From: Flavobacterium oncorhynchi | GTDB taxonomy: Bacteria > Bacteroidota > Bacteroidia > Flavobacteriales > Flavobacteriaceae | Assembly (NCBI RefSeq): GCF_002217355.1 | Contig: NZ_MUHA01000010.1 | Coordinates: 96,423-160,422, forward strand | Direction: 5' to 3' | DNA length: 64,000 nt | In this document: positions 1 to 64,000 of the stretch, piece after piece | How positions within the stretch are numbered: the first letter of the stretch is position 1 | How the letters are laid out: every line of letters starts with the position of its first letter | Program-made: the position numbers and the translations under genes | Notes under the pieces: model-generated | Told to the model about the DNA's origin: nothing | Seen by the model: only the letters and a program-made list of their open reading frames with translations | The model's database searches: none

Positions 1-49
1 TCGGTTTTTTTTTTAAATCTTTGCTCCTTTGCTCCTTTGAACCTTAAAA

Positions 50-2800
50 TCAAAATCCTCTTTGTTTTCTTCCTTTTTTACTTTCGGCAAAGTTTCCAAT
101 TTTATAAGCTAGAGAAAACATTACATATCTTTTTAAAACTGTATTTTCTTCATCTCGAATCGAAGTTGGCGAAATGGTTCTTGTCGCGCTTTGATTCTGA
201 TTTAAAACATCATATACTTTTACTTTTGCATATAATTTTTTATCCAAAAACCCATAAGATAAACTTGTATTCCAAAGGAAAAAATCCTTTTTAAAATCAT
301 CTGAAATATTTGAATTATATGTATATCCAAAATCATTTCCGAAGATTAAATTAGCAGGCCAATACGATGTTGTCTGCATATTAATTCTGTGAATTACGTT
401 TGAAGTAGCATCTCTCGAATAATTTTCATAACGTGTTTCATTATAAGATAAACTATAAGATGGCGCAATTGAAAGCACTTCTCCATAATCATAAGAAGCA
501 TATACACTTGGAGTAATTACAACTGATTTTGCATAATACAAAACCGCATTTGTAAATCCTTTATCAAAATTATAATTACCGCTTAAACGCAAACCGTATC
601 TGATTGTATGTGCATCTTTCTTAATCTGCTGATTCCAGTTTCCTCCAAGCGAAGCTGAATAAGTTCCTGAAATGTTTACGTAAGTTGTGTTTCTTTTTCC
701 ACTATCATCATAAATCGAGGTAGAAACAACATCATTATTATAATAATCTCCTTTAAGGAATAAACTATAACCTGAACGCGTTCTAAAATCAAAATTTTTA
801 AAATCGATACCTGCTGTATTTTTTTCAATCGGATTTAGATTTGGATTTCCTACAACGCTATTCAGCGGATTATTTAAATCAGCAACTGGCATTAATTGTG
901 TTGCTGACGGAAGCGCATTAGAATAATCGTATTTAAAAGTTAAGTTTTTAGAACGATTAAATTTATATCGAAGCTGTGCTGTTCCATAAGGCAGCATATA
1001 TCTTTTATTCAGATCTGTAGTTTGATTTAAATAAAAAGAATGATTATCAAACTCTACAATTGATGTTCTCGAATTTACATTAAGTGTAAATTTACTTTTC
1101 TGCCAGGAAATACCAACTTTTGGTGTAATCGAGTTTTGCTTTGATGTTGTATAATTAGTCAGCGATAAATTTAAATCTGAATATTCTTGTGATGCATCGT
1201 CAAAATTAAATGTTTTTTGATCGTTCATTGAACTCTGCCAGTCAAAATTGGTTCCGAATCTTAATCTAAGTGAATCTGTAACTGGTTCTGTATATTCTAC
1301 ATCAAGTGAATACGCATCACTTTTTGATTCATTTTTTGCATTCTGATTTCTTTCATCATTTGGCTTATTATCCTGATAAAAAATAGTCTCAGAAATGTTG
1401 ATTCCGTTCGAATCATTTTTAGTGTTATTGTTATTAAAAACCACACTTAAATTTCGCGATTCCTTTTCAAAAGTTTTGTTGAAATTAATACTATTGGCAA
1501 AACTCGTATTAGAACTTTCTGTATGCGATGCAGCTGTACTTTCGTTTAAAGCGTCGCCATTTTCATTCTCAGAAAAAGTCGAAGAAGAAGAATTGCTGTT
1601 TGATTGAGATAAATTCAATTTAGGAGCAAAAACAATCTGCATAGAAGGATTGATTTTGTATTCTAATTCAAAATTGGCTTTGTTTCCTGTGTTTTCATTT
1701 TTAGTTTTAGAATCCGCTTCGGTCAAAATATTTCCTGTTGGCAAGAAACTAAGCTGATTCGATTTACTTTCGTTTTTGGTCACAGCATTGGTAAAATTAT
1801 AACTGCTCATAAACTCCAAATTTTTTGTCCAGTCATCAGAATAATTAATTCCAGCCAAAGTAGACTGCGTAATTCCCTTTCCTCCGCTTCCAGAACCTTG
1901 ACCGCCGCCTCTTGCATTTCGTCCGCCTCCCATATTATCAAATACCTCATCCATCGAGAATCCGGTTGAGTTGATATTGTTGGATGAAGCCAGTACACTT
2001 ATTTTTTGTTTGTTCTTAAAAAAGTTCATCATTAAACTGCTCTCATAACGTTCGTCTGAACCATATCCGCCAAGCACTTTTCCGAAATAACCTTTATTTT
2101 TTTTCTCGTCGATTGTAATATTTATACTCGAATAATCTGAAGTCGATTCTTGTTTTGCAAGTTCTTCTTTTTTGGTTTTAAAATCAGAAACCTGAACTTT
2201 TTTAATAATATCAGCCGGAAGATTTTTAATAGCAATAGCTCCATCTTTATCAAAAAATGCTTTTCCGTTGACTAAAACCTGATTGACTTCTCGCCCATTT
2301 ACTGTAATTTTTCCAGTATTATCAACATCAAATCCTGGCAGCTGTTTCAATAAAGTTTCCACGTTTGCATCTGGACGCACTTTATAAGAACCAGCATTAA
2401 ATTCTAGTGTATCTTTTTTAATGGTAATTGGCGGTGCTTCACTTTTAACTATTACTTCATTTAAAACATTTGCATTTTCAAGCATATACAGCTTTCCGAA
2501 GTCTTTACTTTCTGTAAGTCCTTTTTGTTCTTCGTAATAGGTCTGATATCCCGTATAATTTACTTTTAAAAAAACTGGTTTATCATACTTTTTAGTATTG
2601 ATAATAAAATTTCCGTTTTTATCGGTCGTAGCATATTCTATAATTGTAGAATCTTTTACAGCTGTAAAATAAACCGTAGCGAGCTCGAGAGGAAGCTGTG
2701 AATTAATATCAACTACAGTTCCTTTAACAACAATATTATTCTGTGCATTTGCCGAATAAACAAAAGCTAAAAACAATAGAAATGAATAAATTTTGGTCAT
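50..2800 (-). CDS. TonB-type outer-membrane beta-barrel receptor
   Basis: A 916-residue outer-membrane protein. It has a signal peptide (about residues 1-19, ending in NAQ), a CarboxypepD_reg-like beta-sandwich (about 23-110), a plug-like region (about 125-235, with 'VNGREVNQVLVNGKAFF') and a long barrel rich in aromatic and Asn/Ser residues to the C-terminus. This order is typical of the 'outer membrane beta-barrel family' in Bacteroidota, a relative of SusC/TonB receptors. A Gly-rich stretch lies at about 291-310. The substrate cannot be told. It lies downstream of der in the same orientation, but the terminator at 2926-2955 separates them. No SusD-like partner is next to it. Confidence 0.85.
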   Translation of the reverse strand: MTKIYSFLLFLAFVYSANAQNNIVVKGTVVDINSQLPLELATVYFTAVKDSTIIEYATTDKNGNFIINTKKYDKPVFLKVNYTGYQTYYEEQKGLTESKDFGKLYMLENANVLNEVIVKSEAPPITIKKDTLEFNAGSYKVRPDANVETLLKQLPGFDVDNTGKITVNGREVNQVLVNGKAFFDKDGAIAIKNLPADIIKKVQVSDFKTKKEELAKQESTSDYSSINITIDEKKNKGYFGKVLGGYGSDERYESSLMMNFFKNKQKISVLASSNNINSTGFSMDEVFDNMGGGRNARGGGQGSGSGGKGITQSTLAGINYSDDWTKNLEFMSSYNFTNAVTKNESKSNQLSFLPTGNILTEADSKTKNENTGNKANFELEYKINPSMQIVFAPKLNLSQSNSNSSSSTFSENENGDALNESTAASHTESSNTSFANSINFNKTFEKESRNLSVVFNNNNTKNDSNGINISETIFYQDNKPNDERNQNAKNESKSDAYSLDVEYTEPVTDSLRLRFGTNFDWQSSMNDQKTFNFDDASQEYSDLNLSLTNYTTSKQNSITPKVGISWQKSKFTLNVNSRTSIVEFDNHSFYLNQTTDLNKRYMLPYGTAQLRYKFNRSKNLTFKYDYSNALPSATQLMPVADLNNPLNSVVGNPNLNPIEKNTAGIDFKNFDFRTRSGYSLFLKGDYYNNDVVSTSIYDDSGKRNTTYVNISGTYSASLGGNWNQQIKKDAHTIRYGLRLSGNYNFDKGFTNAVLYYAKSVVITPSVYASYDYGEVLSIAPSYSLSYNETRYENYSRDATSNVIHRINMQTTSYWPANLIFGNDFGYTYNSNISDDFKKDFFLWNTSLSYGFLDKKLYAKVKVYDVLNQNQSATRTISPTSIRDEENTVLKRYVMFSLAYKIGNFAESKKGRKQRGF

Positions 2801-2925
2801 AAAATTGGGTTAGTTAGATCAGTAAGACTTAAATAATTGCAAAAGGTTTAATTGTTTATTTTACATTTATTTAAATGTAATTCCGATAAAAAATTGATAC
2901 TGTTATAGTATAGACACAAAACATA

Positions 2926-2955
2926 AAAAAATCCCCTATTCAAGGGGACTTCTTT
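2926..2955 (-). terminator. Intrinsic terminator of der
   Basis: On the minus strand the stem AGTCCCC...GGGGAT is followed by seven T residues, immediately after the der stop codon. Confidence 0.85.
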
Positions 2956-2957
2956 TT

Positions 2958-4265
2958 TTACTTTTCTCTAATATAAATATCAATCGGAACTCCTGCAAAG
3001 TCCCAATTATCTCGAATTTTATTCTCTAAATATCTTTTGTACGGCTCTTTTACATATTGCGGCATGTTTGCAAAAAACACAAACTGAGGTGTTTGCGTTG
3101 GCAATTGCATACAATATTTAATTTTTACATATTTACCTTTTGTAGCCGGCGGCGGGTATGCTTCAATTACTTTCAACATGTATTCGTTGAATTTTGAAGT
3201 CGAAATTCTTTGTTTTCTATTTTCAAAAACTTGAACTGTAGCTTCTAATGCTTTTAGTAAACGTTGTTTTGTTAATGCCGAAACAAACAAAATTGGCACA
3301 TCTGTAAATGGCATTAATTCTTTTTTGATTCTTTCTTCGTAATCACGGCTTGACATGGTGTCTTTTTCGACCAAATCCCATTTGTTTACTAAGATTACAA
3401 CACCCTTACGGTTTTTCTCGGCAAGCCAAAAAATACTTTGATCCTGACCTTCAAAACCACGAGTTGCATCAATTACTAAGATACAAACATCGGCATGTTC
3501 AATAGCTCTTACAGAACGCATTACAGAGTAAAACTCTAAATCTTCTTTAACTTTTGCTTTACGACGGATTCCTGCAGTATCAACTAAATTAAATTCAAAA
3601 CCAAAACGGTCAAATTTTGTATCAATCGCATCACGAGTTGTACCAGCAATATCTGTTACAATATAACGATCCTGACCAATTAAGGCATTGATAAAACTTG
3701 ATTTTCCTGCATTTGGACGTCCTACAACTGCAAAACGAGGTAATTCTTCAGTAACTTCAACTGGTTCTTTTTCTGGAAATGCGTCAATTAAAGCATCTAA
3801 TAAATCTCCAGTTCCGCTTCCTGAGATACTTGCAAACGTAAAATAATCTCCTAAACCAAGATTATAAAACTCAATTGCATCTTTCTCACGCATTGCGTTA
3901 TCAACTTTATTTACAGCCAACAAAACTGGTTTTGTTACTTTGCGCAACAATTTAGCAACCGTTTCATCCATTGGTGTAATTCCTTCTTCAACATCTACAA
4001 CAAAAATAATAACATCGGCTTCGTCGATAGCAAGCTCAACTTGTTTACGGATTTCACCTTCAAATACGTCATCAGATCCGCGAACGTATCCACCCGTATC
4101 AATTACAGAAAACTCTTTTCCGTTCCACTCGCTTTTACCATAGTTTCTATCACGGGTAACCCCAGATACTGAATCTACAATAGCTTCTCTTCTTTGTATC
4201 AGCCTATTAAAAAGGGTCGATTTCCCTACATTAGGTCTTCCTACTATCGCAACAATGTTATTCAT
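2958..4265 (-). CDS. der: Ribosome biogenesis GTPase Der (EngA)
   Basis: A 435-residue double GTPase acting in 50S ribosome assembly. Two tandem G domains are visible: [12 protein letters not shown] near residue 9 with DTGG and NKVD motifs, and [12 protein letters not shown] near residue 182 with [11 protein letters not shown] and NKWD. A KH-like C-terminal domain (about 350-435) completes the usual Der architecture, and the length matches the family. Start: ATG directly before [16 protein letters not shown]. The era gene lies upstream in the same orientation, a common arrangement in Flavobacterium; 234 bases holding an inverted repeat separate the two. Confidence 0.97.
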
Positions 4266-4363
4266 TTTTTTGAATTTTAGATTCCTGATTTACAATTTTA
4301 GATTTGTTTTTTGACTAAATCACAATAAATTATAAATCTCAAATGCTTTATTTAAATTTTTTG

Positions 4364-4371
4364 CAAAGGTA
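4364..4371 (-). promoter_or_regulatory. Candidate -7 box for der
   Basis: The minus strand reads TACCTTTG, matching the Bacteroidota -7 consensus TAnnTTTG, about 100 bases before the der ATG. No clear TTG was seen 19 bases upstream, so the call rests on the -7 box only. Confidence 0.45.
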
Positions 4372-4429
4372 GTTAAAAAAAGTTGCTGAGATGCTACGTT
4401 TCTAAGTACCTAAGATTTTATATTTTTTG

Positions 4430-4488
4430 TTTCTAGTTCAGGTTTCAGGTTGAACGCTAGAACCGAACTTGAAACCTGAAACTTGAAA
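4430..4488. repeat. Imperfect inverted repeat between era and der
   Basis: Arms of about 22 bases (4430-4451 and 4466-4488) built around CAGGTTTCAGGTT and AACTTGAAACCTG, 12 bases after the era stop. No T-run follows on the minus strand, so it is not a classical intrinsic terminator; it may be a small repeat element or a processing/3'-end hairpin. Confidence 0.6.
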
Positions 4489-4499
4489 TAGTTTAAACT

Positions 4500-5381
4500 C
4501 TATTGATTATAACCAAATCGTTTCAACATATTAGCGTTGCTTCTCCAGTTTTTATTCACCTTTACATAAAGCTCAATGTGAATTTGCTTTCCGAAGAATT
4601 TCTCTAAATCAACACGAGCATCCATTCCTACTTTCTTTAGAGCGGCACCTTTATGGCCAATGATAATTCCTTTTTGAGTATCACGTTCTACCATAATTAC
4701 TGAACGGATTCTGATAATATTAGCATCTTCATGAAATTCCTCTGTCACGATTTCAACCGCGTATGGAATTTCTTTAGCGTAATTCAATAAGATTTTTTCA
4801 CGAATAGTTTCATTTACAAAAAAGCGTTCCGGTTTATCCGTTAACTGATCTTTAGGATAATAAGCTGGCGATTCTGGCAATAATTCGATAATTCTGCCAA
4901 AAACTTCCGGTACATTAAAGTTCTGTAAAGCTGAGATTGGAAAGATTTCTGCATTTGGCACTTTTTCTTTCCAAAAAGCAACCTGCTCTTCTAATTGTTC
5001 CTGATTTGAATTGTCGATTTTATTCAACAATAACAAAACTGGGATTTTAGCATAAATAATTTTATTGAAAAAAGCTTCATCTTTTAAGTCTTGCTCTCCT
5101 ATTTCGACCATATAGATTAAAATATCAGCATCTTCAAAAGCCGATTTTACGAAGTTCATCATCGACTCTTGCATTTCATACGCCGGTTTTATAATTCCGG
5201 GAGTATCAGAAAGTACCAATTGAAAATCTTCGCCATTTACAATTCCTAGAATTCTATGACGTGTTGTTTGTGCTTTTGATGTAATGATAGATAGTCTTTC
5301 ACCAACAAAGGCATTCATTAGTGTTGATTTTCCAACGTTTGGATTCCCGATGATGTTTACAAAACCTGCTTTATGTGACAT
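4500..5381 (-). CDS. era: GTPase Era
   Basis: A 293-residue GTPase that binds 16S rRNA in 30S maturation. It shows the P-loop GNPNVGKST, the switch-I region around TTRHRILG, DTPGI, NKID, and a C-terminal KH domain with IIIGHKGAALKKVG. The length is normal. I chose the ATG at 5381 (MSHKAGFVNIIG) over the in-frame ATG two codons upstream because the family usually begins with a short Ser/His/Lys stretch before the G1 strand; the longer start (5387) is also possible. A candidate -7 box lies just upstream at 5402-5409. The gene is divergent from tRNA-fMet. Confidence 0.96.
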   Translation of the reverse strand: MSHKAGFVNIIGNPNVGKSTLMNAFVGERLSIITSKAQTTRHRILGIVNGEDFQLVLSDTPGIIKPAYEMQESMMNFVKSAFEDADILIYMVEIGEQDLKDEAFFNKIIYAKIPVLLLLNKIDNSNQEQLEEQVAFWKEKVPNAEIFPISALQNFNVPEVFGRIIELLPESPAYYPKDQLTDKPERFFVNETIREKILLNYAKEIPYAVEIVTEEFHEDANIIRIRSVIMVERDTQKGIIIGHKGAALKKVGMDARVDLEKFFGKQIHIELYVKVNKNWRSNANMLKRFGYNQ

Positions 5382-5401
5382 TTGCATAATATTTTAAGGT
5401 G

Positions 5402-5409
5402 CAAAGGTA
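5402..5409 (-). promoter_or_regulatory. Candidate -7 box for era
   Basis: The minus strand reads TACCTTTG (TAnnTTTG) about 20 bases upstream of the era start. This gives a very short leader; no well-spaced TTG box was found. Confidence 0.5.
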
Positions 5410-5456
5410 GTCATATCAACTCAATACAGAAAATAAAACATTTTTTTAAGTTTTCG

Positions 5457-5486
5457 TTGGATTTCTAAAAAATCGGCGTATCTTTG
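5457..5486 (+). promoter_or_regulatory. Promoter of tRNA-fMet copy 1
   Basis: TTG at 5457-5459, 19 bases, then TATCTTTG at 5479-5486. This is an exact match to the Bacteroidota -33/-7 pattern, 13 bases before the tRNA. The sequence following the -7 box is GCACCCG, shared with the other tRNA promoters here. Confidence 0.8.
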
Positions 5487-5498
5487 CACCCGAAACAT

Positions 5499-5571
5499 CG
5501 CGGGATAGAGCAGTAGGCAGCTCGTCGGGCTCATAACCCGAAGGTCACAGGTTCGAGTCCTGTTCCCGCTA
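5499..5571 (+). tRNA. Initiator tRNA-fMet (CAT), copy 1
   Basis: A 73-base cloverleaf without encoded CCA. The anticodon CAT is at 5532-5534. The anticodon stem has GGG/CCC, the hallmark of bacterial initiator tRNA, and the first acceptor pair is mismatched (C1/T72), also an initiator trait. The D-arm (GAGC/GCTC) and T-arm (ACAGG/CCTGT with TTCGAGT loop) are intact. An identical copy lies at 50169-50241. A degraded 3' part recurs 311 bases downstream at 5882-5940. Confidence 0.97.
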
Positions 5572-5579
5572 CTAAGAAA

Positions 5580-5610
5580 AACACCACTTGAAAAAGTTGG
5601 TGTTTTTTTC
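5580..5610 (+). terminator. Terminator of tRNA-fMet copy 1
   Basis: The stem ACACCACTT / AAGTTGGTGT is followed by seven T residues, nine bases after the tRNA. A near-identical terminator sits at 26308-26341, about 20.7 kb downstream. Confidence 0.85.
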
Positions 5611-5629
5611 GTTTATAGCATTTTGTATT

Positions 5630-5884
5630 ATGGAAGAATTTGTAGTTTACATTCTTTACTCAGAAAAATTTAATAAAAATTATACTGGCTTTACTTCTAA
5701 TCTAATTGAAAGATTCAAATCTCACAATCATCTTGAAACAAAAGGTTACACACTAAAATTCAGACCTTGGACAGTTATTCATATTGAATTTTTCAGTTCT
5801 AAATCTGAAGCAATGAAAAGAGAAAAATACTTAAAAACAGGAATAGGAAGAGAATTTATTAAAAATATCATTTTAAACTTATAG
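5630..5884 (+). CDS. Small GIY-YIG nuclease family protein
   Basis: An 84-residue single-domain protein. 'VVYILYSEKFNKNYTGFT' is the GIY-YIG core with the second motif altered to YTG, followed by the conserved Arg in LIERFKSH and by E/K residues (SEAMKREKYLKTGIGREF) typical of the short UvrC-like, UPF0213-type group. A TTG start at 5588 would lie inside the tRNA terminator, so I chose the ATG at 5630. The stop codon TAG overlaps the first bases of a degraded tRNA-fMet 3' copy, so the gene sits between the intact tRNA and a partial duplicate of its 3' end. The family cuts DNA; the target and role here are unknown, and mobility of the gene is inference. Confidence 0.85.
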   Translation: MEEFVVYILYSEKFNKNYTGFTSNLIERFKSHNHLETKGYTLKFRPWTVIHIEFFSSKSEAMKREKYLKTGIGREFIKNIILNL

Positions 5885-5940
5885 CTCGCCGGACTCATAT
5901 CCGCCGCGGCGGACACAGGTTCAAGTCCTGATCCCGCTAC
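5882..5940 (+). pseudogene. Degraded 3' fragment of tRNA-fMet
   Basis: The fragment runs from the end of the D-arm through the anticodon (CAT kept) and T-arm to the acceptor 3' strand, aligning to the intact tRNA with scattered substitutions and a small change in the variable region. The T-arm ACAGG/CCTGA and the end ATCCCGCTAC are readable. There is no 5' acceptor strand: upstream is the GIY-YIG coding sequence. It therefore cannot be a working tRNA and looks like the att-type duplicate left by insertion at the tRNA 3' end. Confidence 0.85.
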
Positions 5941-5946
5941 TAAGTA

Positions 5947-5977
5947 AAGCTTCAGAGAAATCTGGAGCTTTTTTTGT
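5947..5977 (+). terminator. Terminator behind the tRNA fragment
   Basis: The stem AGCTTCAGA / TCTGGAGCT is followed by a T-run. It belongs to the terminator family found many times in this window, including behind tRNA-fMet copy 2. Confidence 0.8.
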
Positions 5978-6048
5978 TTTCTACCTTTCTGATTCTCTTT
6001 GTGGGCACAGATTGCAAATCTGCGCTATCGCTATCTACATATCGGAGC

Positions 6049-6144
6049 GATCAGGGTTTCAGTCCAAAATTCTCCTTCTTTACTACATTTAAAAAAACTA
6101 CAGGACTAACTCCTGCAGAATATCAAAAATCCCTTCTAAAATGA
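6049..6144 (+). pseudogene. 3' remnant of an AraC-type regulator gene
   Basis: In frame 6049-6144 the translation reads DQGFSPKFSFFTTFKK followed by TTGLTPAEYQKSLLK and a stop. This is the second helix-turn-helix and tail of an AraC C-terminal domain (compare GFTSKTTFYKAFKKVTG in the intact gene at 24409-25563). Nothing upstream continues the domain. Of the rest of the gap before the next gene, 6145-6343 holds only a very short ORF at 6242 beginning like a signal peptide (MIKASKVIIQ) that stops after 21 codons; it cannot be supported as a gene. Confidence 0.7.
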
Positions 6145-6343
6145 GTTCAATATTATAGAATTGAACTCCTATTTTATAAATTAAAACCTCGAAACAATCT
6201 GCATTCGGGATATTTGCGCTTATTATTAATAATCTTAAAAAATGATAAAAGCATCGAAAGTTATAATACAAAGTATTTTCATCTTCCTTCTTCTCTCAGC
6301 TATTTAACCCTTTAATCAGGGAATTAAACTATAAATTACGACA

Positions 6344-7390
6344 ATGAAATATTTAATCACTATTTTATTTTTCACATTACTTGCCTGTAAAAGTGTTCAT
6401 CAAACCAATATTCAAAGTGTTGAAAATGCGATTACAAATAATGCTGTTCAGTTATTAGAAGACAAACGATTTCATTCTGTTTCCGTTGCAGTGCTTAAAG
6501 ATGGAAAAAGCACAATAAAACATTTTGGTGAACTAACTATCGGAAAAGGAAACAAGCCAAACGATTCTACACTATATGAACTAGCTTCTGTAACTAAAAC
6601 TTTTACAGGATATATAGCAGCGAAAGCTGTGCTTGACAAAAAAATAAATTTAGATGATGATATTAGAGTTTATCTTGATGAACCTTATCCTAATCTTGAA
6701 TTTAAAGGTGAACCTATAAAAATCAGACACCTCATCACCCATACAAGTGGATTTCCTAATTTCCCTATAAAAAGCGAAAATAAAAAAGCTTTTTTTGAAG
6801 GATTAAAACTAATCAAAATTGAAACAAAACCTGGAGAAGTATATTACTATTCAAACACGGCTCCAGAGTTGACAGCATATATACTTGAAAAAGTATATCA
6901 AAAGCCTTTTGAGGAATTGGTAATGGATTTTGTTTTGAAGCCAAATAAAATGAACGAAACCAAGTTTGCACTAAATGAAAATGATAGAACAAAATTAGTA
7001 AAAGGTTATAACGATAAAAACGAGTTAATGCCTAACTTCACTAGGACTTTATGGGGTGGAATTTCGGGATTGCATTCTACGACTACGGATTTAGTGAAAT
7101 ATATGAAATTGCAACTAGACAAGTCAAATCCTATTGTAAACGAATCTCATAAAAAATTATACAAAGAAGGTACTGATTTTTGGGAAGGTTATCATTGGTA
7201 CATCATAAAAAATGATGACGAATTAATTTATAGACATCACGGAGGTATATACGGAATGCAGAATTGGTTTGTGATTTATCCAAAACAAAATATAGGAATA
7301 TCCATATTGACAAACACCAGCTTTAATGAAACAGGCGAAATTTTAGAAAAAGTAGTTGATAAATTGTATGCTGATATAAATAAAAAATAA
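6344..7390 (+). CDS. Beta-lactamase-family serine hydrolase, lipoprotein
   Basis: A 348-residue protein of the class C / penicillin-binding fold (Pfam Beta-lactamase type). Catalytic motifs: S82-V-T-K85 (SxxK), Y169-S-N171 (YxN) and the HxG-type motif at 298-301 (HHGG). The N-terminus MKYLITILFFTLLAC is a lipoprotein signal with Cys15, so the protein is anchored to a membrane. The substrate is unknown: families with this pattern include esterases, D-aminopeptidases and carboxypeptidases, and resistance should not be assumed. It sits between two tRNA-tail repeats in the accessory region and follows an AraC gene remnant that may once have regulated it. Confidence 0.85.
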   Translation: MKYLITILFFTLLACKSVHQTNIQSVENAITNNAVQLLEDKRFHSVSVAVLKDGKSTIKHFGELTIGKGNKPNDSTLYELASVTKTFTGYIAAKAVLDKKINLDDDIRVYLDEPYPNLEFKGEPIKIRHLITHTSGFPNFPIKSENKKAFFEGLKLIKIETKPGEVYYYSNTAPELTAYILEKVYQKPFEELVMDFVLKPNKMNETKFALNENDRTKLVKGYNDKNELMPNFTRTLWGGISGLHSTTTDLVKYMKLQLDKSNPIVNESHKKLYKEGTDFWEGYHWYIIKNDDELIYRHHGGIYGMQNWFVIYPKQNIGISILTNTSFNETGEILEKVVDKLYADINKK

Positions 7391-7658
7391 ATAGCGCATA
7401 ACAACTAAGTGCTAAATTCTAATTTAGTTTCTGGATTGAACTTTAATGCAAAACTGAATATTTCCGCTTCAATTTCCACCAGTTAGCCAAGCTGCAACCG
7501 CTTGGATTTAAATCAAGTCAATTTATATTATTTTTTTTAATTATTAATTTTAAGATGTTAATGCAAAAATCGCATAATAACCTCAATAAACTAGTGAGAT
7601 AATTGACAGCTCCTGTTACTAAGACAAAGCTTCAGAGAAATCTGGAGCCTTTTTTTTG
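7391..7658 (+). repeat. tRNA-tail repeat T2 with terminator
   Basis: A gene-free stretch. From about 7545 it matches the stretch ending at 22692 (AATTTTAAGATG, then ACCTCAATAA, then a T/CTACTAA end). It closes with GCTCCTGTTACTAAG, a decayed tRNA-fMet end, and the terminator stem AAAGCTTCAGAGAAATCTGG with a T-run at 7626-7656. The following bases, GATTCTCTTTGCGGGC, also recur after tail T1 (near 5990). The long reading frame across it (7603-7797) is not a real gene. Confidence 0.65.
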
Positions 7659-7743
7659 TTTATACCTTGATTCTCTTTGCGGGCGCGAAATCACGAGACA
7701 TTCAGACAGCTTTCCCCAAGAAATCTTCGAAGAGCGGGGTTAC

Positions 7744-7797
7744 AAGCCAGTCGCTACAAGCCAGTCGCCAAATGAATATAAAACCACAAGCAAATAG
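7744..7797 (+). pseudogene. 3' end of an AraC-type regulator gene
   Basis: The last codons read SPNEYKTTSK-stop, matching TPNEYKNTIK-stop at the end of the intact regulator at 24409-25563. The DNA after the stop also aligns with the spacer behind that gene (GTACC, then TTTATACAG, GCTTTTGA). The rest of the regulator is missing. This marks a truncated copy of the AraC/porin pair. Confidence 0.65.
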
Positions 7798-7885
7798 GTA
7801 CCAATTTATACAGTTTTGAGCTTTTGAGACCTTTTCTAATTTTTCTTATATGAATTTTGGATTTAAATAATTCAAAGCACTTTTT

Positions 7886-8425
7886 ATGAAAAAAAACTTT
7901 TTACTACTGATCATTTTATTTGTCTTTTATTCTGCCAATGCTCAAAATGGAACTGATCTTTATCAGAAAAATAATGAAATTAAATTAAACGCTCTTGCTC
8001 CTTTATGGCAATCTTTTCAGGTTGGTTATGAAAGACATTTAAATCATAATTCGTCATTAGGAATTTCTTTTTATTATGTGTTTGACAATAAAAAGAATGA
8101 AAAGGATTTAAATTATTCAATATCTCCGTATTACAGAAGATATTTTGGTAAAAAATACGCATCAGGCTGGTTTGTTGAAGGATTTGGAATGCTGGCTTCA
8201 ACAGATGGCAAAAAAATATACGCTTCAGAAGATCATTCTATATATACTGAAAATCCCGACGTTATTAATTTTGCTCTCGGTGCCGGCGGAGGCTGGAAGT
8301 GGGTCAGTAAAAGCGGATTTCTTTTTGAAGCAAATATTGGTTATGGTGGTATATTAATCAATGCAGATAAAACAGATCATACTATTGTTGCAAAATTTGG
8401 GCTTAGTGCTGGATATAGATTTTAA
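7886..8425 (+). CDS. Small outer-membrane beta-barrel protein
   Basis: A 179-residue protein with signal peptide MKKNFLLLIILFVFYSANA-Q, then alternating amphipathic strands ending in the typical C-terminal aromatic (AGYRF). The size fits an eight-stranded barrel of the porin/DUF3575-like type. The 5' and 3' non-coding flanks align with those of the barrel gene at 25652-26206, although the proteins themselves differ, so the locus is a rearranged copy of that one. Only the last codons of an AraC regulator remain upstream, so any former local control is lost. Function unknown. Confidence 0.75.
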   Translation: MKKNFLLLIILFVFYSANAQNGTDLYQKNNEIKLNALAPLWQSFQVGYERHLNHNSSLGISFYYVFDNKKNEKDLNYSISPYYRRYFGKKYASGWFVEGFGMLASTDGKKIYASEDHSIYTENPDVINFALGAGGGWKWVSKSGFLFEANIGYGGILINADKTDHTIVAKFGLSAGYRF

Positions 8426-8430
8426 TAAAA

Positions 8431-8566
8431 CTTATGATTCAATCTAAAAAAAACGTCAAATTCTTACGACAACTTTATTAAAATCATCCATAAACTGGTT
8501 AGATATTTGAATGCTTCCCACTACTAAGACAAAGCTTCAGAGAAATTCTGAGGCTTTTTTTATATC
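8431..8566 (+). repeat. tRNA-tail repeat T3 with terminator
   Basis: Aligns with 26213-26341: CTTATGATT, then TCTAAAAA, AAATTCTTA/G, AAAATC, AAACTGGT. It ends with TTCCCACTACTAAGACAAAG, nearly identical to the end of tRNA-fMet copy 2 plus its downstream bases, followed by the terminator (stem around 8531-8562). Confidence 0.75.
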
Positions 8567-8575
8567 TGATGTTTT

Positions 8576-9109
8576 TTATTGCGGACCAATAGTAAATACA
8601 ATACGAGCAGTGTAGTTATCAACCGGAGTTGTAACAGACACTCCTCGTACTCGAAGGTTTAAACCAATATTAGTTACTTCTGCTAATGATAAAACAGCAA
8701 CTACTCTAAATAACTCTGTATCATTTGTAAGAACCTCCTGATAGGGCGCCGCTTGATTTGGAGTCATACTACAAAGCACACATAATCCTGATCCGTTATT
8801 TAGTTTTCTTACATCGATTTTTAGCGCATTATTCCAGGTAGGATTGGGTTCATATCGTACCGAAATCTTACCAGTACCTAAAAGAGCCGGCACTGTCAAA
8901 TTTAAACTCATTTGAGTAGAGGTACTTTCATAGGTTCCTGCATAATCAGATCCTGCTTCTGTAATGGTTGGAACAACAGGACTCCAATCTGTACCTACTA
9001 CTGTAATCGTTTGAGATTTAGCAGCTATACATACCAATAAAGCGCCCGCTAAAAGCAATAACCTTATAGATGCATTTATTCGATTTTTCATACTGGAATG
9101 TTTCACCAT
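8576..9109 (-). CDS. Putative secreted fibre subunit, minor or tip type
   Basis: A 177-residue protein with a signal peptide (ending near AAKSQ) and an all-beta body. The end 'VDNYTARIVFTIGPQ' resembles the last strand of spore-coat-U/Csu-type pilins (Y-T-x-x-I/V-x-F/V-T-I). It contains a CVLC pair that could form a disulfide. It is the last gene of a five-gene minus-strand operon, four bases after the previous gene. A second ATG (MKNRIN) six codons in may be the true start. I recognise no exact family; the subunit role is inferred from the fold-like pattern and from gene order. Confidence 0.6.
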   Translation of the reverse strand: MVKHSSMKNRINASIRLLLLAGALLVCIAAKSQTITVVGTDWSPVVPTITEAGSDYAGTYESTSTQMSLNLTVPALLGTGKISVRYEPNPTWNNALKIDVRKLNNGSGLCVLCSMTPNQAAPYQEVLTNDTELFRVVAVLSLAEVTNIGLNLRVRGVSVTTPVDNYTARIVFTIGPQ

Positions 9110-9113
9110 CTTT

Positions 9114-9662
9114 TTAGTTACTAATAGTATAGGTTATCGTAATTATTTTACTAGTTGTTTGTACCAATTTCTTATAATCATCAACTTCTAAAGAAATATT
9201 CAGCAAGTGTCCGTTATTAATACCATTTCCTGTATAAGCACCGCCAATACCCGTTATAATTGTAGTAGGCGAAGTGGTTAGTGTAACTTTACCGGCTGAA
9301 GTTCCAAGAGTACCTCCGCCGCTACCAGTAGCAGCTGCAGCTTGAAGTTTTACAAATAGTCCCGCAAAGGACTGATCAATTTGGGCACTAATAAATCTTG
9401 AAGGCGTTGTTGTTTTTTTAGCAGAGGTATAGTTCAACCATTTTGTGGTATTAACAGCAGGAATCGTCAGCGGACGACCCGCTTCTGTTGGAGCCAAAAA
9501 GTTAAAAGAAATAGCAGTCATACTCGGTTCAACATCAAGTAATGCAACTTCTGAAAGATTTATATTAATATTACGGTTTCCAGACGTTTGCGCTGAAAGA
9601 AAAAAAGTACCACAAAAAAACAGCAATACCCCAAAAACAAATTGAATTGAATTAAAAATCAT
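9114..9662 (-). CDS. Putative secreted fibre subunit, paralogue of the 13237-13791 product
   Basis: A 182-residue secreted protein with a signal peptide ending near LSAQ. It shares a clear pattern with the first gene of the operon: V-A-L/I-x-D-x-E-P, E-A-G-x-P, W-L-N-Y, the block TGSGGGTLGT, YTGxGxxNGHxL, and a final strand ITYTISN. The two are therefore paralogues at moderate identity. The start overlaps the usher-like gene stop by four bases (ATGA), which implies translational coupling. Likely a structural or adaptor subunit exported by the neighbouring usher-like barrel; this is inference. Confidence 0.65.
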   Translation of the reverse strand: MIFNSIQFVFGVLLFFCGTFFLSAQTSGNRNININLSEVALLDVEPSMTAISFNFLAPTEAGRPLTIPAVNTTKWLNYTSAKKTTTPSRFISAQIDQSFAGLFVKLQAAAATGSGGGTLGTSAGKVTLTTSPTTIITGIGGAYTGNGINNGHLLNISLEVDDYKKLVQTTSKIITITYTISN

Positions 9663-12334
9663 TTTTTATCTTTTGAAGTGTTAAAACCTACTTTCATTGG
9701 TTTTTGCAAATATTTTATTTCTTTCTCTGTTTTACTTATCTTAATCTGAACTTGTTTTTCTTCATTAGGGTTAAGTGTTAAATTTATTTCATTAGTAAGA
9801 ATTTTATATTTGCTGTCTAATGCGCTGCGATATACCTTTAACTTCCAATCTCCTGGTCTTAGGTATGTAAAATCAAAAGGCTTGGTTATTTTACATATTT
9901 TTCTAAAAACCTGATTATCTGATATTATTTCGACAATTACACTTTGTTCTTTGTTGGCAATATCTTTGTCATCGAGTATTATAATTCCTTTAATATTTGA
10001 GGCTTTTGTAATACCAAAATCGAGATAATTTCCTCCTTCTACTATCGTGACTTTAGCAGGAATATCAATATCTGTAATATCTTTTACCCCCAGTGTTCCT
10101 TGTTCTATCTCAAGAAAATAAGTATCGGGTTTTACATTTTTAAACAAAAAATGACCCCGTTCATCAGTAATAGCTGAGTAAGGCCCCAAATGAAGTTTTA
10201 CACCTTGTATTTGTGCACTCTCTAAAGTAGTGATATTTCCTTCAAAAAAACCATACTCTTTGACTTTTTTAATAGGCGCATGAATATCCAGCGCATACCG
10301 TACAGAAAATGAAAAATCTTTATTCTCTAGTTGCTTTTGTGCTAAAGCATATCGAGAAAGCATGTTTATTTGCTGTCTTGGTGATATTCTGTAATTTAAT
10401 GCCAGTTCCAGAAGATTTCTATCTCTATAGTATTCCTCAAGATAGTATGTATTTTGATAGAATAAACTCAGATACCATCGATCATCAATAGTCGCATTTA
10501 TACGTCCTCCATATAAAAACAGTTTCTCATCCTTTGCTGCATATCGACTCACAGTGGAATAACTGCCATAAAGGCTTATAGAATTTCGCTTGTAATTATA
10601 GCTTACGTTTGCAGTTTGTATTGATGTTTTACCCGTTGAATTAATCAAAAAATTAGTTGTTTCTGCGAAAAACATTTGAAAATTGACCGAAAACTTATAA
10701 ATATCCTGAGTTAATTCGATACGATTAAATCTTTCTTTATAAAAAAACTGTTTATGCTCCATTCTGTCTTCATATTCCTGAGTTCCGCTAAACAAAGAAA
10801 CCGCTCCACTTTTTAAATAGTTATAACGTATTCCTATTTGAAAAGCTTCTCTAAATGGAGCCGCACCATAGAGCGTATCTCTTTCAAAATTTCTCGCATC
10901 CTTTTGATAATTAGCAGAAAGGTTCAGTTTGGGTAAAACCCGGTAATTAACGTTGGAAGTAAAAAATTGCGTATCTGTATAATAACCTGAAAAATGAGGA
11001 GATGCATATATATAACTTGCACTAACATTTAGATCATTAAAATAAGTTTGGGCTTGCAGCTGCCATGCAGTTCCTTGTGTTTTTTCATTATTACTTACAG
11101 CATATTCTCCTTGTATACCAATTTTATCAAAAACATTTGTCTCACCAGAAACATAATGCAAATGATCCTCCTGATCAATATCTTTTCGTTTCAGTAAATA
11201 TCCGTAGCGTATATTATTTTTGGCATTAAAGTTCACTTTAGCATAAACATTAATCTCCTCTTTAATATCTTTAAAAAAACGCGGTTTATTGTAAAACCCA
11301 CCTACCTCTAATTTCTTGTATTTTTGTCTTAGTTCTATACCTCTTCCATATCTTGAAAACTCGGTCAAAAATGATGAGTAAAAGATCTTATCTCCTAAAT
11401 GAACATAAAAATTATTGGATTTATAATTAATAAAATATTCTTCATACTGAGAAAAGACAGTTAATCCGAAACGATCCGGACCGATTGCCCTAAATTCAAG
11501 AAATTTTGTATTCTCTTCATTTAAAGCTCCTCTTCCATAAATTTCTCCCTGAAAACCAGAGTCATAGTCATTTCGCTGCTGCGTCCCAATATACGTTGCA
11601 GCTACTCTAATAGGAAAACGAAGCCAGACATCTTCATTTACCGGAAAAGCGGGAATAACATTTGTAATCTGCGAGGCAAAAACAGATTGCGTAGTGTCGC
11701 TTTTTATAGAAGCCGTAAGTTTAATTAAGTTTTGTGACGGCTTGGGTTGTTTAAGATCAGTAGATTGATATGCGTTTATTGTTGCCGCCATCCCAGGTAA
11801 TAACAAAATAGGATTATCTCCTTTTACAAAAGTTGCTGCAGAAGTCTCGATAAAGATATTTTCTTCAACGTTTCCCTCATTTTTTAGAATAAAAAAGCTA
11901 TGAATAGTATCTCCAGCTTTTACATAGCTTGGCGTAGAAATAACATCTAATGTTATCCGCTGTACCTGACTTACCATTAACGCAAAATCTTGAGAATACA
12001 AAATAGCATTTGTTTTATCATTAATAATTAAATGCATGCTGTCTTTACCTTTTGATGCATTAATTGGTACTTGAATAGCTGCTAAATATATTTTAGTTTC
12101 ATTTGCAGCTAAATCAAGTTCATAAGGAGCTGCGGCTAAAATCCAGCCTTTTGGAAGTGTGACTTTTGGAGTAACCAAAATATCTTTTGAAAATGGATTA
12201 GTAATCTTAAAAACCAATGTCTGTACTTTTCCCGGAGTAAGAAACTCATTCTGGTTTACTAAATTAACCGCAAGGTTTTGCGCCTGAAAAAAATAAGGAA
12301 TAATGAATAATAATATAATTATTATTTTATTCAT
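9659..12334 (-). CDS. Usher-like outer-membrane barrel with Ig-like and transthyretin-like domains
   Basis: An 891-residue protein. Order: signal peptide (1-19), one or two N-terminal Ig/NEW3-like beta-sandwiches (about 20-215: 'FKITNPFSKDILVTPKV', 'FILKNEGNVEENIFIET'), a long Tyr/Asn/Arg-rich region of alternating strands (about 225-700) that reads as a large beta-barrel, and two C-terminal sandwich domains (about 705-880). The first of these has the CarboxypepD_reg signature DERGHFLFKNVKPDTYFLEI. No TonB box or plug like a TonB receptor was seen. A barrel with periplasmic Ig-like and C-terminal sandwich domains, lying between a chaperone-like gene and subunit-like genes, is what an usher should look like, but there is no sequence resemblance to FimD that I can claim. 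It overlaps both neighbours. Confidence 0.65.
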   Translation of the reverse strand: MNKIIIILLFIIPYFFQAQNLAVNLVNQNEFLTPGKVQTLVFKITNPFSKDILVTPKVTLPKGWILAAAPYELDLAANETKIYLAAIQVPINASKGKDSMHLIINDKTNAILYSQDFALMVSQVQRITLDVISTPSYVKAGDTIHSFFILKNEGNVEENIFIETSAATFVKGDNPILLLPGMAATINAYQSTDLKQPKPSQNLIKLTASIKSDTTQSVFASQITNVIPAFPVNEDVWLRFPIRVAATYIGTQQRNDYDSGFQGEIYGRGALNEENTKFLEFRAIGPDRFGLTVFSQYEEYFINYKSNNFYVHLGDKIFYSSFLTEFSRYGRGIELRQKYKKLEVGGFYNKPRFFKDIKEEINVYAKVNFNAKNNIRYGYLLKRKDIDQEDHLHYVSGETNVFDKIGIQGEYAVSNNEKTQGTAWQLQAQTYFNDLNVSASYIYASPHFSGYYTDTQFFTSNVNYRVLPKLNLSANYQKDARNFERDTLYGAAPFREAFQIGIRYNYLKSGAVSLFSGTQEYEDRMEHKQFFYKERFNRIELTQDIYKFSVNFQMFFAETTNFLINSTGKTSIQTANVSYNYKRNSISLYGSYSTVSRYAAKDEKLFLYGGRINATIDDRWYLSLFYQNTYYLEEYYRDRNLLELALNYRISPRQQINMLSRYALAQKQLENKDFSFSVRYALDIHAPIKKVKEYGFFEGNITTLESAQIQGVKLHLGPYSAITDERGHFLFKNVKPDTYFLEIEQGTLGVKDITDIDIPAKVTIVEGGNYLDFGITKASNIKGIIILDDKDIANKEQSVIVEIISDNQVFRKICKITKPFDFTYLRPGDWKLKVYRSALDSKYKILTNEINLTLNPNEEKQVQIKISKTEKEIKYLQKPMKVGFNTSKDKK

Positions 12335-13124
12335 TTGGTATATTTAGTTCAACATTTATTCCAAAAACATGATCATCACTACTACTCGCAAGTATCGAAG
12401 CATTATATTTTCCAGAAGGAACTGAACTTAAATCTATAGTAAACAGCTTGGAATTGTTAGGCAGCAAACTCATTATATCGCTCTTGAATTTTCCTTTATT
12501 ACTACCGTCTTTACTGTCAAATATCTCGATGGAAGCTTCAACAAGATGAAATACTTCTCCATTATTTGAAATTGAAAGTTCTAAAATATTCTTTCCGGTA
12601 ATTTTCTTTAAATCAATAGCATCAAAAGTCATTAAAGCACTTGCTGGTTTTTCATTTGTGGTAATGATCTGAATGCTATAACGAATGAGTGTTCGCAGCT
12701 GAATACCATTTTTGACATTATTGGGTACAATATCATCAACAGGTTCGACCATTACAACGCTCCAAAAACTGCCGCCGGGAGTGTTTTCTGGAATAATGAT
12801 TTCATAAGATACACTTGCCTTACCTTTACCTTCTATTTTTAATAAATCAGTATTTAATTTAATCCATTTTAAATTGCTCCTCTTATTTTTTCCATAATCT
12901 TCATAAAATGAAGTACCTGTCGCATTATAGCTGTAGTCTTGCTGATAAAGCCTTACATTTTGAGGAGCATCGGAAGTGTTTTCAATTGTGATAATTCCTT
13001 TTTGCAGTGTTCCTTCTTTTAGTCTGTAATTATGCGTCAAACCATTGGTAATAACAATACTTGCGAATAAATTAGTGTACGCAAAGAAAACTGCAATAAA
13101 AAAGAGTGCTTTTTTTAAAGTCAT
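12327..13124 (-). CDS. Chaperone-like periplasmic protein with two Ig-like domains
   Basis: A 265-residue protein with signal peptide (1-21). Residues about 22-150 form an Ig-like sandwich: 'TIENTSDAPQNVRLYQQDY', SVSYEIIIPENTPGG, 'WSVVMVEPV' and LRTLIRYSIQIITT. The second domain (about 160-265) also reads as beta-sandwich and ends in VFGINVEL. Two-domain size and the N-terminal pattern (structured-tail proteins, I-x-P, V-x-x-R-Y) resemble fimbrial PapD-type and Csu-type chaperones and DUF916-like proteins. It overlaps the usher-like gene by eight bases. Chaperone function is inferred from fold pattern and position. Confidence 0.6.
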   Translation of the reverse strand: MTLKKALFFIAVFFAYTNLFASIVITNGLTHNYRLKEGTLQKGIITIENTSDAPQNVRLYQQDYSYNATGTSFYEDYGKNKRSNLKWIKLNTDLLKIEGKGKASVSYEIIIPENTPGGSFWSVVMVEPVDDIVPNNVKNGIQLRTLIRYSIQIITTNEKPASALMTFDAIDLKKITGKNILELSISNNGEVFHLVEASIEIFDSKDGSNKGKFKSDIMSLLPNNSKLFTIDLSSVPSGKYNASILASSSDDHVFGINVELNIPNE

Positions 13125-13164
13125 TATAGTAGGTATTTAAGATATTCAGGTAGTTTTGGGGAAA

Positions 13165-13202
13165 CAAAAAAAGTGCCTCCTGATTTTACGTAAGCGACAC
13201 TA
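13165..13202 (-). terminator. Possible leaky terminator inside the fibre operon
   Basis: On the minus strand AGTGTCGCTT pairs with AGGAGGCACT (one mismatch, two wobble pairs), followed by seven T residues. It lies between the first subunit gene and the chaperone-like gene. In known pilus operons such partial terminators keep the major subunit in excess. Confidence 0.6.
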
Positions 13203-13236
13203 TTTTTGTTCAAAGATCTTGTAAAAAATACTGCTT

Positions 13237-13791
13237 TTAGTTTTCAGCAATAGTATAAGTAACTGTTACAGATGGCGTAGAGGCAAATAAACCTGTGTAA
13301 TTATTAGCATGTAATGAATAAGTCAAATTGTGTCCGTTTGAAGCACCATCTCCAGTATATGAAGCTCCAATTGCTGATACAATTTGCTGGTCAGCAGCAG
13401 TAAGAGTAATTGCACTGCCGGCAATAGTCCCCAGTGTTCCTCCTCCATTTGATCCAGTAGCTGTAGCTGCCTGAACTCTTACATCTAATCCAGGTACAAC
13501 TGCATCCATTTTGACAGATACTTTAGCCGTTTTTGCACTTGCTGTTGGAATGTAAGAATAATTGAGCCACAAACTAGCATTGTTAGCAGGAGCTACAATA
13601 GGCAGACCTGCCTCTACAGGAGCAGTAAAAGCCATAGTAATATTTTTTGACAACGCTGGTTCAATATCCACAATAGCGACTGTGGGAATTGTAATTCCTA
13701 CTGTGTGAAAATCTGTTCTAGTGTCTTGAGCATGGGCTTTGCCAAAAACAACCATAAAAAATACAACCGATAAAATGTTAAATTTTTTCAT
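13237..13791 (-). CDS. Putative major secreted fibre subunit
   Basis: A 184-residue protein with a clear signal peptide (MKKFNILSVVFFMVVFGKAHA-Q). The mature part is Ala/Thr/Gly-rich and beta-like, with 'VAIVDIEP', EAGLP, WLNYSY, TGSNGGGTLGT, ASYTGDGASNGHNL and a last strand VTVTYTIAEN. The paralogue at 9114-9662 has the same blocks. It is the first gene of the operon and is cut off from the rest by a weak terminator, the position of a major pilin in chaperone-usher operons. No cysteine pair is visible. The subunit role is inference. Confidence 0.65.
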   Translation of the reverse strand: MKKFNILSVVFFMVVFGKAHAQDTRTDFHTVGITIPTVAIVDIEPALSKNITMAFTAPVEAGLPIVAPANNASLWLNYSYIPTASAKTAKVSVKMDAVVPGLDVRVQAATATGSNGGGTLGTIAGSAITLTAADQQIVSAIGASYTGDGASNGHNLTYSLHANNYTGLFASTPSVTVTYTIAEN

Positions 13792-13830
13792 ACGAAATGT
13801 TTTATATTTTATATAAAATTATAAAATTTT

Positions 13831-13857
13831 CAAACATATCTCTATAAAATCTTACAA
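13831..13857 (-). promoter_or_regulatory. Candidate promoter of the fibre operon
   Basis: The minus strand reads TTG (13855-13857), 16 bases, TATGTTTG (13831-13838), about 40 bases before the ATG. The -7 box fits; the spacing is a few bases short of the usual 17-23. Confidence 0.45.
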
Positions 13858-14454
13858 TTTTAATAAGTTTTTTTACTTAACAATCTTCAACTTCCTATTT
13901 TATGTATAACAGCCGCAACAATGATTAACAATACCATTACTACAAATTAAAAAAAACATAATTGCTTCTTTTACAAAATCTGTTAAGCAAATCTATATCG
14001 ATCATAAGTCATAAAAATCATTTTGATGCATTCATTTTAATAAAAAAGATTAAGCTGGCAATAGTATAAAGCATTGCTGAAAACAAAAAATATCATTACT
14101 CTATTTTGTAAGATCCAGAGAAAAATTTACGACCCGAAAGTAACGGATTAGCTTATCTTGTTCTAAAATAGTTTTACACAAAACGTAAAAATATTGAAAG
14201 ATAATTTATCTCAAATTTGAATATACTATCTAATGAAAAATGCTTCTATGAGATGCTTTTTTATCTTTGAAATTAAGACTTTTTAGTCTGGACTTTGTTT
14301 TTAATAACATTCATTCTGGAACAGAAAACAGAACAGGGAAGAAATGCAAAAAAGATTCCGAGAAATCTGAAGTTTTTTTGTTTTTACAGCTTTTCAAATT
14401 GAAATTAAAAAAATATAAAAACTAGATATGCAGATTGACAAGAAATGCTAACAA
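13858..14454. other. Gene-free AT-rich stretch upstream of the fibre operon
   Basis: No coding region is supported. Near 14212-14385 there is a decayed piece like the tRNA-tail repeats (CAAATTTGAATA, ATTAAGAC, CATTCATTCTGG) that ends with a weak terminator-like GATTCCGAGAAATCTGAAG and a T-run. The rest may hold regulatory sites that I cannot define. Confidence 0.4.
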
Positions 14455-14736
14455 TTAAGACTTTGGTGATTTTTTAATTATTTTTTTCCATATCAGAACA
14501 AAAAATAATGAAGTTACTGCCAAGATAAAAAACATATTACTAAAGGTAAATTCCGATGTAACAGTTGTAAAAATATAATCGGTATGCTGTTCAGGAATAA
14601 ATCCTCCTTTTGTTTTCGAAAAATCTTGCTGAGATGTATCATAACCTTTTCTGTTAAAATCCTGAAGACCAAAATAACACAATAGAAAGATTGAAATTAA
14701 AGTTATAACGAAATAAAGAATTGTTTTGTTTCTCAT
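14455..14736 (-). CDS. Small membrane protein with two helices
   Basis: A 93-residue hypothetical protein. Hydrophobic segments at about 7-24 (YFVITLISIFLLCYFGL) and 66-85 (NMFFILAVTSLFFVLIW) enclose a polar loop with 'NRKGYDTSQQDFSKTKGG'. The C-terminus is Lys-rich, suggesting it faces the cytoplasm. It is 15 bases downstream of the lipoprotein gene 14752-15456 in the same orientation and probably co-transcribed. No family recognised. Confidence 0.55.
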   Translation of the reverse strand: MRNKTILYFVITLISIFLLCYFGLQDFNRKGYDTSQQDFSKTKGGFIPEQHTDYIFTTVTSEFTFSNMFFILAVTSLFFVLIWKKIIKKSPKS

Positions 14737-14751
14737 AAATTTAAATAAAGA

Positions 14752-15456
14752 TTAATCGACTCTATTTTTATTTTTCATTGCATCATAATTATCAATAAAA
14801 GCTGAAAGTTCAAATAATGGTGTTAATTGATTTAAGTCTTCTTTTCTTGTTGGCATATTATGAAAATCATAATTATCTACTTGTGTCATAAATTTGTATT
14901 CCCCAACCAAATTATCTAACAATACCGAGCCGCCATAAAATATTTCGTTATAATTTTCTTTATTAATTCCGGGAGAATATATTATCAATTGTAAGCTATC
15001 ATTTTCAACTATTGGAAAAAATTTCATTTTAGAAGGTTCCAATTTCAACTGATCCGACAAGTAAATAATCTCCGTTGATAACTTCTTATCTTTCTTTTGT
15101 CTAAAAGCTATAAATTTCCAGCTTTTAATTTTTGGAGATTTTTCTACCATTTTCTGCACGGTTGGTATTAATTGTTTTACACCATCTGCAGAAATGGTTA
15201 AAGATTTAATTCCATTTTTTATTGAGTTTACTTCAAATGCGAGTCCACCTTCAATTGTGCTTGCATGGTTTAAAATTTCTTTTAAGACTTTATCATTATT
15301 TGTTACTTTACTAAACCTTTCTTCATTTGCCACAAACCAATTCCAAAATAACCTGATCTGTTTATCCTTTAATTCTGCTGTATTTTCCTGTTCTATTTTT
15401 TTGTTACAACCTGCAATTGATATAAATAAGATCAAGTATATTAGTATGTTTTTCAT
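14752..15456 (-). CDS. Hypothetical lipoprotein
   Basis: A 234-residue protein with lipoprotein signal MKNILIYLILFISIAGC (Cys17) followed by a polar, Lys/Asn-rich linker. The body alternates helices and strands: 'RLFWNWFVANEERF' near residue 36 and FIDNYDAMKNKNRVD at the end. Small proteins with an N-terminal W-x-W/F-F-xx-N-E motif occur as lone lipoproteins in Flavobacterium, but I can name no function. It is likely co-transcribed with the small membrane protein downstream. Confidence 0.65.
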   Translation of the reverse strand: MKNILIYLILFISIAGCNKKIEQENTAELKDKQIRLFWNWFVANEERFSKVTNNDKVLKEILNHASTIEGGLAFEVNSIKNGIKSLTISADGVKQLIPTVQKMVEKSPKIKSWKFIAFRQKKDKKLSTEIIYLSDQLKLEPSKMKFFPIVENDSLQLIIYSPGINKENYNEIFYGGSVLLDNLVGEYKFMTQVDNYDFHNMPTRKEDLNQLTPLFELSAFIDNYDAMKNKNRVD

Positions 15457-15607
15457 TTTATATCACAACATTTTTATAGTAAAACAAATATAGAAATACT
15501 AATAGATATGTAAACAAAAAATTGAATCTACAATATCTAATTAAGCTCCAACCACTTTTTTTATGATAGCTTTTTATAATAACTAATTGGATGAGCGGCG
15601 GTTCTTT

Positions 15608-16420
15608 TTATTTACTTTTCGCAATTCTAAATCCAAAACCGTCATTTCGAGTATCTTTTGGAGATTGGTATCGCACTTCGGGCATATGAATTCCATATTC
15701 TAATGGTTTTCCATCTGCACTTTGGGTTTCGTAAAACCAACTAACGCCTTTCGAAATTTTATATTTTCCTTCTCCTTCTATTGGTCCTTGAGGATTCTGT
15801 TTGCTTACCAAGCTATCCTTTTCAGGATTATACCAATCAGAAACCCATTCACCCACATTTCCAGTCATATCATGAATTCCTAATTCATTAGGTTTAAGAA
15901 GTCCAACTTTATGAAAAATGCTGTCTGAGTTTTCTTTTACCCAACCAATCTCGATTGGATTATTGCTGCCGCTATATTTGTAGTTTTTAGTTTTCTTTCC
16001 ACCTTTGGCAGCATATTCCCACTCGGCTTCTGTTGACAATCTTCCTCCTGCCCATTTTGCATAGTCATTTGCTTCATCCCAAGTTGCAAGCATTGGATTA
16101 TTATCTATCCATTTATAATGCACCCTTTTTCCGTAGGCATTTTCAATAGGTGCGTCAGGCATTTTTCTGCCTGTTTTTTTACAAAACTCTTTAAACTGCT
16201 TGACCGTTATTTCATATTTACTTATATAAAAGTTATCAAGTTCAACCATTCGGTGTGGACTTGTAAAACCATTTATTGTGTCACCTTTGGGAGTAATAAT
16301 AATTTGGTTTTTGCCTTGCTCAAAAGTCCCTCCTTCTACAAAAATCCAATCAATATTGTCTTCTTTACAGGAAGTGAATGCAAAAAAAACAAGAAAAATT
16401 ATAACTATTTGTGTTTTCAT
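15608..16420 (-). CDS. SUMF1/FGE-like lipoprotein without the catalytic Cys
   Basis: A 270-residue protein with lipoprotein signal ending at FTSC (Cys18). The rest is a formylglycine-generating-enzyme-type (SUMF1/EgtB/PvdO) fold: 'FVEGGTFEQG', YEITVKQFKEFC, 'RLSTEAEWEYAA', GNVGEWVSDWY and a C-terminal GFGFRIAK. In active FGE a Cys lies in the R-G-G-S-W...C-R region; here ISKGVSWFYE...RYQSP has no Cys. It is therefore probably a binding or structural member, like many Bacteroidota lipoproteins of this fold (GldJ/GldK are distant relatives). No gld genes are nearby. Confidence 0.8.
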   Translation of the reverse strand: MKTQIVIIFLVFFAFTSCKEDNIDWIFVEGGTFEQGKNQIIITPKGDTINGFTSPHRMVELDNFYISKYEITVKQFKEFCKKTGRKMPDAPIENAYGKRVHYKWIDNNPMLATWDEANDYAKWAGGRLSTEAEWEYAAKGGKKTKNYKYSGSNNPIEIGWVKENSDSIFHKVGLLKPNELGIHDMTGNVGEWVSDWYNPEKDSLVSKQNPQGPIEGEGKYKISKGVSWFYETQSADGKPLEYGIHMPEVRYQSPKDTRNDGFGFRIAKSK

Positions 16421-16515
16421 ACTATGTGTTTAAAATTACTTCTAAAATGTGCAAAAATACCAGTGTTAACTGACAGAAACTACCGTTAGAAGTTCGAGCT
16501 TTTCTACTTGATTTC

Positions 16516-17067
16516 TTATTCAGGCTTTATTAAATTGTCTTTTACTTTAGCATAAATATCAAGACTTATAAACTTGTCATTTTTAATTTCACAGTCTTTC
16601 ATAGTTCCTTCGTATTGAAAGTCAAGTTTAGCCATTGCGTTTTTACAATTCGTATTTTCCGACTCAACAAATCCTTCAATTCTGTTAAGGTCTAAATTTT
16701 CAAATCCATAATTACAAATTAAGGGCATTGCTTCTTTCATAATTCCATGTCCCCAAAAATTTGGAATTAACCAAAAACCGATTTCTGCTTTTTTATGTTC
16801 TTTACTTAAATTATTTAATCCACCCGCTCCGTAGAATGTTTTGTTATCAGCCGAACAAATAGCAAACCAAATTCCTGTTTCATTTTTTTCAAGGTCAGCA
16901 AAAAAGGACATTTGTTCTTTAGTTGCTTCCAATGTTTGAAAACTCACTCCATAATATTTAATAACTTCTGGATGTGAAAGTCCTTTGAAAACATTTTCAA
17001 GATCACTATCTGCAAATTGCCGCAGTAAAACTCTTTCGGTTTTTATAGTTGGAAATTCTTTTTTCAT
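16516..17067 (-). CDS. GNAT-family N-acetyltransferase (RimJ/RimL type)
   Basis: A 183-residue acetyltransferase. It starts TERVLLRQFADSDLENVF, the typical RimJ/RimL N-terminus, and has the acetyl-CoA loop in 'AEIGFWLIPNFWGHGIMKEA' and the NLNRIEGFVESENTNC motif. The acceptor is unknown; relatives acetylate ribosomal protein N-termini or small molecules. It is a single gene, with tail repeat T4 upstream of it. Confidence 0.85.
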   Translation of the reverse strand: MKKEFPTIKTERVLLRQFADSDLENVFKGLSHPEVIKYYGVSFQTLEATKEQMSFFADLEKNETGIWFAICSADNKTFYGAGGLNNLSKEHKKAEIGFWLIPNFWGHGIMKEAMPLICNYGFENLDLNRIEGFVESENTNCKNAMAKLDFQYEGTMKDCEIKNDKFISLDIYAKVKDNLIKPE

Positions 17068-17099
17068 GATTTTTTATAAGTTTCTGATTATTTGTTTTA

Positions 17100-17425
17100 G
17101 TCTTCAAATACTGAACGCTAACTTATTTATATGTAAGACAAAACCATAAATATCCATCCAAATTTGAATAGACATATATAATAAATTTCACACATCTTTG
17201 ACTTTCAAATATATAATTTTTTCAATACAAACTATCAAAAGGATTTTCAGTTTGATTGCTATTTATCGACACTTATAGGACTGGTTGTGAAAGCAAAAAG
17301 AAGAGAAAATTTAAGATGTGCATTCTAAAATATTGTAATAATCAAGGGTCATTTGTTTAGACATTTGAATACTTCCTACTACTAATAAAAAAAGCTTCAG
17401 ATTTCTCTGAAGCCTTTCTTGTTTT
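17100..17425 (+). repeat. tRNA-tail repeat T4 with terminator
   Basis: A gene-free stretch that aligns with 22380-22692: both have ATCCA...CAAATTTG, CAAATATATAATTTTT, TTAAGATG and CATTCT blocks in the same order. It ends TTCCTACTACTAA plus terminator (AAAGCTTCAGA/TCTGAAGCC, 17390-17420). The block TTTAGACATTTGAAT matches tail T3. Confidence 0.7.
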
Positions 17426-17452
17426 TAAATGAATGTCAGCATGAGCAAAACG

Positions 17453-19465
17453 CTACCAAATCGTTATTCTATCTTTCTCTGGTAAAAACATTTTATCTCC
17501 AGGTTTTACATTAAATGCATTGTAAAAAGGTGTCGTATTCATTAGCGGACCATTAACACGCCAATTTGGCGGCGAATGCGGATTATTGTTGATCCATAAA
17601 CGCAGGAACTCGTCTTTCATTTTTACTCTCCATATTTTGGCTATAGAAATAAAGAAGCGTTGGTCTGGAGTAAAGCCGTCAATTTTTTCATTCCCTTTTC
17701 CTTGTTCTGTCATTTTAAAAGCATCGTAAGCAACTGCTATTCCAGCAATATCTGCCGTATTTTCGCCAACTGTCATTGCGCCGTTAATATGTAAATCCCC
17801 CAAAACAGTATAGGTACTATACAAATTGATAACCTGTTGTATTCTAGATTTAAACTGCGCGTAATCTTCTTTTGTCCACCAGTTTTTCAGGTTTCCATCC
17901 TTGTCATATTGCGCACCTTGATCATCAAAAGTATGGGTTATTTCGTGGCCAATAACCATTCCGATACCTCCATAATTAAGTGCATCATCTGCATTATTAT
18001 CAAAATATGGAGCTTGTAAAATCCCTGCAGGAAAAACAATTTCATTTGCAGTAGGATTATTATATGCCGTAACTGTTGGAGTTGTAGTATACCATTCTGA
18101 TTTATCAACTGGTTTGCCCAATTTTACCAATTGAAACTGATATGCAGCCGCAGCGGCCGAAACCATATTTTCAAAATAGGTGTTTCTAGCTATGTGTACA
18201 TTGCTATAATCTCTCCATTTATCTGGATATCCTATTTTCTTCGTAATGGCAAATAATTTTTCTTTGGCTTTTTGTTTCGTAATAGGACTCATCCATTCTA
18301 ATTTGTCAATTCTTTTGCCATACGCTTTTTGTAAATTATTCACGAGAATTAACATGCGTTTTTTAGCATCTTCTGGAAAATATTTCTTTACATACAATTC
18401 TCCCAGCGCATCGCCTAAGTAATTATCAACAACATTAGCCATTTTTTCTCCGCGTGATTTTTGTACAGCTTGACCAGAAAGCACCTTAGTGTACTCAAAT
18501 GAGGCATCTACAAAAGGTTTACTCAAATCATCTGCATATCTTTCTATAGCATTTGCTTTCAAGTAAATTTTCCAATTATTAATAGGAATGGTTTTTAAGA
18601 GCTTATTTAGAGCGTCATAATAGGCTGGCTGACTTACATTAATAAAATCGGTTTTAGCTCCTAAATTATTTAAAAAAGTATTCCAATCTATGTTCGGATG
18701 TCTTTTTACAAGATCTGTTACAGCCGTTTTATTATAATTTGCCTGCACATCTCGAAGTTCAACTTTTGTTTTATGTGAACCAGCAATTTGTTTGTCAATA
18801 CCGTAAACTAAATCAGCATTCTTTTTAGCCTCTTCGGCACTGCTGCCTGTTTGTTGAAATAATGCAGTAAGGTATTTTTTGTATGATTCCTGTATAGCTG
18901 CAGTCGATGAATCTGATTTGAAATAATAATCCCTGTCAGGCAAGCCAATCCCTGTTTGATAAAGTTGAGCAATGTTCATGCTGCTGTTTTTATCATCGGG
19001 TGACACTCCAAAAGCTATAATAGAAGAATTGCCTGCTTTTTCTTCATTAGCTACAAATTTCATTAACGACGGTAAATCACTAATGGCTTCAATTTTAGCA
19101 AGCAAGGGTTTGATTGGTGTATAACCACGTTTGTCAATGGTTACAGTATCCATACCTGATGCATAAAAATCGCCTACTTTTTGCGCTATACTTCCTGCTG
19201 AATTCTCACTTTTAGAAATACTGTCTAATATTCGCTGCAGGCGCATTCGCTGCGGAAAATTCATAAACATATAGGCGCCTACTCCGGCTTGAGATGGTGG
19301 TATTGATACAGAATCGTACCATTTGCCATTTACATATTTAAAAAAGTCATTACCAGGTGTCAATGTAGAATCTATTCCAGTGATGGCAACATTTTTTTTC
19401 TCCTGATGTTTTGAACACGCTGTAAAAGCTAAGAATGCAATAAAGAGCACTAAGGATTTTTTCAT
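17453..19465 (-). CDS. M13-family metallopeptidase (PepO/neprilysin type), lipoprotein
   Basis: A 670-residue secreted zinc endopeptidase. Lipoprotein signal with Cys17 (LAFTAC). The Peptidase_M13_N part covers about 40-430 and the catalytic part about 480-670: the zinc site VIGHEITHTFDDQG (near 505), the third ligand in ENTADIAG (near 565), the family motif NPTANEIVFPAGILQ, and the C-terminal W (ITIW). All catalytic residues are present and the length is normal. It degrades peptides in the periplasm or at the surface. It is a single gene; the tail-repeat terminator T4 is downstream. Confidence 0.93.
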   Translation of the reverse strand: MKKSLVLFIAFLAFTACSKHQEKKNVAITGIDSTLTPGNDFFKYVNGKWYDSVSIPPSQAGVGAYMFMNFPQRMRLQRILDSISKSENSAGSIAQKVGDFYASGMDTVTIDKRGYTPIKPLLAKIEAISDLPSLMKFVANEEKAGNSSIIAFGVSPDDKNSSMNIAQLYQTGIGLPDRDYYFKSDSSTAAIQESYKKYLTALFQQTGSSAEEAKKNADLVYGIDKQIAGSHKTKVELRDVQANYNKTAVTDLVKRHPNIDWNTFLNNLGAKTDFINVSQPAYYDALNKLLKTIPINNWKIYLKANAIERYADDLSKPFVDASFEYTKVLSGQAVQKSRGEKMANVVDNYLGDALGELYVKKYFPEDAKKRMLILVNNLQKAYGKRIDKLEWMSPITKQKAKEKLFAITKKIGYPDKWRDYSNVHIARNTYFENMVSAAAAAYQFQLVKLGKPVDKSEWYTTTPTVTAYNNPTANEIVFPAGILQAPYFDNNADDALNYGGIGMVIGHEITHTFDDQGAQYDKDGNLKNWWTKEDYAQFKSRIQQVINLYSTYTVLGDLHINGAMTVGENTADIAGIAVAYDAFKMTEQGKGNEKIDGFTPDQRFFISIAKIWRVKMKDEFLRLWINNNPHSPPNWRVNGPLMNTTPFYNAFNVKPGDKMFLPEKDRITIW

Positions 19466-19877
19466 AAGCTAGATGGTTTCTATTAAAATAAACACAACAA
19501 CGTTTAAAAAAAGTTGTTTTAAAATGGATATGCCTGGCATAGTTAATTTTAGCAGAACAATATACGAATTCAGTTTTTAATTCTAAAGTTTTTTATCAAA
19601 TCCAAAGTAAAGACAAATGCCGCTGACTCTTGCATGAGAACTTTTTACAAACAAAAACTAAATACCTATTAATCAAAACACTACAATTCTATCCTGTTTA
19701 TTTTCATTGCTTTTCATTAAATCTCTTTGCATCATTTTTCTTTTATTGTAATGCAATTTTATCTTACTTTTATCACAAGAATGCCACTAAAAAAATAAAG
19801 TAAAAAATGATTGCCAACAGCGAATATTAAACTCTAAAAATTAACCCCTAAACCTTAACCTATAGCTAATGTACTAC
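19466..19877. other. Gene-free stretch between M13 and S41 peptidase genes
   Basis: This holds the upstream regions of two divergent peptidase genes. It is AT-rich. I see no repeat, RNA gene or convincing TTG-19-TAnnTTTG promoter. Confidence 0.4.
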
Positions 19878-21431
19878 ATGAATAACAAAAAACTGATCCC
19901 CTTTTTTATACTATTATTTTTCTTGTCCTGTAAAATTCAGGCGCAAGGACTTGATAAGAACACGAAGGATAGTTTAATAATCTACAATAAAATGCTTTCA
20001 GAAAAACAGATGCATGAGGATCTTAAACTACTTCTTGCCATAAATGAAAAAGCAAATTCTGGCTTGTATCAATACCGTTCTAAAAAACAAATAGACAGCA
20101 TTTATAGCGCAGCCATTAAAAGTATTAAAAAGCCTTTGAGCGTTAGTGAGTTTTACAAAATAATGCTCCATCTGGCAGATTATGAAGGAAGTGTACATAA
20201 TTATACTATACCTGATCTAGATTTAATAAATTTTTTAAATCGGCAGAAATCATTTTTCCCTTATCCTCTTATCTATATTAACGGACAAATTATTTTCGAT
20301 GGTCAATCATCAGAAATCCCTTCTGGTTCGAGAATAAGAAGCATAAACGGGGTAAATGACGCACAATTGATGCGCTCTTTTTATAAATATTATACGGCGG
20401 ATGGTCATAATATGACAGAAAAGTTATCGGCAAGCGTAAATAAATCGTTTGGGATAAACTATTTGCTGGAATATGGTCTTTGCAACGAATTCATTATAGA
20501 ATACAATGCACCAAAATCTGAGTCTCTTGAAAAAAAGGTGCTTTCTGCAGTAACACTGAAGCAAAGAGAAACAAACATTAAAAATAGATTTAGCGCTCCT
20601 GTTACTGATTTGATAGATTACAAAAAGCAGGCTCCTTACAGCTTTAGCATGCTTAATCCCGCTGCAGGTTTATTAAATCTAAGATGGTTTGGCATGGCGT
20701 ACGGATCTGATGATCCTAAGTTTCAAACGTATGTTCAATTTTTGGACAGCGTTTTTACAAAACTGGACAAAAACAAAGTTGCTAATCTGATAATTGATGT
20801 TAGAAATAATCCAGGCGGAAGTGATCCTAACTTTGAACAACCTGTAATGTACCTTACAGATAAGCCATTCAAAGAAAATGTAAAGGCGACCATAATCTTT
20901 GATCCTAACTTTTTGCCTTTCGAGAAATATTTCTGGGGCGTTTCGACATCAGAACGCATGGATAGTATTACCAAAAAAATGGGAAAAGAATACTTAAAAG
21001 ATGTGTATCCGGTTTTCAAAAACAACATAAGTGTGCAAAACCAAAAATACAATCCAGTTTATTATCCAAAATCACCAAGATTTAAAGGCAAAATTTATCT
21101 TTTGATTAATGAAAATGTGGCATCAGCAGCTTCACATTTTGCTTCTCTGGTAAAAGCGTATGTTGAAAATGTTACCATAGTTGGTGTGGAAACCGTAGGT
21201 GGTTACTATCGTCACAATGGGCATTCGCCACTGGTCTATGAACTTCCAAATTCAAAAATAAAAACACAATTTTCAATTGTAAATCTGGTTCAGGATGCCC
21301 CAAAAAAGGCTAATCAACCAGAAGGTCACGGCATTATGCCTGATCATGAAGTATGGCCTTCTCTAGATGATTTTTTTCAACATAAGGATACGCAAATGGA
21401 ATTTACGCTTAAACTTATAGAGATGAAATAA
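19878..21431 (+). CDS. S41-family (C-terminal processing) peptidase
   Basis: A 517-residue exported protein; the N-terminus MNNKKLIPFFILLFFLSCKIQAQG could be cut as a lipoprotein (SC) or by signal peptidase I (QAQ). The S41 core is in the second half: 'VANLIIDVRNNPGGSDP' near residue 310 and the catalytic Ser region NENVASAASHFASLVKAY near 415, followed by GVETVGGYYRHNG. The helical N-terminal region (about 25-110) is like other Bacteroidota S41 proteins. No PDZ domain is obvious. Start: the ATG at 19878 is preferred over 19869 because it begins directly before the positively charged signal region. Confidence 0.88.
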   Translation: MNNKKLIPFFILLFFLSCKIQAQGLDKNTKDSLIIYNKMLSEKQMHEDLKLLLAINEKANSGLYQYRSKKQIDSIYSAAIKSIKKPLSVSEFYKIMLHLADYEGSVHNYTIPDLDLINFLNRQKSFFPYPLIYINGQIIFDGQSSEIPSGSRIRSINGVNDAQLMRSFYKYYTADGHNMTEKLSASVNKSFGINYLLEYGLCNEFIIEYNAPKSESLEKKVLSAVTLKQRETNIKNRFSAPVTDLIDYKKQAPYSFSMLNPAAGLLNLRWFGMAYGSDDPKFQTYVQFLDSVFTKLDKNKVANLIIDVRNNPGGSDPNFEQPVMYLTDKPFKENVKATIIFDPNFLPFEKYFWGVSTSERMDSITKKMGKEYLKDVYPVFKNNISVQNQKYNPVYYPKSPRFKGKIYLLINENVASAASHFASLVKAYVENVTIVGVETVGGYYRHNGHSPLVYELPNSKIKTQFSIVNLVQDAPKKANQPEGHGIMPDHEVWPSLDDFFQHKDTQMEFTLKLIEMK

Positions 21432-21459
21432 TTTGTTTTTTATACTTTAAAAAACAACA

Positions 21460-21490
21460 AAAAAGCTTCAGATCTCTCTGAAGCTTTTTT
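21460..21490 (+). terminator. Terminator of the S41 peptidase gene
   Basis: AAGCTTCAGA / TCTGAAGCTT stem with a T-run, a member of the dispersed terminator family. Confidence 0.85.
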
Positions 21491-21523
21491 GTTTATATAT
21501 TGTCTGACTCAGATTACAGATAT

Positions 21524-21543
21524 GAAGTCAGAGACATCTGCGC
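21524..21543. repeat. Solo REP-like element
   Basis: AAGTCAGAGACATCTGCGC matches AAGTCAGAGACATTTGCGC beside the transposase at 52272-52871 with one difference, about 31 kb away. It lies between convergent genes. Confidence 0.6.
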
Positions 21544-21590
21544 CTATTTTCATAACGAAATTTTCTATAAGCGGCAGTTGTATATGTGTT

Positions 21591-22298
21591 TTATTTATTC
21601 AGCTCTTTTTCAATTTCTTTAATAAGTTCAATTGTTAGTGGTTTTGTATTTTTTTCATAAACTCTTATGTTATTATTACCTAGTTTGACAAGAAATTCAA
21701 CTGTCTTTTTAAATTTTGGGTCTGCATACATCTCTTGTTCTGATTTATCCGCATTTTCTATCATTTTATCAAAACACTTAAACAGAAAATCATTATAATA
21801 TTTGTCGACTTCGTTGATTGCCGGTACATATATTTGGTAATAATTTAAGATTTTCTGTTTTAATTTTTCGTCTTCAATATACCCAATTTTACCACTAGAT
21901 TTAAAGCCTTCAAAATTACCAATATTCATTTTTGGTCCATGTGAATAAATTGGGAACTCAACTTTATTTTTAGACTTATAAATACTGTCAAGTTGATGAG
22001 GCGTTAGTGCTAAAATTTTTTCATAATCCATGTTTGATTTTTTGTATGCTTCCTTTTCAATGTCGATGCTTTTTACATCATTTTGCAAATCATTCTTTAA
22101 ATTTTCAAGAAATACCTTTACTTCTTCTTGTTGATGTTTGTGTTCGCTCCAACTGTGCAGCGATATTGAAAGTGTTACTGCAAAAACAATTATGAATATT
22201 TCTATTAGGATTTCTTTCACTTTATCTCCCAATGAGTGCTCTTTATTTTTCGCCGCTTTGTAAATTCTTTGAGTGTGTTTTTGTACTTCTTCTTGCAT
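21591..22298 (-). CDS. Membrane protein, DUF6090-like
   Basis: A 235-residue protein with a basic N-terminus, one membrane helix at about 28-47 ('EILIEIFIIVFAVTLSISLH' followed by SWSEHKHQQEE) and a long, mostly helical, charged domain outside. The order (short N-tail, helix, then W-x-E/D-x-x-x-Q/E-x-E-x-x-x-L) fits the Flavobacterial DUF6090-type family of unknown function. It is a single gene; tail repeat T5 lies in its upstream region. Confidence 0.65.
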   Translation of the reverse strand: MQEEVQKHTQRIYKAAKNKEHSLGDKVKEILIEIFIIVFAVTLSISLHSWSEHKHQQEEVKVFLENLKNDLQNDVKSIDIEKEAYKKSNMDYEKILALTPHQLDSIYKSKNKVEFPIYSHGPKMNIGNFEGFKSSGKIGYIEDEKLKQKILNYYQIYVPAINEVDKYYNDFLFKCFDKMIENADKSEQEMYADPKFKKTVEFLVKLGNNNIRVYEKNTKPLTIELIKEIEKELNK

Positions 22299-22319
22299 AG
22301 TTTTTGGTTAAAATATTCT

Positions 22320-22692
22320 CTGATTAATTTGTTTTTGTCTTTGTTTTATAAAATAGCGCAACTTATTATACATTTGGAAAATGAATACTTATCCATGCAA
22401 ATTTGGGCTAATATTGTGATATAAATATCTCACAATATTAATTCTCAAATATATAATTTTTCAATTATAAATCATCATATGGACTTTTATTTTACTGTTG
22501 TTTTTGATGCATAAAACGAATCTGGACAAGGAAACAAAAAAGGTTTTCGTTCTATTTTACAAACAAATCATCGCGATGTTTTAAAATTAAGATGCTCATT
22601 CTGCTATACTATAACGATCCTCAATAATTTGGCCGGTTAATCAACTGTTTCTACTACTAAAAAAGCTTCAGATTTCTCTGAAGCTTTTTTAT
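22320..22692 (+). repeat. tRNA-tail repeat T5 with terminator
   Basis: A gene-free stretch. It aligns with T4 in the first part and with T2 at the end (CCTCAATAA, then TTCTACTACTAA). The terminator AAAGCTTCAGA/TCTGAAGCTTTT is at 22662-22691. It also holds a short inverted repeat TTGTGATATAAATATCTCACAA at about 22412-22437, split here for reading as TTGTGA / TCACAA arms. Confidence 0.65.
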
Positions 22693-22757
22693 TTTAATCT
22701 GTTTACACTTTGAAATAACTTTATACTCACCATCGAGACACTCGCATCAGCAAAAGA

Positions 22758-24101
22758 TTATTGTTCATTGGTAATTGCGACATTTCTCTTTAAAATTTCT
22801 TTCACTCCTCCTTTTGTTAGAAATATTGAATTGTAAGCACCTGATTTATCAAGTATAAATTCTATCGTCCTATCATTATTATCTGCTCTAAAAAATTTTG
22901 TTTTTGACTCAGGCAAAAGCTCCATATCTAAACTGTTATAAAATAGTTTTTCTCCAATTTTAATTATTTCGATTTCTCCATACTTGCCTGCGAATTTATC
23001 ATACTGAGTACTATCTGCCTTCGCTTGATGATGTTTATAAGGAAGTTCAACCCCCATCTGTAATGCAATTGCCGAAAGGCCATAAGCTATGATCTGTGAA
23101 GATGATTCGTTGTTTGAAAGTACTGTTACAAAAATTTTATCCTCTGTAAATCGATTAAAAGAAGTCATTGTGCCAAAAAAACCTCCATCATGTCCAATTA
23201 GCTGATGTCCATGATTATAAAATGGATTAATCATAAATCCATACCCAAAACCTTCATCACTATAGGAAGTAAACATCAGTTTTTTCATTTCGGCTGTTAG
23301 TATTGTTGTTCCATAAAGTATATTGTCCCATAATGCCAAATCTTCAATAGTAGAATAAATGCCGTCGTGTCCAACATTAAATCCCCAATTGATATAAGGA
23401 TTCTGAACAAATCCCGTTTCGGTTCTATAATAAACTCTTGCTTTTTTTGAAATTATCGAATCATTATTACTTACTCCTGTATTTTTCATTCCTGCTTTGT
23501 CAAATATATTTTTCTTCAAAAAAACCGCGTATTTTTCACCAGATGTTTTTTCAATAATCTTCCCCAATAAATAATAGCCAATATTACTATAAGCACTTTG
23601 CGTTCCCGGCGAAAACTCATAGGGTATTTTTTTTATTTCGTCGTACGCAACATCACTAGAAACAGTAGTTAATGCCAATTCTTTAAAACCTAACGCTAGT
23701 CCTGAAGAGTGACATAATAACATATGAATAGTAACATTATCGGCTTTTGGATAGTCTGGAAAAAATTTACTTAACTTATCAGTAAGTGACAATTTCCCTT
23801 CTTGGACTAATAATAGAATAGCAGCTGCCGTAAATTGCTTTGTAACAGATGCCAACTGAAATTTAGTATCAATTGTGTTTTTAATATTCCATTCATAGTC
23901 TGCCAAACCATATGCTTTTTTTAGTAAAATCGAGCCATTTTTTGTGACTATGACTGCACCGCTAAAATTATTTACATCAACCTGTGCCTGCATATATTTT
24001 GCCAGATTAACCTCTTCCTTTTTTTGTCCAAAAATTAGTGTTGAGAAAAGAATGAATATCAAACTTGGCAGCAATTTATTGATTAGATATTTTTTTTTCA
24101 T
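22758..24101 (-). CDS. Beta-lactamase-family serine hydrolase, secreted
   Basis: A 447-residue protein with a signal peptide (to about residue 25, LIFGQ). Catalytic motifs: S85-V-T-K88, Y171-S-N173 and H304-D-G-G307. After the catalytic domain there is a C-terminal part (about 360-447) with beta-strand pattern, 'KYGEIEIIKIGEKLFYNS', like the lipocalin-type domain found in many such hydrolases. It is a peptidase or esterase type rather than a recognised resistance enzyme. It is divergent from the AraC regulator at 24409 and shares an intergenic region with a 36-base perfect palindrome. Confidence 0.88.
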   Translation of the reverse strand: MKKKYLINKLLPSLIFILFSTLIFGQKKEEVNLAKYMQAQVDVNNFSGAVIVTKNGSILLKKAYGLADYEWNIKNTIDTKFQLASVTKQFTAAAILLLVQEGKLSLTDKLSKFFPDYPKADNVTIHMLLCHSSGLALGFKELALTTVSSDVAYDEIKKIPYEFSPGTQSAYSNIGYYLLGKIIEKTSGEKYAVFLKKNIFDKAGMKNTGVSNNDSIISKKARVYYRTETGFVQNPYINWGFNVGHDGIYSTIEDLALWDNILYGTTILTAEMKKLMFTSYSDEGFGYGFMINPFYNHGHQLIGHDGGFFGTMTSFNRFTEDKIFVTVLSNNESSSQIIAYGLSAIALQMGVELPYKHHQAKADSTQYDKFAGKYGEIEIIKIGEKLFYNSLDMELLPESKTKFFRADNNDRTIEFILDKSGAYNSIFLTKGGVKEILKRNVAITNEQ

Positions 24102-24164
24102 ATTATTTTTTTTCCGTTTGAGATTGTTTTAGTCTGTTTGCTTTCTAGTAATTTAGTTTTATTG

Positions 24165-24200
24165 ATACAAATATAATTGATACATCAATTATATTTGTAT
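24165..24200. promoter_or_regulatory. Perfect 17-base-arm palindrome
   Basis: ATACAAATATAATTGAT, two bases (AC), and the exact reverse complement. It lies between the divergent serine hydrolase (start 24101) and AraC regulator (start 24409) and holds TATATTTG (-7-like) on both strands. It may be an operator or a divergent promoter core. The rest of the gap 24102-24408 shows nothing else. Confidence 0.6.
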
Positions 24201-24408
24201 GTTTTACTTAATTATTTTAAAAAAGTTTCTTTTAGATCAGATTTCTAATTTCCATTTTAGTTAATCATTTCTTAATCCCTTCAGAAAATCATTTGCATTA
24301 ACCTAAATTCGTTCTGTAATTTAATATGAAATAAGCTATGTTTTAAAAACCAACTAAATACCATTATTCCTCAAAACAAATCTTAAAAATAACTTTTACT
24401 TTATAAAA

Positions 24409-25563
24409 TTGATTTATACCACAATTTTAAATATTGCGATTTTTCAAGGAGTAATCTTGGGCATCATTATTCTAAAATCTTCCTTATTCAATAGTAATTC
24501 AAATAGATATCTAGCCTACTTGTTATTTACACTTTCCATCGTTTTACTAAACTATGTTTTTGAACTTGAAAATGTGTTTAAATCCTATCCCTTAATACGT
24601 TTTACAGACGCTGTCGATTGGATATTTCTATTACCAGTTTTCACTTTTCAGTTTATTATAAACCGCATTGACGATGCCGTAAAAAACAAACAAAAAACGT
24701 ATTTGTATTACATTCCATTTGTCTTTAACAGTATTCTTAATGTTGCCGTTTGTCTTGACATTATAGCAGGAATTTATAAAATTCCCGAGGCATACATCCC
24801 TGTAATCAATATACTCAGGATTATTCAGCTTTTAATGGCCGTTATCATTGTCCTGTTTCTGCCCCTTTATTCTTATTTTATGATAAGGCATTTAAAAGAC
24901 CCTCAGGAGAAAAAATGGGTCATTACCATATTAACCTTCATGCATTTGCTGCTGGTTACCTGGCTGACTACCTATTTGGCTGGTTATTTTTTTCAATTAG
25001 ATATTTCTGCTGCCATGAGCTGGCTGGCAATATGTGCTACATTTATAATTCATTGGACAGCTTATGCAGGTATTTACAAATACAAACTTGCCAAGAACAA
25101 AGATGCTATTTATCATTTTCTAAACAATGATTTAGCTGTTTCGTCTGCCGGCTTACAAATTATAGAAAGCAGGCTGACAGAAGAAAACAATGCCTCGGAA
25201 GAATACCGAGAATCTATCACGGCAGATAATCTTTATTTTCAAAAACTAGAACTTCTTTGCAAAGAGCAGCACATTTATACTGACAGCACATTAAACAGAG
25301 AAAAAGTTGCTGAACAACTTGGCATAAGTGCAGGTTATGTTTCACTAATTATAAATACGATTACTGGAGACAATTTTGCCAATTATATAAATAACTATCG
25401 AGTTGAAGCGGTCAAGAAAATGATTTCAAATTCTGACTATGAAAACTACAATTTACTGGCAATGGGATTAGAATCTGGGTTTACTTCAAAAACCACTTTT
25501 TATAAGGCGTTTAAAAAAGTAACCGGCCAAACACCCAATGAATACAAAAACACAATTAAATAA
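24409..25563 (+). CDS. Membrane-anchored AraC-family regulator
   Basis: A 384-residue protein. The N-terminal half (about 1-225) has six to seven hydrophobic helices. After a linker comes an AraC-type DNA-binding domain (about 280-384) with NREKVAEQLGISAGYVS (first helix-turn-helix) and LLAMGLESGFTSKTTFYKAF (second). The start is a TTG at 24409; no upstream ATG exists and the first hydrophobic helix begins at once. This class senses a signal at the membrane and controls nearby genes. The likely target is the porin-like gene 88 bases downstream. Truncated copies of its 3' end lie at 6049-6144 and 7744-7797. Confidence 0.88.
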   Translation: MIYTTILNIAIFQGVILGIIILKSSLFNSNSNRYLAYLLFTLSIVLLNYVFELENVFKSYPLIRFTDAVDWIFLLPVFTFQFIINRIDDAVKNKQKTYLYYIPFVFNSILNVAVCLDIIAGIYKIPEAYIPVINILRIIQLLMAVIIVLFLPLYSYFMIRHLKDPQEKKWVITILTFMHLLLVTWLTTYLAGYFFQLDISAAMSWLAICATFIIHWTAYAGIYKYKLAKNKDAIYHFLNNDLAVSSAGLQIIESRLTEENNASEEYRESITADNLYFQKLELLCKEQHIYTDSTLNREKVAEQLGISAGYVSLIINTITGDNFANYINNYRVEAVKKMISNSDYENYNLLAMGLESGFTSKTTFYKAFKKVTGQTPNEYKNTIK

Positions 25564-25651
25564 GTACCGATTTGTACAGATTTAAGCTTTTGAAACCTTT
25601 TCTACTTTTTAAAAAATCAATTTTGTATTCAAATAATTCAAATCACTTTTT

Positions 25652-26206
25652 ATGAAAAAACTATTATTACTAGCTGTTCTTACAGTTTTAGGTTTTGTAA
25701 ATGTTAATGCACAAGAAATTAAATTTGGTGCAAAAGGAGGTTTAAACTTCGCAACTGTCAGCGGAGATAACACCAAAGGCATTGATTATGTAACAGCATT
25801 TAATTTAGGTGTTTTATCAGAAATTCCAATTTCAGAAAAATTTTCTTTTCAGCCTGAATTAATGTATTCTGGTCAGGGATATAGTTTCAATGATAATACA
25901 ATTGCTTTAAGTTACCTAAACCTTCCTTTAATGGGAAAATATTACCTAACTAAAGGTTTTAGTGTTGAAGCGGGACCGCAAATAGGCTTTTTGCTTGCTG
26001 CTAAAAATGAAAAAATAAACGTAAAAGATTCGTTTAATACTTTTGATTTTGGCGTTAATTTTGGCTTAGGCTATAAACTTGAAAACGGTCTTAATTTTGG
26101 CGTAAGATATAATCTAGGATTAACTGACATTAATAATGTAGATAATTCTTCCAGCAAAAATAAAAACGGAGTATTTCAAGTATCTATTGGTTATTTCTTT
26201 TTCTAA
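25652..26206 (+). CDS. Porin-family outer-membrane beta-barrel
   Basis: A 184-residue protein with signal peptide MKKLLLLAVLTVLGFVNVNA-Q and an OMP_b-brl (PF13568-like) body: IKFGAKGGLNFATVSGD, FSFQPELMYSGQGYSF, YYLTKGFSVEAGPQIGFLL, LGYKLENGLNFGVRYNLGL, ending in FQVSIGYFFF. This fits an eight-stranded barrel, length normal. It follows the AraC regulator at 24409-25563 and is probably under its control. Confidence 0.88.
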   Translation: MKKLLLLAVLTVLGFVNVNAQEIKFGAKGGLNFATVSGDNTKGIDYVTAFNLGVLSEIPISEKFSFQPELMYSGQGYSFNDNTIALSYLNLPLMGKYYLTKGFSVEAGPQIGFLLAAKNEKINVKDSFNTFDFGVNFGLGYKLENGLNFGVRYNLGLTDINNVDNSSSKNKNGVFQVSIGYFFF

Positions 26207-26212
26207 AGCTTA

Positions 26213-26341
26213 TGATTTGGTCTAAAAAGGAATTCAAATTCTTGTAACAACATTATCAAAATCTTAAAAAAACTGGTCTGACATTTTAACGCTGCCTGAA
26301 ACTAAGTAAAACACCACTTGAAAAAGCTGGTGTTTTTTTCT
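26213..26341 (+). repeat. tRNA-tail repeat T6 with the tRNA copy-1 type terminator
   Basis: Aligns with T3 (8431-8566) in its first part. It ends GCCTGAAACTAAG followed by AAAACACCACTTGAAAAAG and CTGGTGTTTTTTTC, almost identical to the sequence directly behind tRNA-fMet at 5572-5610. The rest of the gap to 26517 shows nothing. Confidence 0.75.
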
Positions 26342-26517
26342 ATTTCAGATTCAGCAAAATCATATCCGTAGTAACAAATACAAGTTCCAGTTGTGTTACG
26401 TTTCTAAAATTCATAAAACAATTCAAAGTCTAAACTCAAGTACATTACTCACAAACATTTCATAGTTAAAGCAATATTTTAAAAGGACAGCTTCTAGATT
26501 GACACTTTATTTTATAA

Positions 26518-27876
26518 TTACAAATCTGTCTGCAGGTCCGAAGAATACAGAGACTTTTCTACAGCAGTATTTTGAGATATTTTTTGAATATCTACCAGAA
26601 TATCAACATCATTTTTAAAAATTGTGTTCAACACTTCAGCAACTTCCTTCGAAGTATGTTCATTAGAATATCCTACAAACTGAATCAGCTTATCTTTTTG
26701 TTGATGCATTTTAAATCCTGCCAAAGACAACTGAGACAAACGATTAGAAACATCAATATTATTGATTTTCACATTTGATTTTGTCAAAAAAACTATTGGA
26801 TTTCGAGCTTCTAAATCTATTAAAAACGGAACTCCATTTTCTATCTTTAAACTACAAAAATCACCTGTTCTATATCGTATTAATGGCAAGAAAGGGTTAC
26901 TGCCTCCGGTGACTACTAATTCTCCTCTTTCGCCATAAGGAAGCTTCACATCTTGATATTCATCAAAAATTTCTAAATACAAATCCGGCCGAATAACCTT
27001 ATATCCAATTTCTGAAGCATAAGCTATGTTTCTACATTCTGTTAACGAATAAAGATCGATAACAGGGCATTTAAAATAATTTTCTAATTTGCTTTTGGTG
27101 CCTTTTGTTAACTTCATAGCAGAGGATATTAAGGCCTTTGGATTCAGTTTAGGCTTTAAATCTAGTAATGCTGTAAAAGCGATTGGATCACCAGTAAGAA
27201 TTTGCGGATTATACTTCTCAAGGTATTTTTTACAATCATCAGGATGATTCCAATCTGACGGATTTAGATTTATTTTTAAAATACCTGCTCCTTCTAAATA
27301 GGTTGATAAAGAAGCATATGTCAATGTTTTTTGCTGCGCACAAATCAAAGCAATTGCTGCTGTATTTTTACTTTCTTTTATATGAATATCGAAATCTTTT
27401 AGAACCGATTCTATTTGCGGCAGCCAATTGGCTTGTGAAACGGCATCAAAAAGCACATCTAACTTTGGTCCTGTAGATCCTGAAGTATGATACACTAACA
27501 ACTCCTCTAAATTTGCATCATTAGAAACAAATAAATAAGGATATTTTCTAATGTCTTCTCTGGAAATGGTTGGAAAAGAACCTAAATCAGTGCCTTTTTT
27601 GTCATAAAAAGGTACTGTTTTAAGACACCATTTTAAATAGTCATTTACCCAAACTGGCGTTTGTCCTTCGTTCCAAAATACTGTTTTATCATAGTACTTT
27701 TTTTTATAGGAATGGACTTTTGAAAGTTGTAGTGCGTTTAATCGATCGCCGCTTTTAAAATTAAATTTTGGAGCAAAAGCATCTTGTCTAAGTTCATTTA
27801 AGAAACTTAAATCATCAAGCAGCGGAAAACGCTCCTCATCTGTTAATGCAATTTGTGGATTACTACTCGCGTCCAT
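26518..27876 (-). CDS. AMP-binding (phenylacetate-CoA ligase-like) enzyme
   Basis: A 452-residue adenylate-forming protein. Motifs: YHTSGSTGPKLDVLF (AMP-binding P-loop, near 125-140), 'DLYSLTECRNIAY' (near 275) and RYRTGDFCSL (near 340), followed by a short C-terminal lid. It is closest in pattern to PaaK-type ligases acting on aryl acids. The substrate is not known. It is the last gene of the seven-gene operon and overlaps the previous gene by 14 bases, so it is probably made together with the MoxR/vWA proteins. An adenylating enzyme in such a system is unusual. Confidence 0.75.
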   Translation of the reverse strand: MDASSNPQIALTDEERFPLLDDLSFLNELRQDAFAPKFNFKSGDRLNALQLSKVHSYKKKYYDKTVFWNEGQTPVWVNDYLKWCLKTVPFYDKKGTDLGSFPTISREDIRKYPYLFVSNDANLEELLVYHTSGSTGPKLDVLFDAVSQANWLPQIESVLKDFDIHIKESKNTAAIALICAQQKTLTYASLSTYLEGAGILKINLNPSDWNHPDDCKKYLEKYNPQILTGDPIAFTALLDLKPKLNPKALISSAMKLTKGTKSKLENYFKCPVIDLYSLTECRNIAYASEIGYKVIRPDLYLEIFDEYQDVKLPYGERGELVVTGGSNPFLPLIRYRTGDFCSLKIENGVPFLIDLEARNPIVFLTKSNVKINNIDVSNRLSQLSLAGFKMHQQKDKLIQFVGYSNEHTSKEVAEVLNTIFKNDVDILVDIQKISQNTAVEKSLYSSDLQTDL

Positions 27877-28444
27877 ATGTATTTGCTGCTTCTCTGGCTT
27901 TTTTCTCTGCCATTTCTCTTTTAATAGCCATTATTCTTTCGTGCGCTTCGTAGGATTGTTTTAAAACTTTATGCCTGTCTGCACTGCTTAATGAAGATAA
28001 TTTATCTGCAGCTTCATCATAACTTTCGCTGTTAGGTATGATCTCACAACAATTTAGCAGCAAACGCACCATTTCTTCCGCACGTTCATCATCATTAATC
28101 CATTCCTTAAATTTTACATATGCAGCAGCTTCACGCAAATCTTCAAACCAAAATTTATAGAGTTTATCTGCAATAAATGGCTTATCTATAAAATCTTGAT
28201 GACTAAGAAGCCATAAAGAAATATGAATTGCCAGCCAATGATTATCTTTAATAAGATTTAAATCAGTATTGGTTGGTATGTTAAATTCAGTTCGTAAAAA
28301 ATCATTACTTACAATTCTGTATGTATCACAAATTAAAGCTGTTGAATTCAATCCATCTTTAAGAAGAAGATTCGAAGACTTTAAAAAGCTGTCTGGGCAT
28401 TTTCTTAAATAGGTAACTAGTTCAAAAACATCATATTTAGACAT
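27863..28444 (-). CDS. Helical hypothetical protein of the MoxR/vWA operon
   Basis: A 193-residue, mainly alpha-helical protein starting MSKYDVFELVTYLRKCPD. The C-terminal third is charged and coiled-coil-like ('LKQSYEAHERIMAIKREMAE'). I recognise no family. The ATG at 28444 was chosen because it overlaps the end of the vWA gene by only eight bases; longer starts (28450, 28477) exist. Its position between the zincin-vWA and the ligase suggests an adaptor for the complex. That is inference. Confidence 0.65.
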   Translation of the reverse strand: MSKYDVFELVTYLRKCPDSFLKSSNLLLKDGLNSTALICDTYRIVSNDFLRTEFNIPTNTDLNLIKDNHWLAIHISLWLLSHQDFIDKPFIADKLYKFWFEDLREAAAYVKFKEWINDDERAEEMVRLLLNCCEIIPNSESYDEAADKLSSLSSADRHKVLKQSYEAHERIMAIKREMAEKKAREAANTYGRE

Positions 28445-30203
28445 AGGCATAATTTTGTTGTGAAAACTCTGATGCAAATTTTAAAAGTTCAGCTTCGTTT
28501 GTGACATAATATACTTTCCAACCCATTTTTTCTAATCGTATTACTAAATCTTTTTGATAATCTGGTAGAGAATGCAAAACCATAGTTCCGTGTCCACCAG
28601 CATTTTTTAATGCAATTTCGGCCAATTCCCAATGTGTTTGTTTCTTTTGTGTATCAGAATTTAACATGCTGAATATATCATTGTCCGTAACGATTACAAT
28701 ATGTGATTTTTTATTTGTTTTTTCTCCAAACGGTTTTCGCAATCGCTCAATTCCGTAGGCATAACCAGTTCCCAAATAAGAGGTTAAGGTAGTTAGCAAA
28801 TCTGTTTCATCAGAAATAAAACCATCTGTTTCCAAATAACTTCCTGGTTCACCAGATAAACACCCCATAACGGATGCTCCAGCACGTAAAGCAGATAATC
28901 CAATAATTGTTGCTGCGAGAACCGGCCATGAAAAATTTTCTATTGGATTCATCATCGAACCAGAGCAGTCTATCCCCATATATACATCTAAAGGTCCTTC
29001 TGAAATATTATTATCAGAGTCTGCACCGTAAGTTCTTTTTTGAGTGGTTAATCCGGGAATAATTGCAGGTGATAAAATAGCCGATTGCAGCCAGTCTACT
29101 TCTTCGATGGCGTCTCCAATATCCCACGTTTCCAAACCTTCTGGTAAATCCATAGAAACATTTTCTGAAGTCTCTACAGGAAAATCGATTAAATGAGATA
29201 AAGCAATTTCCTTATAATAGGCATTAACCAAACTCTGCTCATCAGCATTTGGGTTGACTTGCTGCATTAAGTCGATATAATTTCCCGGCCCCATATATCC
29301 ATTTCTTGGTCCAAATCCGCCTTTTTTATTTTTATCTAAACCTAAAACATCGATGTTTTTCTTGCCGCCGTCTTCTTTTAAACTAATCGCTTCTTTTCGC
29401 ATATCGACTATTTCATCATAGCCTTCTAAATCAAGTTCTGTCATACCCGAGATATCCATAGCTCCTTTGCCTGCATCTTCTGCATCTAATAATATCAAAA
29501 TCTTTTTGCGTGCATCTCGAAACGTTTTATCATCCATTAAATAGGGATATAACATTACAGCAAATCTTCCTCCTCCATGAATCCAGCCCTTTGAATAACT
29601 TCTAACCAAAGAAGCTAATAATGAAGCATCCGCATCTATTTTTTTACTGTGAAATGATAAATTCACTGCTAATTCGCCGCGTTTCAAACGCCACAAATAT
29701 TCATAGGTACGCATCATTAATGTCCATAATTCAGAAAAATTATCTTCTGAATTAATCGCTTTATAAACCTCTGAAATTTTTAATTTATTGACACGCTGTA
29801 ATTTATCATTAATTAAAAAATCAGTATATAAATTTGACACCATAGGTGCTCGATCCTCAATACCGGGTAAAGCAAAACGAATTCGGTTCAACAAAACAGC
29901 GTTGTCGTATAAATTTGCAGGTGCAAAAATGTGATGCCCTATTTCGTGCGCCAATACCTCAACAGCGTAATCGACAATACCGCGTTCTACAATTTCTTCT
30001 AAGTTTATCACTATGCGATGATCTGTTAATCGAATCATTGCAAAGCTGCCCGAAAGCCCTTCTTTTTGAGCTTCCTGATGCGACAAACACCAAATAGGTT
30101 CTTGCAAGCGCAGCAAAGGATTCCACTCCAGTTTTGCCTGCTGCCAACACGACTTCCAAGAGGCTAATGTTTCTTTTATTTGAGTTTCATTATGCATTTC
30201 CAA
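28437..30203 (-). CDS. Zincin metallopeptidase - von Willebrand A fusion protein
   Basis: A 588-residue cytosolic protein (no signal or membrane helix). The N-terminal part has a zinc-peptidase motif HEIGHH at 86-91 and a downstream segment 'NLYTDFLINDKL' (near 132) that may carry the further ligand. The C-terminal part (about 400-588) is a vWA domain with a MIDAS motif D-C-S-G-S-M near 410, GTGYAYG near 490 and 'HIVIVTDNDIFSML' near 510. The combination resembles the DUF2201/COG3864-type peptidase-vWA proteins partnered with MoxR ATPases. The gene overlaps both neighbours (14 and 8 bases). It is presumably the effector of the MoxR chaperone at 31149-32741. Confidence 0.8.
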   Translation of the reverse strand: MEMHNETQIKETLASWKSCWQQAKLEWNPLLRLQEPIWCLSHQEAQKEGLSGSFAMIRLTDHRIVINLEEIVERGIVDYAVEVLAHEIGHHIFAPANLYDNAVLLNRIRFALPGIEDRAPMVSNLYTDFLINDKLQRVNKLKISEVYKAINSEDNFSELWTLMMRTYEYLWRLKRGELAVNLSFHSKKIDADASLLASLVRSYSKGWIHGGGRFAVMLYPYLMDDKTFRDARKKILILLDAEDAGKGAMDISGMTELDLEGYDEIVDMRKEAISLKEDGGKKNIDVLGLDKNKKGGFGPRNGYMGPGNYIDLMQQVNPNADEQSLVNAYYKEIALSHLIDFPVETSENVSMDLPEGLETWDIGDAIEEVDWLQSAILSPAIIPGLTTQKRTYGADSDNNISEGPLDVYMGIDCSGSMMNPIENFSWPVLAATIIGLSALRAGASVMGCLSGEPGSYLETDGFISDETDLLTTLTSYLGTGYAYGIERLRKPFGEKTNKKSHIVIVTDNDIFSMLNSDTQKKQTHWELAEIALKNAGGHGTMVLHSLPDYQKDLVIRLEKMGWKVYYVTNEAELLKFASEFSQQNYAYV

Positions 30204-31170
30204 GACTGAATAAGTATAAAAAATAGGAATTTTGCAACGTTAAAACCAATGTATTTTCTGTTGTCGCAAAAGATGAAATCTTTCTTGTGTCAATTTTTTC
30301 GTTGCCTTTTCCGAGCCATTTCTCCAAGTTATCTAATCGATTAGAATTTGATAAAATTAGAGATGCATCAACAGAATTTGCAGGAACCAAAACTTTTCCA
30401 AATTGGTCTGCAAAAAGTGCATAACTGCTTTTCGAATCGGTTACAAATATGTTTCCATCAATTTTTGCTAGTCTCGGCGGATTTTCAAAAAATCCATCTG
30501 TGTCTTTAAAACCTCCTTGTACGCCCTCAAATTTTGCTTTTTCATTCGCCCAAGGATTCTTAAAAAGCTGAATCGAACTTTTGTCTGAACTTATGGCATT
30601 ACTAACTATTTCTTGCAGATTCTCAGAAAGTTCTTTGAAATCTGTATTTAAACGAATCCTCAAATGCGCCAAACCGCATCTCCACGCATAAATACGTCCT
30701 GCAATTTTAAAATCCTCAATAGTTTTAATCTCAGAGTTGCTAATCTTGATTAGATTACACCAATCTATTGTTTTTTCTGGTGCATATATATGCAGATTAA
30801 AAAGAACGTCATTTAACAATGAAATTACTTTTACAGGAAATTTCACGACCAAGTTTGGCATTTGCTCCATTAAGAGCCAAGCCTCTTTGTATTCGTCTTT
30901 ATAGCGAATTGCAGATCCGTTTCCAATTAACTTCAATGATTCTTGATAAAGCGCTTTTACGATTTCATGAATTTTTTCTGGAGCTGAATTTAAAGCAGTC
31001 GTTTCTTTTACAATTGGCTCAACAACTTCTACCATCCAACTCGTAATTGCATGAGCAGGCAAATTGCCATATTTCATTTCGCTCTCATTGTACCATCGAT
31101 TGTACAACGTGCTTTTTTCGCTTAATTCTGCAATAAGTGGTTGAAAGCTTATTTTTTCCATTGCAGCCAT
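30190..31170 (-). CDS. Hypothetical partner protein of the MoxR/vWA system
   Basis: A 326-residue protein. Residues about 1-205 are helical; about 225-326 read as short beta-strands ('RLAKIDGNIFVTDSKSSYAL', 'FGKVLVPANSVDASLIL', 'NTLVLTLQNSYFLYLF'). A helical part followed by strand pairs recalls the third components (bpX-type) of MoxR-vWA ternary systems, but too little is visible to assign it. It overlaps the MoxR gene by 22 bases and the vWA gene by 14. Confidence 0.65.
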   Translation of the reverse strand: MAAMEKISFQPLIAELSEKSTLYNRWYNESEMKYGNLPAHAITSWMVEVVEPIVKETTALNSAPEKIHEIVKALYQESLKLIGNGSAIRYKDEYKEAWLLMEQMPNLVVKFPVKVISLLNDVLFNLHIYAPEKTIDWCNLIKISNSEIKTIEDFKIAGRIYAWRCGLAHLRIRLNTDFKELSENLQEIVSNAISSDKSSIQLFKNPWANEKAKFEGVQGGFKDTDGFFENPPRLAKIDGNIFVTDSKSSYALFADQFGKVLVPANSVDASLILSNSNRLDNLEKWLGKGNEKIDTRKISSFATTENTLVLTLQNSYFLYLFSLGNA

Positions 31171-32741
31171 CTTTTGTAATTGGTGTATCGTTGATGCAGA
31201 TATTTTAGTTTTAAAATATCATCAGCTCGGTAACCGTACAGCTTTTTCTCTTCAGACCACTTTTGCAGCTGCTTTTCAATACTTAAAAGGCGATTATCAA
31301 TTTCTTTTGAAGATATATTTTCAAGACCTTTTTTAAATTCCTCTTCAAATCGATCAACTGGATCATTTCTATCCAAATCCTGACTCACATATTCATCGCA
31401 AGACAAATCGAATAAGTTTCGCAGCCACACAATTCGATCTACTCTGTATACTTCATTGCCTATTTGATCGAAAAATGGAGATTCTAAATGCGGCGTCAAA
31501 CTGTCGTGTAAAACAAATGGCAGAACTTGTCTAATATCTTCTAATTCTACTTTTCGATTTCCTCTAAAATAAGCCAATGCTTTAGAAAACATTAGTAATG
31601 TCATGATTTTTCTAACAGATAAACCATTCTTTGCCTGCGAACCTAAATCTTTAATCGGATCTTTTCCTGTCTCTTTCCTAAAAAGAACACGCATATCCAT
31701 ACCAGATAATTTTGCCGTGTCTTTGGTCATATATTCCAGTCGGTTAGACGCAGGTTCAAAAAATTCAAACTGGCGGCAGAAAAACTCGATACGTTTACGT
31801 AATTCTGGATCTATTTGAATTCCTCTAATTTGCTTATTTACAGTCGTTAATTCTTCTTCTGTAAAAATAATTTCTTCCGGAATTATTGCTTCTGGCTTAA
31901 AATTGAGCTCAATGCGCTGCAATAAATCTTCAATAAACCTTGTATTAAAGTGCATAGCTCTAATAACAATATCAATTCTATCCTTTAAGGCTTCAATAAC
32001 CTGATAAGTTCCTCCTCCTGCATCATCGTTAGCAGTTAGATACCATGCGCCATCAGGACATTCATAAATCTGATCAAAAATTTCAGCGTAGTTATCGGCC
32101 AGCACGGTTAATAAAGCGGATTGCGTTCTAGTTGGAATTCGATTATATTCATCAATAATTTTTACTCTCATGCCTAACCATTTTCGCCAAGCAATTCGAA
32201 TATCTGAAGTTTTTTCGGCCTTTACCATATCCGAAGGCAATGGATGTCCTAATAAATCTGAAATTGTCATTTGAGGCTGACCATGCTGAATGGCTCGCAT
32301 TACATCTTTATTATCATATCCAGCCAGCAAACCCATCAAAACAGAAGTAGCTGTTTTTCCGCGGCCTGGCCCGCCAACAATAAGACATTTACCTCTTACA
32401 GCTAAATTTAACAGAGGCATTAATACAAAACTAGAATAGCTTTGATCTGTAGGCAGATAAACGGGTACTTTACTGTCTCCAAATAAAAACTTTTTAGGAT
32501 CACTGTCATTAAATTCGATATCATAATACGGACTAATAATGGCCGTATTAGCGATCCAAAAATACGCTTGGCGCAGTTTCTCATCTAAAGTAATTGCATC
32601 ACCAGATTCTTTTTGAAAATCATCACTTGAATAAAGATCTTCTACTTGAAATTTATTATTGCTTTTGGCATCTTGTGGATTCGTTGGTGATTCCGGAACT
32701 TTCTTAAAAAATCCCATCGTTTTATTTAATAAATCAGACAT
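31149..32741 (-). CDS. MoxR-type AAA+ ATPase
   Basis: A 530-residue ATPase. Walker A GGPGRGKT at 123-130, Walker B IIDEYN at 195-200, sensor-1 region 'YLTANDDAGGGTYQ', an arginine-containing 'ALKDRIDIVIRAMHF', and a lid domain to about 420. The C-terminal 100 residues are helical and end 'KYLHQRYTNYKRWLQWKK'. MoxR ATPases act as chaperones loading cofactors or remodelling complexes together with vWA proteins. Here the vWA protein is two genes downstream in the same overlapping operon, and 24 bases separate it from the NadR-like gene upstream. Confidence 0.88.
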   Translation of the reverse strand: MSDLLNKTMGFFKKVPESPTNPQDAKSNNKFQVEDLYSSDDFQKESGDAITLDEKLRQAYFWIANTAIISPYYDIEFNDSDPKKFLFGDSKVPVYLPTDQSYSSFVLMPLLNLAVRGKCLIVGGPGRGKTATSVLMGLLAGYDNKDVMRAIQHGQPQMTISDLLGHPLPSDMVKAEKTSDIRIAWRKWLGMRVKIIDEYNRIPTRTQSALLTVLADNYAEIFDQIYECPDGAWYLTANDDAGGGTYQVIEALKDRIDIVIRAMHFNTRFIEDLLQRIELNFKPEAIIPEEIIFTEEELTTVNKQIRGIQIDPELRKRIEFFCRQFEFFEPASNRLEYMTKDTAKLSGMDMRVLFRKETGKDPIKDLGSQAKNGLSVRKIMTLLMFSKALAYFRGNRKVELEDIRQVLPFVLHDSLTPHLESPFFDQIGNEVYRVDRIVWLRNLFDLSCDEYVSQDLDRNDPVDRFEEEFKKGLENISSKEIDNRLLSIEKQLQKWSEEKKLYGYRADDILKLKYLHQRYTNYKRWLQWKK

Positions 32742-32765
32742 AGCTATATTTTGATTCTAAGTTAT

Positions 32766-33761
32766 TTAAAATTTACAATTCTCTGAGGCAGATAATACTT
32801 TTGATACTTGCTCAATTCGTTCATCAATAGTACCATTGAGCATATAATATTTAAGATTTCTATTGTTTAAATCTTCTATTATTTTTTGCTGAAATTCCTT
32901 TCTTTTCACATCACCGGATCGATCCCAAGTGTCATCATAAGGAATATCAGTATCACAAACAAAAATAATATCGTGCCTATTCTCTGCTGCTTTTGCTAAA
33001 TTTTCTAAGGCTGCAAGAGCAGTTCCATGATAATCCAGCGAAAATAAATAGGTCGTAATCGCATTAGTATCTGAGAACAAAATTCGATTTGATTGCAGAA
33101 CAAGAGCATCTTCTCTCTCAATGTGTGTTTCAGCAATTTTTAAAAGATCTTCTAAAGTTAGTCTTTTATTTATTTGATGCTTCTCCCAATATTCTCTTCC
33201 GTATTCAGGCATCCATTGCGTATCAAAATGAAAAGCCAATTTTTCTGCTAACGTAGTTTTACCAGTTGATGGAGCTCCAAGCAATACCACTTTTGTTATC
33301 AAATCTTTATAAACTATGGGATGAATAAATTTCTTATTTTCAAATGAATCTTTTCTAATTTTTGTGGCGGAGATTGGAATAATATTCCGACTAACATCAA
33401 CTTGTCGATTTACAGCATTCAGCGCAATACTCATATGTACGCCATAAGGCTCACTCGAGTAAAAATGCGAGATAGTACGATTACCTAAAACACTTAAAAC
33501 ATAATCTTCCTGAATTTTCATAATCTCTGGTGTATAACCAGTATCATTTGGCGAATTCACACCTTCAATGACTACAATTTTCGGGTATATTTCACGTATC
33601 CAAGCTGCTCTGGTCGCTAAAGCAATATTTATTACTGGATCATCATAAATTAACACTATTAATTCATCAACTTCATTAACAGCAGTTTCTATTAATAATT
33701 GATGCCCTTTATGAAAAGGCGCAAACTTACCTAGTGTTAATCCAACTTTATGCTCGCTCAT
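32766..33761 (-). CDS. nadR: NadR-like NMN adenylyltransferase / ribosylnicotinamide kinase
   Basis: A 331-residue bifunctional enzyme for salvage of nicotinamide riboside to NAD. The N-terminal nucleotidyltransferase has GKFAPFHKGH (HxGH type), and the C-terminal kinase has the P-loop GAPSTGKTT near residue 177, followed by 'WMPEYGREYWE' and 'DTNAITTYLFS'. There is no N-terminal repressor domain, as usual outside enterobacteria. It overlaps pnuC upstream. Start: ATG at 33761 (MSEHKVGLTLGKF) is preferred; 33776 also possible. Its place in the MoxR operon suggests that NAD supply and that system are expressed together. Confidence 0.9.
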   Translation of the reverse strand: MSEHKVGLTLGKFAPFHKGHQLLIETAVNEVDELIVLIYDDPVINIALATRAAWIREIYPKIVVIEGVNSPNDTGYTPEIMKIQEDYVLSVLGNRTISHFYSSEPYGVHMSIALNAVNRQVDVSRNIIPISATKIRKDSFENKKFIHPIVYKDLITKVVLLGAPSTGKTTLAEKLAFHFDTQWMPEYGREYWEKHQINKRLTLEDLLKIAETHIEREDALVLQSNRILFSDTNAITTYLFSLDYHGTALAALENLAKAAENRHDIIFVCDTDIPYDDTWDRSGDVKRKEFQQKIIEDLNNRNLKYYMLNGTIDERIEQVSKVLSASENCKF

Positions 33762-34323
33762 ATTCAAATTCTTCATTATATACTTTTCTCCATTCTAGAT
33801 AACCAATTATTGCCATAATTAAAAAAAGCACATACAAACCTGTTGTAAAATACAAACCTTTGTACCAATATACTCCTATAGCAACTACATCTACAACTAT
33901 CCAAAACATCCAAGAATGCAATACTTTTTTAATCATTAAATATTGAGCAACAAGGCTTGCAATGGTTATAAAAGCATCTTCATAAGGAAAAGATGCATCA
34001 GTTTTTGTCTGCATAAAATAACCTAAACAAAAGGATAATAAAATGGTTGAACCAATCCAAAACGTTTCGTTTTTTATCAATGTTATACGCAATTTACTGT
34101 GATTTGAACCGCCATATTTCCAATTATACCAGCCAAATACCTGCAGAAAAACATAAACAACATGCAAAATCATATCTGAATATAATTTGGCTGTGTAGAA
34201 AATAAAACAATATAATATTACTTGAAGTAAACCAAAAGACCAACACCAGATATTTTGTTTAATAGTAAAATAAACGGCCATAAAGCCGAAAAAAGCGCCA
34301 AATATTTCTAAAGTTGTATCCAT
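33748..34323 (-). CDS. pnuC: Nicotinamide riboside transporter PnuC
   Basis: A 191-residue inner-membrane protein with about seven helices. The family signature is seen in IWCWSFGLLQVILYCFIFY and in 'VFLQVFGWYNWKYGG', with W/N residues lining the substrate path. It imports nicotinamide riboside, which the adjacent NadR-like kinase phosphorylates. It is the first gene of the seven-gene operon. No TPP or NAD riboswitch pattern was found upstream, which favours the nicotinamide rather than thiamine branch. Confidence 0.92.
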   Translation of the reverse strand: MDTTLEIFGAFFGFMAVYFTIKQNIWCWSFGLLQVILYCFIFYTAKLYSDMILHVVYVFLQVFGWYNWKYGGSNHSKLRITLIKNETFWIGSTILLSFCLGYFMQTKTDASFPYEDAFITIASLVAQYLMIKKVLHSWMFWIVVDVVAIGVYWYKGLYFTTGLYVLFLIMAIIGYLEWRKVYNEEFEYERA

Positions 34324-34877
34324 AATTGGGTATAAATATATAATAATGAATCAAAATTTTAATTGATAACGAATAACATTTAAACAATTTACATCTCTTT
34401 ATTTAAGTACTTTTTGAACGACTAATACTTTTTGAACAGATTAGAATCATTAACCATCTTATTGTCTGTAAAATGGAGATCTAAAAAAATACCAAAAGCG
34501 ATTGTGAACATAATTAACACAAGTAATTTTAAGAAATTAGAAAAACACATCCTTCCGTTTTTGATGTGTTCTTTCAAATTATGGACGAAGAAAAAACTAT
34601 ACAATTGTCTAAAAAAGGAGATATTGACATTTATTTTCGGCTAAACTTTTCAAAAAAACCACAAAAAATCCGCAAGAATATTCTTTAAAATAAAACATTT
34701 TAAAATTTTATTGATTTTTTTATTCAAATAAAAATCTTCTTTCCCTTATTTTTAAGGATAAAATAACCTTCTATTATCCAAATAAATACACTTCAACTAA
34801 CTTGCTTCGCTTGTGAATTTTTAGCTCAAAACGTGTTATTTCAAGTCTAATTTTAAAAAGTTTTTTTCAGAATCTTT
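34324..34877. other. Gene-free stretch upstream of pnuC and tRNA-Glu
   Basis: Very AT-rich. Overlapping frames of 60-70 codons on both strands (34422-34644) cannot be supported, although the minus-strand frame could encode one hydrophobic helix (FLKLLVLIMFTIAFGIFL). No riboswitch, repeat or RNA gene recognised. Confidence 0.4.
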
Positions 34878-34907
34878 TTGTGTATTTCAAAAATAGTTGC
34901 ATTTTTG
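34878..34907 (+). promoter_or_regulatory. Promoter of tRNA-Glu
   Basis: TTG at 34878-34880, 19 bases, then CATTTTTG at 34900-34907 (one mismatch to TAnnTTTG), then GCACCCGCAA. The spacing is the same as in both tRNA-fMet promoters. Confidence 0.7.
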
Positions 34908-34926
34908 CACCCGCAATAGCAAAACA

Positions 34927-34998
34927 GGTCCGTTCGTCTATCGGTTAGGACGCCAGGTTTTCATCCTGGTAAGGGGGGTTCGATTCCCCCACGGACTA
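34927..34998 (+). tRNA. tRNA-Glu (TTC)
   Basis: A 72-base cloverleaf without CCA. Anticodon TTC at 34960-34962 in the loop TTTTCAT closed by CCAGG/CCTGG. The T-stem is GGGGG/CCCCC with loop TTCGATT; the acceptor is GGTCCGT/ACGGACT. A terminator follows. Confidence 0.96.
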
Positions 34999-35002
34999 CA
35001 AA

Positions 35003-35033
35003 AAAAGCTTCAGAGAAATCTGAAGCTTTTTTG
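35003..35033 (+). terminator. Terminator of tRNA-Glu
   Basis: Perfect stem AAAGCTTCAGA / TCTGAAGCTTT with a T-run, member of the dispersed terminator family. Confidence 0.88.
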
Positions 35034-35055
35034 TTTTTAGGTACTTGCACTGCTT

Positions 35056-35745
35056 TTAATTTAACCAATCGGAAACTAATTTTCGGTAAGTTTCACCAAT
35101 TGGAAGCTGTTCTCCGCTAATCAACTGGATTTGGTTTCCATCAATAATTTTTATCTTGTTCTTTGGAATAATATACGAACGGTGAATGCGTACAAATTGG
35201 TTTACAGGCAGTTTTTCAAGAATATCTTTCATATTTTCGAGAACCATAATTTTTTCACCTTTTGTGTGTATTCGGATATAATCTTTTAATCCTTCAATGT
35301 AAAGAATATTATCTGTCGCAATTTTATAATGCTTCCTTTCGGCTTTAACAAGCAAAAAATCCTCAGAATCTTGGTTCTGAAAAGTTTCCTGCCAGCGAAT
35401 GAATTTCTCAACGCTTTGATAAAACCTATTGAACACTATAGGTTTCAATAAATAATCAATTACATGAAACTGAAAAACATCTAAAGCATAATCTGTATAA
35501 GCAGTTGTAACAATAAAGTTATGCTTTTGGTTAAACATCTGCATTAGTTCGATACCGGTAAGCTGCGGCATTTGTATATCAATAAAAACCAAATCGACTG
35601 TTTCATTATTCAATATTTCTATTGCTTTAAAAACATCCGAATCAGCATACAAAACATTCAATCTAGGAACTTTTGATGCATAATCAGCCATAAGTTTTAC
35701 CGCAAATGGCTCATCGTCTAATATAATACAATTTATTTTTTTCAT
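35056..35745 (-). CDS. LytTR-type response regulator
   Basis: A 229-residue two-component regulator. Receiver domain (1-115) with the phospho-acceptor Asp in 'LVFIDIQMPQLTGIELM', Thr in FIVTTAYTDYA and Lys in YLLKPI. The LytTR DNA-binding domain (about 130-229) has 'ILYIEGLKDYIRIH', FVRIHRSYIIPKNKI and LPIGETYRKLV. It overlaps the upstream histidine kinase by four bases (ATGA). The probable target is the divergent TonB-type receptor or its own operon. Confidence 0.93.
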   Translation of the reverse strand: MKKINCIILDDEPFAVKLMADYASKVPRLNVLYADSDVFKAIEILNNETVDLVFIDIQMPQLTGIELMQMFNQKHNFIVTTAYTDYALDVFQFHVIDYLLKPIVFNRFYQSVEKFIRWQETFQNQDSEDFLLVKAERKHYKIATDNILYIEGLKDYIRIHTKGEKIMVLENMKDILEKLPVNQFVRIHRSYIIPKNKIKIIDGNQIQLISGEQLPIGETYRKLVSDWLN

Positions 35746-36785
35746 TTTAAATCTATTTCAAGTTCAGCTGTAAACTGATTATTTTGATTCACTAATTTTA
35801 ATTGATGTTTTTGAGGATAATGAAATTCTAATCGCTTTTTTAAATTATCCAGCCCAATTCCGCCCAGCTTATCTTTCTTTTGTATTGCGATGCTATTTAT
35901 CACTTTAAAATGGAGCTTTTTGTCTTTCAAATTCAAATTAATTACAATAGGATTTTCGTTCGAAGTTAATCCATGTTTTAAAGCATTTTCAATTAATGGA
36001 GATAAAACATAGGGCGGAATTTCTTCTGAAACCTCTGCCGTTTCAATTCGAAAATCGATATAAGCATTTTCCTGATGTCTTAATTGCTCAAGTTCGATGT
36101 AGGCTTTTATATAATCAATTTCATCTTGCAATCTAATTTTTTCTTTTTGAGATTCATAAGTCGTAAAACGCATAATTTGACTTAATTTTTCAATCGCTTC
36201 CAAAGATTTATCCGATTGAAAATACACCATCGAGTAAATATTATTTAGTGTATTAAAAACAAAATGCGGGTTAATCTGTGCTCTTAGAAATTTGATTTCG
36301 GTATTTTTATTTTCTTCTAAAATAATCTGATTGTACTCTAAAAGACGAATAAAATAAATCACAAACCAAAGCAGTGAACTCAAAATTACAGCCGAACTGC
36401 AGTAATTCAAATTATCCAACATATAGTTAAAAAAATCAGGATTTGTATAGTTTATTTTATCAAACAAAACTGCTGTTATAACTTGCTCAATCAGCCATCG
36501 TAATAAGGTAAAAAACAGGTAAGAAACCAATACACCTGCAAAAAACATTTTCCATTGAAAGGCTTTAAAAACCCTTTTCATTACAATTAAATAATGAAAG
36601 TAAAAGGTAAAAACAAAAACAATGCAATAGGTTATAAAAAACAAATCTGGAACAAAAACATTTGTTTGTATTGGATTTTTGGCAAATGTAAAATAAACCA
36701 TCAAAAGCCAATATATAACATGAATGATAATCTCTGCCTTTAGTGATAATGTTTCCTTACGCATATTGTTATTATTTTTTTTCAA
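35742..36785 (-). CDS. LytS-like sensor histidine kinase
   Basis: A 347-residue sensor with four membrane helices (about 14-150) and a His_kinase (PF06580) domain: the phosphorylated His in 'RAQINPHFVFNTLNNIYSMV', then an ATP-binding part with PPYVLSPLIENALKHGL and 'KLGGIGLDNLKKRLEFHYP'. It pairs with the overlapping LytTR regulator. No extracellular sensor domain is present, so the signal is likely within the membrane. Confidence 0.92.
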   Translation of the reverse strand: MKKNNNNMRKETLSLKAEIIIHVIYWLLMVYFTFAKNPIQTNVFVPDLFFITYCIVFVFTFYFHYLIVMKRVFKAFQWKMFFAGVLVSYLFFTLLRWLIEQVITAVLFDKINYTNPDFFNYMLDNLNYCSSAVILSSLLWFVIYFIRLLEYNQIILEENKNTEIKFLRAQINPHFVFNTLNNIYSMVYFQSDKSLEAIEKLSQIMRFTTYESQKEKIRLQDEIDYIKAYIELEQLRHQENAYIDFRIETAEVSEEIPPYVLSPLIENALKHGLTSNENPIVINLNLKDKKLHFKVINSIAIQKKDKLGGIGLDNLKKRLEFHYPQKHQLKLVNQNNQFTAELEIDLK

Positions 36786-36906
36786 AGATATACATTCATA
36801 AAAAAGTCTAAAAACGGGTTTGTAGATTATTCACGGGGGTTTGTCGATAAAAGTAGTTTTAAGCATTTTTTCAGCACAGTTTTGCATGGTAATTAAATCA
36901 AAACCC

Positions 36907-39291
36907 ATGAAAAAAGTTATCATCCTATTGTTTATTCTTCTTAGTCAAACTAATGTATTCAGCCAGCAATTTTCTATTAAAGGAAAAGTAATAAATCAAA
37001 ATAAAGAGCAAGTCGAGTTTGTAATTGCCAGTTTATTTAAGGACAACAAAATAGTTACATCAGTTTCGACCGACAGTTTGGGGAATTTTGAAATGAAAAC
37101 TGAAAAAGGAAGCTATAGATTGCAGCTGGAACAATTTGGAACAGAATACGTCAACAAAGAAATTACTCTTGATCAAAACATTGATCTAGCCATAATTGAA
37201 ATTAAAGAATCAATAAACCTTGAAGGAGTAACCATAAAATCTAGAAAAAAACTGGTTGAACAAAAGGTCGATCGACTTGTTTTTAATGTCGAAAATTCTG
37301 TAACTGCCACTGGCGGAACAGCTTTGGATGCCTTAAAAGCAACGCCAACGGTTAGGGTTCAAAATGAAATTATTTCGATTGTTGGAAAAGGCGAAATCTT
37401 TGTCATGATCGATGATCGCCTGCAAAAAATGCCGCAAGAAGATTTGGCTGCGTTTCTAAAATCAATTCCGTCTGATAACATCAAAAGCATTGAAGTGATA
37501 ACGACTCCGCCAGCAAAATATGATGCAGAAGGAAACAGCGGACTTATTAATATCAAATTAAAGAATGCAAAAGCGAATTCATGGAATGCTAATATTGGAA
37601 CTTCATACACACAAAAAACGTATGGAGGCGAAAACTTAAATGGATTATTTACTTATAATCATGATAAAATTTCGGTACAGGCTTCTGTTAACAAAGGAAA
37701 ACAAAAATTACGCTCTACTTCAGAAAGTGCAATATTTTACACGAACGAGTTATGGAAAGAAGATATTAAAAATAAATCGGTGATTGATGTATTGAGTTTA
37801 AGTTTTGGTCTTGATTACAAACTAACTAATAAATGGACAGCAGGAATTCAATATCTTGGCAGTTTTACAGACAAAACCTCAACTAATAATCCGTTTACAA
37901 CTATATATAATAATAGCGGAACGGCAGATTCTTATATCACTTCGGATGTTAATGCAGCCAACAATCCAAAAATGAATACTGTTAATTTTCAAAATTCTTT
38001 TGTATTAGACAGCTTAGGAAAAAACATTTCGATTAATATTGATTACTTCAATTACAGTAAAAATGATTATCGTTTCTTTTCTGGAAATGAATTAGATCGC
38101 AATAAAAATGTTATTCCTAACACTTTTTTTTCGTCGACCACCAGCAATGTCAATGAAATCAAAAATTACTCTGCAAATATCGACGTTTCGTTACCGTATC
38201 AATGGGCGGACATTAGTTTTGGAGCAAAAGCTTTTCATACCAATACTGATAACAATTTAGCCGTATACAACAACGAAACAGGAACTGCGGTTTTCAATAC
38301 AAACCAGTCGAATATTTTTAATTACAAAGAGTACAATCAGGCTGTATATTTTTCGGGAAGCAAAAAGATAAATTCTAAATGGGAAACACAAATTGGTTTG
38401 CGAATTGAAGCTACACAAACCAAAGGTTACTCTGAAAATTTAAATCAAACTACTGCAAATCATTATGCAAAATTATTCCCAACAGCTTATTTAACGTATG
38501 CGCCAAATGAAAACAATTCTTTTTCTTTAAACTACAGTCGAAGAATCCGCAGATCTGAGTTTGAGTATTTAAATCCTTTTGTAATTCAAACAAGTCCTTA
38601 TTCTTATTCGCAGGGAAATCCGTATTTAAAACCTTCGTTAATTGATAATTTTGAATTTTCGTTTATCCGAAATCAAAAATGGGTTAACTCTGTGTATTTT
38701 TCTCAGGTTTCAGATTTCGGGCAGGAATTATCTATCATCGATCCTGAAACAAACAGCACCAAAAGAATGCCGTTAAACTATGCCAATACGTATCAAATAG
38801 GTTTTTCTACTTCGTACAACTTCAATAAATATTCTTGGTGGAACAGTTTTACAGGTTTTAATTTAAACTATCAAAATGTAAAATCAAGAACAAATTTCAT
38901 TAGTTCTATAGATGGATACAACGGATATATTTACAGCAATAATGACTTTACTATAAACACTAACAAAACAGTATTTATTGGATTAAATTACGGTTTACAG
39001 CTTCCTGGGCGTTATCAAATTTTTAATATTTCGACTTTGAACATTTTAGACATTTCGGTTAAAATGCTCACTTTCAAAAAAAACCTGTCAATTACATTTC
39101 TAGCCGAAGACGTATTGAATGCACAAAAACCATTAATTACCTACACTTCAAACGGAATAAAAACAAATATAAAAAGTTACGGAGACACTAGAGGTTTTAG
39201 AATTTCGTTAAGTTATAAATTTGGCAATCAAAACATTAAATCAAAACAGCGCGATTTTGGAAATGAAGACGAAAGAAATAGGATAAACTAA
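36907..39291 (+). CDS. TonB-type outer-membrane beta-barrel protein
   Basis: A 794-residue protein with signal peptide MKKVIILLFILLSQTNVFSQ, CarboxypepD_reg-like domain (about 20-105), a plug-like part with 'VDRLVFNVENSVTATGGTA' and IEVITTPPAKYDAEGNSGLINI, and a barrel of the OMP_b-brl_2 type. The last strands are RGFRISLSYKFGN, followed by a polar tail. The frame is open from 36841, but only the ATG at 36907 begins a signal peptide. It is divergent from the LytS/LytTR operon, which may control it. No SusD partner. Confidence 0.87.
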   Translation: MKKVIILLFILLSQTNVFSQQFSIKGKVINQNKEQVEFVIASLFKDNKIVTSVSTDSLGNFEMKTEKGSYRLQLEQFGTEYVNKEITLDQNIDLAIIEIKESINLEGVTIKSRKKLVEQKVDRLVFNVENSVTATGGTALDALKATPTVRVQNEIISIVGKGEIFVMIDDRLQKMPQEDLAAFLKSIPSDNIKSIEVITTPPAKYDAEGNSGLINIKLKNAKANSWNANIGTSYTQKTYGGENLNGLFTYNHDKISVQASVNKGKQKLRSTSESAIFYTNELWKEDIKNKSVIDVLSLSFGLDYKLTNKWTAGIQYLGSFTDKTSTNNPFTTIYNNSGTADSYITSDVNAANNPKMNTVNFQNSFVLDSLGKNISINIDYFNYSKNDYRFFSGNELDRNKNVIPNTFFSSTTSNVNEIKNYSANIDVSLPYQWADISFGAKAFHTNTDNNLAVYNNETGTAVFNTNQSNIFNYKEYNQAVYFSGSKKINSKWETQIGLRIEATQTKGYSENLNQTTANHYAKLFPTAYLTYAPNENNSFSLNYSRRIRRSEFEYLNPFVIQTSPYSYSQGNPYLKPSLIDNFEFSFIRNQKWVNSVYFSQVSDFGQELSIIDPETNSTKRMPLNYANTYQIGFSTSYNFNKYSWWNSFTGFNLNYQNVKSRTNFISSIDGYNGYIYSNNDFTINTNKTVFIGLNYGLQLPGRYQIFNISTLNILDISVKMLTFKKNLSITFLAEDVLNAQKPLITYTSNGIKTNIKSYGDTRGFRISLSYKFGNQNIKSKQRDFGNEDERNRIN

Positions 39292-39308
39292 TTACACCAG
39301 CAAAAACA

Positions 39309-39336
39309 GGGCTTCAGAGAAATCTGGAGCTTTTAT
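39309..39336 (+). terminator. Terminator-like hairpin behind the TonB-type gene
   Basis: GGCTTCAGAGAAATCTGGAGC stem read as GCTTCAGA/TCTGGAGC with a broken T-run. It belongs to the dispersed family. Confidence 0.7.
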
Positions 39337-39376
39337 TTTTAATTTGATTTGAAATCATCTTGAATCTGTAAATCAA

Positions 39377-39937
39377 CTAAGTCTTGTAAACATACTTCGC
39401 ATTCACATACCCATAATTACCACTCTCAATCACTTTAACTTGTAACCATTCGCCATCAATAGCAATAAGTTTCAATAGCGCATGCTTTTTAAGTATTTCA
39501 ATCGCTTCATATTCAATTCCAGGTCCATTACGTAGATTAAGAATATCAGAATCAACCGCTAACATGTCATTGGAGCGATAATTATTCATAAAACTTTTGT
39601 TTTTAATTCTTTCTTTGGGTTGAGTAGAAAAACTTGATTTACTAGGATTACTAACAGTACTTTTTGACACCGTTTTAACTGCCTTTTCAGATGCTCTGCG
39701 AGGCGCCTTATATCTCACTGGTTGTGAATAAGTAGCACATACCCCGCAACTGCCTCCATTTGAGCAATGTGCACACCTGCTACAATTAGAACAAGCACTA
39801 CATGAAGCACTCCCTGTACATCGTCCGTCTTCTTTAGGCTTTGTATCGCAACAGCTCGCCAAAAGCTTCCTATCCTGCGCATAGACAGATAAAAAAGAAA
39901 AAAACAGCAATAGAATTAAAGGTATTATTCTCAACAT
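39377..39937 (-). CDS. Cys-rich exported protein with C-terminal SH3b domain
   Basis: A 186-residue protein. Signal peptide MLRIIPLILLLFFSFLSVYA-Q. Directly after it (about 25-68) there are ten Cys in about 40 residues with CxxC spacing (CSACSNCSRCAHC). A basic, Ser-rich linker follows (about 70-115), and a bacterial SH3 domain ends the protein (about 120-186: 'LNLRNGPGIEYEAIEIL', DGEWLQVKVIESGNYGYVNAKYV). SH3b domains bind cell-wall or protein ligands. The Cys cluster could bind metal or form disulfides. The ATG at 39937 fits the signal peptide better than 39964. Confidence 0.78.
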   Translation of the reverse strand: MLRIIPLILLLFFSFLSVYAQDRKLLASCCDTKPKEDGRCTGSASCSACSNCSRCAHCSNGGSCGVCATYSQPVRYKAPRRASEKAVKTVSKSTVSNPSKSSFSTQPKERIKNKSFMNNYRSNDMLAVDSDILNLRNGPGIEYEAIEILKKHALLKLIAIDGEWLQVKVIESGNYGYVNAKYVYKT

Positions 39938-40102
39938 AACAATATATTTTAAGGTTATCTGCAAACCTAAAGAAAGGTTTCAATTATCCTTTACGGTTTT
40001 CCATAAAAGCAGATTTTTTTGGCTTTATGCTACCTGCATAAATTCAAATTGTAAAACTATGGAAATCGCAAAAAAACAATAAAACTTGTAACAATTATCA
40101 AA

Positions 40103-40408
40103 TCAATCCGTTTCATTGTGAGATTCAACAATTAACAATCCTTTAATTTTATCCAACAATTCAAATTCGTCTAAAGGAAATAATTCGATAATGTGCTCTA
40201 AAATTAATCCAACATTAATTGAGGAATCTTTATCATTATCAAGTCCCAAAACACATAATTTCAGCATATTATTAATCATACAACCGAGCTCATAATAAGT
40301 TGAAAATTTGATTTCTGTTTTACATCCTTCGCTATTATCGCTTGATTTTTTTAAAACACTGAAATACTGCTTCATATGCTCTAAGCTTTTAGTTTCTTTC
40401 GTCTCCAT
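40103..40408 (-). CDS. Small acidic hypothetical protein
   Basis: A 101-residue, helical, acidic protein (METKETKSLEHMKQYFSVLK at the start, ending in SHNETD). No family recognised. It is divergent from the XRE regulator at 40525, and one of the two TTATCATAAAAGATAA sites lies 47 bases before its start, so it is probably a target of that regulator. It could be a partner protein of the regulator, but nothing in its sequence shows a toxin. Confidence 0.55.
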   Translation of the reverse strand: METKETKSLEHMKQYFSVLKKSSDNSEGCKTEIKFSTYYELGCMINNMLKLCVLGLDNDKDSSINVGLILEHIIELFPLDEFELLDKIKGLLIVESHNETD

Positions 40409-40454
40409 ACAATATATATTTTCTAATTAAATTATTTCATTACGAATATTTTTG

Positions 40455-40470
40455 TTATCATAAAAGATAA
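40455..40470. promoter_or_regulatory. Operator 1: TTATCATAAAAGATAA
   Basis: Inverted repeat TTATC-6-GATAA, identical in all 16 bases to the site at 40503-40518. The centres are 48 bases apart, between the divergent 101-residue gene and the XRE gene. Confidence 0.7.
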
Positions 40471-40502
40471 CTGAATTAAGCAAATATATAACAAAATTTG
40501 AA

Positions 40503-40518
40503 TTATCATAAAAGATAA
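40503..40518. promoter_or_regulatory. Operator 2: TTATCATAAAAGATAA
   Basis: Exact second copy, ending six bases before the TTG start of the XRE gene, a position that fits autorepression. Confidence 0.7.
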
Positions 40519-40524
40519 TTTATT

Positions 40525-40737
40525 TTGAAACAATCCTTACAACAAAAAGTCGGAAAACGAATTCAAGAAATTAGAATTGAGAAAAACATTTCTCAGCAAG
40601 ATTTAGCAGCGAAATGTAATTTCGAAAAGAGTAATATGTCTAGATTAGAAAAAGGAAATGCAAACGCCACACTTTCTACTTTAGAGAAAGTTTGCGATGC
40701 TTTGCAAGTAGATTATATTGAATTATTTAAGTTTTAG
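40525..40737 (+). CDS. XRE-family helix-turn-helix regulator
   Basis: A 70-residue protein that is one Cro/C1-type domain: 'GKRIQEIRIEKNISQQDLAA' then NFEKSNMSRLEKGNANATL, STLEKVCDALQVDYIELF. The start is a TTG at 40525; no ATG is available before the first helix. Two identical palindromic sites lie directly upstream and it probably represses its own gene and the divergent one. Confidence 0.85.
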   Translation: MKQSLQQKVGKRIQEIRIEKNISQQDLAAKCNFEKSNMSRLEKGNANATLSTLEKVCDALQVDYIELFKF

Positions 40738-40752
40738 ATTTATAAAGCTGTT

Positions 40753-41709
40753 TTAAACTACTTTCAATTGCTTTACAATCTCAAGAATATGTTCCTCATC
40801 GGTACCGCAACAGCCGCCAAGCACATTAATATGCGGAAAAGAATCTTTTAAACTTTTATATTCTTTGCCCAAATCCTTAGGAATTCCTCGATCTAATTCT
40901 GTGGCTTCGTCTAATTCGGCGTGGCTTTTACAAGACGCATTTGCTCGAAAACCTTTTATTCTTTTTACCCAATTTTCATTTGCATTCGCTTTCAGTTCGT
41001 TTACAAAATGCGTAGGATGCGCACAATTTATCATATAATACAACGGAGGTACATTTACACTTTTGTCTATTTTTTCGATTGCGTCTTTTAAGCTCATTCC
41101 GGTTGGCAGTTTTCCATCAGTTTCGACTGTAAACGAAATAACTACAGGCAAACTTACAGTTTCGGCAGCTTGAACAATACCTATCACTTCTTCGATATAA
41201 TTCATGGTAAGCGCCGAAACAAAATCAACCGGCATTTTACTTAGAACTTTTATTTGTGCTAAGTGATATTGTTTTGCCTCTTCGACATTCATACAATTAT
41301 CAGGCACATAACCGTCGCCTCGAGGACCAATACAGCCGCTTATAAGAATTGATTTTATGGAATTCGAAAATTCTGTTTTTAAATCTGTTAAAAGGGAAAC
41401 TGCTTTTTTATTCAACTCAAATAAGGAATCTTTTGAGTATCCAATTTTTTCAATCCACTCTGGATTTGCGCGCCAAGTTGGACTTTCTAAAATAAAATTT
41501 GTTTTATACTTTTCGGCAATTTTTAAATAACGCGAATAATAATTTTTCATGCTGTCGTATCCTTTTTGATCTTTTAATATATCAAAAGCAGCAAAATAAG
41601 GCAGATCAAAACCTTCTAGAAAAACTAATGTTGTTTCGAGTCCGCCATCAGTTAAAAACAAATCTTCAGATTCATTTGGCAGTGTATTTTTAGTCTTTTT
41701 CATCTCCAC
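40753..41709 (-). CDS. Homocysteine S-methyltransferase family protein
   Basis: A 318-residue zinc enzyme of the S-methyltransferase barrel family (MmuM/BHMT-like). It shows DGGLETTLVFLEGFDLP at the start, 'NFILESPTWRAN', a first zinc Cys in YMINCAHPTHF and the pair in LGGCCGTDEEH near the end. It makes methionine from homocysteine and a methyl donor and does not itself use cobalamin. It lies divergent from the cobalamin-riboswitch operon, which gives a methionine/B12 context. An ATG at 41703 is an alternative start. Confidence 0.88.
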   Translation of the reverse strand: MEMKKTKNTLPNESEDLFLTDGGLETTLVFLEGFDLPYFAAFDILKDQKGYDSMKNYYSRYLKIAEKYKTNFILESPTWRANPEWIEKIGYSKDSLFELNKKAVSLLTDLKTEFSNSIKSILISGCIGPRGDGYVPDNCMNVEEAKQYHLAQIKVLSKMPVDFVSALTMNYIEEVIGIVQAAETVSLPVVISFTVETDGKLPTGMSLKDAIEKIDKSVNVPPLYYMINCAHPTHFVNELKANANENWVKRIKGFRANASCKSHAELDEATELDRGIPKDLGKEYKSLKDSFPHINVLGGCCGTDEEHILEIVKQLKVV

Positions 41710-41878
41710 TTCACTAAATACAAAACATTAACAATCAAATAAATAACACTATAAATATACAAAATTTAGACTTCTTCAAATAAAAAAACAAACAAAAGCA
41801 AAATCAAGAACTTTGCTTTTCAAGAATACTTTTCAGCAATTTTTCCAAAAACATAACCATAACCATAAAGAGTTTATT

Positions 41879-41886
41879 TACTTTTG
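41879..41886 (+). promoter_or_regulatory. -7 box before the cobalamin riboswitch
   Basis: TACTTTTG followed by CACCCGCAA, the same downstream signature as at the tRNA promoters. No TTG at 19 bases was found. Confidence 0.6.
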
Positions 41887-41892
41887 CACCCG

Positions 41893-42105
41893 CAATGGTT
41901 TAGCTGCAACTTTTCAAGTGCAGTTAACGAAGAGGGAATTAGGTGCAAATCCTGAACAAGCCCGTTACTGTAAATTCCATGCAACATTTTGACAGATTAG
42001 GAAAGCTTTTTTAGCTTTCGAAATCAAATCTTTTGCCACTGCATTTTTATCAAATGTGGGAAGGCGGCTCAAAATGGGAATAAGTCAGGAGACCTGCCAC
42101 TGCAT
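41893..42105 (+). promoter_or_regulatory. Cobalamin riboswitch
   Basis: The conserved core is readable: AGGGAATTAGGTGCAAATCC, then 'AAGCCCGTTACTGTAA' (the ACTGT box), a variable arm, and the B12 box AAGTCAGGAGACCTGCC at 42082-42098 followed by ACTG. The element directly precedes the BtuB-like receptor gene, as in B12 uptake operons. A short hairpin (GGCTCTCGC...CCAGAG, 42114-42131) follows and may be part of the expression platform. Confidence 0.93.
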
Positions 42106-42219
42106 ATAATTTTAGGCTCTCGCGGACCAGAGTTTTAAAGACAAACACATTTATCAAACTAAACATTTGATTTCATTTTTTCCGTTTAAAACTATTTGTC
42201 ACAAATAGACTATTTTGCT

Positions 42220-44265
42220 ATGCACGTATGTAAAAACAGGCATTTAAGCCTGCTGCATTGTGGATTATGTGCCTTATTATGGATTTTATTTATAAATCCG
42301 ATTATGGCACAGGATAATCCTAAAACTAAGGAGCGAGACTCTTTAAAACCACTTGTGTTAAACGAAGTGATTCTAACCGCAAGCAAACGCGAGTTTAGGA
42401 TCGAATCGCCTATGCCTGTTCAGATCTTATCAGGAAAACAGCTTGAAGCACTAAACAGTCTTTCGGTTGCGGATGCTGTTCGTTATTTTTCGGGTGTTCA
42501 ATTGAAAGATTACGGTGGAATCGGCGGTTTAAAAACCATAAACGTTCGAAGTTTAGGAAGTGCTCATACGGCAGTTTTTTATGATGGAATGACAGTTGGA
42601 AATGCGCAAAACGGTCAAGTCGATTTAGGAAAATATTCTTTGGACAATATTGAAGCTATCGAACTTTATAATGGTCAAAAATCGACTATTTTTCAACCTG
42701 CACGAGGTTTCTTCGCTTCAAGTACACTTTTACTTAAAACAAAAATTCCTGTTTTTGAATCGGGTAAAACCACAAATATTAGAACTTCTTTTAAAACTGG
42801 ATCTTTTGGATTAGTAAATCCTTCTGTTCTTTATCAGCAAAAAATAACTTCTAAAACAGCGCTTTCGTCAAATATTGAATGGCTTAAAGCCGATGGAAAA
42901 TACAAATACCGCTATCAGAAAAAAGACGGTTACGATACAACGGCTGTTCGCCAAAACGGAGACATAACTGCACTTCGGGCGGAATTGAACCTGCATACCA
43001 AATTTGGTTCAAACGCTATTGCCAACTTTAAGGCTTATTACTACGATTCTGAAAGAGGACTTCCGGGCGCAATTCTAGCCAATAGATACGAACATGTGCA
43101 AAGGCAATGGGATCGCAATTTTTTCATTCATGGTTCTGTAGAAAATTCCTTTTTCGAAAAACACAAAATGCTTACTAATGTAAAATTCAGCCGAGACTAC
43201 AGCCGTTATATCGATCCTGATTATAAAACCCTTGAAGGCGCATTGGATAATAAATATTATCAAAACGAATTTTACGCTTCGATTGTCAATCTCTACGCTA
43301 TAAAAGATTGGTGGAAAATGTCATTTGCAGCAGATTTCTCTCTTAATACGCTTGATGCCAATTTATACCGTTTTCCCTATCCTGCCCGATATTCTTATTT
43401 GGGCGTTATTTCCAGCGAAATGCATTGGAAACGACTTGATATTCAAGCCAATTTACTTGGAGCTTATATCGATGAGCAGGTTAAATATTATCAGCAAGGC
43501 GATAGTCAGCATGTTTTCTGCCCTGTTGTATCCGCTTCTTATCAACCTTTTACGATAAAGAATTTCAGAGTTCGAGCGTTTTACAAAGAGTCTTTTAGAA
43601 TGCCGACTTTCAATGATTTGTATTACACTTTTATAGGCAACAGTTCTTTGCGTCCAGAATTTACAACGCAATACGATGTGGGAACTACTTACAGTATTGA
43701 ACCTAAAAAATTACTGCAATCGGTATCATTTCAAGCCGATGTTTATTACAATCGTGTAAAAGATAAAATTATCGCTATGCCGTCATCTAACCTTTTTAGA
43801 TGGACCATGATGAATTTAGGCGAAGTCGATATTCGCGGCTTGGAACTAAACACCAATTTCGTTTTTAAATTTCCGCAGCAAATATTTCTAGATTTAGGTT
43901 TAAGTTATACCTATCAAAAAGCAATAGACATTACTGCAAAAGGCACAACTTACGGCGACCAAATTCCTTATACACCAAAAAACAGCGGTACAATAACCTC
44001 ATCTATCAACTGGAAAAACTGGAATCTTAACTACAGTTTTATATATACCGGCGAGCGCTACAGTCAAAAAGCAAACATTCCTGTTAATTATGTTAAGCCT
44101 TGGTACACCAGCGACATGGCTCTTATTTGGAACGGAAAGTTCTCAAAAATTCCTGTAAAAATAAGCGGTGAAGTCAATAATTTATTCAATCAATATTATG
44201 ACGTAGTACTCAATTTTCCTATGCCGGGAAGAAACTACCGATTAAGCCTTTCTTTAAATTTTTAA
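42220..44265 (+). CDS. btuB: BtuB-like TonB-dependent cobalamin receptor
   Basis: A 681-residue receptor with signal peptide (MHVCKNRH to about IMAQ, residue 30), plug domain (about 45-165: LNEVILTASKREF, 'VQLKDYGGIGGLKTINVRSL', FYDGMTVGNAQNGQVDLG) and a 22-strand-type barrel to the last strand NYRLSLSLNF. The frame is open from a TTG at 42196, but the ATG at 42220 begins the signal peptide. The cobalamin riboswitch upstream gives the substrate. Two surface-type proteins follow in the same operon (gaps 33 and 9 bases). Confidence 0.9.
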   Translation: MHVCKNRHLSLLHCGLCALLWILFINPIMAQDNPKTKERDSLKPLVLNEVILTASKREFRIESPMPVQILSGKQLEALNSLSVADAVRYFSGVQLKDYGGIGGLKTINVRSLGSAHTAVFYDGMTVGNAQNGQVDLGKYSLDNIEAIELYNGQKSTIFQPARGFFASSTLLLKTKIPVFESGKTTNIRTSFKTGSFGLVNPSVLYQQKITSKTALSSNIEWLKADGKYKYRYQKKDGYDTTAVRQNGDITALRAELNLHTKFGSNAIANFKAYYYDSERGLPGAILANRYEHVQRQWDRNFFIHGSVENSFFEKHKMLTNVKFSRDYSRYIDPDYKTLEGALDNKYYQNEFYASIVNLYAIKDWWKMSFAADFSLNTLDANLYRFPYPARYSYLGVISSEMHWKRLDIQANLLGAYIDEQVKYYQQGDSQHVFCPVVSASYQPFTIKNFRVRAFYKESFRMPTFNDLYYTFIGNSSLRPEFTTQYDVGTTYSIEPKKLLQSVSFQADVYYNRVKDKIIAMPSSNLFRWTMMNLGEVDIRGLELNTNFVFKFPQQIFLDLGLSYTYQKAIDITAKGTTYGDQIPYTPKNSGTITSSINWKNWNLNYSFIYTGERYSQKANIPVNYVKPWYTSDMALIWNGKFSKIPVKISGEVNNLFNQYYDVVLNFPMPGRNYRLSLSLNF

Positions 44266-44298
44266 AATAAAACAGCAACACTAAATAAATTCTCAGCA

Positions 44299-45456
44299 AT
44301 GAAAACAAATTTCAAATTTTGGCTTTTACTCGCTTTTGCAGCAATAGCTCTTCAAGGATGTCAGGAGGATGACCCTATTATTCCTGAAGAAGTAGAAGTT
44401 TTACCGCCCGAAACTGTTACAACTGTACAAGGTTTTTATCTTCTTAACGAAGGGAATATGAACATGAATAAAGCTTCATTAGATTATTACGATTATGAAA
44501 CCGGAAGTTACAAGCGTAATGTTTACGGTCAGGCAAATCCTGATGCGACTTTAGGTCTAGGCGATGTAGGAAACGATATTGGCATTTACGGTTCAAAATT
44601 GTATTCGGTTATCAACAACTCGAACAAAATTGAAGTTATGGATGTGGTTACGGCAAAACGCCTTAAAGTAATTGACATCAAAAATTGCCGATATGTAACT
44701 TTTGCTAACGGAAAAGCTTACGCAAGCGCCTATGACGGCGAAGTACAATTGGGAGAAAATTCGCCAAATGGCTTTGTTGCCGAAATAGATACCACTTCGC
44801 TTTCGATCACAAAAACGGTAAAAGTAGGCCGTCAGCCCGAAGAAATGGCTGTTGTAGGCAATAAACTTTATGTTGCCAATTCAGGAGGATATAGTCCGCC
44901 AAATTACGAAAGAACGGTTTCTGTAATCGATCTAAAAACTTTTACCAAAATAAAAGATATTGATGTTGCCATAAATCTGCACAGACTTGAAGCTGATGAA
45001 GACGGTGATTTGTATGTAAGCTCTCGCGGCGATTATTATGATATTCCTTCAAAATTATTTGTTATTGATACTAAAACTGACCTCATTAAAAAAACTTTTG
45101 ATATTGCCTGCTCCAACCTTACTATCGTTGGCGACAAAGCTTATATAATTGGATCTGAATTTAGTTATGCCACATTCGATTATATCATAAACTACAATTT
45201 GATTAATGTTAAAACCGAAACTTTACTTACAGAAAGCTTTTTACCTAAAGCCGTCAGCGACGAGATTAAAACTCCATACGGGCTTGCGGTTGATCCAGTT
45301 TCTCTAAATGTTTTTATAACAGATGCTGGAGATTATGTTTCGCCCGGAAAATTATACTGTATTGATAAAAACGGGAATACAAAATTCACGGTTACAACTG
45401 GAGATATTCCAGCACATTTTGCCTTTAAAACAAAAAAAACAATAATTAATCCATAA
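44299..45456 (+). CDS. YncE-like beta-propeller lipoprotein, BtuG-like
   Basis: A 385-residue lipoprotein (signal to LQGC, Cys21, followed by acidic QEDDPIIPEE, a surface-export-type signal in Bacteroidota). The body is a seven-bladed propeller of the YncE/DUF5074 type: repeated blades with 'GNDIGIYGSKLYSVINNSN', RLKVIDIKNC, PEEMAVVGNKLYVAN, TVSVIDLKTF. In Bacteroides BtuG is a propeller lipoprotein that caps BtuB and binds B12 tightly; this gene has the same type, position and riboswitch. Its function as BtuG is inferred from that. Confidence 0.82.
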   Translation: MKTNFKFWLLLAFAAIALQGCQEDDPIIPEEVEVLPPETVTTVQGFYLLNEGNMNMNKASLDYYDYETGSYKRNVYGQANPDATLGLGDVGNDIGIYGSKLYSVINNSNKIEVMDVVTAKRLKVIDIKNCRYVTFANGKAYASAYDGEVQLGENSPNGFVAEIDTTSLSITKTVKVGRQPEEMAVVGNKLYVANSGGYSPPNYERTVSVIDLKTFTKIKDIDVAINLHRLEADEDGDLYVSSRGDYYDIPSKLFVIDTKTDLIKKTFDIACSNLTIVGDKAYIIGSEFSYATFDYIINYNLINVKTETLLTESFLPKAVSDEIKTPYGLAVDPVSLNVFITDAGDYVSPGKLYCIDKNGNTKFTVTTGDIPAHFAFKTKKTIINP

Positions 45457-45465
45457 ATTTTAAAA

Positions 45466-47028
45466 ATGAAGAAAATTCTACTTGCATTGTCGGTTGTCCT
45501 GCTTCTTTCGGGCTGTTATAAAGACGACATTAACGATCTAAAAAATGATGTCAATGATTTGAAAAACCGAATGGCACAATACGAGAACCTGCTTGATGTA
45601 TTAAACAAAAGGTTGTATGTGGTAAACTACGAAACTAAAGACGGAAGTTATGTAATTACAATGAGCGACGGATCTAAATTAAATGTTCGCAATACCTCAT
45701 CTTTTATAAAAATTGGCGAAAACGGAAACTGGTGGATCGATGGTGTAGATACTGGAAAATCTTCAAAAGGTGAAAGCGGAGCCAAAGGCGAAGCTGCAAA
45801 AATCACTATTGGAGCTAACGGAAACTGGTTTGTTGATAGTGTAGACACTGGCGTTTCTGCTTCTGGTCAAAAAGGAAAGGACGCTGCAGAAATTACATCT
45901 GTTGCATTGGCAAACGGAATTATGACTTTTACTTTTGCCGATGGCCGTACAATCAGCATCGTTGCAAGCGCTCCAGAAATTACACTGTCAAATCCAGCTG
46001 GAGGTTTTGCTGTTGATAAAATGCAATGGTTTAAAGTTCAGCCTCAATTAACAAACGCTGCAAACGCAACTTATAAATGGATTGTAAACAGCCAAGAAAT
46101 TGCTGCAACAGCTGACTTGTTCTATATTTTTAGTGCTGCAGGAACCTACAATATCGAGTTTAAAGCTAAAAATGGAGTTGGCGAAAGTTCTAGATCTTTT
46201 ACTGTTACTGTTGCTGAAAAAGCATATTTAAACAAAATTACACGTGTTTTTGACTTCTTTCCTGCTCCAGGACAATTTGTAAATGCTCTGCCTGCAGCAA
46301 CTGCCACAGATACTGACGAAACAATGCGTGTAAAAGCCGAAACAGCTTTAACAGCAGGAAACATGATTAGTCTTGGAGGATTTGGAGGATATGTACAATT
46401 TGGTTTTGACCATACGATTATCAATAAAGAAGGAAATGATTTTGTAGTTCTTGGAAACGCTTTTACAGATTGGGCTGAACCAGGAATTGTAATGGTTTCT
46501 TACGATGCAAATGGTAACGGAAAAGCAGATGATGAATGGTTTGAAATTGCAGGTTCTGAACACAATAAAACTACGACTATCAAAAATTACGAAATGACGT
46601 ATTATAAGCCAGAAGCCGAACCAACTAATCCGAACGAACCAAATTACATTCGTTGGACAGACAATCAAGGGCAAACTGGTTATATAGCAAAAAATCAATT
46701 CCACAAACAAACGTTTTTCCCTTTATGGAAAGGAAACAGTGTAACCTTTAAAGGAACTTTCTTAAAATCTAATATTTACGATAAATCTGGCGGAAAAGGA
46801 AACAACTGGGCAAATCCTGCTTACGAATGGGGCTATACTGACAACTGGGCTAATGCTGATGTAAGAGGTCAAATCGACATAAGCTGGGCTGTAAATGCAA
46901 AAGGAGAATCAGTAAAACTAAAAGGAGTTGACTTTATTAAAGTATACAATTCTAACCGTGCTGAAGGCGGATGGCTTGGAGAAGTTTCAACAGAAGTTTC
47001 AGGATTTAAAGATTTAAATTTACCATAA
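45466..47028 (+). CDS. Surface lipoprotein with DUF4988-like, repeat and PKD-like domains
   Basis: A 520-residue lipoprotein (LLSGC, Cys18). Order: short coiled coil (INDLKNDVNDLKNRMAQYEN), DUF4988-like domain (about 45-80), two copies of G-x-N-G-N-W-x-[IV]-D-[GS]-V-D-T-G with a collagen-like linker (KGESGAKGEAA), a PKD/Ig-like domain (about 170-265), and a C-terminal beta domain (about 265-520) with aromatic patches and acidic loops ('DANGNGKADDEWFEI'). It is the third gene of the B12-riboswitch operon. A B12-binding role (as for BtuH in Bacteroides) is a reasonable guess, not seen in the sequence. Confidence 0.75.
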   Translation: MKKILLALSVVLLLSGCYKDDINDLKNDVNDLKNRMAQYENLLDVLNKRLYVVNYETKDGSYVITMSDGSKLNVRNTSSFIKIGENGNWWIDGVDTGKSSKGESGAKGEAAKITIGANGNWFVDSVDTGVSASGQKGKDAAEITSVALANGIMTFTFADGRTISIVASAPEITLSNPAGGFAVDKMQWFKVQPQLTNAANATYKWIVNSQEIAATADLFYIFSAAGTYNIEFKAKNGVGESSRSFTVTVAEKAYLNKITRVFDFFPAPGQFVNALPAATATDTDETMRVKAETALTAGNMISLGGFGGYVQFGFDHTIINKEGNDFVVLGNAFTDWAEPGIVMVSYDANGNGKADDEWFEIAGSEHNKTTTIKNYEMTYYKPEAEPTNPNEPNYIRWTDNQGQTGYIAKNQFHKQTFFPLWKGNSVTFKGTFLKSNIYDKSGGKGNNWANPAYEWGYTDNWANADVRGQIDISWAVNAKGESVKLKGVDFIKVYNSNRAEGGWLGEVSTEVSGFKDLNLP

Positions 47029-47052
47029 TACAGCAATCTTATTTTTGAATAA

Positions 47053-47084
47053 AGGAAAGTCTCAGGATCTCTGAGACTTTTTTT
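47053..47084 (+). terminator. Terminator of the B12 uptake operon
   Basis: Stem AAAGTCTCAG / CTGAGACTTT with a T-run, 24 bases after the stop codon. Confidence 0.88.
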
Positions 47085-47239
47085 ATTTTGACGCCTAAAA
47101 ATCTTTCTAATCTGCGGCTGAAAAATAATTACACTTCTAAAACTGACTTAAAAACAAAACACTCAACACTTTACCTAAATCACACTCAAATTGTGAATAT
47201 CTATTTGTGTATTTTATGAGTTTTTTTTCCTGTAAAATC

Positions 47240-47247
47240 TATCTTTG
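47240..47247 (+). promoter_or_regulatory. -7 box of the DUF4494 gene
   Basis: TATCTTTG, exact TAnnTTTG match, 24 bases before the ATG. The TTG box is not at the usual distance. Confidence 0.55.
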
Positions 47248-47270
47248 GCATCCTTAAAAAAATTAAAGAG

Positions 47271-47819
47271 ATGAGCGCAATTTGGTACGAATGCAAAGTA
47301 AAATATAGAAAAACAGATGAAACTGGAGGCCAAAAAGTACTAACAGAACCTTATTTGGTAGATGCAGTATCTTATACAGAAGCTGAAAAAAGAATCAATG
47401 AAGAAATGGCTGCTTATATAAGTGAAGAATTCAAAATCACGAACATAAAAGTGGCAAATTATGCCGAAATTCATCCTTTTGAAAACACAGATCGCTGGTT
47501 TAGATCAAAAGTTTCATTGATCGCTTATGACGAAGAAAGCGGAAAAGAAAGAAAATCGAATATGTATATGCTGATTCAGGCAAATGATGTGAGAGAAGCT
47601 TACGACAATACGATTCATGTTATGAAAAACACTATGGGAGAATATTCGATTCCTGCCATTTCTGAATCACCAATTATGGATGTTTTCCCATACTTCAGCG
47701 GTGAAGAAGGAGAAACCGAAATGCTGGAAAGATTCAATGCTCTAAAAGCTTCTAAAACTGTAAAACCAGACGAAGAAACAGTAGATCATATGGAATTTGA
47801 AACTGCATTAGAAGAATAA
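47271..47819 (+). CDS. DUF4494 domain protein
   Basis: A 182-residue cytosolic protein conserved in Bacteroidota: MSAIWYECKVKYRKTDETG, 'EPYLVDAVSYTEAEKRINEE', AEIHPF, WFRSKVSLIAYDEESGKER and MYMLIQANDVREAY. No known function. It is a single gene with its own -7 box and terminator (47853-47881). Confidence 0.88.
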   Translation: MSAIWYECKVKYRKTDETGGQKVLTEPYLVDAVSYTEAEKRINEEMAAYISEEFKITNIKVANYAEIHPFENTDRWFRSKVSLIAYDEESGKERKSNMYMLIQANDVREAYDNTIHVMKNTMGEYSIPAISESPIMDVFPYFSGEEGETEMLERFNALKASKTVKPDEETVDHMEFETALEE

Positions 47820-47852
47820 ATTTCTTAAACTCCAAAAATTAAAATTACAAAT

Positions 47853-47881
47853 AAGCTTCAGAGAAATCTGGAGCTTTTTTT
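47853..47881 (+). terminator. Terminator of the DUF4494 gene
   Basis: AAGCTTCAGA / TCTGGAGCTT stem with a T-run, dispersed terminator family. Confidence 0.87.
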
Positions 47882-47984
47882 TATCTGCCAACACAACTTC
47901 TATTAATTATAAAATTAAAATAAATCATATATTCGTTATTACAAAACTGACCTAAAAGCACTTGTACACTAAACCAAAAATCCC

Positions 47985-49511
47985 ATGACAAAAAAAACAC
48001 TTGTTTTAATTGGATTTATCATTTTAAAATTTGTTTTACAGTACACGCTTTTAAGTCCTGAATATGATTTGCAGCGCGACGAATATTTACATCTCGATCA
48101 GGCGCACCATTTGGCTTGGGGCTATTTATCAGTTCCTCCCGTTACCTCATGGTTTTCTTACCTAATATTTCAACTCGGAAATTCCGTTTTTTGGGTTAAG
48201 TTCTTCCCTGCCCTTTTTGGCGCACTCACTCTTTTATTTGTTTGGAAAACAATTGAGGTTTTAAAAGGAAGTTTTTATGCATTGGTTCTTGGCGCTATAT
48301 GCATTTTGTTTTCGTCTCTTTTAAGACTCAATATGCTATATCAGCCCAACTCGCTCGACGTTTTGTGCTGGACACTATTTTATTATATCATAATTCAATA
48401 TATCACGACTCAAAAATCAAAATGGTTTTATATAGGCGCAATTGTATTTGCTTTTGGTTTTTTAAACAAATACAATATTCTTTTCCTGCTGATTGGTCTT
48501 TTACCCGCACTTTTACTGTCAAACCAAAGAAAAATACTAACCGAAAAAAAGCTGTATTCTGCCTTGCTTTTAGGACTTCTTTTAATCTTTCCAAACTTAT
48601 TATGGCAGTATAACAATCATTTTCCGATTGTACATCACATGAAAGAATTAGCAGAAACACAATTGGTAAATGTAGATCGTCTTGATTTTCTAAAAGAACA
48701 ACTTTTGTTTTTTATAGGATCTATCTTGGTTCTTTTGGCCGCTTTATACAGTTTATTATTTTACAAACCTTTTGCAAAATACAGGTTCTTTTTTGGGTCG
48801 ATAATTTTTACGCTGATTGTCTTTATTTATTTCAAAGCCAAAGCTTATTATGCCATTGGCTTATATCCTATTTATATTGCTTTTGGAGCCGTATACCTTT
48901 CTGAAGTTTTACAAAAAGGATGGAAATATTATTTGCGATATGTATTTGCAGCGATTCCGATATTATTGTTTATTCCGATGTACAATATTGCGTTTCCAAA
49001 CAAAACGCCAGAATACATTGTAAAACATCCTGAGAAGTATAAAAAACTAGGAATGCTTCGCTGGGAAGACGGAAAAGATCACAAACTGCCGCAAGATTTT
49101 GCCGATATGCTGGGCTGGAAAGAACTTGCCCGAAAAACGGATTCTGTTTACGGTTTATTCCCAAAATCAGAAAATACATTAGTGCTTTGCGATAATTACG
49201 GACAAGCGGGAGCAATAAATTTTTATACTCAAAAAGGAATAAAAGCTGTTTCTTTTAATGCTGATTATGTGAATTGGTTTAATCTGAATATCAAATACCA
49301 AAACCTGATTAGAGTTAAGGAATTTGAAGAAAACAGCAATGAACTCGCAGAAACAAGTCCGTATTTTGAAGCTGCTTTTATTGCCGGTGAAATAACAAAC
49401 CAATACGCAAGAGAATACAAAACAACCCTTTTTGTTTTTACCAATGCCAAAATCAATATCAACAAAAGATTGGAGCAGGAAATTAAAGAAGAAAAAAATT
49501 ATGCCGACTAA
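47985..49511 (+). CDS. Glycosyltransferase family 39 (ArnT/PMT-like) membrane protein
   Basis: A 508-residue integral membrane protein with about ten helices. The first periplasmic loop has 'YDLQRDEYLHLDQAHHLAWG' with the R-D-E acidic motif typical of GT-C enzymes of family 39, and W-x-x-Y-x-S-x-P-P follows. The soluble C-terminal part (about 345-508) faces the periplasm. It transfers a sugar from a polyprenyl-phosphate donor to an unknown acceptor (lipid A or protein). The end overlaps the DUF4269 gene by 11 bases. Confidence 0.85.
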   Translation: MTKKTLVLIGFIILKFVLQYTLLSPEYDLQRDEYLHLDQAHHLAWGYLSVPPVTSWFSYLIFQLGNSVFWVKFFPALFGALTLLFVWKTIEVLKGSFYALVLGAICILFSSLLRLNMLYQPNSLDVLCWTLFYYIIIQYITTQKSKWFYIGAIVFAFGFLNKYNILFLLIGLLPALLLSNQRKILTEKKLYSALLLGLLLIFPNLLWQYNNHFPIVHHMKELAETQLVNVDRLDFLKEQLLFFIGSILVLLAALYSLLFYKPFAKYRFFFGSIIFTLIVFIYFKAKAYYAIGLYPIYIAFGAVYLSEVLQKGWKYYLRYVFAAIPILLFIPMYNIAFPNKTPEYIVKHPEKYKKLGMLRWEDGKDHKLPQDFADMLGWKELARKTDSVYGLFPKSENTLVLCDNYGQAGAINFYTQKGIKAVSFNADYVNWFNLNIKYQNLIRVKEFEENSNELAETSPYFEAAFIAGEITNQYAREYKTTLFVFTNAKININKRLEQEIKEEKNYAD

Positions 49512-50040
49512 AAATATGATTGATTTTAGTTCTATTACCTATTTAAAAACAGGAAATTCAAAGCAAGTTCGAGTTTATGAAATCTTAACCCAAAATAAGA
49601 TTTTAGAAATGCTGTCTGAATTTGATCCTATTTTAACCGGCACTATTCCTATAAGTATTGATATTGAAAACAGCGATCTCGATATTATTTGTTATTGGAC
49701 AAACAAAACCGATTTTGTATCCAAAATTTCCACAGCTTTTAGTACTAAACCTGAGTTTAAAATTAGAAACAGTTTGATCAATAATAATGAATCTGTTATT
49801 GCAAATTTTAAAATTGATAGTTTTGAAATAGAGATCTTCGGGCAAAATACTCCGACTAAAAATCAAAACGCCTATAAACATATGCTTATTGAACATCAAA
49901 TTCTACAATCCAAAGACGAGAATTTTAGATTAAAAATCATAGCACTCAAACAAAATGGTTATAAAACAGAACCTGCTTTTGGCAAATTATTGGGTTTAAA
50001 AAACGATCCTTACGCAGAATTACTGAATTACAAAATCTAA
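49501..50040 (+). CDS. DUF4269 domain protein, nucleotidyltransferase-like
   Basis: A 179-residue protein starting MPTKNMIDF inside the end of the GT39 gene. 'ILTGTIPISIDIENSDLDII' followed by CYW looks like the G-x-D-x-D strand-loop of minimal nucleotidyltransferases, and 'KIDSFEIEIFGQNTPTKNQN' gives a further acidic residue. The length fits DUF4269. Function unknown. The longer frame from 49432 lies within GT39 and is not used. An ATG at 49516 is an alternative. Confidence 0.8.
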   Translation: MPTKNMIDFSSITYLKTGNSKQVRVYEILTQNKILEMLSEFDPILTGTIPISIDIENSDLDIICYWTNKTDFVSKISTAFSTKPEFKIRNSLINNNESVIANFKIDSFEIEIFGQNTPTKNQNAYKHMLIEHQILQSKDENFRLKIIALKQNGYKTEPAFGKLLGLKNDPYAELLNYKI

Positions 50041-50126
50041 CCAAGAACAAACACCAAATACAACACATTAAAAAACAATCAATTAGAATCTAAAAAGCAA
50101 TAATTCAAAATTTTTCAGTTATTTCT

Positions 50127-50156
50127 TTGGATAACCGTATTTAGTGCTTATCTTTG
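50127..50156 (+). promoter_or_regulatory. Promoter of tRNA-fMet copy 2
   Basis: TTG (50127-50129), 19 bases, TATCTTTG (50149-50156). From the -7 box on, the sequence is identical to copy 1. Confidence 0.8.
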
Positions 50157-50168
50157 CACCCGAAACAT

Positions 50169-50241
50169 CGCGGGATAGAGCAGTAGGCAGCTCGTCGGGC
50201 TCATAACCCGAAGGTCACAGGTTCGAGTCCTGTTCCCGCTA
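50169..50241 (+). tRNA. Initiator tRNA-fMet (CAT), copy 2
   Basis: Identical in all 73 bases to 5499-5571, anticodon at 50202-50204, GGG/CCC anticodon stem and C1/T72 mismatch. About 20 bases before it are also identical. The downstream bases CTAAGACAAAGCTTCAGAG differ from those behind copy 1 but match those behind the tail repeats T2 and T3. Confidence 0.97.
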
Positions 50242-50248
50242 CTAAGAC

Positions 50249-50280
50249 AAAGCTTCAGAGAAATCTGAGGCTTTTTTTTT
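50249..50280 (+). terminator. Terminator of tRNA-fMet copy 2
   Basis: AAGCTTCAGA / TCTGAGGCTT stem (one mismatch) with nine or more T residues. Confidence 0.87.
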
Positions 50281-50371
50281 AAACTACGACTTAAACTATT
50301 ATAAACAATAGATTACCTACAGTCTTTGTTCGATAAAAAATAAATTATATTATAATCGTAATTAAAATCCA

Positions 50372-51466
50372 ATGCTTAAAAAAAACAAACCCCAAGTTCT
50401 ATTTTTTATTCTTTTAAATTTATTTTTCACCCTTAACTCATTTGCTCAAAAAAGTATTTACGCTGGAATTGAAATTGGACGCAGAGCTATTAAAGTTTCT
50501 GTTGTTGATGTAAATAATATTAAAAAAGCTGATTATAAAATACTTTCTTTCTGGACAGAAAGAATTCCATTTGCCGATCATATCAGCGCTTCTGGAAAAC
50601 TTACACCAGAAGACATAAACAAAACGAGTCTGACTATAGTCGATCAATTAAAAAAAATCAAAGCCGACTATAAAATGCTGGACGAAAATATCTTTATCGT
50701 TGCGGCTCCTGTCTTTGCATCTGCCAGCAACTTTGATGTTTTAAAAAGTAAAATCATTTCTCTTACCAGTAAAGAACTTGAAATACTTGATGGTACTGAA
50801 GAAGCCAAAACGTTAGTTAAAGGTGCAATACCACCTGTTGATTATGCAAATGCTTTTCTTTTGGATATTGGCGCTCAAACTACTAAAGGCGGTTATATTG
50901 ACGAACTTAAAGACAATAAATTAGAGTTTATTCCTCTAGAACTTGATTTTGGCACCATGACGCTTACCGATGCTGTAGAAAAAACAGTAACCAATAAAAG
51001 TCAGCTTAATGATATGTCAACCTATCAAGAAAAGTCATTTGATTTTAATCCAAAATTACGCAAGAAAACTAAAGAGCTGTTTGACGCGAATCCGCTTTTA
51101 ATGAAAAAAGACAAATTATATTTGTCTGGTGGTGCTGTTTGGGCGTTTTCAACGTTGTACTATGATGAAAACGTTAAAGATCATTACATTCCTTTGACGC
51201 TTCAAGATGTTATCGATTATGATGCTATTCTGAAAAATAACTTTGGAAAATTTACAAACCTTGCCAAAACCAACAAAGAAATGGCGAGAGTTTTAAGCAC
51301 TTATGACCAGAAATACCTTATTTCGGCAAACAACATATTGGTAACGTGCTTAGAAAGTATTCCAAATTTAGAAACAAAGAAAATATATTTTGTAAAAGAA
51401 GGACAGGTAACTTGGCTGATCTCTTACATTGCCGATCGCTCTAAAAAAGTAAATACTAATTTTTAA
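50372..51466 (+). CDS. Exported Ppx/GppA-like (actin-fold) protein
   Basis: A 364-residue protein with a signal peptide (to about residue 26, SFAQ) and an ASKHA-type fold of the exopolyphosphatase group. 'IYAGIEIGRRAIKVSVVDV' is the first phosphate loop, with I-E-I-G instead of the usual I-D-[LIMC]-G; 'AFLLDIGAQTTKGGYID' is the second, and LYLSGGAVWAFSTL the adenosine-type loop. Ppx/GppA enzymes are normally cytosolic, so export is odd. It may be a periplasmic binding or phosphatase variant. A terminator follows. Confidence 0.75.
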   Translation: MLKKNKPQVLFFILLNLFFTLNSFAQKSIYAGIEIGRRAIKVSVVDVNNIKKADYKILSFWTERIPFADHISASGKLTPEDINKTSLTIVDQLKKIKADYKMLDENIFIVAAPVFASASNFDVLKSKIISLTSKELEILDGTEEAKTLVKGAIPPVDYANAFLLDIGAQTTKGGYIDELKDNKLEFIPLELDFGTMTLTDAVEKTVTNKSQLNDMSTYQEKSFDFNPKLRKKTKELFDANPLLMKKDKLYLSGGAVWAFSTLYYDENVKDHYIPLTLQDVIDYDAILKNNFGKFTNLAKTNKEMARVLSTYDQKYLISANNILVTCLESIPNLETKKIYFVKEGQVTWLISYIADRSKKVNTNF

Positions 51467-51526
51467 AGATCACTATTTAACACACATATTGCACAATTGT
51501 TATTCGATTTTGCATTTTAAACTCAT

Positions 51527-51558
51527 TAAAGCTTCAGAGAAATCTGGAGCTTTTTTTA
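51527..51558 (+). terminator. Terminator behind the Ppx/GppA-like gene
   Basis: AAAGCTTCAGA / TCTGGAGCTTT stem with a T-run. Confidence 0.87.
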
Positions 51559-51648
51559 TTGATTTTGGTTGGAAAGTGAAGAAATGCTTTAATATGTGTG
51601 TTTTTAGTTTTGAATAAAAATGAATACTTGCGTAATTTTTTTAGTTAA

Positions 51649-51669
51649 AACTCTTTGCGGAGCGGGGAA
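51649..51669 (+). repeat. 21-base direct repeat, left copy
   Basis: AACTCTTTGCGG then AGCGGGGAA, identical to 53019-53039. The pair spans the transposase and small-gene region. Confidence 0.7.
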
Positions 51670-51710
51670 TAAATTATTACGAGCAATCCATGACCATTAT
51701 CTACCATAAA

Positions 51711-51888
51711 TGCAGTTTATTTAGTATGTATATTATACCTAACAGTATAAAGGCAATACCCCCGCATAACCCCTAAAATTAACACTTACTAGTGGATATG
51801 AAGGTGATCTTTTTAACATAAAAACAATAATTCCTACTCCAAAAATGATCATCAAAATGCCAATACCAGTATCATCTATTACCCCCAT
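51711..51888 (-). pseudogene. Small two-helix membrane protein gene, frameshifted
   Basis: From the ATG at 51888 the frame reads MGVIDDTGIGILMIIFGVG, a membrane helix, and then 'VNFRGYAG'. At a run of five G (plus-strand C, 51759-51763) it runs on only to a stop at 51739. One extra base there would join GGIAFILLGIIYILNKLHLW and a stop at 51711, making a sensible two-helix protein of about 58 residues. This suggests a one-base deletion, phase variation or a sequencing error. Confidence 0.5.
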
Positions 51889-51899
51889 TTTGTTACTTT

Positions 51900-52121
51900 T
51901 TAATTAGATCTTTTATTTATGTTTAAGTTTTCAAATTCTTCGATAATATCATGTATAATCTCCCGCTTCCATCCATCAAAACCTCTTCCTATTCCAGTTA
52001 TTTTCTTTCCGTTAATGAAAAATCTCAATTCGTCAGCCTCACTTCCTCTTGCTCCTATTTCAGGTTTGTATGAGAAACTAAGTTGTTCTTTCTTCACTTT
52101 TTCAGAATAACTATTTATCAT
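51900..52121 (-). CDS. Small hypothetical protein
   Basis: A 73-residue soluble protein starting MINSYSEKVKKEQLSFSYK, with 'FFINGKKITGIGRGFDGWKR' and an acidic helical end (IIHDIIEEFENLN). No family recognised. A longer frame from 52172 begins MNTLQSR within the direct repeat (52152-52303) and probably reflects the repeat rather than the gene. It lies downstream of the transposase gene in the same orientation. Confidence 0.5.
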   Translation of the reverse strand: MINSYSEKVKKEQLSFSYKPEIGARGSEADELRFFINGKKITGIGRGFDGWKREIIHDIIEEFENLNINKRSN

Positions 52122-52151
52122 TTTTTTTTTATAACAGAAACATATTGAATT

Positions 52152-52303
52152 CCTGCTCTGCAAAGTGTTCATGACAAGCGCTGCGCAAATGTCTCTGACT
52201 TTGCGCTACCTTATCTTTCTTCTTAAAAAATGTAAACCTCTAAAAGTCTCTGACTTTATTACAAAAATCACTTAATAATGATTATCCCTAAAAACAGATT
52301 TTA
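52152..52303. repeat. About 150-base direct repeat, left copy
   Basis: Matches 53365-53513 at high identity: CCTGCTCTGCAAAGT, ATGACAAGCGCTGCGCAAA, CTACCTTATCTT, AAAAGTCTCTGACTTTATTA. The end covers the last ten or so codons of the transposase gene. Confidence 0.85.
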
Positions 52304-53008
52304 GATCAAAAACATTTACAATTGGATTATCTGCTTTCTCAATATTTAGCAATCCAGAATCATTAACATAGTTACTTGCACTTGAATAAATATATTCTGA
52401 CGCTCGATTTACATAACCAGCTCTTACTGGATTTAAATGTATATAATCTAATTTAGTCCACATAAATTTATTACTGTAAATTTCTTCTGCATGGTTTCCA
52501 TACTGCCAAAATTGATAAAGCTTGTTTCTAGTATGTTTTTCTGCCGCTAGTTTAAATCGCTCAAGCATCCACTCTCTCCTGCTCTCTGGGCTGTTTTGTA
52601 TTTTTTCTAAAATAGATTTTGCTATAAACTTTTTAAAATCTCTTATTAAATCCGATAACTTTCCGTCTTCTGATTGTATAATCAGATGAATATGATTACT
52701 CATAATTACATAACCATACAATATCATTCCTTTATTTTTAATACAATAATCCAAACACTCAATTACGATATCTCTATAACTTTGACGTGTAAAAACATCT
52801 ATCCAGTCCACTACAGTTGATGTGATAAAATGTGGTAGTTTTTGATCTCTAATAACATATCCTTCTTTCATTGCGTTTTTCTTACAAAAGTATAAGTTTT
52901 AGACTACATACTTTAAAAAAAATAACCATAAAAAGTCGGGAGACTTTTAGCCCATTATAATTTCTAAGGAATAAAAAAATTGCGCAAAGTCAGAGACATT
53001 TGCGCAGC
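52178..53008. repeat. Inverted REP pair around the transposase
   Basis: 52180-52206 (GCTGCGCAAATGTCTCTGAC, then TTTGCGC) recurs as its exact reverse complement at 52982-53008. The transposase gene lies between them. Smaller hairpins of the same core, AAAGTC-TCT-GACTTT (52242-52257) and AAAAGTC-GGGA-GACTTTT (about 52932-52950), also occur here. Such flanking inverted REPs are usual for REP-associated transposases. Confidence 0.75.
52272..52871 (-). CDS. REP-associated tyrosine transposase (IS200-like, RAYT)
   Basis: A 199-residue Y1/HUH-type protein. HUH motif NHIHLII near residue 66 (H-x-H), start 'LPHFITSTVVDWIDVFTR', then RDFKKFIAKSILEKI and the family motif YIHLNPVRAGYV near 155, as in RAYT/TnpA-REP proteins. 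The catalytic Tyr is probably within 'SASNYVNDSG' or the segment before it; I cannot be sure which. It processes single-stranded REP hairpins. Inverted REP copies lie on both sides and a solo REP is at 21524-21543. The last nine codons recur at 53483-53512. Confidence 0.9.
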   Translation of the reverse strand: MKEGYVIRDQKLPHFITSTVVDWIDVFTRQSYRDIVIECLDYCIKNKGMILYGYVIMSNHIHLIIQSEDGKLSDLIRDFKKFIAKSILEKIQNSPESRREWMLERFKLAAEKHTRNKLYQFWQYGNHAEEIYSNKFMWTKLDYIHLNPVRAGYVNRASEYIYSSASNYVNDSGLLNIEKADNPIVNVFDLKSVFRDNHY

Positions 53009-53018
53009 TTTTTATGAG

Positions 53019-53039
53019 AACTCTTTGCGGAGCGGGGAA
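53019..53039 (+). repeat. 21-base direct repeat, right copy
   Basis: Identical to 51649-51669, eleven bases after the right REP. Confidence 0.7.
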
Positions 53040-53046
53040 ATACTCT

Positions 53047-53289
53047 CTATTTATTGCTCTTTGCTCTTGGATTTGATTTTTTTTTATTAACAGAGTCTAA
53101 TTTTTTTACAACAAAATTTTTAATTGTATCCAGTGGTTCTTCTTTTTTCTCTTTCCATTCTTTTTGGACTTTATTTAAATCCTTAGCCATTTTTGCTACG
53201 CCATTACCGAAATTGATTCCGATAAAAGCATAAAAACCAACAACGACAATTATTAAAAATAGTATAGTATAAAAAAGCTTTTTTTTCAT
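53047..53289 (-). CDS. Small Lys-rich single-helix membrane protein
   Basis: An 80-residue protein: one helix (about 5-26, FYTILFLIIVVVGFYAFIG) and a strongly basic, coiled-coil-like tail ('MAKDLNKVQKEWKEKKEE', VNKKKSNPRAKSNK). No family recognised. It follows within three bases a short Glu/Lys-rich fragment (53293-53385) that may be the remainder of a partner gene cut by the repeat. Confidence 0.5.
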   Translation of the reverse strand: MKKKLFYTILFLIIVVVGFYAFIGINFGNGVAKMAKDLNKVQKEWKEKKEEPLDTIKNFVVKKLDSVNKKKSNPRAKSNK

Positions 53290-53292
53290 TTT

Positions 53293-53385
53293 TTATTTTT
53301 TCTTTTCTTCATCTTTTTTTTCTTCCTCCTTCTTTTGTTGTTCTTCATCAGCATAGGAAAGAACCCTGCTCTGCAAAGTATTCAT
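53293..53385 (-). pseudogene. 3' fragment of a Lys/Glu-rich gene fused to the repeat
   Basis: A 30-codon frame, MNTLQSR (from the repeat) followed by VLSYADEEQQ, KKEEEKKDEE, KKK and stop. The part encoded outside the repeat has no start of its own, so it looks like the end of a gene interrupted at the repeat boundary (53364/53365). Confidence 0.4.
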
Positions 53386-53513
53386 GACAAGCGCTGCGCA
53401 AATGTCTCTGACCTTGCGCTACCTTATCTTCTTCTTAAAAACGTAAGGTTCTAAAAGTCTCTGACTTTATTACAAAAATCACTTAATAATGACTATCCCT
53501 AAAAACTGACTTA
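53365..53513. repeat. About 150-base direct repeat, right copy, with transposase 3' fragment
   Basis: High-identity copy of 52152-52303. Minus-strand codons at 53483-53512 read KSVFRDSHY-stop, matching KSVFRDNHY-stop of the transposase. Confidence 0.85.
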
Positions 53514-53577
53514 AAATTATTCTATTTTATTCAATGTTGCTTCTAATTTAATTACTTTGCATAAAATTAAGAGTCAA

Positions 53578-54567
53578 ATGAATAAAATTTACTACCATCT
53601 GCTTTTTTGGTTGTTTATCTCATTGTATGTATTTGATTACATAGCTTCATTTTACAATCTAAAAGAGAGTATACTTTATACTTCATTTGAAGTTGCTGCT
53701 TTTTGCTCTGAATTTTACATTAACCTATTCATTCTGCTGCCTTTTGTTTTGAACAAAAAAGGAAAAACAGCTTATGTCTCAGCTTTAATTCTGCTGTTAA
53801 GTCTTAGTTTTTTAATCTATTACAGCACTGGATTGAATGTTGTTTTGTATGACGATGATTTGCTAAAATCATTTATCTCATTCCTTCTAAATCATTCGCT
53901 TTATCTTTTCATCTCTTATATTGTTTGGTTTTTCAATAAATATTTTACAGAAAAACAACTTCGCCTGCAGGCAGAAAATGAAAAACTGCAAACCGAAATG
54001 ATGCTGTTAAAATCACAAATCAGCCCGCATTTTCTTTTTAATGCCCTTAATAACATTTATGCACTAACATTGATAAAAAGTGACAATGCTCCAAAAATGC
54101 TTGCTTGTTTGGCTGATATACTTCGTTATTTTCTGTATGAAGGCGACAAGAAAAGCGTATCTCTTCTCTCAGAAATAGAAATAATTCACAAATACCTTCA
54201 AATTCAGGAATACCGAGAAATTGCAGGAATGAAAAATATAAGCTTTACCATTTCTAATGACAACTCTATTCCAGAGGTTCCTCCCCTATTATTTCTTACA
54301 TTAATAGAAAATGCTTTTAAGCATGGAGATATTATTGAAAACAAAAATGGTTTTGTCGACATAATTCTTACCGCTGTCAACAATAAAATTGAGTTTAGTG
54401 TTGTTAATTCTTTTCAGCCTAAATCAAAAAATCAAGGTATTGGATTGAAAAATATAGAATCGCAGCTCAAAAATCTGTTTGGAGACAATTACCAATTAAG
54501 TACCGAAGAAATCGATTCAATCTATAAAGTAAGTTTAAGTTTTTATGGAAACAAAGACAATATATAA
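53578..54567 (+). CDS. LytS-like sensor histidine kinase
   Basis: A 329-residue sensor with four hydrophobic helices (about 5-125) and a PF06580-type kinase domain: 'LKSQISPHFLFNALNNIYAL' (phospho-His), VPPLLFLTLIENAFKHGD, 'NQGIGLKNIESQLKNLFG'. It starts at the ATG MNKIYYH; a TTG at 53557 would add seven residues. It overlaps its response regulator by 23 bases. The signal is unknown. Confidence 0.92.
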   Translation: MNKIYYHLLFWLFISLYVFDYIASFYNLKESILYTSFEVAAFCSEFYINLFILLPFVLNKKGKTAYVSALILLLSLSFLIYYSTGLNVVLYDDDLLKSFISFLLNHSLYLFISYIVWFFNKYFTEKQLRLQAENEKLQTEMMLLKSQISPHFLFNALNNIYALTLIKSDNAPKMLACLADILRYFLYEGDKKSVSLLSEIEIIHKYLQIQEYREIAGMKNISFTISNDNSIPEVPPLLFLTLIENAFKHGDIIENKNGFVDIILTAVNNKIEFSVVNSFQPKSKNQGIGLKNIESQLKNLFGDNYQLSTEEIDSIYKVSLSFYGNKDNI

Positions 54568-55273
54568 ATGCGCCATCGTAGATGATGAAACTTTAGCTCG
54601 TACTTTAATACGCACTCATTTAATGCATATTCCTGAGCTCGAAATTGTCTACGAATGCTCGTCGGCACTTGAGGCCGGCAATTATTTAAAAACAAATAAA
54701 GTCGATTTACTGTTTCTAGACATTCAAATGCAGCATTTGTCTGGAATCGATTTCTTGAGGTCTCTTCAAAATCCGCCAAAAGTAATTTTTACAACAGCTT
54801 ACTCTGAATTTGCTTTAGATGGTTACGAATTAAATATTATAGATTATTTACTAAAACCCATAACTTTTGAACGCTTCTATAAGGCTGCAGCCAAAGCGCT
54901 GGAATTACTAAAATTAGAAAACGAGAGCAAAGATGCTGCTGAAGCCTCAGTTATAGATCAATCGATAGTTATAAAATCCAGTCATCAGCATATTAAAATT
55001 CTTTTGAGCGATATATTGTTTATTGAAGGTCTTCATAAATATGTAAAAATCGTAACCGAGAAAAAAACATATACTACTTTAATTGCTCTTACAGCGATGG
55101 AAGAAGAACTTTCAAAACAGCTTTTTTACCGCTGTCATCGTTCCTTTATTGTCAACCTAAGTAAAGTGGAACTGATTGATGGAAATTTAGCCATTATTGG
55201 GACTCATAAAATACCCATCAGCAAATTAAACAAACAAGAACTTCTTACCAAATTAGGTAAGAAAATTGGGTAA
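54545..55273 (+). CDS. LytTR-type response regulator
   Basis: A 242-residue regulator: receiver with Asp in 'LLFLDIQMQHLSGIDFL', KVIFTTAYSEFA and YLLKPI; LytTR domain (about 140-242) with 'ILFIEGLHKYVKIV', FYRCHRSFIVNLSKVEL and IPISKLNKQELL. It forms a pair with the overlapping kinase. The nearest candidate target is the agmatine-deiminase-like gene 140 bases downstream. Confidence 0.93.
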   Translation: METKTIYKCAIVDDETLARTLIRTHLMHIPELEIVYECSSALEAGNYLKTNKVDLLFLDIQMQHLSGIDFLRSLQNPPKVIFTTAYSEFALDGYELNIIDYLLKPITFERFYKAAAKALELLKLENESKDAAEASVIDQSIVIKSSHQHIKILLSDILFIEGLHKYVKIVTEKKTYTTLIALTAMEEELSKQLFYRCHRSFIVNLSKVELIDGNLAIIGTHKIPISKLNKQELLTKLGKKIG

Positions 55274-55333
55274 ATTAAGCGTTAAATAAACTTTCTGTAC
55301 CCAAACTAGTTCATTTGGGAGAAAAAAAAATAT

Positions 55334-55381
55334 CAGGGTTTTAAAAATTATTCTCTTTGTCGAGTAATTTTTAGAACCCTG
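55334..55381. repeat. Long hairpin between the regulator and deiminase genes
   Basis: Left arm CAGGGTTTTAAAAATTATTC and right arm GAGTAATTTTTAGAACCCTG pair at 18 of 20 positions. A T-run follows only on the minus strand. It may act as a terminator for antisense transcription or an RNA structure in the deiminase leader. Confidence 0.55.
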
Positions 55382-55413
55382 AACGCATTTATTCAATAAT
55401 TTAAAACATCAAA

Positions 55414-56559
55414 ATGTACAACAAAGCAATTTTATCAATGATTTTTGCCATTTTAATTTCAGCTTGCGACAGCAGCGAAGTCGAAGGATCGACACCAAAT
55501 CCTGATCCAACTTTACCAGTTACTAATGTTCTTTATACAATGCCTGAAGAATCTGCACCGCACGAAGGTACTTGGCTGCAGTGGCCGCATCAATATGAAT
55601 ATGGTGTAACATACAGAAACAGTTTAGACGCAACATGGGTAGCAATGACAAAAGCCCTTCAATCAACAGAAAAAGTTCATATTATAGCTTATGATGCTGC
55701 AGAACAATCAAGAATTGAAACTCTGCTGACAAATGCCGGTGTGCCATTAACTAACGTAAATTTTAAAATACACGAAACAAACGACGTTTGGGTGCGAGAC
55801 AACGGTCCTATTTTTGCAAAAGACCAATCTGGTCAATTGGTACTTCAAGATTGGGGATTTAATGGCTGGGGAGAAAAATTTGGTTATAAAAAATGTGATA
55901 AAGTCCCATCATTTATCGCTGGTGAAATTGGTATAAAAGCGGTAAACGTACCAATGGTAAACGAAGGCGGATCTGTGGAATTAGACGGCCACGGTGTAAT
56001 GATGGCTACAAAAAGTTCTGTCCTGAGCCAAAAGAACAGATCAACTCGAAATGCAGGTATGACGCAGGCTCAAGCCGAAGCTAATTTTACAAAATATTAC
56101 GGTGCAACAAAATTCATATGGTTAGAAGGCGGATTCAGCAAAGAAGATGTAACAGATATGCATATTGACGGTATTGCTAAATTTGTTCCTGGCAATAAAA
56201 TGGTAACCATGAATAACGATGATTTATTGAACTGGGGATTAACGCAAACCGATATAAACGTGTTATACAGCGCTTCTAACAAAAATAATGAAGCTTATAC
56301 TAAAGTATTTCTGCCATTGTCAAAAAATGATGTTGTGACTACAAATGGTACCAATCTAGGATACAAAGGCTGTTACATAAACTTTTATGTTGCCAACGGA
56401 AAAGTATTAGTTCCAAACTATCACGATCCAAACGATGCTGTTGCCAATACCATTATTGCCGGCTTATTTCCAGGAAGAACTGTTGTAGGTATTGATGTTC
56501 GAAATTTATACAAAAACGGCGGAATGGTTCACTGTGTAACACAACAGCAGCCTCAATAA
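55414..56559 (+). CDS. Agmatine deiminase / peptidyl-arginine deiminase family lipoprotein
   Basis: A 381-residue protein of the PAD_porph (AguA) type. Motifs: PEESAPHEGTWLQWPHQYEY, 'NDVWVRDNGPIF' (W-x-R-D), GGSVELDGHG, 'DVTDMHIDGIAKFV' (catalytic His-Asp) and the C-terminal catalytic Cys in GGMVHCVTQQQP. The lipoprotein signal (ISAC, Cys18) places it in an envelope membrane, unlike cytosolic AguA. It could deiminate agmatine or C-terminal arginine of peptides. Terminator at 56579-56617. Confidence 0.9.
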   Translation: MYNKAILSMIFAILISACDSSEVEGSTPNPDPTLPVTNVLYTMPEESAPHEGTWLQWPHQYEYGVTYRNSLDATWVAMTKALQSTEKVHIIAYDAAEQSRIETLLTNAGVPLTNVNFKIHETNDVWVRDNGPIFAKDQSGQLVLQDWGFNGWGEKFGYKKCDKVPSFIAGEIGIKAVNVPMVNEGGSVELDGHGVMMATKSSVLSQKNRSTRNAGMTQAQAEANFTKYYGATKFIWLEGGFSKEDVTDMHIDGIAKFVPGNKMVTMNNDDLLNWGLTQTDINVLYSASNKNNEAYTKVFLPLSKNDVVTTNGTNLGYKGCYINFYVANGKVLVPNYHDPNDAVANTIIAGLFPGRTVVGIDVRNLYKNGGMVHCVTQQQPQ

Positions 56560-56578
56560 TAAAAACGCGCAAAACTCA

Positions 56579-56617
56579 AAAGCTCCCTAAACAATACTGT
56601 TTTAAGGAGCTTTTTTC
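56579..56617 (+). terminator. Terminator of the deiminase gene
   Basis: AAAGCTCC / GGAGCTTT stem with TTTTTT, about 20 bases after the stop. Confidence 0.85.
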
Positions 56618-56660
56618 ATTTACATGATCAATTGTTTTATTCCCGCATTGGTATGTTTTT

Positions 56661-57005
56661 AACACATAGAAACATAGATTTCTTTGTCATTAAAGGCGTT
56701 TCACTTGTTTTAAATACACAAAGTATGCCTATGCGCGATGTCATTAAGTTAAAGAATGATTTAAAAATGATTTAAGATTTTTGACTAACGATTTTTGATT
56801 TCAGAATTACAAAATGGCATAGAATCAACGGTTTTATTATTAAGTAACACAGAAATCAAAAATCAGCAATCGTTAATCTTCAATCTAAAATCTCTTAACT
56901 TAATGATATTGCATTATGCGAAAGAAATGTATTTCTTTACGCATCTTTTTCCAGCTATAAAACCTATGTCCCTATGTGTTTTAAACATTTTTTTTAAATT
57001 ACAGC
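56661..57005. repeat. Long palindromic element, copy A
   Basis: Outer arms AACACATAGAAACATAG and CCTATGTCCCTATGTGTT, plus an inner inverted pair (TTTTTGACTAACGATTTTTG against AAATCAAAAATCAGCAATCG with TTAACTTAATG ends). The whole stretch can fold on itself. It shares 'GGCGTTTCACTT', TTTTAAATACACAAAGTA and AGAAATGTATTTCT with copy B at 61751-61909. The reading frame at 56795-57076 is not a gene. Confidence 0.75.
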
Positions 57006-57011
57006 CAACGT

Positions 57012-57878
57012 TTATACCTTTTGTTTCCACTTCAATCTTTGAGATTTCCGATAAACTAAAGGAGAGACTCCTTTGATTTCTTTAAACTTTCTATTGAAAT
57101 TCGAAATATTATTAAAGCCGCACAATTCTGAAACTTCCAGAACCGAAAGCTCATGCGATTTCGACAACAGCTTCCCTGCTCTCTCAATTCTTATTTCGAT
57201 CAAAAACTGAAAAAAAGTTTTATTTGTCCGCACTTTAAAATATTTACAAAACGCATTTTTGGTCATATTCGATAAAGCAGCAATTTCGTCGAGCGTAATA
57301 TTTTTTTGAAAATTAGTCATTACATATTCAAAAACCGTCTGCATTCTCTTGCCTTCATTGTCCGTGATTTTCTTATCATATATATAACTCGAAAGCGGCG
57401 TTTTTTTATCCTGCGAAAGCTTTTTTGTTATTTCTAAAAAAAGCATAAACCGATCAAATTCATTAACCGATTTAATCTTTTTAAAAGATTTAATAACTTT
57501 ATTAGATGGATTATTAACCACAAAGCCATTTTTACAGCCTTCCCAAAACGGTTGAATCTCTTTTAATGCGGGCAATGAAAAGAAATCCTTCCCAAAAGAA
57601 TTGGCAGTAAAAAACAATGTTAACATCACAGATAATTCTTCTGTATTGGCATCACTTCTAAATACGTGAGGCAAATTACTGCCTATAACTACCACATCCC
57701 CTTTTTGATAGGGTGAAATAGTATCACCTACAAAAATGGTTCCTTCGCCATTTTCAATGTAGCTGATTTGTATTTCTTCGTGCTGATGCAATTTATCATA
57801 GAAAACAAACTCAATATCCTCTTGATAAATCAGTGAATCTTCTTTAGTTTTTGGAATCTTAAATGGAAATACTTTCAT
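57012..57878 (-). CDS. AraC-family regulator of hydroxyproline use
   Basis: A 288-residue regulator. N-terminal cupin sensor (about 1-110: HQHEEIQISYIENGEGTIF, GDVVVIGSNLPHVF) and C-terminal AraC domain (about 190-288: ITLDEIAALSNMTKNAFCKYF and 'VLEVSELCGFNNISNFNRKF'). The ATG at 57878 begins MKVFPFKIPK; 57920 is a possible longer start. It is divergent from the four-enzyme hydroxyproline operon and probably its activator; that target is inferred from position. Confidence 0.88.
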   Translation of the reverse strand: MKVFPFKIPKTKEDSLIYQEDIEFVFYDKLHQHEEIQISYIENGEGTIFVGDTISPYQKGDVVVIGSNLPHVFRSDANTEELSVMLTLFFTANSFGKDFFSLPALKEIQPFWEGCKNGFVVNNPSNKVIKSFKKIKSVNEFDRFMLFLEITKKLSQDKKTPLSSYIYDKKITDNEGKRMQTVFEYVMTNFQKNITLDEIAALSNMTKNAFCKYFKVRTNKTFFQFLIEIRIERAGKLLSKSHELSVLEVSELCGFNNISNFNRKFKEIKGVSPLVYRKSQRLKWKQKV

Positions 57879-58042
57879 AATCAATTTAATTACATGTGAT
57901 AAATATAAAAAAATGTACACATATTAAGTAATAATTTTAAAAATTAATACTAAATCGGATAATATAGTATCTTTTTGTGATAACTTCCCTAAGCACATAT
58001 TTACCACTTATAAATATTTTTGAAAAAATTAAAATCGTAATT

Positions 58043-58963
58043 ATGAGTATTCAATGGAAAGGCGTTATGCCAGCAGTAACCACAAAATTTACTGCCGATG
58101 ACAAATTAGACTTCAATATGTTTGGAGTAAATGTTAAAGCTCAACTCGAAGCAGGTGTTTCTGGAATAATTTTAGGAGGTACACTTGGCGAGGCAAGCAC
58201 TTTATTACAAGATGAAAAAAAAGAATTAATTCAAGAAACAATCAATATCGTTAACGGGCAAGTTCCGGTAATTATGAATATAGCCGAGCAAACTACTCGT
58301 GCCGCGATTCTTGCTGCTAATGAAGCAGAAAAAAATGGAGCAAAAGGTTTAATGCTACTTCCTCCTATGCGTTACAATGCTGCAAGTCACGAAACAGTAA
58401 CTTATTTCTCTGAAATTGCAAAAAGCACTTCACTTCCTATCATGATTTATAACAACCCTATAGATTATAAAATAGAAGTAACATTAGATATGTTTGAAGA
58501 AATTTTAAAATTCGACAACATTCAAGCCGTAAAAGAATCTACAAGAGACATCTCGAATGTAACTAGAATTATAAACCGTTTTAACGGAAGATTAAAAATC
58601 TTATCAGGAGTTGATACGCTGGCACTAGAAAGTATCTTCATGGGATCTGACGGATGGGTTTCTGGTTTAGTGGATGCTTTCCCTGCGGAAACTGTAGCGA
58701 TTTTCAAACTGGCAAAAGCAGGAAGAGCCGAAGAAGCTTTGGCTATTTACAGATGGTTTTTACCTCTTTTAGAATTAGATATTAATCCGCTTTTAGTACA
58801 AAATATAAAACTGGCTGAAGTTGCCACAGGTTTAGGAACAGAACATGTTCGTGCACCAAGATTACCGCTTCACGGAGCTGAAAGAGAAAGAGTGTTGGCT
58901 ATTATCAGCGAAAGCCTACGCACAAGACCTACACTTCCAGATTACAAGTCTATAGTATTATAA
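58043..58963 (+). CDS. DapA-family 1-pyrroline-4-hydroxy-2-carboxylate deaminase
   Basis: A 306-residue aldolase-fold enzyme. Schiff-base Lys164 (QAVKEST), Tyr136 (MIYNNP) and the GGTLGE loop at 45-50 are visible. The next three genes give the pathway: this enzyme deaminates and dehydrates 1-pyrroline-4-hydroxy-2-carboxylate to 2-oxoglutarate semialdehyde. A dihydrodipicolinate synthase role is unlikely in this context. Start: ATG at 58043 (MSIQWKGVMPAVTT), typical of the family; the open frame from 57977 has no support. Confidence 0.88.
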   Translation: MSIQWKGVMPAVTTKFTADDKLDFNMFGVNVKAQLEAGVSGIILGGTLGEASTLLQDEKKELIQETINIVNGQVPVIMNIAEQTTRAAILAANEAEKNGAKGLMLLPPMRYNAASHETVTYFSEIAKSTSLPIMIYNNPIDYKIEVTLDMFEEILKFDNIQAVKESTRDISNVTRIINRFNGRLKILSGVDTLALESIFMGSDGWVSGLVDAFPAETVAIFKLAKAGRAEEALAIYRWFLPLLELDINPLLVQNIKLAEVATGLGTEHVRAPRLPLHGAERERVLAIISESLRTRPTLPDYKSIVL

Positions 58964-59124
58964 GCTTGTATTAAACAGAAAATTAATCTTTTTTCTCAAA
59001 AAGTTTAATTTGGTTGATTTAGTTTGTTTGTTTTTGAGCTGGTTATTACATTAATAACCAGCACACAAAAACACTGTAATTTTTAACAAATCTGGATTTA
59101 ACTTTAATCTTAACATATAAAAAA

Positions 59125-60708
59125 ATGATTACAGGAAAAAATTATGTGGGAAGTCAGCTTTTAGCAGGCGGAACCAAAACATATAAAACCATAAACCCAC
59201 AGTGGAATATCGAAAATCCCTGGACATTTACAGAAGCTTCTCCTGAAGAAATCGAACAGGCGATTGCTTTGGCTGATGATGCTTTTAAAATTTATAAAAA
59301 TTATCCAGCCGCAAAAAAAGCTTCTTTCTTAAATTCAATTGCAGACGAAATTCTGGAATTGGGAGATGCTTTATTAGAAATATACTGCACCGAATCAGGT
59401 TTTTTAAAAGGCAGAGCAGAATCTGAAAGAGGACGTACTATTTTTCAATTACGTTCTTTTGCTAATATGCTTTTAGAAGGAAGCTGGCTTGAAGCGACTA
59501 TCGATACTGCAATTCCAGATCGAACACCGCTCCCGAAAGAAGATTTACGCAAAATGCTGGTTCCGTTAGGTCCAGTTGTTGTTTTTGGATCTAGTAATTT
59601 CCCTTTTGCCTTCTCTACCGCAGGAGGCGATACAGCATCAGCTTTAGCTGCAGGATGTCCTGTAATTGTAAAGAGCCATTCGATGCATATTGCAACAGGC
59701 GAAATGGTTGCATCGGCAGTGATCAAAGCTGCAAAAAAACACCAAATGCCCGAAGGTGTTTTTTCTAATTTAATTGGCAGCGGTACAACACTTGGTACAA
59801 GTTTAGTAAAACATCCGCTTGTAAAAGCTGTTGGATTTACAGGAAGTATAAACGGAGGACGCGCTTTATTTGATCTGGCTTCACAACGCCCAGAACCAAT
59901 ACCTGTTTTTGCCGAAATGGGAAGCATTAATCCTGTCGTTATTTTACCAGAAGCATTAGAAAAAAACAGTAAAAAATGGGCAGCCGTTTATGCTGGTTCA
60001 ATCACACTTGGAACGGGACAATTTTGTACCAATCCGGGGTTGCTTTTAGGAATAAAAGGAGAAAATTTAGATCAGTTTTCAAAAGAATTAGCAGACGAAA
60101 TCGAAAAAATAGCGCCTTCTTGTATGCTGCATCCGTCGATTAAAGCTGATTTTAATAACGGCAGAGAAAAAATCAGATCTCAAAACGGAGTTACAACTGT
60201 TGCTGAATATAAAGAAGAAACTGCTCCTAATTATGCACAGCAAACCGTATTGAGTGTAGATGGCAAAACATTCTTAGAAAATACAGTATTAAGTCATGAA
60301 GTTTTTGGTCCGTTTTCTATTATTGTTCAATGCGAAAATCTAGAAGAACTTACTGCAATTATTAATAAATTAGACGGACAGCTGACTGGAACTATAATTG
60401 CCGAATCTGCCGAAATTTCAAATTACGACACTGTTATAAGTGCTTTACAAAACAGAGTTGGTCGTTTAATTTTTAACGGAGTTCCAACTGGTGTTGAAGT
60501 ATGTGCTTCGATGCTGCACGGAGGCCCTTACCCTGCATCGTCGGATTCTAGGTTTACTGCTGTGGGAATTCATGCCGTAAAACGATGGGTACGTCCTTTT
60601 AGTTATCAAAATTGGCCGGATGAATTACTTCCGGAAGCACTTCAGAATAAAAACCCATTAAATATCAATAGAACTGTTAATGATGTAATAACAAACAAAC
60701 CTATTTAA
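59125..60708 (+). CDS. 2-oxoglutarate semialdehyde (2,5-dioxovalerate) dehydrogenase
   Basis: A 527-residue NAD(P)-dependent aldehyde dehydrogenase. The catalytic Glu is in 'VFAEMGSINPVVI' near 263 and the Cys in GTGQFCTNPG near 301; the cofactor region is FGSSNFPFAFSTAGGDTASA. Length and the N-terminal start (GKNYVGSQ) fit the alpha-ketoglutarate semialdehyde group. It catalyses the last step, to 2-oxoglutarate. It is 161 bases after the deaminase gene and three bases before the epimerase gene. Confidence 0.92.
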   Translation: MITGKNYVGSQLLAGGTKTYKTINPQWNIENPWTFTEASPEEIEQAIALADDAFKIYKNYPAAKKASFLNSIADEILELGDALLEIYCTESGFLKGRAESERGRTIFQLRSFANMLLEGSWLEATIDTAIPDRTPLPKEDLRKMLVPLGPVVVFGSSNFPFAFSTAGGDTASALAAGCPVIVKSHSMHIATGEMVASAVIKAAKKHQMPEGVFSNLIGSGTTLGTSLVKHPLVKAVGFTGSINGGRALFDLASQRPEPIPVFAEMGSINPVVILPEALEKNSKKWAAVYAGSITLGTGQFCTNPGLLLGIKGENLDQFSKELADEIEKIAPSCMLHPSIKADFNNGREKIRSQNGVTTVAEYKEETAPNYAQQTVLSVDGKTFLENTVLSHEVFGPFSIIVQCENLEELTAIINKLDGQLTGTIIAESAEISNYDTVISALQNRVGRLIFNGVPTGVEVCASMLHGGPYPASSDSRFTAVGIHAVKRWVRPFSYQNWPDELLPEALQNKNPLNINRTVNDVITNKPI

Positions 60709-60711
60709 TTT

Positions 60712-61722
60712 ATGCCAAGAAAAACTTTTTTTTGTGTCGATGCACACACCTGTGGTAATCCAGTGAGAGTGGTTGCCGGCGGCGGTCCAAATTTAATTGG
60801 TAACAATATGAGCGAAAAACGCCAGCACTTTTTAAAAGAATACGACTGGATTCGCAAAGGACTAATGTTTGAACCCCGAGGTCATGATATGATGAGCGGC
60901 AGTATACTTTATCCGCCAAGTAATCCTGATAATGATTTTGGTATTTTGTTTATCGAAACTTCTGGCTGCTTGCCTATGTGCGGCCACGGAACTATCGGAA
61001 CAATTACAATTGCTGTTGAAGAAGGATTGGTTACTCCAAAAATTCCAGGAAAAATAAAAATGGAAGCGCCCGCTGGTTTAGTTCAAATTGAATATCAGCA
61101 AACAGGAAAAAAAGTAGATTGGGTACGTTTAATCAATGTAAAATCATATCTCGCTGCCGAAGGACTTACTATTGATTGTCCTGAACTTGGCGAAATAACT
61201 TTTGATGTTGCTTATGGCGGAAATTATTATGCCATTGTAGATCCGCAGACTAATTTTTCGGGAATACAAGATTTTACGGCAGCAAAAATTGTACAATACA
61301 GTCAGGAAGTTCGCAAACGCATCAACGAGAAATATCCTGACAAGTTTATTCACTCAGAAAACAGCACTATTAGAGATGTAAGTCATATGCTTTGGACAGG
61401 AGATCCGTTAGATTCTTCATCATCTGGACGAAATGCGGTTTTTTATGGAGACAAAGCAATCGATCGATCACCTTGCGGAACAGGAACCTCAGCCAGATTG
61501 GCACAGCTTCATGCGAAAGGTAAACTAAAAAAAGGCGAAGATTTTATTCACGAAAGTTTTATTGGCAGCAAATTTATAGGAAGAGTTGAAGAAGAAACTT
61601 CTATCGGAGATATTAAAGCCATTGTACCAAGTATTCAAGGATGGGCAAAAGTATATGGTTACAACAATATAATTATTGATGAAGAAGATGATCCTTACGC
61701 ATTTGGATTTCAAGTAATCTAA
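60712..61722 (+). CDS. 4-hydroxyproline 2-epimerase (proline racemase family)
   Basis: A 336-residue enzyme with both catalytic cysteines: Cys90 in 'LPMCGHGTIG' and Cys255 in DRSPCGTGTSARLAQL. Two Cys mark racemase/epimerase members, whereas the dehydratases have Thr at the second place. It converts trans-4-hydroxy-L-proline to cis-4-hydroxy-D-proline. It is three bases behind the dehydrogenase gene. Copy B of the palindromic element separates it from the oxidase gene. Confidence 0.93.
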   Translation: MPRKTFFCVDAHTCGNPVRVVAGGGPNLIGNNMSEKRQHFLKEYDWIRKGLMFEPRGHDMMSGSILYPPSNPDNDFGILFIETSGCLPMCGHGTIGTITIAVEEGLVTPKIPGKIKMEAPAGLVQIEYQQTGKKVDWVRLINVKSYLAAEGLTIDCPELGEITFDVAYGGNYYAIVDPQTNFSGIQDFTAAKIVQYSQEVRKRINEKYPDKFIHSENSTIRDVSHMLWTGDPLDSSSSGRNAVFYGDKAIDRSPCGTGTSARLAQLHAKGKLKKGEDFIHESFIGSKFIGRVEEETSIGDIKAIVPSIQGWAKVYGYNNIIIDEEDDPYAFGFQVI

Positions 61723-61750
61723 TTTTTTCTGCCTATTAATACAATTATTT

Positions 61751-61909
61751 AACACATAGAAACATAGATGCTTAATCTTGAAAAAAAGGCGTTTCACTTA
61801 TTTTAAATACACAAAGTAAGCTTTGTGAGAGAAATGTATTTCTCTTTTGTATTCTTTTATTATACAAAAAAAGCCTATGTTTCTATCCGTTGAAGAAAAT
61901 TACAGCCAG
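61751..61909. repeat. Long palindromic element, copy B
   Basis: Outer arms AACACATAGAAACATAGAT and GCCTATGTTTCTATCCGTT, internal 'AGAGAAATGTATTTCTCTT' palindrome, and the blocks GGCGTTTCACTT and TTTTAAATACACAAAGTA also found in copy A. It lies within the hydroxyproline gene cluster. Confidence 0.75.
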
Positions 61910-61996
61910 CAGATCAATTTAATTTAATATCAAGTAAAATCATTGGTTTTAGCACATAATTACGCTTACCAATGCTTTTTAAAATGCATAATTTTA

Positions 61997-63232
61997 ATGA
62001 AAAAAGTAAGTATTATTGGCGGCGGAATAATAGGACTGTGTTCTGCATACTATCTCGCTAAAGAAGGTTATGAAGTAGTTGTTTTTGACAAATCAGACAT
62101 GACCGACGGCTGTTCGTATGGCAATGCCGGAATGATTGTTCCTTCGCACATTATTCCATTGGCACAGCCCGGAATGATCGCACAGGGAATAAAATGGATG
62201 TTTGACAGCCAAAGTCCGTTTTATGTAAAACCAAGATTGAGCAGTGATCTAGCAAAATGGGGACTTCAATTTTATAAACATGCTAATAAACAGCATGTCG
62301 AAAAAGCAATGCCGGCACTTTGCAATTTATCATTATTCAGCAAAGAATTGTACGAGGATTTTACTAAAGAAAATGATTCCTTTTTTTACGAGAAAAAAGG
62401 TCTTTTAATGCTTTATAAAACAGAAAGAACAGGCGAGGAAATTATCCATGAAGGAGAACTGGCCGCTTCCTTTGGATTAGAAGTCGATTTTTTATCAAAA
62501 GATGAAGTAACAAAACTTGAGAAAGGAACTCGAACAGACGTAATTGGCGGGGTGCATTATAAAAGTGACGCACATCTTTATCCGCAAAAATTCATGCGGT
62601 TTTTAAAAGGTGAATTAGACAAATTAAATGTAAAAATTTACAATAGAACTTTGGTCGAAGATTTCGTTATAAAAAACAATTCTGTTACAGAAATAATTAC
62701 TGACATAGGACCTTTTAAAACAGATGAAGTCGTTTTAGCAACAGGATCATGGAGCCCGGAAATTGCAAAAAAACTACATCGCTCTATTTCAATTTTACCG
62801 GGAAAAGGATATAGTTTTACTTTACAGGATACCAAACAAAAACCATCAATTCCTGCCATTTTATGCGAAGGAAAAGTCGCTGTTACACCTATGAACAATG
62901 ATATTCGTTTTGGCGGTACTATGGAAATAACCCATACAAACGATACTCAAATAAACAAAAACAGAGTACAGGGAATTGTCAACAGCATCAATGAATTTTA
63001 TCCCGATTTAAAAATCGAAATGCCGGAAGAAAAAGAAACTTGGTTTGGTTTTAGACCTTGCACGCCATCAGGAATGCCAATAATTACTCGAGACAAAAAA
63101 ATAAAAAACTTAACTTTGGCAACAGGACACGCGATGATGGGATTAAGTTTAGCACCCGCAACAGGAAAGCTGGTTTCGGAGATTATTTCGGAAAAAACCA
63201 CATCTGTCAATACAGAAATGTTTCAATTGTAA
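61997..63232 (+). CDS. FAD-dependent D-amino-acid (D-hydroxyproline) dehydrogenase
   Basis: A 411-residue DAO-type flavoprotein: Rossmann motif VSIIGGGIIGLCSAYYLAKE at the start, 'GCSYGNAGMIVPSHIIPLAQ' typical of DadA-like enzymes, and the FAD/substrate end 'WFGFRPCTPSGMPIITR' with LATGHAMMGLSLAPATG. It oxidises cis-4-hydroxy-D-proline to 1-pyrroline-4-hydroxy-2-carboxylate. Start: ATG at 61997 just before the Rossmann strand. Only four bases separate it from the aminopeptidase gene. Confidence 0.92.
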   Translation: MKKVSIIGGGIIGLCSAYYLAKEGYEVVVFDKSDMTDGCSYGNAGMIVPSHIIPLAQPGMIAQGIKWMFDSQSPFYVKPRLSSDLAKWGLQFYKHANKQHVEKAMPALCNLSLFSKELYEDFTKENDSFFYEKKGLLMLYKTERTGEEIIHEGELAASFGLEVDFLSKDEVTKLEKGTRTDVIGGVHYKSDAHLYPQKFMRFLKGELDKLNVKIYNRTLVEDFVIKNNSVTEIITDIGPFKTDEVVLATGSWSPEIAKKLHRSISILPGKGYSFTLQDTKQKPSIPAILCEGKVAVTPMNNDIRFGGTMEITHTNDTQINKNRVQGIVNSINEFYPDLKIEMPEEKETWFGFRPCTPSGMPIITRDKKIKNLTLATGHAMMGLSLAPATGKLVSEIISEKTTSVNTEMFQL

Positions 63233-63236
63233 TTTT

Positions 63237-64000
63237 ATGAGATACGAATCGATATCACCTTCTTTATTCATCGAAAACAGAAAACGTTTTTCTGAAAAAA
63301 TGAACCCAAACACCATTACGGTTTTGGTTTCGAATGATGTAATGCCCAACAATACAGATGACGTAATGGGATTTGCGCAAAACAATGATTTATTTTACCT
63401 GTCGGGAATTGATCAGGACGAAACTATTTTGGTTATTTGTCCAGATGCGTACAAAGAAGAAAATCGAACTATTTTATTTATAAAAGAGGTAAACGAGCAT
63501 ACCAAACTTTGGGATGGCGATTTTTTGACCAAAGAAGAAGCCGCAGCAATTTCGGGTATAAAAACCATAAAATGGGTTCATGAATTCGAAAAGACTTTAC
63601 AGCTTTTTGCTTTTGAAGCCGATGCTTTTTATTTAGGTCATAATGAACACATCAAAAGAGTAACCGCCGAAATGACGACTCGTCAGGATCGAATGATTCA
63701 GTGGTGTAAAGAAAAATATCCATTACATCAATATTACAGAGCAGCAAAAATTACACGTGAATTACGTCCTATAAAATCAAATGAAGAAGTTGCTCTTATA
63801 GAAAAAGCTTCTGAAATCAGCGTGAAAGGTTTTGAACGTCTTTTAAAAGCGGTTAAACCAAACATTAAAGAGTTTGAACTAGAGGCAGAACTGATTTACG
63901 AAGTGATTAAAAATGGTGCTTCCCGTCATGCTTTTCGACCTATTATTGCTTCAGGAAAAAATGCCTGCGCTTTGCATTACAATACTAATGATGCCGTTTG
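63237..64000 (+). CDS. Xaa-Pro aminopeptidase (aminopeptidase P), 5' part
   Basis: An open frame of about 254 codons that runs off the window end. It starts MRYESISPSLFIENRKRFSE and contains the AMP_N-type N-terminal domain with 'NNDLFYLSGIDQDETILVI'. The beginning of the pita-bread catalytic domain follows with 'TRELRPIKSNEEVALIEKAS' and 'GASRHAFRPIIASGKNACAL'; the metal-ligand region lies beyond the edge. It removes N-terminal residues before proline or hydroxyproline. Coupled to the hydroxyproline genes by a four-base gap, it could feed collagen-type peptides into the pathway. Confidence 0.88.
   Translation, partial: MRYESISPSLFIENRKRFSEKMNPNTITVLVSNDVMPNNTDDVMGFAQNNDLFYLSGIDQDETILVICPDAYKEENRTILFIKEVNEHTKLWDGDFLTKEEAAAISGIKTIKWVHEFEKTLQLFAFEADAFYLGHNEHIKRVTAEMTTRQDRMIQWCKEKYPLHQYYRAAKITRELRPIKSNEEVALIEKASEISVKGFERLLKAVKPNIKEFELEAELIYEVIKNGASRHAFRPIIASGKNACALHYNTNDAV

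Follow-up and report, generated by a model that had tools for sequence, protein, structure and literature searches.

The stretch of DNA analysed here (the window) covers 64,000 nt of Flavobacterium oncorhynchi (GCF_002217355.1, NZ_MUHA01000010.1, positions 96,423 to 160,422) and carries on its minus strand five genes that look like a hidden relative of chaperone-usher fibre machines. These genes and the features within and beside them are, in window positions:

13237..13791, minus strand: subunit A1, 184 aa, candidate major pilin-like subunit (AF2 model, Foldseek, VIA, family alignment A6)
13681..13728, minus strand: candidate N-terminal donor-strand extension of A1, residues 22-37 (alternation in A6; hydrophobic at 31, 33 and 35)
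12327..13124, minus strand: chaperone-like protein, 265 aa, two Ig-like domains, WxLIP homologue, putatively periplasmic
9659..12334, minus strand: usher-like outer-membrane barrel protein, 891 aa (AF2 model and Foldseek)
11645..12271, minus strand: barrel protein residues 22-230, a pair of N-terminal Ig-like domains (AF2 strand assignment; NPCBM_assoc match weak; inferred docking site for the chaperone-subunit pair)
11339..11398, minus strand: LGD-x14-GRG motif of the barrel protein, residues 313-332 (loose-pattern scan)
10265..11626, minus strand: 26-strand transmembrane barrel, residues 237-690 (AF2 strand assignment)
9731..10252, minus strand: two C-terminal beta-sandwich domains (CarboxypepD_reg-like), residues 695-868 (AF2 and domain matches)
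9114..9662, minus strand: subunit A2, 182 aa, paralogue of A1, candidate adaptor
8576..9109, minus strand: subunit B, 177 aa, candidate tip subunit whose N-terminal extension is shorter or absent
8531..8557, plus strand: 12-pair palindrome between the operon and the convergent gene 7886-8425, terminator-like on the plus strand

All five open reading frames described in an earlier, sequence-only reading are present, separated in operon order by a 112-base gap, an 8-base overlap, a 4-base overlap and a 4-base gap. Each product begins, by eye, with a signal-peptide-like stretch, followed in the small subunits by a conserved Q. The proposed paralogy of the fourth protein to the first is borne out by 39% identity between A2 and A1. 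On the operon's strand, the palindrome lacks a strong T tail by eye, and terminator-like sites number 7 in the region against 2.7 expected. An attenuating terminator between A1 and the chaperone gene, which would explain the production of more major subunit, was discarded, the hairpin being no better than shuffles (z -0.27); a crude test detected a terminator at this junction in only 12 of 43 loci. A Bacteroidota-type promoter (TTG, TAnnTTTG) 39 bases before A1 carries no weight either, being present in 308 of 2000 shuffles, and a scan for sigma-70-type promoters returned 23 sites against 27.5 expected.

The block recurs across Bacteroidota, as the sequence-only reading had suggested checking. 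Among 51 loci found through the second gene, 48 exhibit the order chaperone, barrel, subunit, subunit, and the remaining three are located on a short contig or at the edge of a contig. Since this order is kept even where barrel identity drops to 21%, the block is not due to chance. Only the chaperone, the barrel and the small subunits belong to the conserved block, the flanking genes varying among loci (flanks unannotated and inspected by eye). Barrel and chaperone co-occur in 20 of 22 genomes against 2.5 expected, a count for which the 150-column limit was chosen after the list had been seen and whose significance ignores kinship. No relative was found in the viral contigs searched, nor any barrel relative in the plasmid records searched, and a 542-base piece had no match in E. 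coli genomes. The family sets, each including the window's own protein, consisted of 41 of 50 barrels (near-copies and short ones removed; 40 aligned, L063 being omitted), 40 of 51 chaperones kept for alignment, 91 of 109 A subunits, and 42 of 49 B subunits (37 aligned, five long ones omitted).

Modelling gives A1 (pLDDT 91.6) the fold of a chaperone-usher pilin. Chaperone-usher pilins or adhesins account for 48 of the 50 VIA rows listed, among which CfaB, CS17 and CooA are closest, and for the first 23 Foldseek rows. The best VIA Z of 7.6 nevertheless falls below 8, under which VIA warns of common arrangements, and other sandwich families cannot be excluded, as they are simply absent among the structure rows listed. 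Unrelated folds for the small proteins would have refuted the sequence-only reading; this was checked for A1 only, whose open groove or missing strand was not seen directly. Alignments of the VIA rows begin at residue 36-40 of A1 in 32 of 50 cases, and an alternating hydrophobic N-terminal extension is found across the A family (alignment A6, 91 sequences, A2 included). A comparable alternating extension has been reported for CsuA/B in the available portion of PMC4654587. Counted in 89 of 91 A sequences, the Q-to-EAG distance has a median of 39 residues, versus 21 in B (37 of 37 aligned); the starts of five dereplicated B proteins left outside the alignment measure 24-30 residues, intermediate between the two values. 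Judging from these alignments, the extension expected of a donor strand is present in A, and the start of B is shorter, as that of a tip subunit might be. From profiles, B appears more distantly related to A1 and A2 than these are to each other (B versus the A family, profile-profile P of 1.5e-7 with signal peptides and 2.3e-4 without).

Subunit A also matches a set of distant subunits (P 3.5e-8), and the subunits of several distant sister loci belong to DUF4402 (PF14352). The window's own subunits lie below every Pfam cut-off, match no Pfam pilin and have no direct profile match to E. coli pilins. A WxL-domain origin of the subunits was considered and set aside, given the absence of a Pfam match and a P of only 0.02 for subunit A against WxL domains (one of 12 members of the WxL set had been removed as a non-WxL protein). 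A sequence search with the one WxL protein tried gave no solved structure at E <= 1.

The AF2 model of the barrel protein (pLDDT 85.2, pTM 0.60) agrees with the N-terminal Ig-like and C-terminal sandwich domains previously assigned to it. The periplasmic side of an usher is expected to carry one N-terminal domain and two C-terminal ones, and the domain order of the model agrees with this, the side being inferred from the even number of strands; the C-terminal sandwiches match CTD1 and CTD2 of ushers in position. The model departs from the 24-strand barrel with an inserted plug expected of an usher in having 26 strands and no plug, its longest inter-strand loop being 13 residues. Foldseek searches with the whole protein placed only FimD or PapC at ranks 1-10 (FimD 1.6e-16, alignment of ~800 columns), LptD coming after the ushers at 7e-8. 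A TonB- or LptD-type receptor, which would have refuted the initial proposal, is therefore not supported by these ranks, nor by the arrangement of Ig domains before and sandwiches behind a plugless barrel. In contrast, VIA comparison of the barrel put MtrB first (Z 20.2 over 413 residues, rmsd 5.5), with the best PapC and FimD rows at 16-16.6 and AlgE level with the ushers. As modelled, the barrel alone is closer in structure to MtrB than to ushers. The MtrB barrel also has 26 strands; the protein described here differs from MtrB in having no conserved cytochrome partner and in carrying additional Ig and sandwich domains on either side of the barrel.

At the sequence level, PF00577 (Usher) does not match the window barrel and is absent among the 25 families shown, out of 31, for its ten-member alignment, and no direct profile match links the window barrel to E. 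coli ushers. A profile of distant barrels matched ushers at 8.3e-9 (best of 60 shuffles 0.23; LptD 0.025; FhuA, FepA and FadL 0.16-0.47). This match proved unstable upon leaving out single sequences (1.1e-7 to 2.4e-4) and against single ushers (1.3e-4 to 0.6), and a merged profile reached 2.6e-4, no better than LptD (4e-4). Direct sequence homology to ushers was consequently not retained. The LGD...GRG motif resembles LGD...FRG of classical ushers and was recovered by a loose pattern in 33 of 40 barrel members, the pattern xGD...RG occurring in 3 of 7 E. coli ushers; the profile match, weakened by the leave-one-out and merged-profile results, and the motif together amount to a hint only.

The second gene product is, as far as profile comparisons can tell, a member of the WxLIP family that is remotely related to the PapD family through intermediates. 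Its closest solved relative is EfmWxLIP1, matched at E 5e-4 by the single sequence and at 2.7e-12 by a profile covering both the PGBD and HBD domains. Profile-profile comparison of its family with ten Gram-positive WxLIPs gave a P of 1.3e-14, and the single sequence matched WxLIP_HBD at 6.1e-5, short of the Pfam cut-off. The window protein itself is matched neither by Pfam PapD_N nor, directly, by profiles of E. coli chaperones. Distant Bacteroidota relatives, however, match its family at P 8e-37 and ten E. coli K-12 PapD-type chaperones at P 5e-8 (best of 100 column shuffles 0.065; jackknife 2e-9 to 5.3e-7; tandem-Ig control taken from the barrel 1.1e-4). In a bridging family, all four chaperones tested exceed the Pfam PapD_N cut-off and all three subunits tested are DUF4402 proteins; the barrels beside two of these chaperones match the distant-barrel profile at ~1e-13, and those beside the other two match the profile of window-type barrels at 2.4e-5 and 0.003. 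The sequence-only reading had suspected "unrelated or very distant components"; for the chaperone, "remotely related" is a better term than "unrelated". The NGLTH motif is invariant in the 40-sequence chaperone alignment, in part a search artefact because the scan pattern itself included NGLTH, and it is not kept in 9 relatives found without that pattern. These nine all keep N49, W87, G118, W121, R148, N187, P222 and Y240.

Taken together, the pilin fold of A1, the usher ranks of the barrel and the indirect PapD link of the chaperone support the inference of a chaperone-usher-type export system. We consider the operon, with a probability of roughly three in four, to be a chaperone-usher-type surface-fibre system of a branch found in Bacteroidota, in which the fibre, the strand exchange and the export are all inferred. 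The gene order follows that of fim (subunit, chaperone, barrel, subunit, tip-like subunit), and the barrel is flanked by N-terminal and two C-terminal domains, as in classical (FimCD, PapDC) and non-classical (Csu, ECP/CFA) chaperone-usher pili. The operon departs from these systems by its WxLIP-like chaperone, by a 26-strand, plugless barrel devoid of PF00577 and by the lack of any Pfam pilin. Type V pili (FimA, Mfa) are built from fibre-forming proteins of the same phylum, in Bacteroidales, according to the accessible part of PMC5789003. They differ from the present system, for which a single Mfa2 match (E 0.0072) arose in one chaperone homologue only and no type V pilus match is listed for the window subunits or subunit alignments A2 and A3.

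In the proposed mechanism, all five proteins would enter the periplasm by Sec, signal peptides being seen and their cleavage inferred. The WxLIP-like protein would then lend a strand to the incomplete Ig-like sandwich of each subunit, an inference that rests on the pilin fold and on the predicted WxLIP-WxL complex, where a hairpin strand of WxLIP completes the WxL sandwich (PMC10599100, as far as the source was available). The loaded chaperone would presumably dock on the N-terminal Ig domains of the barrel. Subunit B may be exported first, as the tip, followed by A2 as adaptor and A1 as shaft, the alternating N-terminal strand of A2 or A1 likely displacing the chaperone from the preceding subunit. 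As the model has no inserted plug, gating is inferred to rely on the terminal domains or on the loaded subunit.

The homology of the chaperone to WxLIP also invites another interpretation, namely a diderm WxL system in which the WxLIP-like protein is no assembly chaperone but a lasting partner holding small sandwich proteins on peptidoglycan or the outer membrane, the barrel is an anchor or porin and no fibre is made. Gram-positive WxL/WxLIP clusters encode a homologous two-domain protein and in some of the records show the same gene order minus the barrel: among 11 records hand-picked from 84, eight have WxLIP directly preceded by a gene annotated WxL, and six of the 11 have in addition a large protein directly after WxLIP. 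WxLIP has been proposed as a peptidoglycan and host binder in the available part of PMC10599100, where a term search found the words "chaperone", "donor" and "Bacteroid" 0 times. The closest solved relative being EfmWxLIP1 fits this interpretation, as do the SPOR-domain matches of two distant barrels, one of them above cut-off. Nonetheless, we judge it unlikely: the operon adds an outer-membrane barrel, its subunits are not detectably WxL and A1 adopts a pilin fold instead, the WxLIP homologue of the window has no C-terminal transmembrane helix (by eye, it ends right after domain 2), and the N-terminal difference between A and B fits a polymer with a tip.

It is considerably less probable that the barrel exports or anchors something else, such as a polysaccharide, an electron-transfer complex or a nutrient complex, with the small proteins as accessory partners. 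The rank of MtrB and the tie of AlgE with the ushers speak for it, and small beta-sandwich proteins are common in such loci. Yet the conserved block holds nothing beyond chaperone, barrel and small subunits, A1 is pilin-like and neither MtrB nor AlgE is known to have terminal Ig or sandwich domains. We give least credence to small proteins exported by the T9SS, as its cargo or as gliding-motility adhesins, beside a barrel that is an unrelated porin. Of 97 Bacteroidetes genomes in PMC4793230 (accessible part), 60 had a detected T9SS, and weak Por_Secre_tail matches were obtained in 5 of 10 chaperone homologues (best E 1.1e-3); however, in two distant chaperones the weak match falls in the second Ig domain, and no T9SS sorting domain is listed for the window subunits or subunit alignments A2 and A3.

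The preferred chaperone-usher reading has a wider form, on which we would place no more than an even bet. Bacteroidota would possess their own large chaperone-usher branch, combining 26-strand ushers that lack a plug, pilins related to DUF4402 and chaperones of the WxLIP type. Gram-positive WxLIP and PapD would belong to one chaperone superfamily, from which it would follow that surface assembly by donor strands extends over monoderm as well as diderm bacteria, and WxL clusters would be chaperone-usher systems minus the outer membrane and the usher.

Standard models find no usher here: none of 395 phylum genomes has a Pfam Usher hit, against 44 of 395 with a WxLIP-like chaperone. A plugless usher would reveal which parts of ushers are required for export. 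If our interpretation is true, WxLIP would have to be regarded as related to assembly chaperones, and many unnamed surface proteins of Bacteroidota would gain a function and a testable assembly route.

The five minus-strand genes that the sequence-only reading had taken for one operon, four of them joined by overlaps or a 4-base gap, were recovered as open reading frames (ORFs) of the window with coordinates and junctions as claimed:

13237-13791, minus strand, ORF for the small secreted subunit A1 (184 aa)
12327-13124, minus strand, ORF for the chaperone-like protein (265 aa)
9659-12334, minus strand, ORF for the barrel (891 aa)
9114-9662, minus strand, ORF for subunit A2 (182 aa)
8576-9109, minus strand, ORF for subunit B (177 aa)

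None of the five proteins has a pilin, PapD or Usher match in Pfam and NCBIfam; the same libraries place Porin_4 above and CarboxypepD_reg below cut-off in the barrel, and WxLIP_HBD below cut-off in the chaperone-like protein. Elsewhere in the window, a 98-aa ORF (5588-5884) appears by eye to be GIY-YIG nuclease-like.

The gene block and its conservation across Bacteroidota are established. When genome contigs were scanned using the chaperone alignment, 51 loci came to light, from Flavobacterium, Chryseobacterium, Elizabethkingia, Sphingobacterium, Draconibacterium, Mariniphaga, Dyadobacter, Lutibacter and other genera. Chaperone, barrel, A and B are consecutive in 48 of these loci and the complete five-gene order is found in 41, the three misses lying at contig ends (L052, L069) or on a 4.1-kb contig (L044). 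Part of these loci come from the genomes of a separate barrel search, in which 10 of 299 same-family genomes, counting the window's own, encode the barrel. In all nine others a chaperone homologue adjoins it (with one extra ORF between in L020) and small subunit-like genes lie near the pair; L014 and L015 have an A1-like gene downstream of the block, and L018 has no listed ORF at the place of A2. Across 395 genomes of the phylum, the chaperone is matched in 44 (E ≤ 1e-5) and the barrel profile in 93, most rows covering only the common C-terminal sandwich domain. Barrel rows that span 150 or more profile columns, a threshold chosen post hoc with the list already known, occur in 22 genomes, 20 of which also have the chaperone versus 2.5 expected (P = 1.7e-19, kinship ignored). 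Few candidates were scored per genome in the phylum searches, so these counts may be low.

Histidine kinase-like and response-regulator-like genes, recognized by eye, adjoin the fibre operon in L018-L021, L014 and L015, which suggests that it has sensory control of its own in several Flavobacteriaceae. Another, more distant operon of this type is present in the window's own genome (L094, G000:C16:74000-90000, at 3657-9634); it comprises two small subunits, a 276-aa WxLIP-like chaperone, a 339-aa protein that may form a tip, and a 924-aa barrel.

Homology of the chaperone-like protein to WxLIP, the WxL-interacting protein of Gram-positive bacteria, is established. Its match to the solved example EfmWxLIP1 has an E-value of 5e-4 as a single sequence, improving to 4.2e-8 and 2.7e-12 when profiles of 10 and 40 sequences are used, the latter match covering both domains; no PapD chain was among the matches listed at E ≤ 1. 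Pairwise profile comparison of its family with ten WxLIPs of Gram-positive plasmids gave P = 1.3e-14, and one distant chaperone exceeds the Pfam WxLIP_PGBD cut-off (27.8 vs 27.3 bits). WxLIP is described, in the part of the source consulted, as two perpendicular Ig-like domains with a hairpin strand predicted to complete the WxL sandwich (PMC10599100). A term search of that paper returned neither "chaperone" nor "donor", and no paper treating WxLIP as a chaperone was found in the open-licence literature, preprints excluded. Two WxLIP-like chaperones of one family (L107:7777-8637, L127:7085-7966) have no recognized barrel or subunit gene adjoining. A protein 72% identical to EfmWxLIP1 is encoded in a record that bears the label Klebsiella pneumoniae plasmid (CP069367.1:101791-102444), where the gene is perhaps Enterococcus DNA in the assembly.

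The link to PapD-type chaperones passes through a second, more distant chaperone set in the phylum, one member of which lies in the window's own genome (G000:C16:81489-82127). Eleven distant chaperones match the window's chaperone family at P = 8e-37 and ten E. coli K-12 PapD-type chaperones at P = 5e-8 over 205 columns, the latter compared with 0.065 for the best of 100 column shuffles, 0.16 on reversal and a jackknife range of 2e-9 to 5.3e-7. Caution is warranted, as the barrel protein's tandem Ig domains reach 1.1e-4 against the same ten chaperones, and no more than 2.2e-3 is obtained for EcpB and EcpE of E. coli by themselves. Direct profile matches to the E. coli chaperones are absent for the window's family (0.13) and for Gram-positive WxLIPs (0.15). 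The Pfam domain PapD_N is matched at E ≤ 0.001 in 24 of the 395 phylum genomes, all of one family (23 above cut-off), and its cut-off is passed by all four tested proteins of the bridging family (27.7 to 32.7 bits). PapD_N-type chaperones adjoin barrels that match the distant-barrel profile in L126 and L129 (about 1e-13) and, weakly, the window-type profile in L125 and L128 (2.4e-5 and 0.003). All three tested subunits of L126 and L129 match DUF4402, on which no paper was found in the open-licence literature, preprints not covered. Since PapD_N-passing chaperones stand beside matching barrels and DUF4402 subunits, a single type of operon accommodates both WxLIP-like and PapD-like chaperones.

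At the place of N-G-L-T-H in the window's chaperone, the distant ones have an S-P-T-R-like stretch (proline in 10 of 11, arginine in 6 of 11), and the E. coli consensus has T-R, which is a known carboxylate anchor. R148 of the window's chaperone is conserved in 38 of 40 sequences, in all nine relatives that were identified independently of the scan pattern, and in 6 of the 11 distant chaperones; by inference it is a candidate second anchor.

Sequence searches found no convincing solved relative of A or B. The AlphaFold2 model of A1 is confident (pLDDT 91.6, 91 sequences) and predicts a pilin fold: chaperone-usher pilins or adhesins fill the first 23 Foldseek rows (best CfaB, E = 8e-3) and 48 of 50 rows of VIA, a second structure comparison, the other two being cannula and tube proteins. 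As the best VIA match, again CfaB (Z 7.6, rmsd 2.9, 104 residues), lies below the Z of 8 under which VIA warns of common arrangements, the argument draws on how uniform the list is rather than on single scores. The alignment starts at residue 36-40 in 32 of 50 rows; in the preceding stretch of mature A, positions 31, 33 and 35 are hydrophobic in 99-100% of 91 sequences, with mostly polar or small residues between them. The same alternation is reported for donor strands of CsuA/B in the portion of the source consulted (PMC4654587). B reaches the EAG motif that it shares with A a median of 21 residues after the mature N-terminus (37 of 37 counted), whereas A needs 39 (89 of 91 counted); in five longer B proteins outside the alignment the distance is 24-30. 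The extension in A and the shorter start in B are thus established, B lacking about the extension's length as expected of a tip subunit. A C-terminal [YFL][TS][hydrophobic] motif followed by at most 6 residues is present in 85 of 91 A and 36 of 37 B proteins. Five of seven tested candidate tip proteins of distant sister loci match the subunit profile, best at the C-terminus; these proteins (339-478 aa) are inferred to resemble two-domain adhesins. At E ≤ 0.01 there is no other subunit of type A or B in the window's own genome.

The barrel model (pLDDT 85.2, pTM 0.60) has an usher-like domain order, in which two Ig domains at the N-terminus precede a barrel of 26 strands (residues 237-690) and two sandwiches follow at the C-terminus. 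Foldseek ranks FimD and PapC in places 1-10 (E = 1.6e-16 to 5.2e-12), then ciliary proteins and more PapC rows, then LptD (7e-8) and TonB receptors; VIA places MtrB on top (Z 20.2, 413 residues), followed by AlgE, PapC and FimD at 16-17. An LGD...GRG motif resembles the LGD...FRG found in classical ushers, which there sits directly ahead of the plug; the window's barrel lacks a plug, its longest inter-strand loop in the model being 13 residues. No match was obtained when the barrel profile was compared directly with those of seven E. coli ushers. Distant barrels match the window-type alignment (P = 1.3e-33) and the ushers (8.3e-9; best of 60 shuffles 0.23). Because the latter match falls to between 1.1e-7 and 2.4e-4 with one sequence omitted, and a merged profile scores no better than LptD, usher homology is not claimed. 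The Usher family (PF00577) was matched in none of the 395 phylum genomes, the E. coli control being positive in the same search; with both this match and the plug absent, the operon is not assigned to the known chaperone-usher family. Two distant-locus barrels match the peptidoglycan-binding SPOR domain, L105:7972-11370 well over cut-off (41.4 bits) and L098:7898-11446 just under it. Some barrel proteins reach 1150-1453 aa (L073:9822-13733, L063, L070); in the family alignment, members of this kind, judged by eye, begin like lipoproteins and are extended by a long stretch at the N-terminus.

Among the papers listed from the open-licence literature, preprints not covered, none describes such a chaperone-usher system in Bacteroidota. 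In the inferred assembly, the five genes would be co-transcribed, export would proceed by Sec, the chaperone would donate a strand to the subunits, and docking would occur on the barrel's N-terminal Ig domains; the tip would leave first, and donor-strand exchange between subunits would produce a fibre. With these steps and the fibre inferred only, the operon would work like a chaperone-usher system, with a remotely related chaperone.
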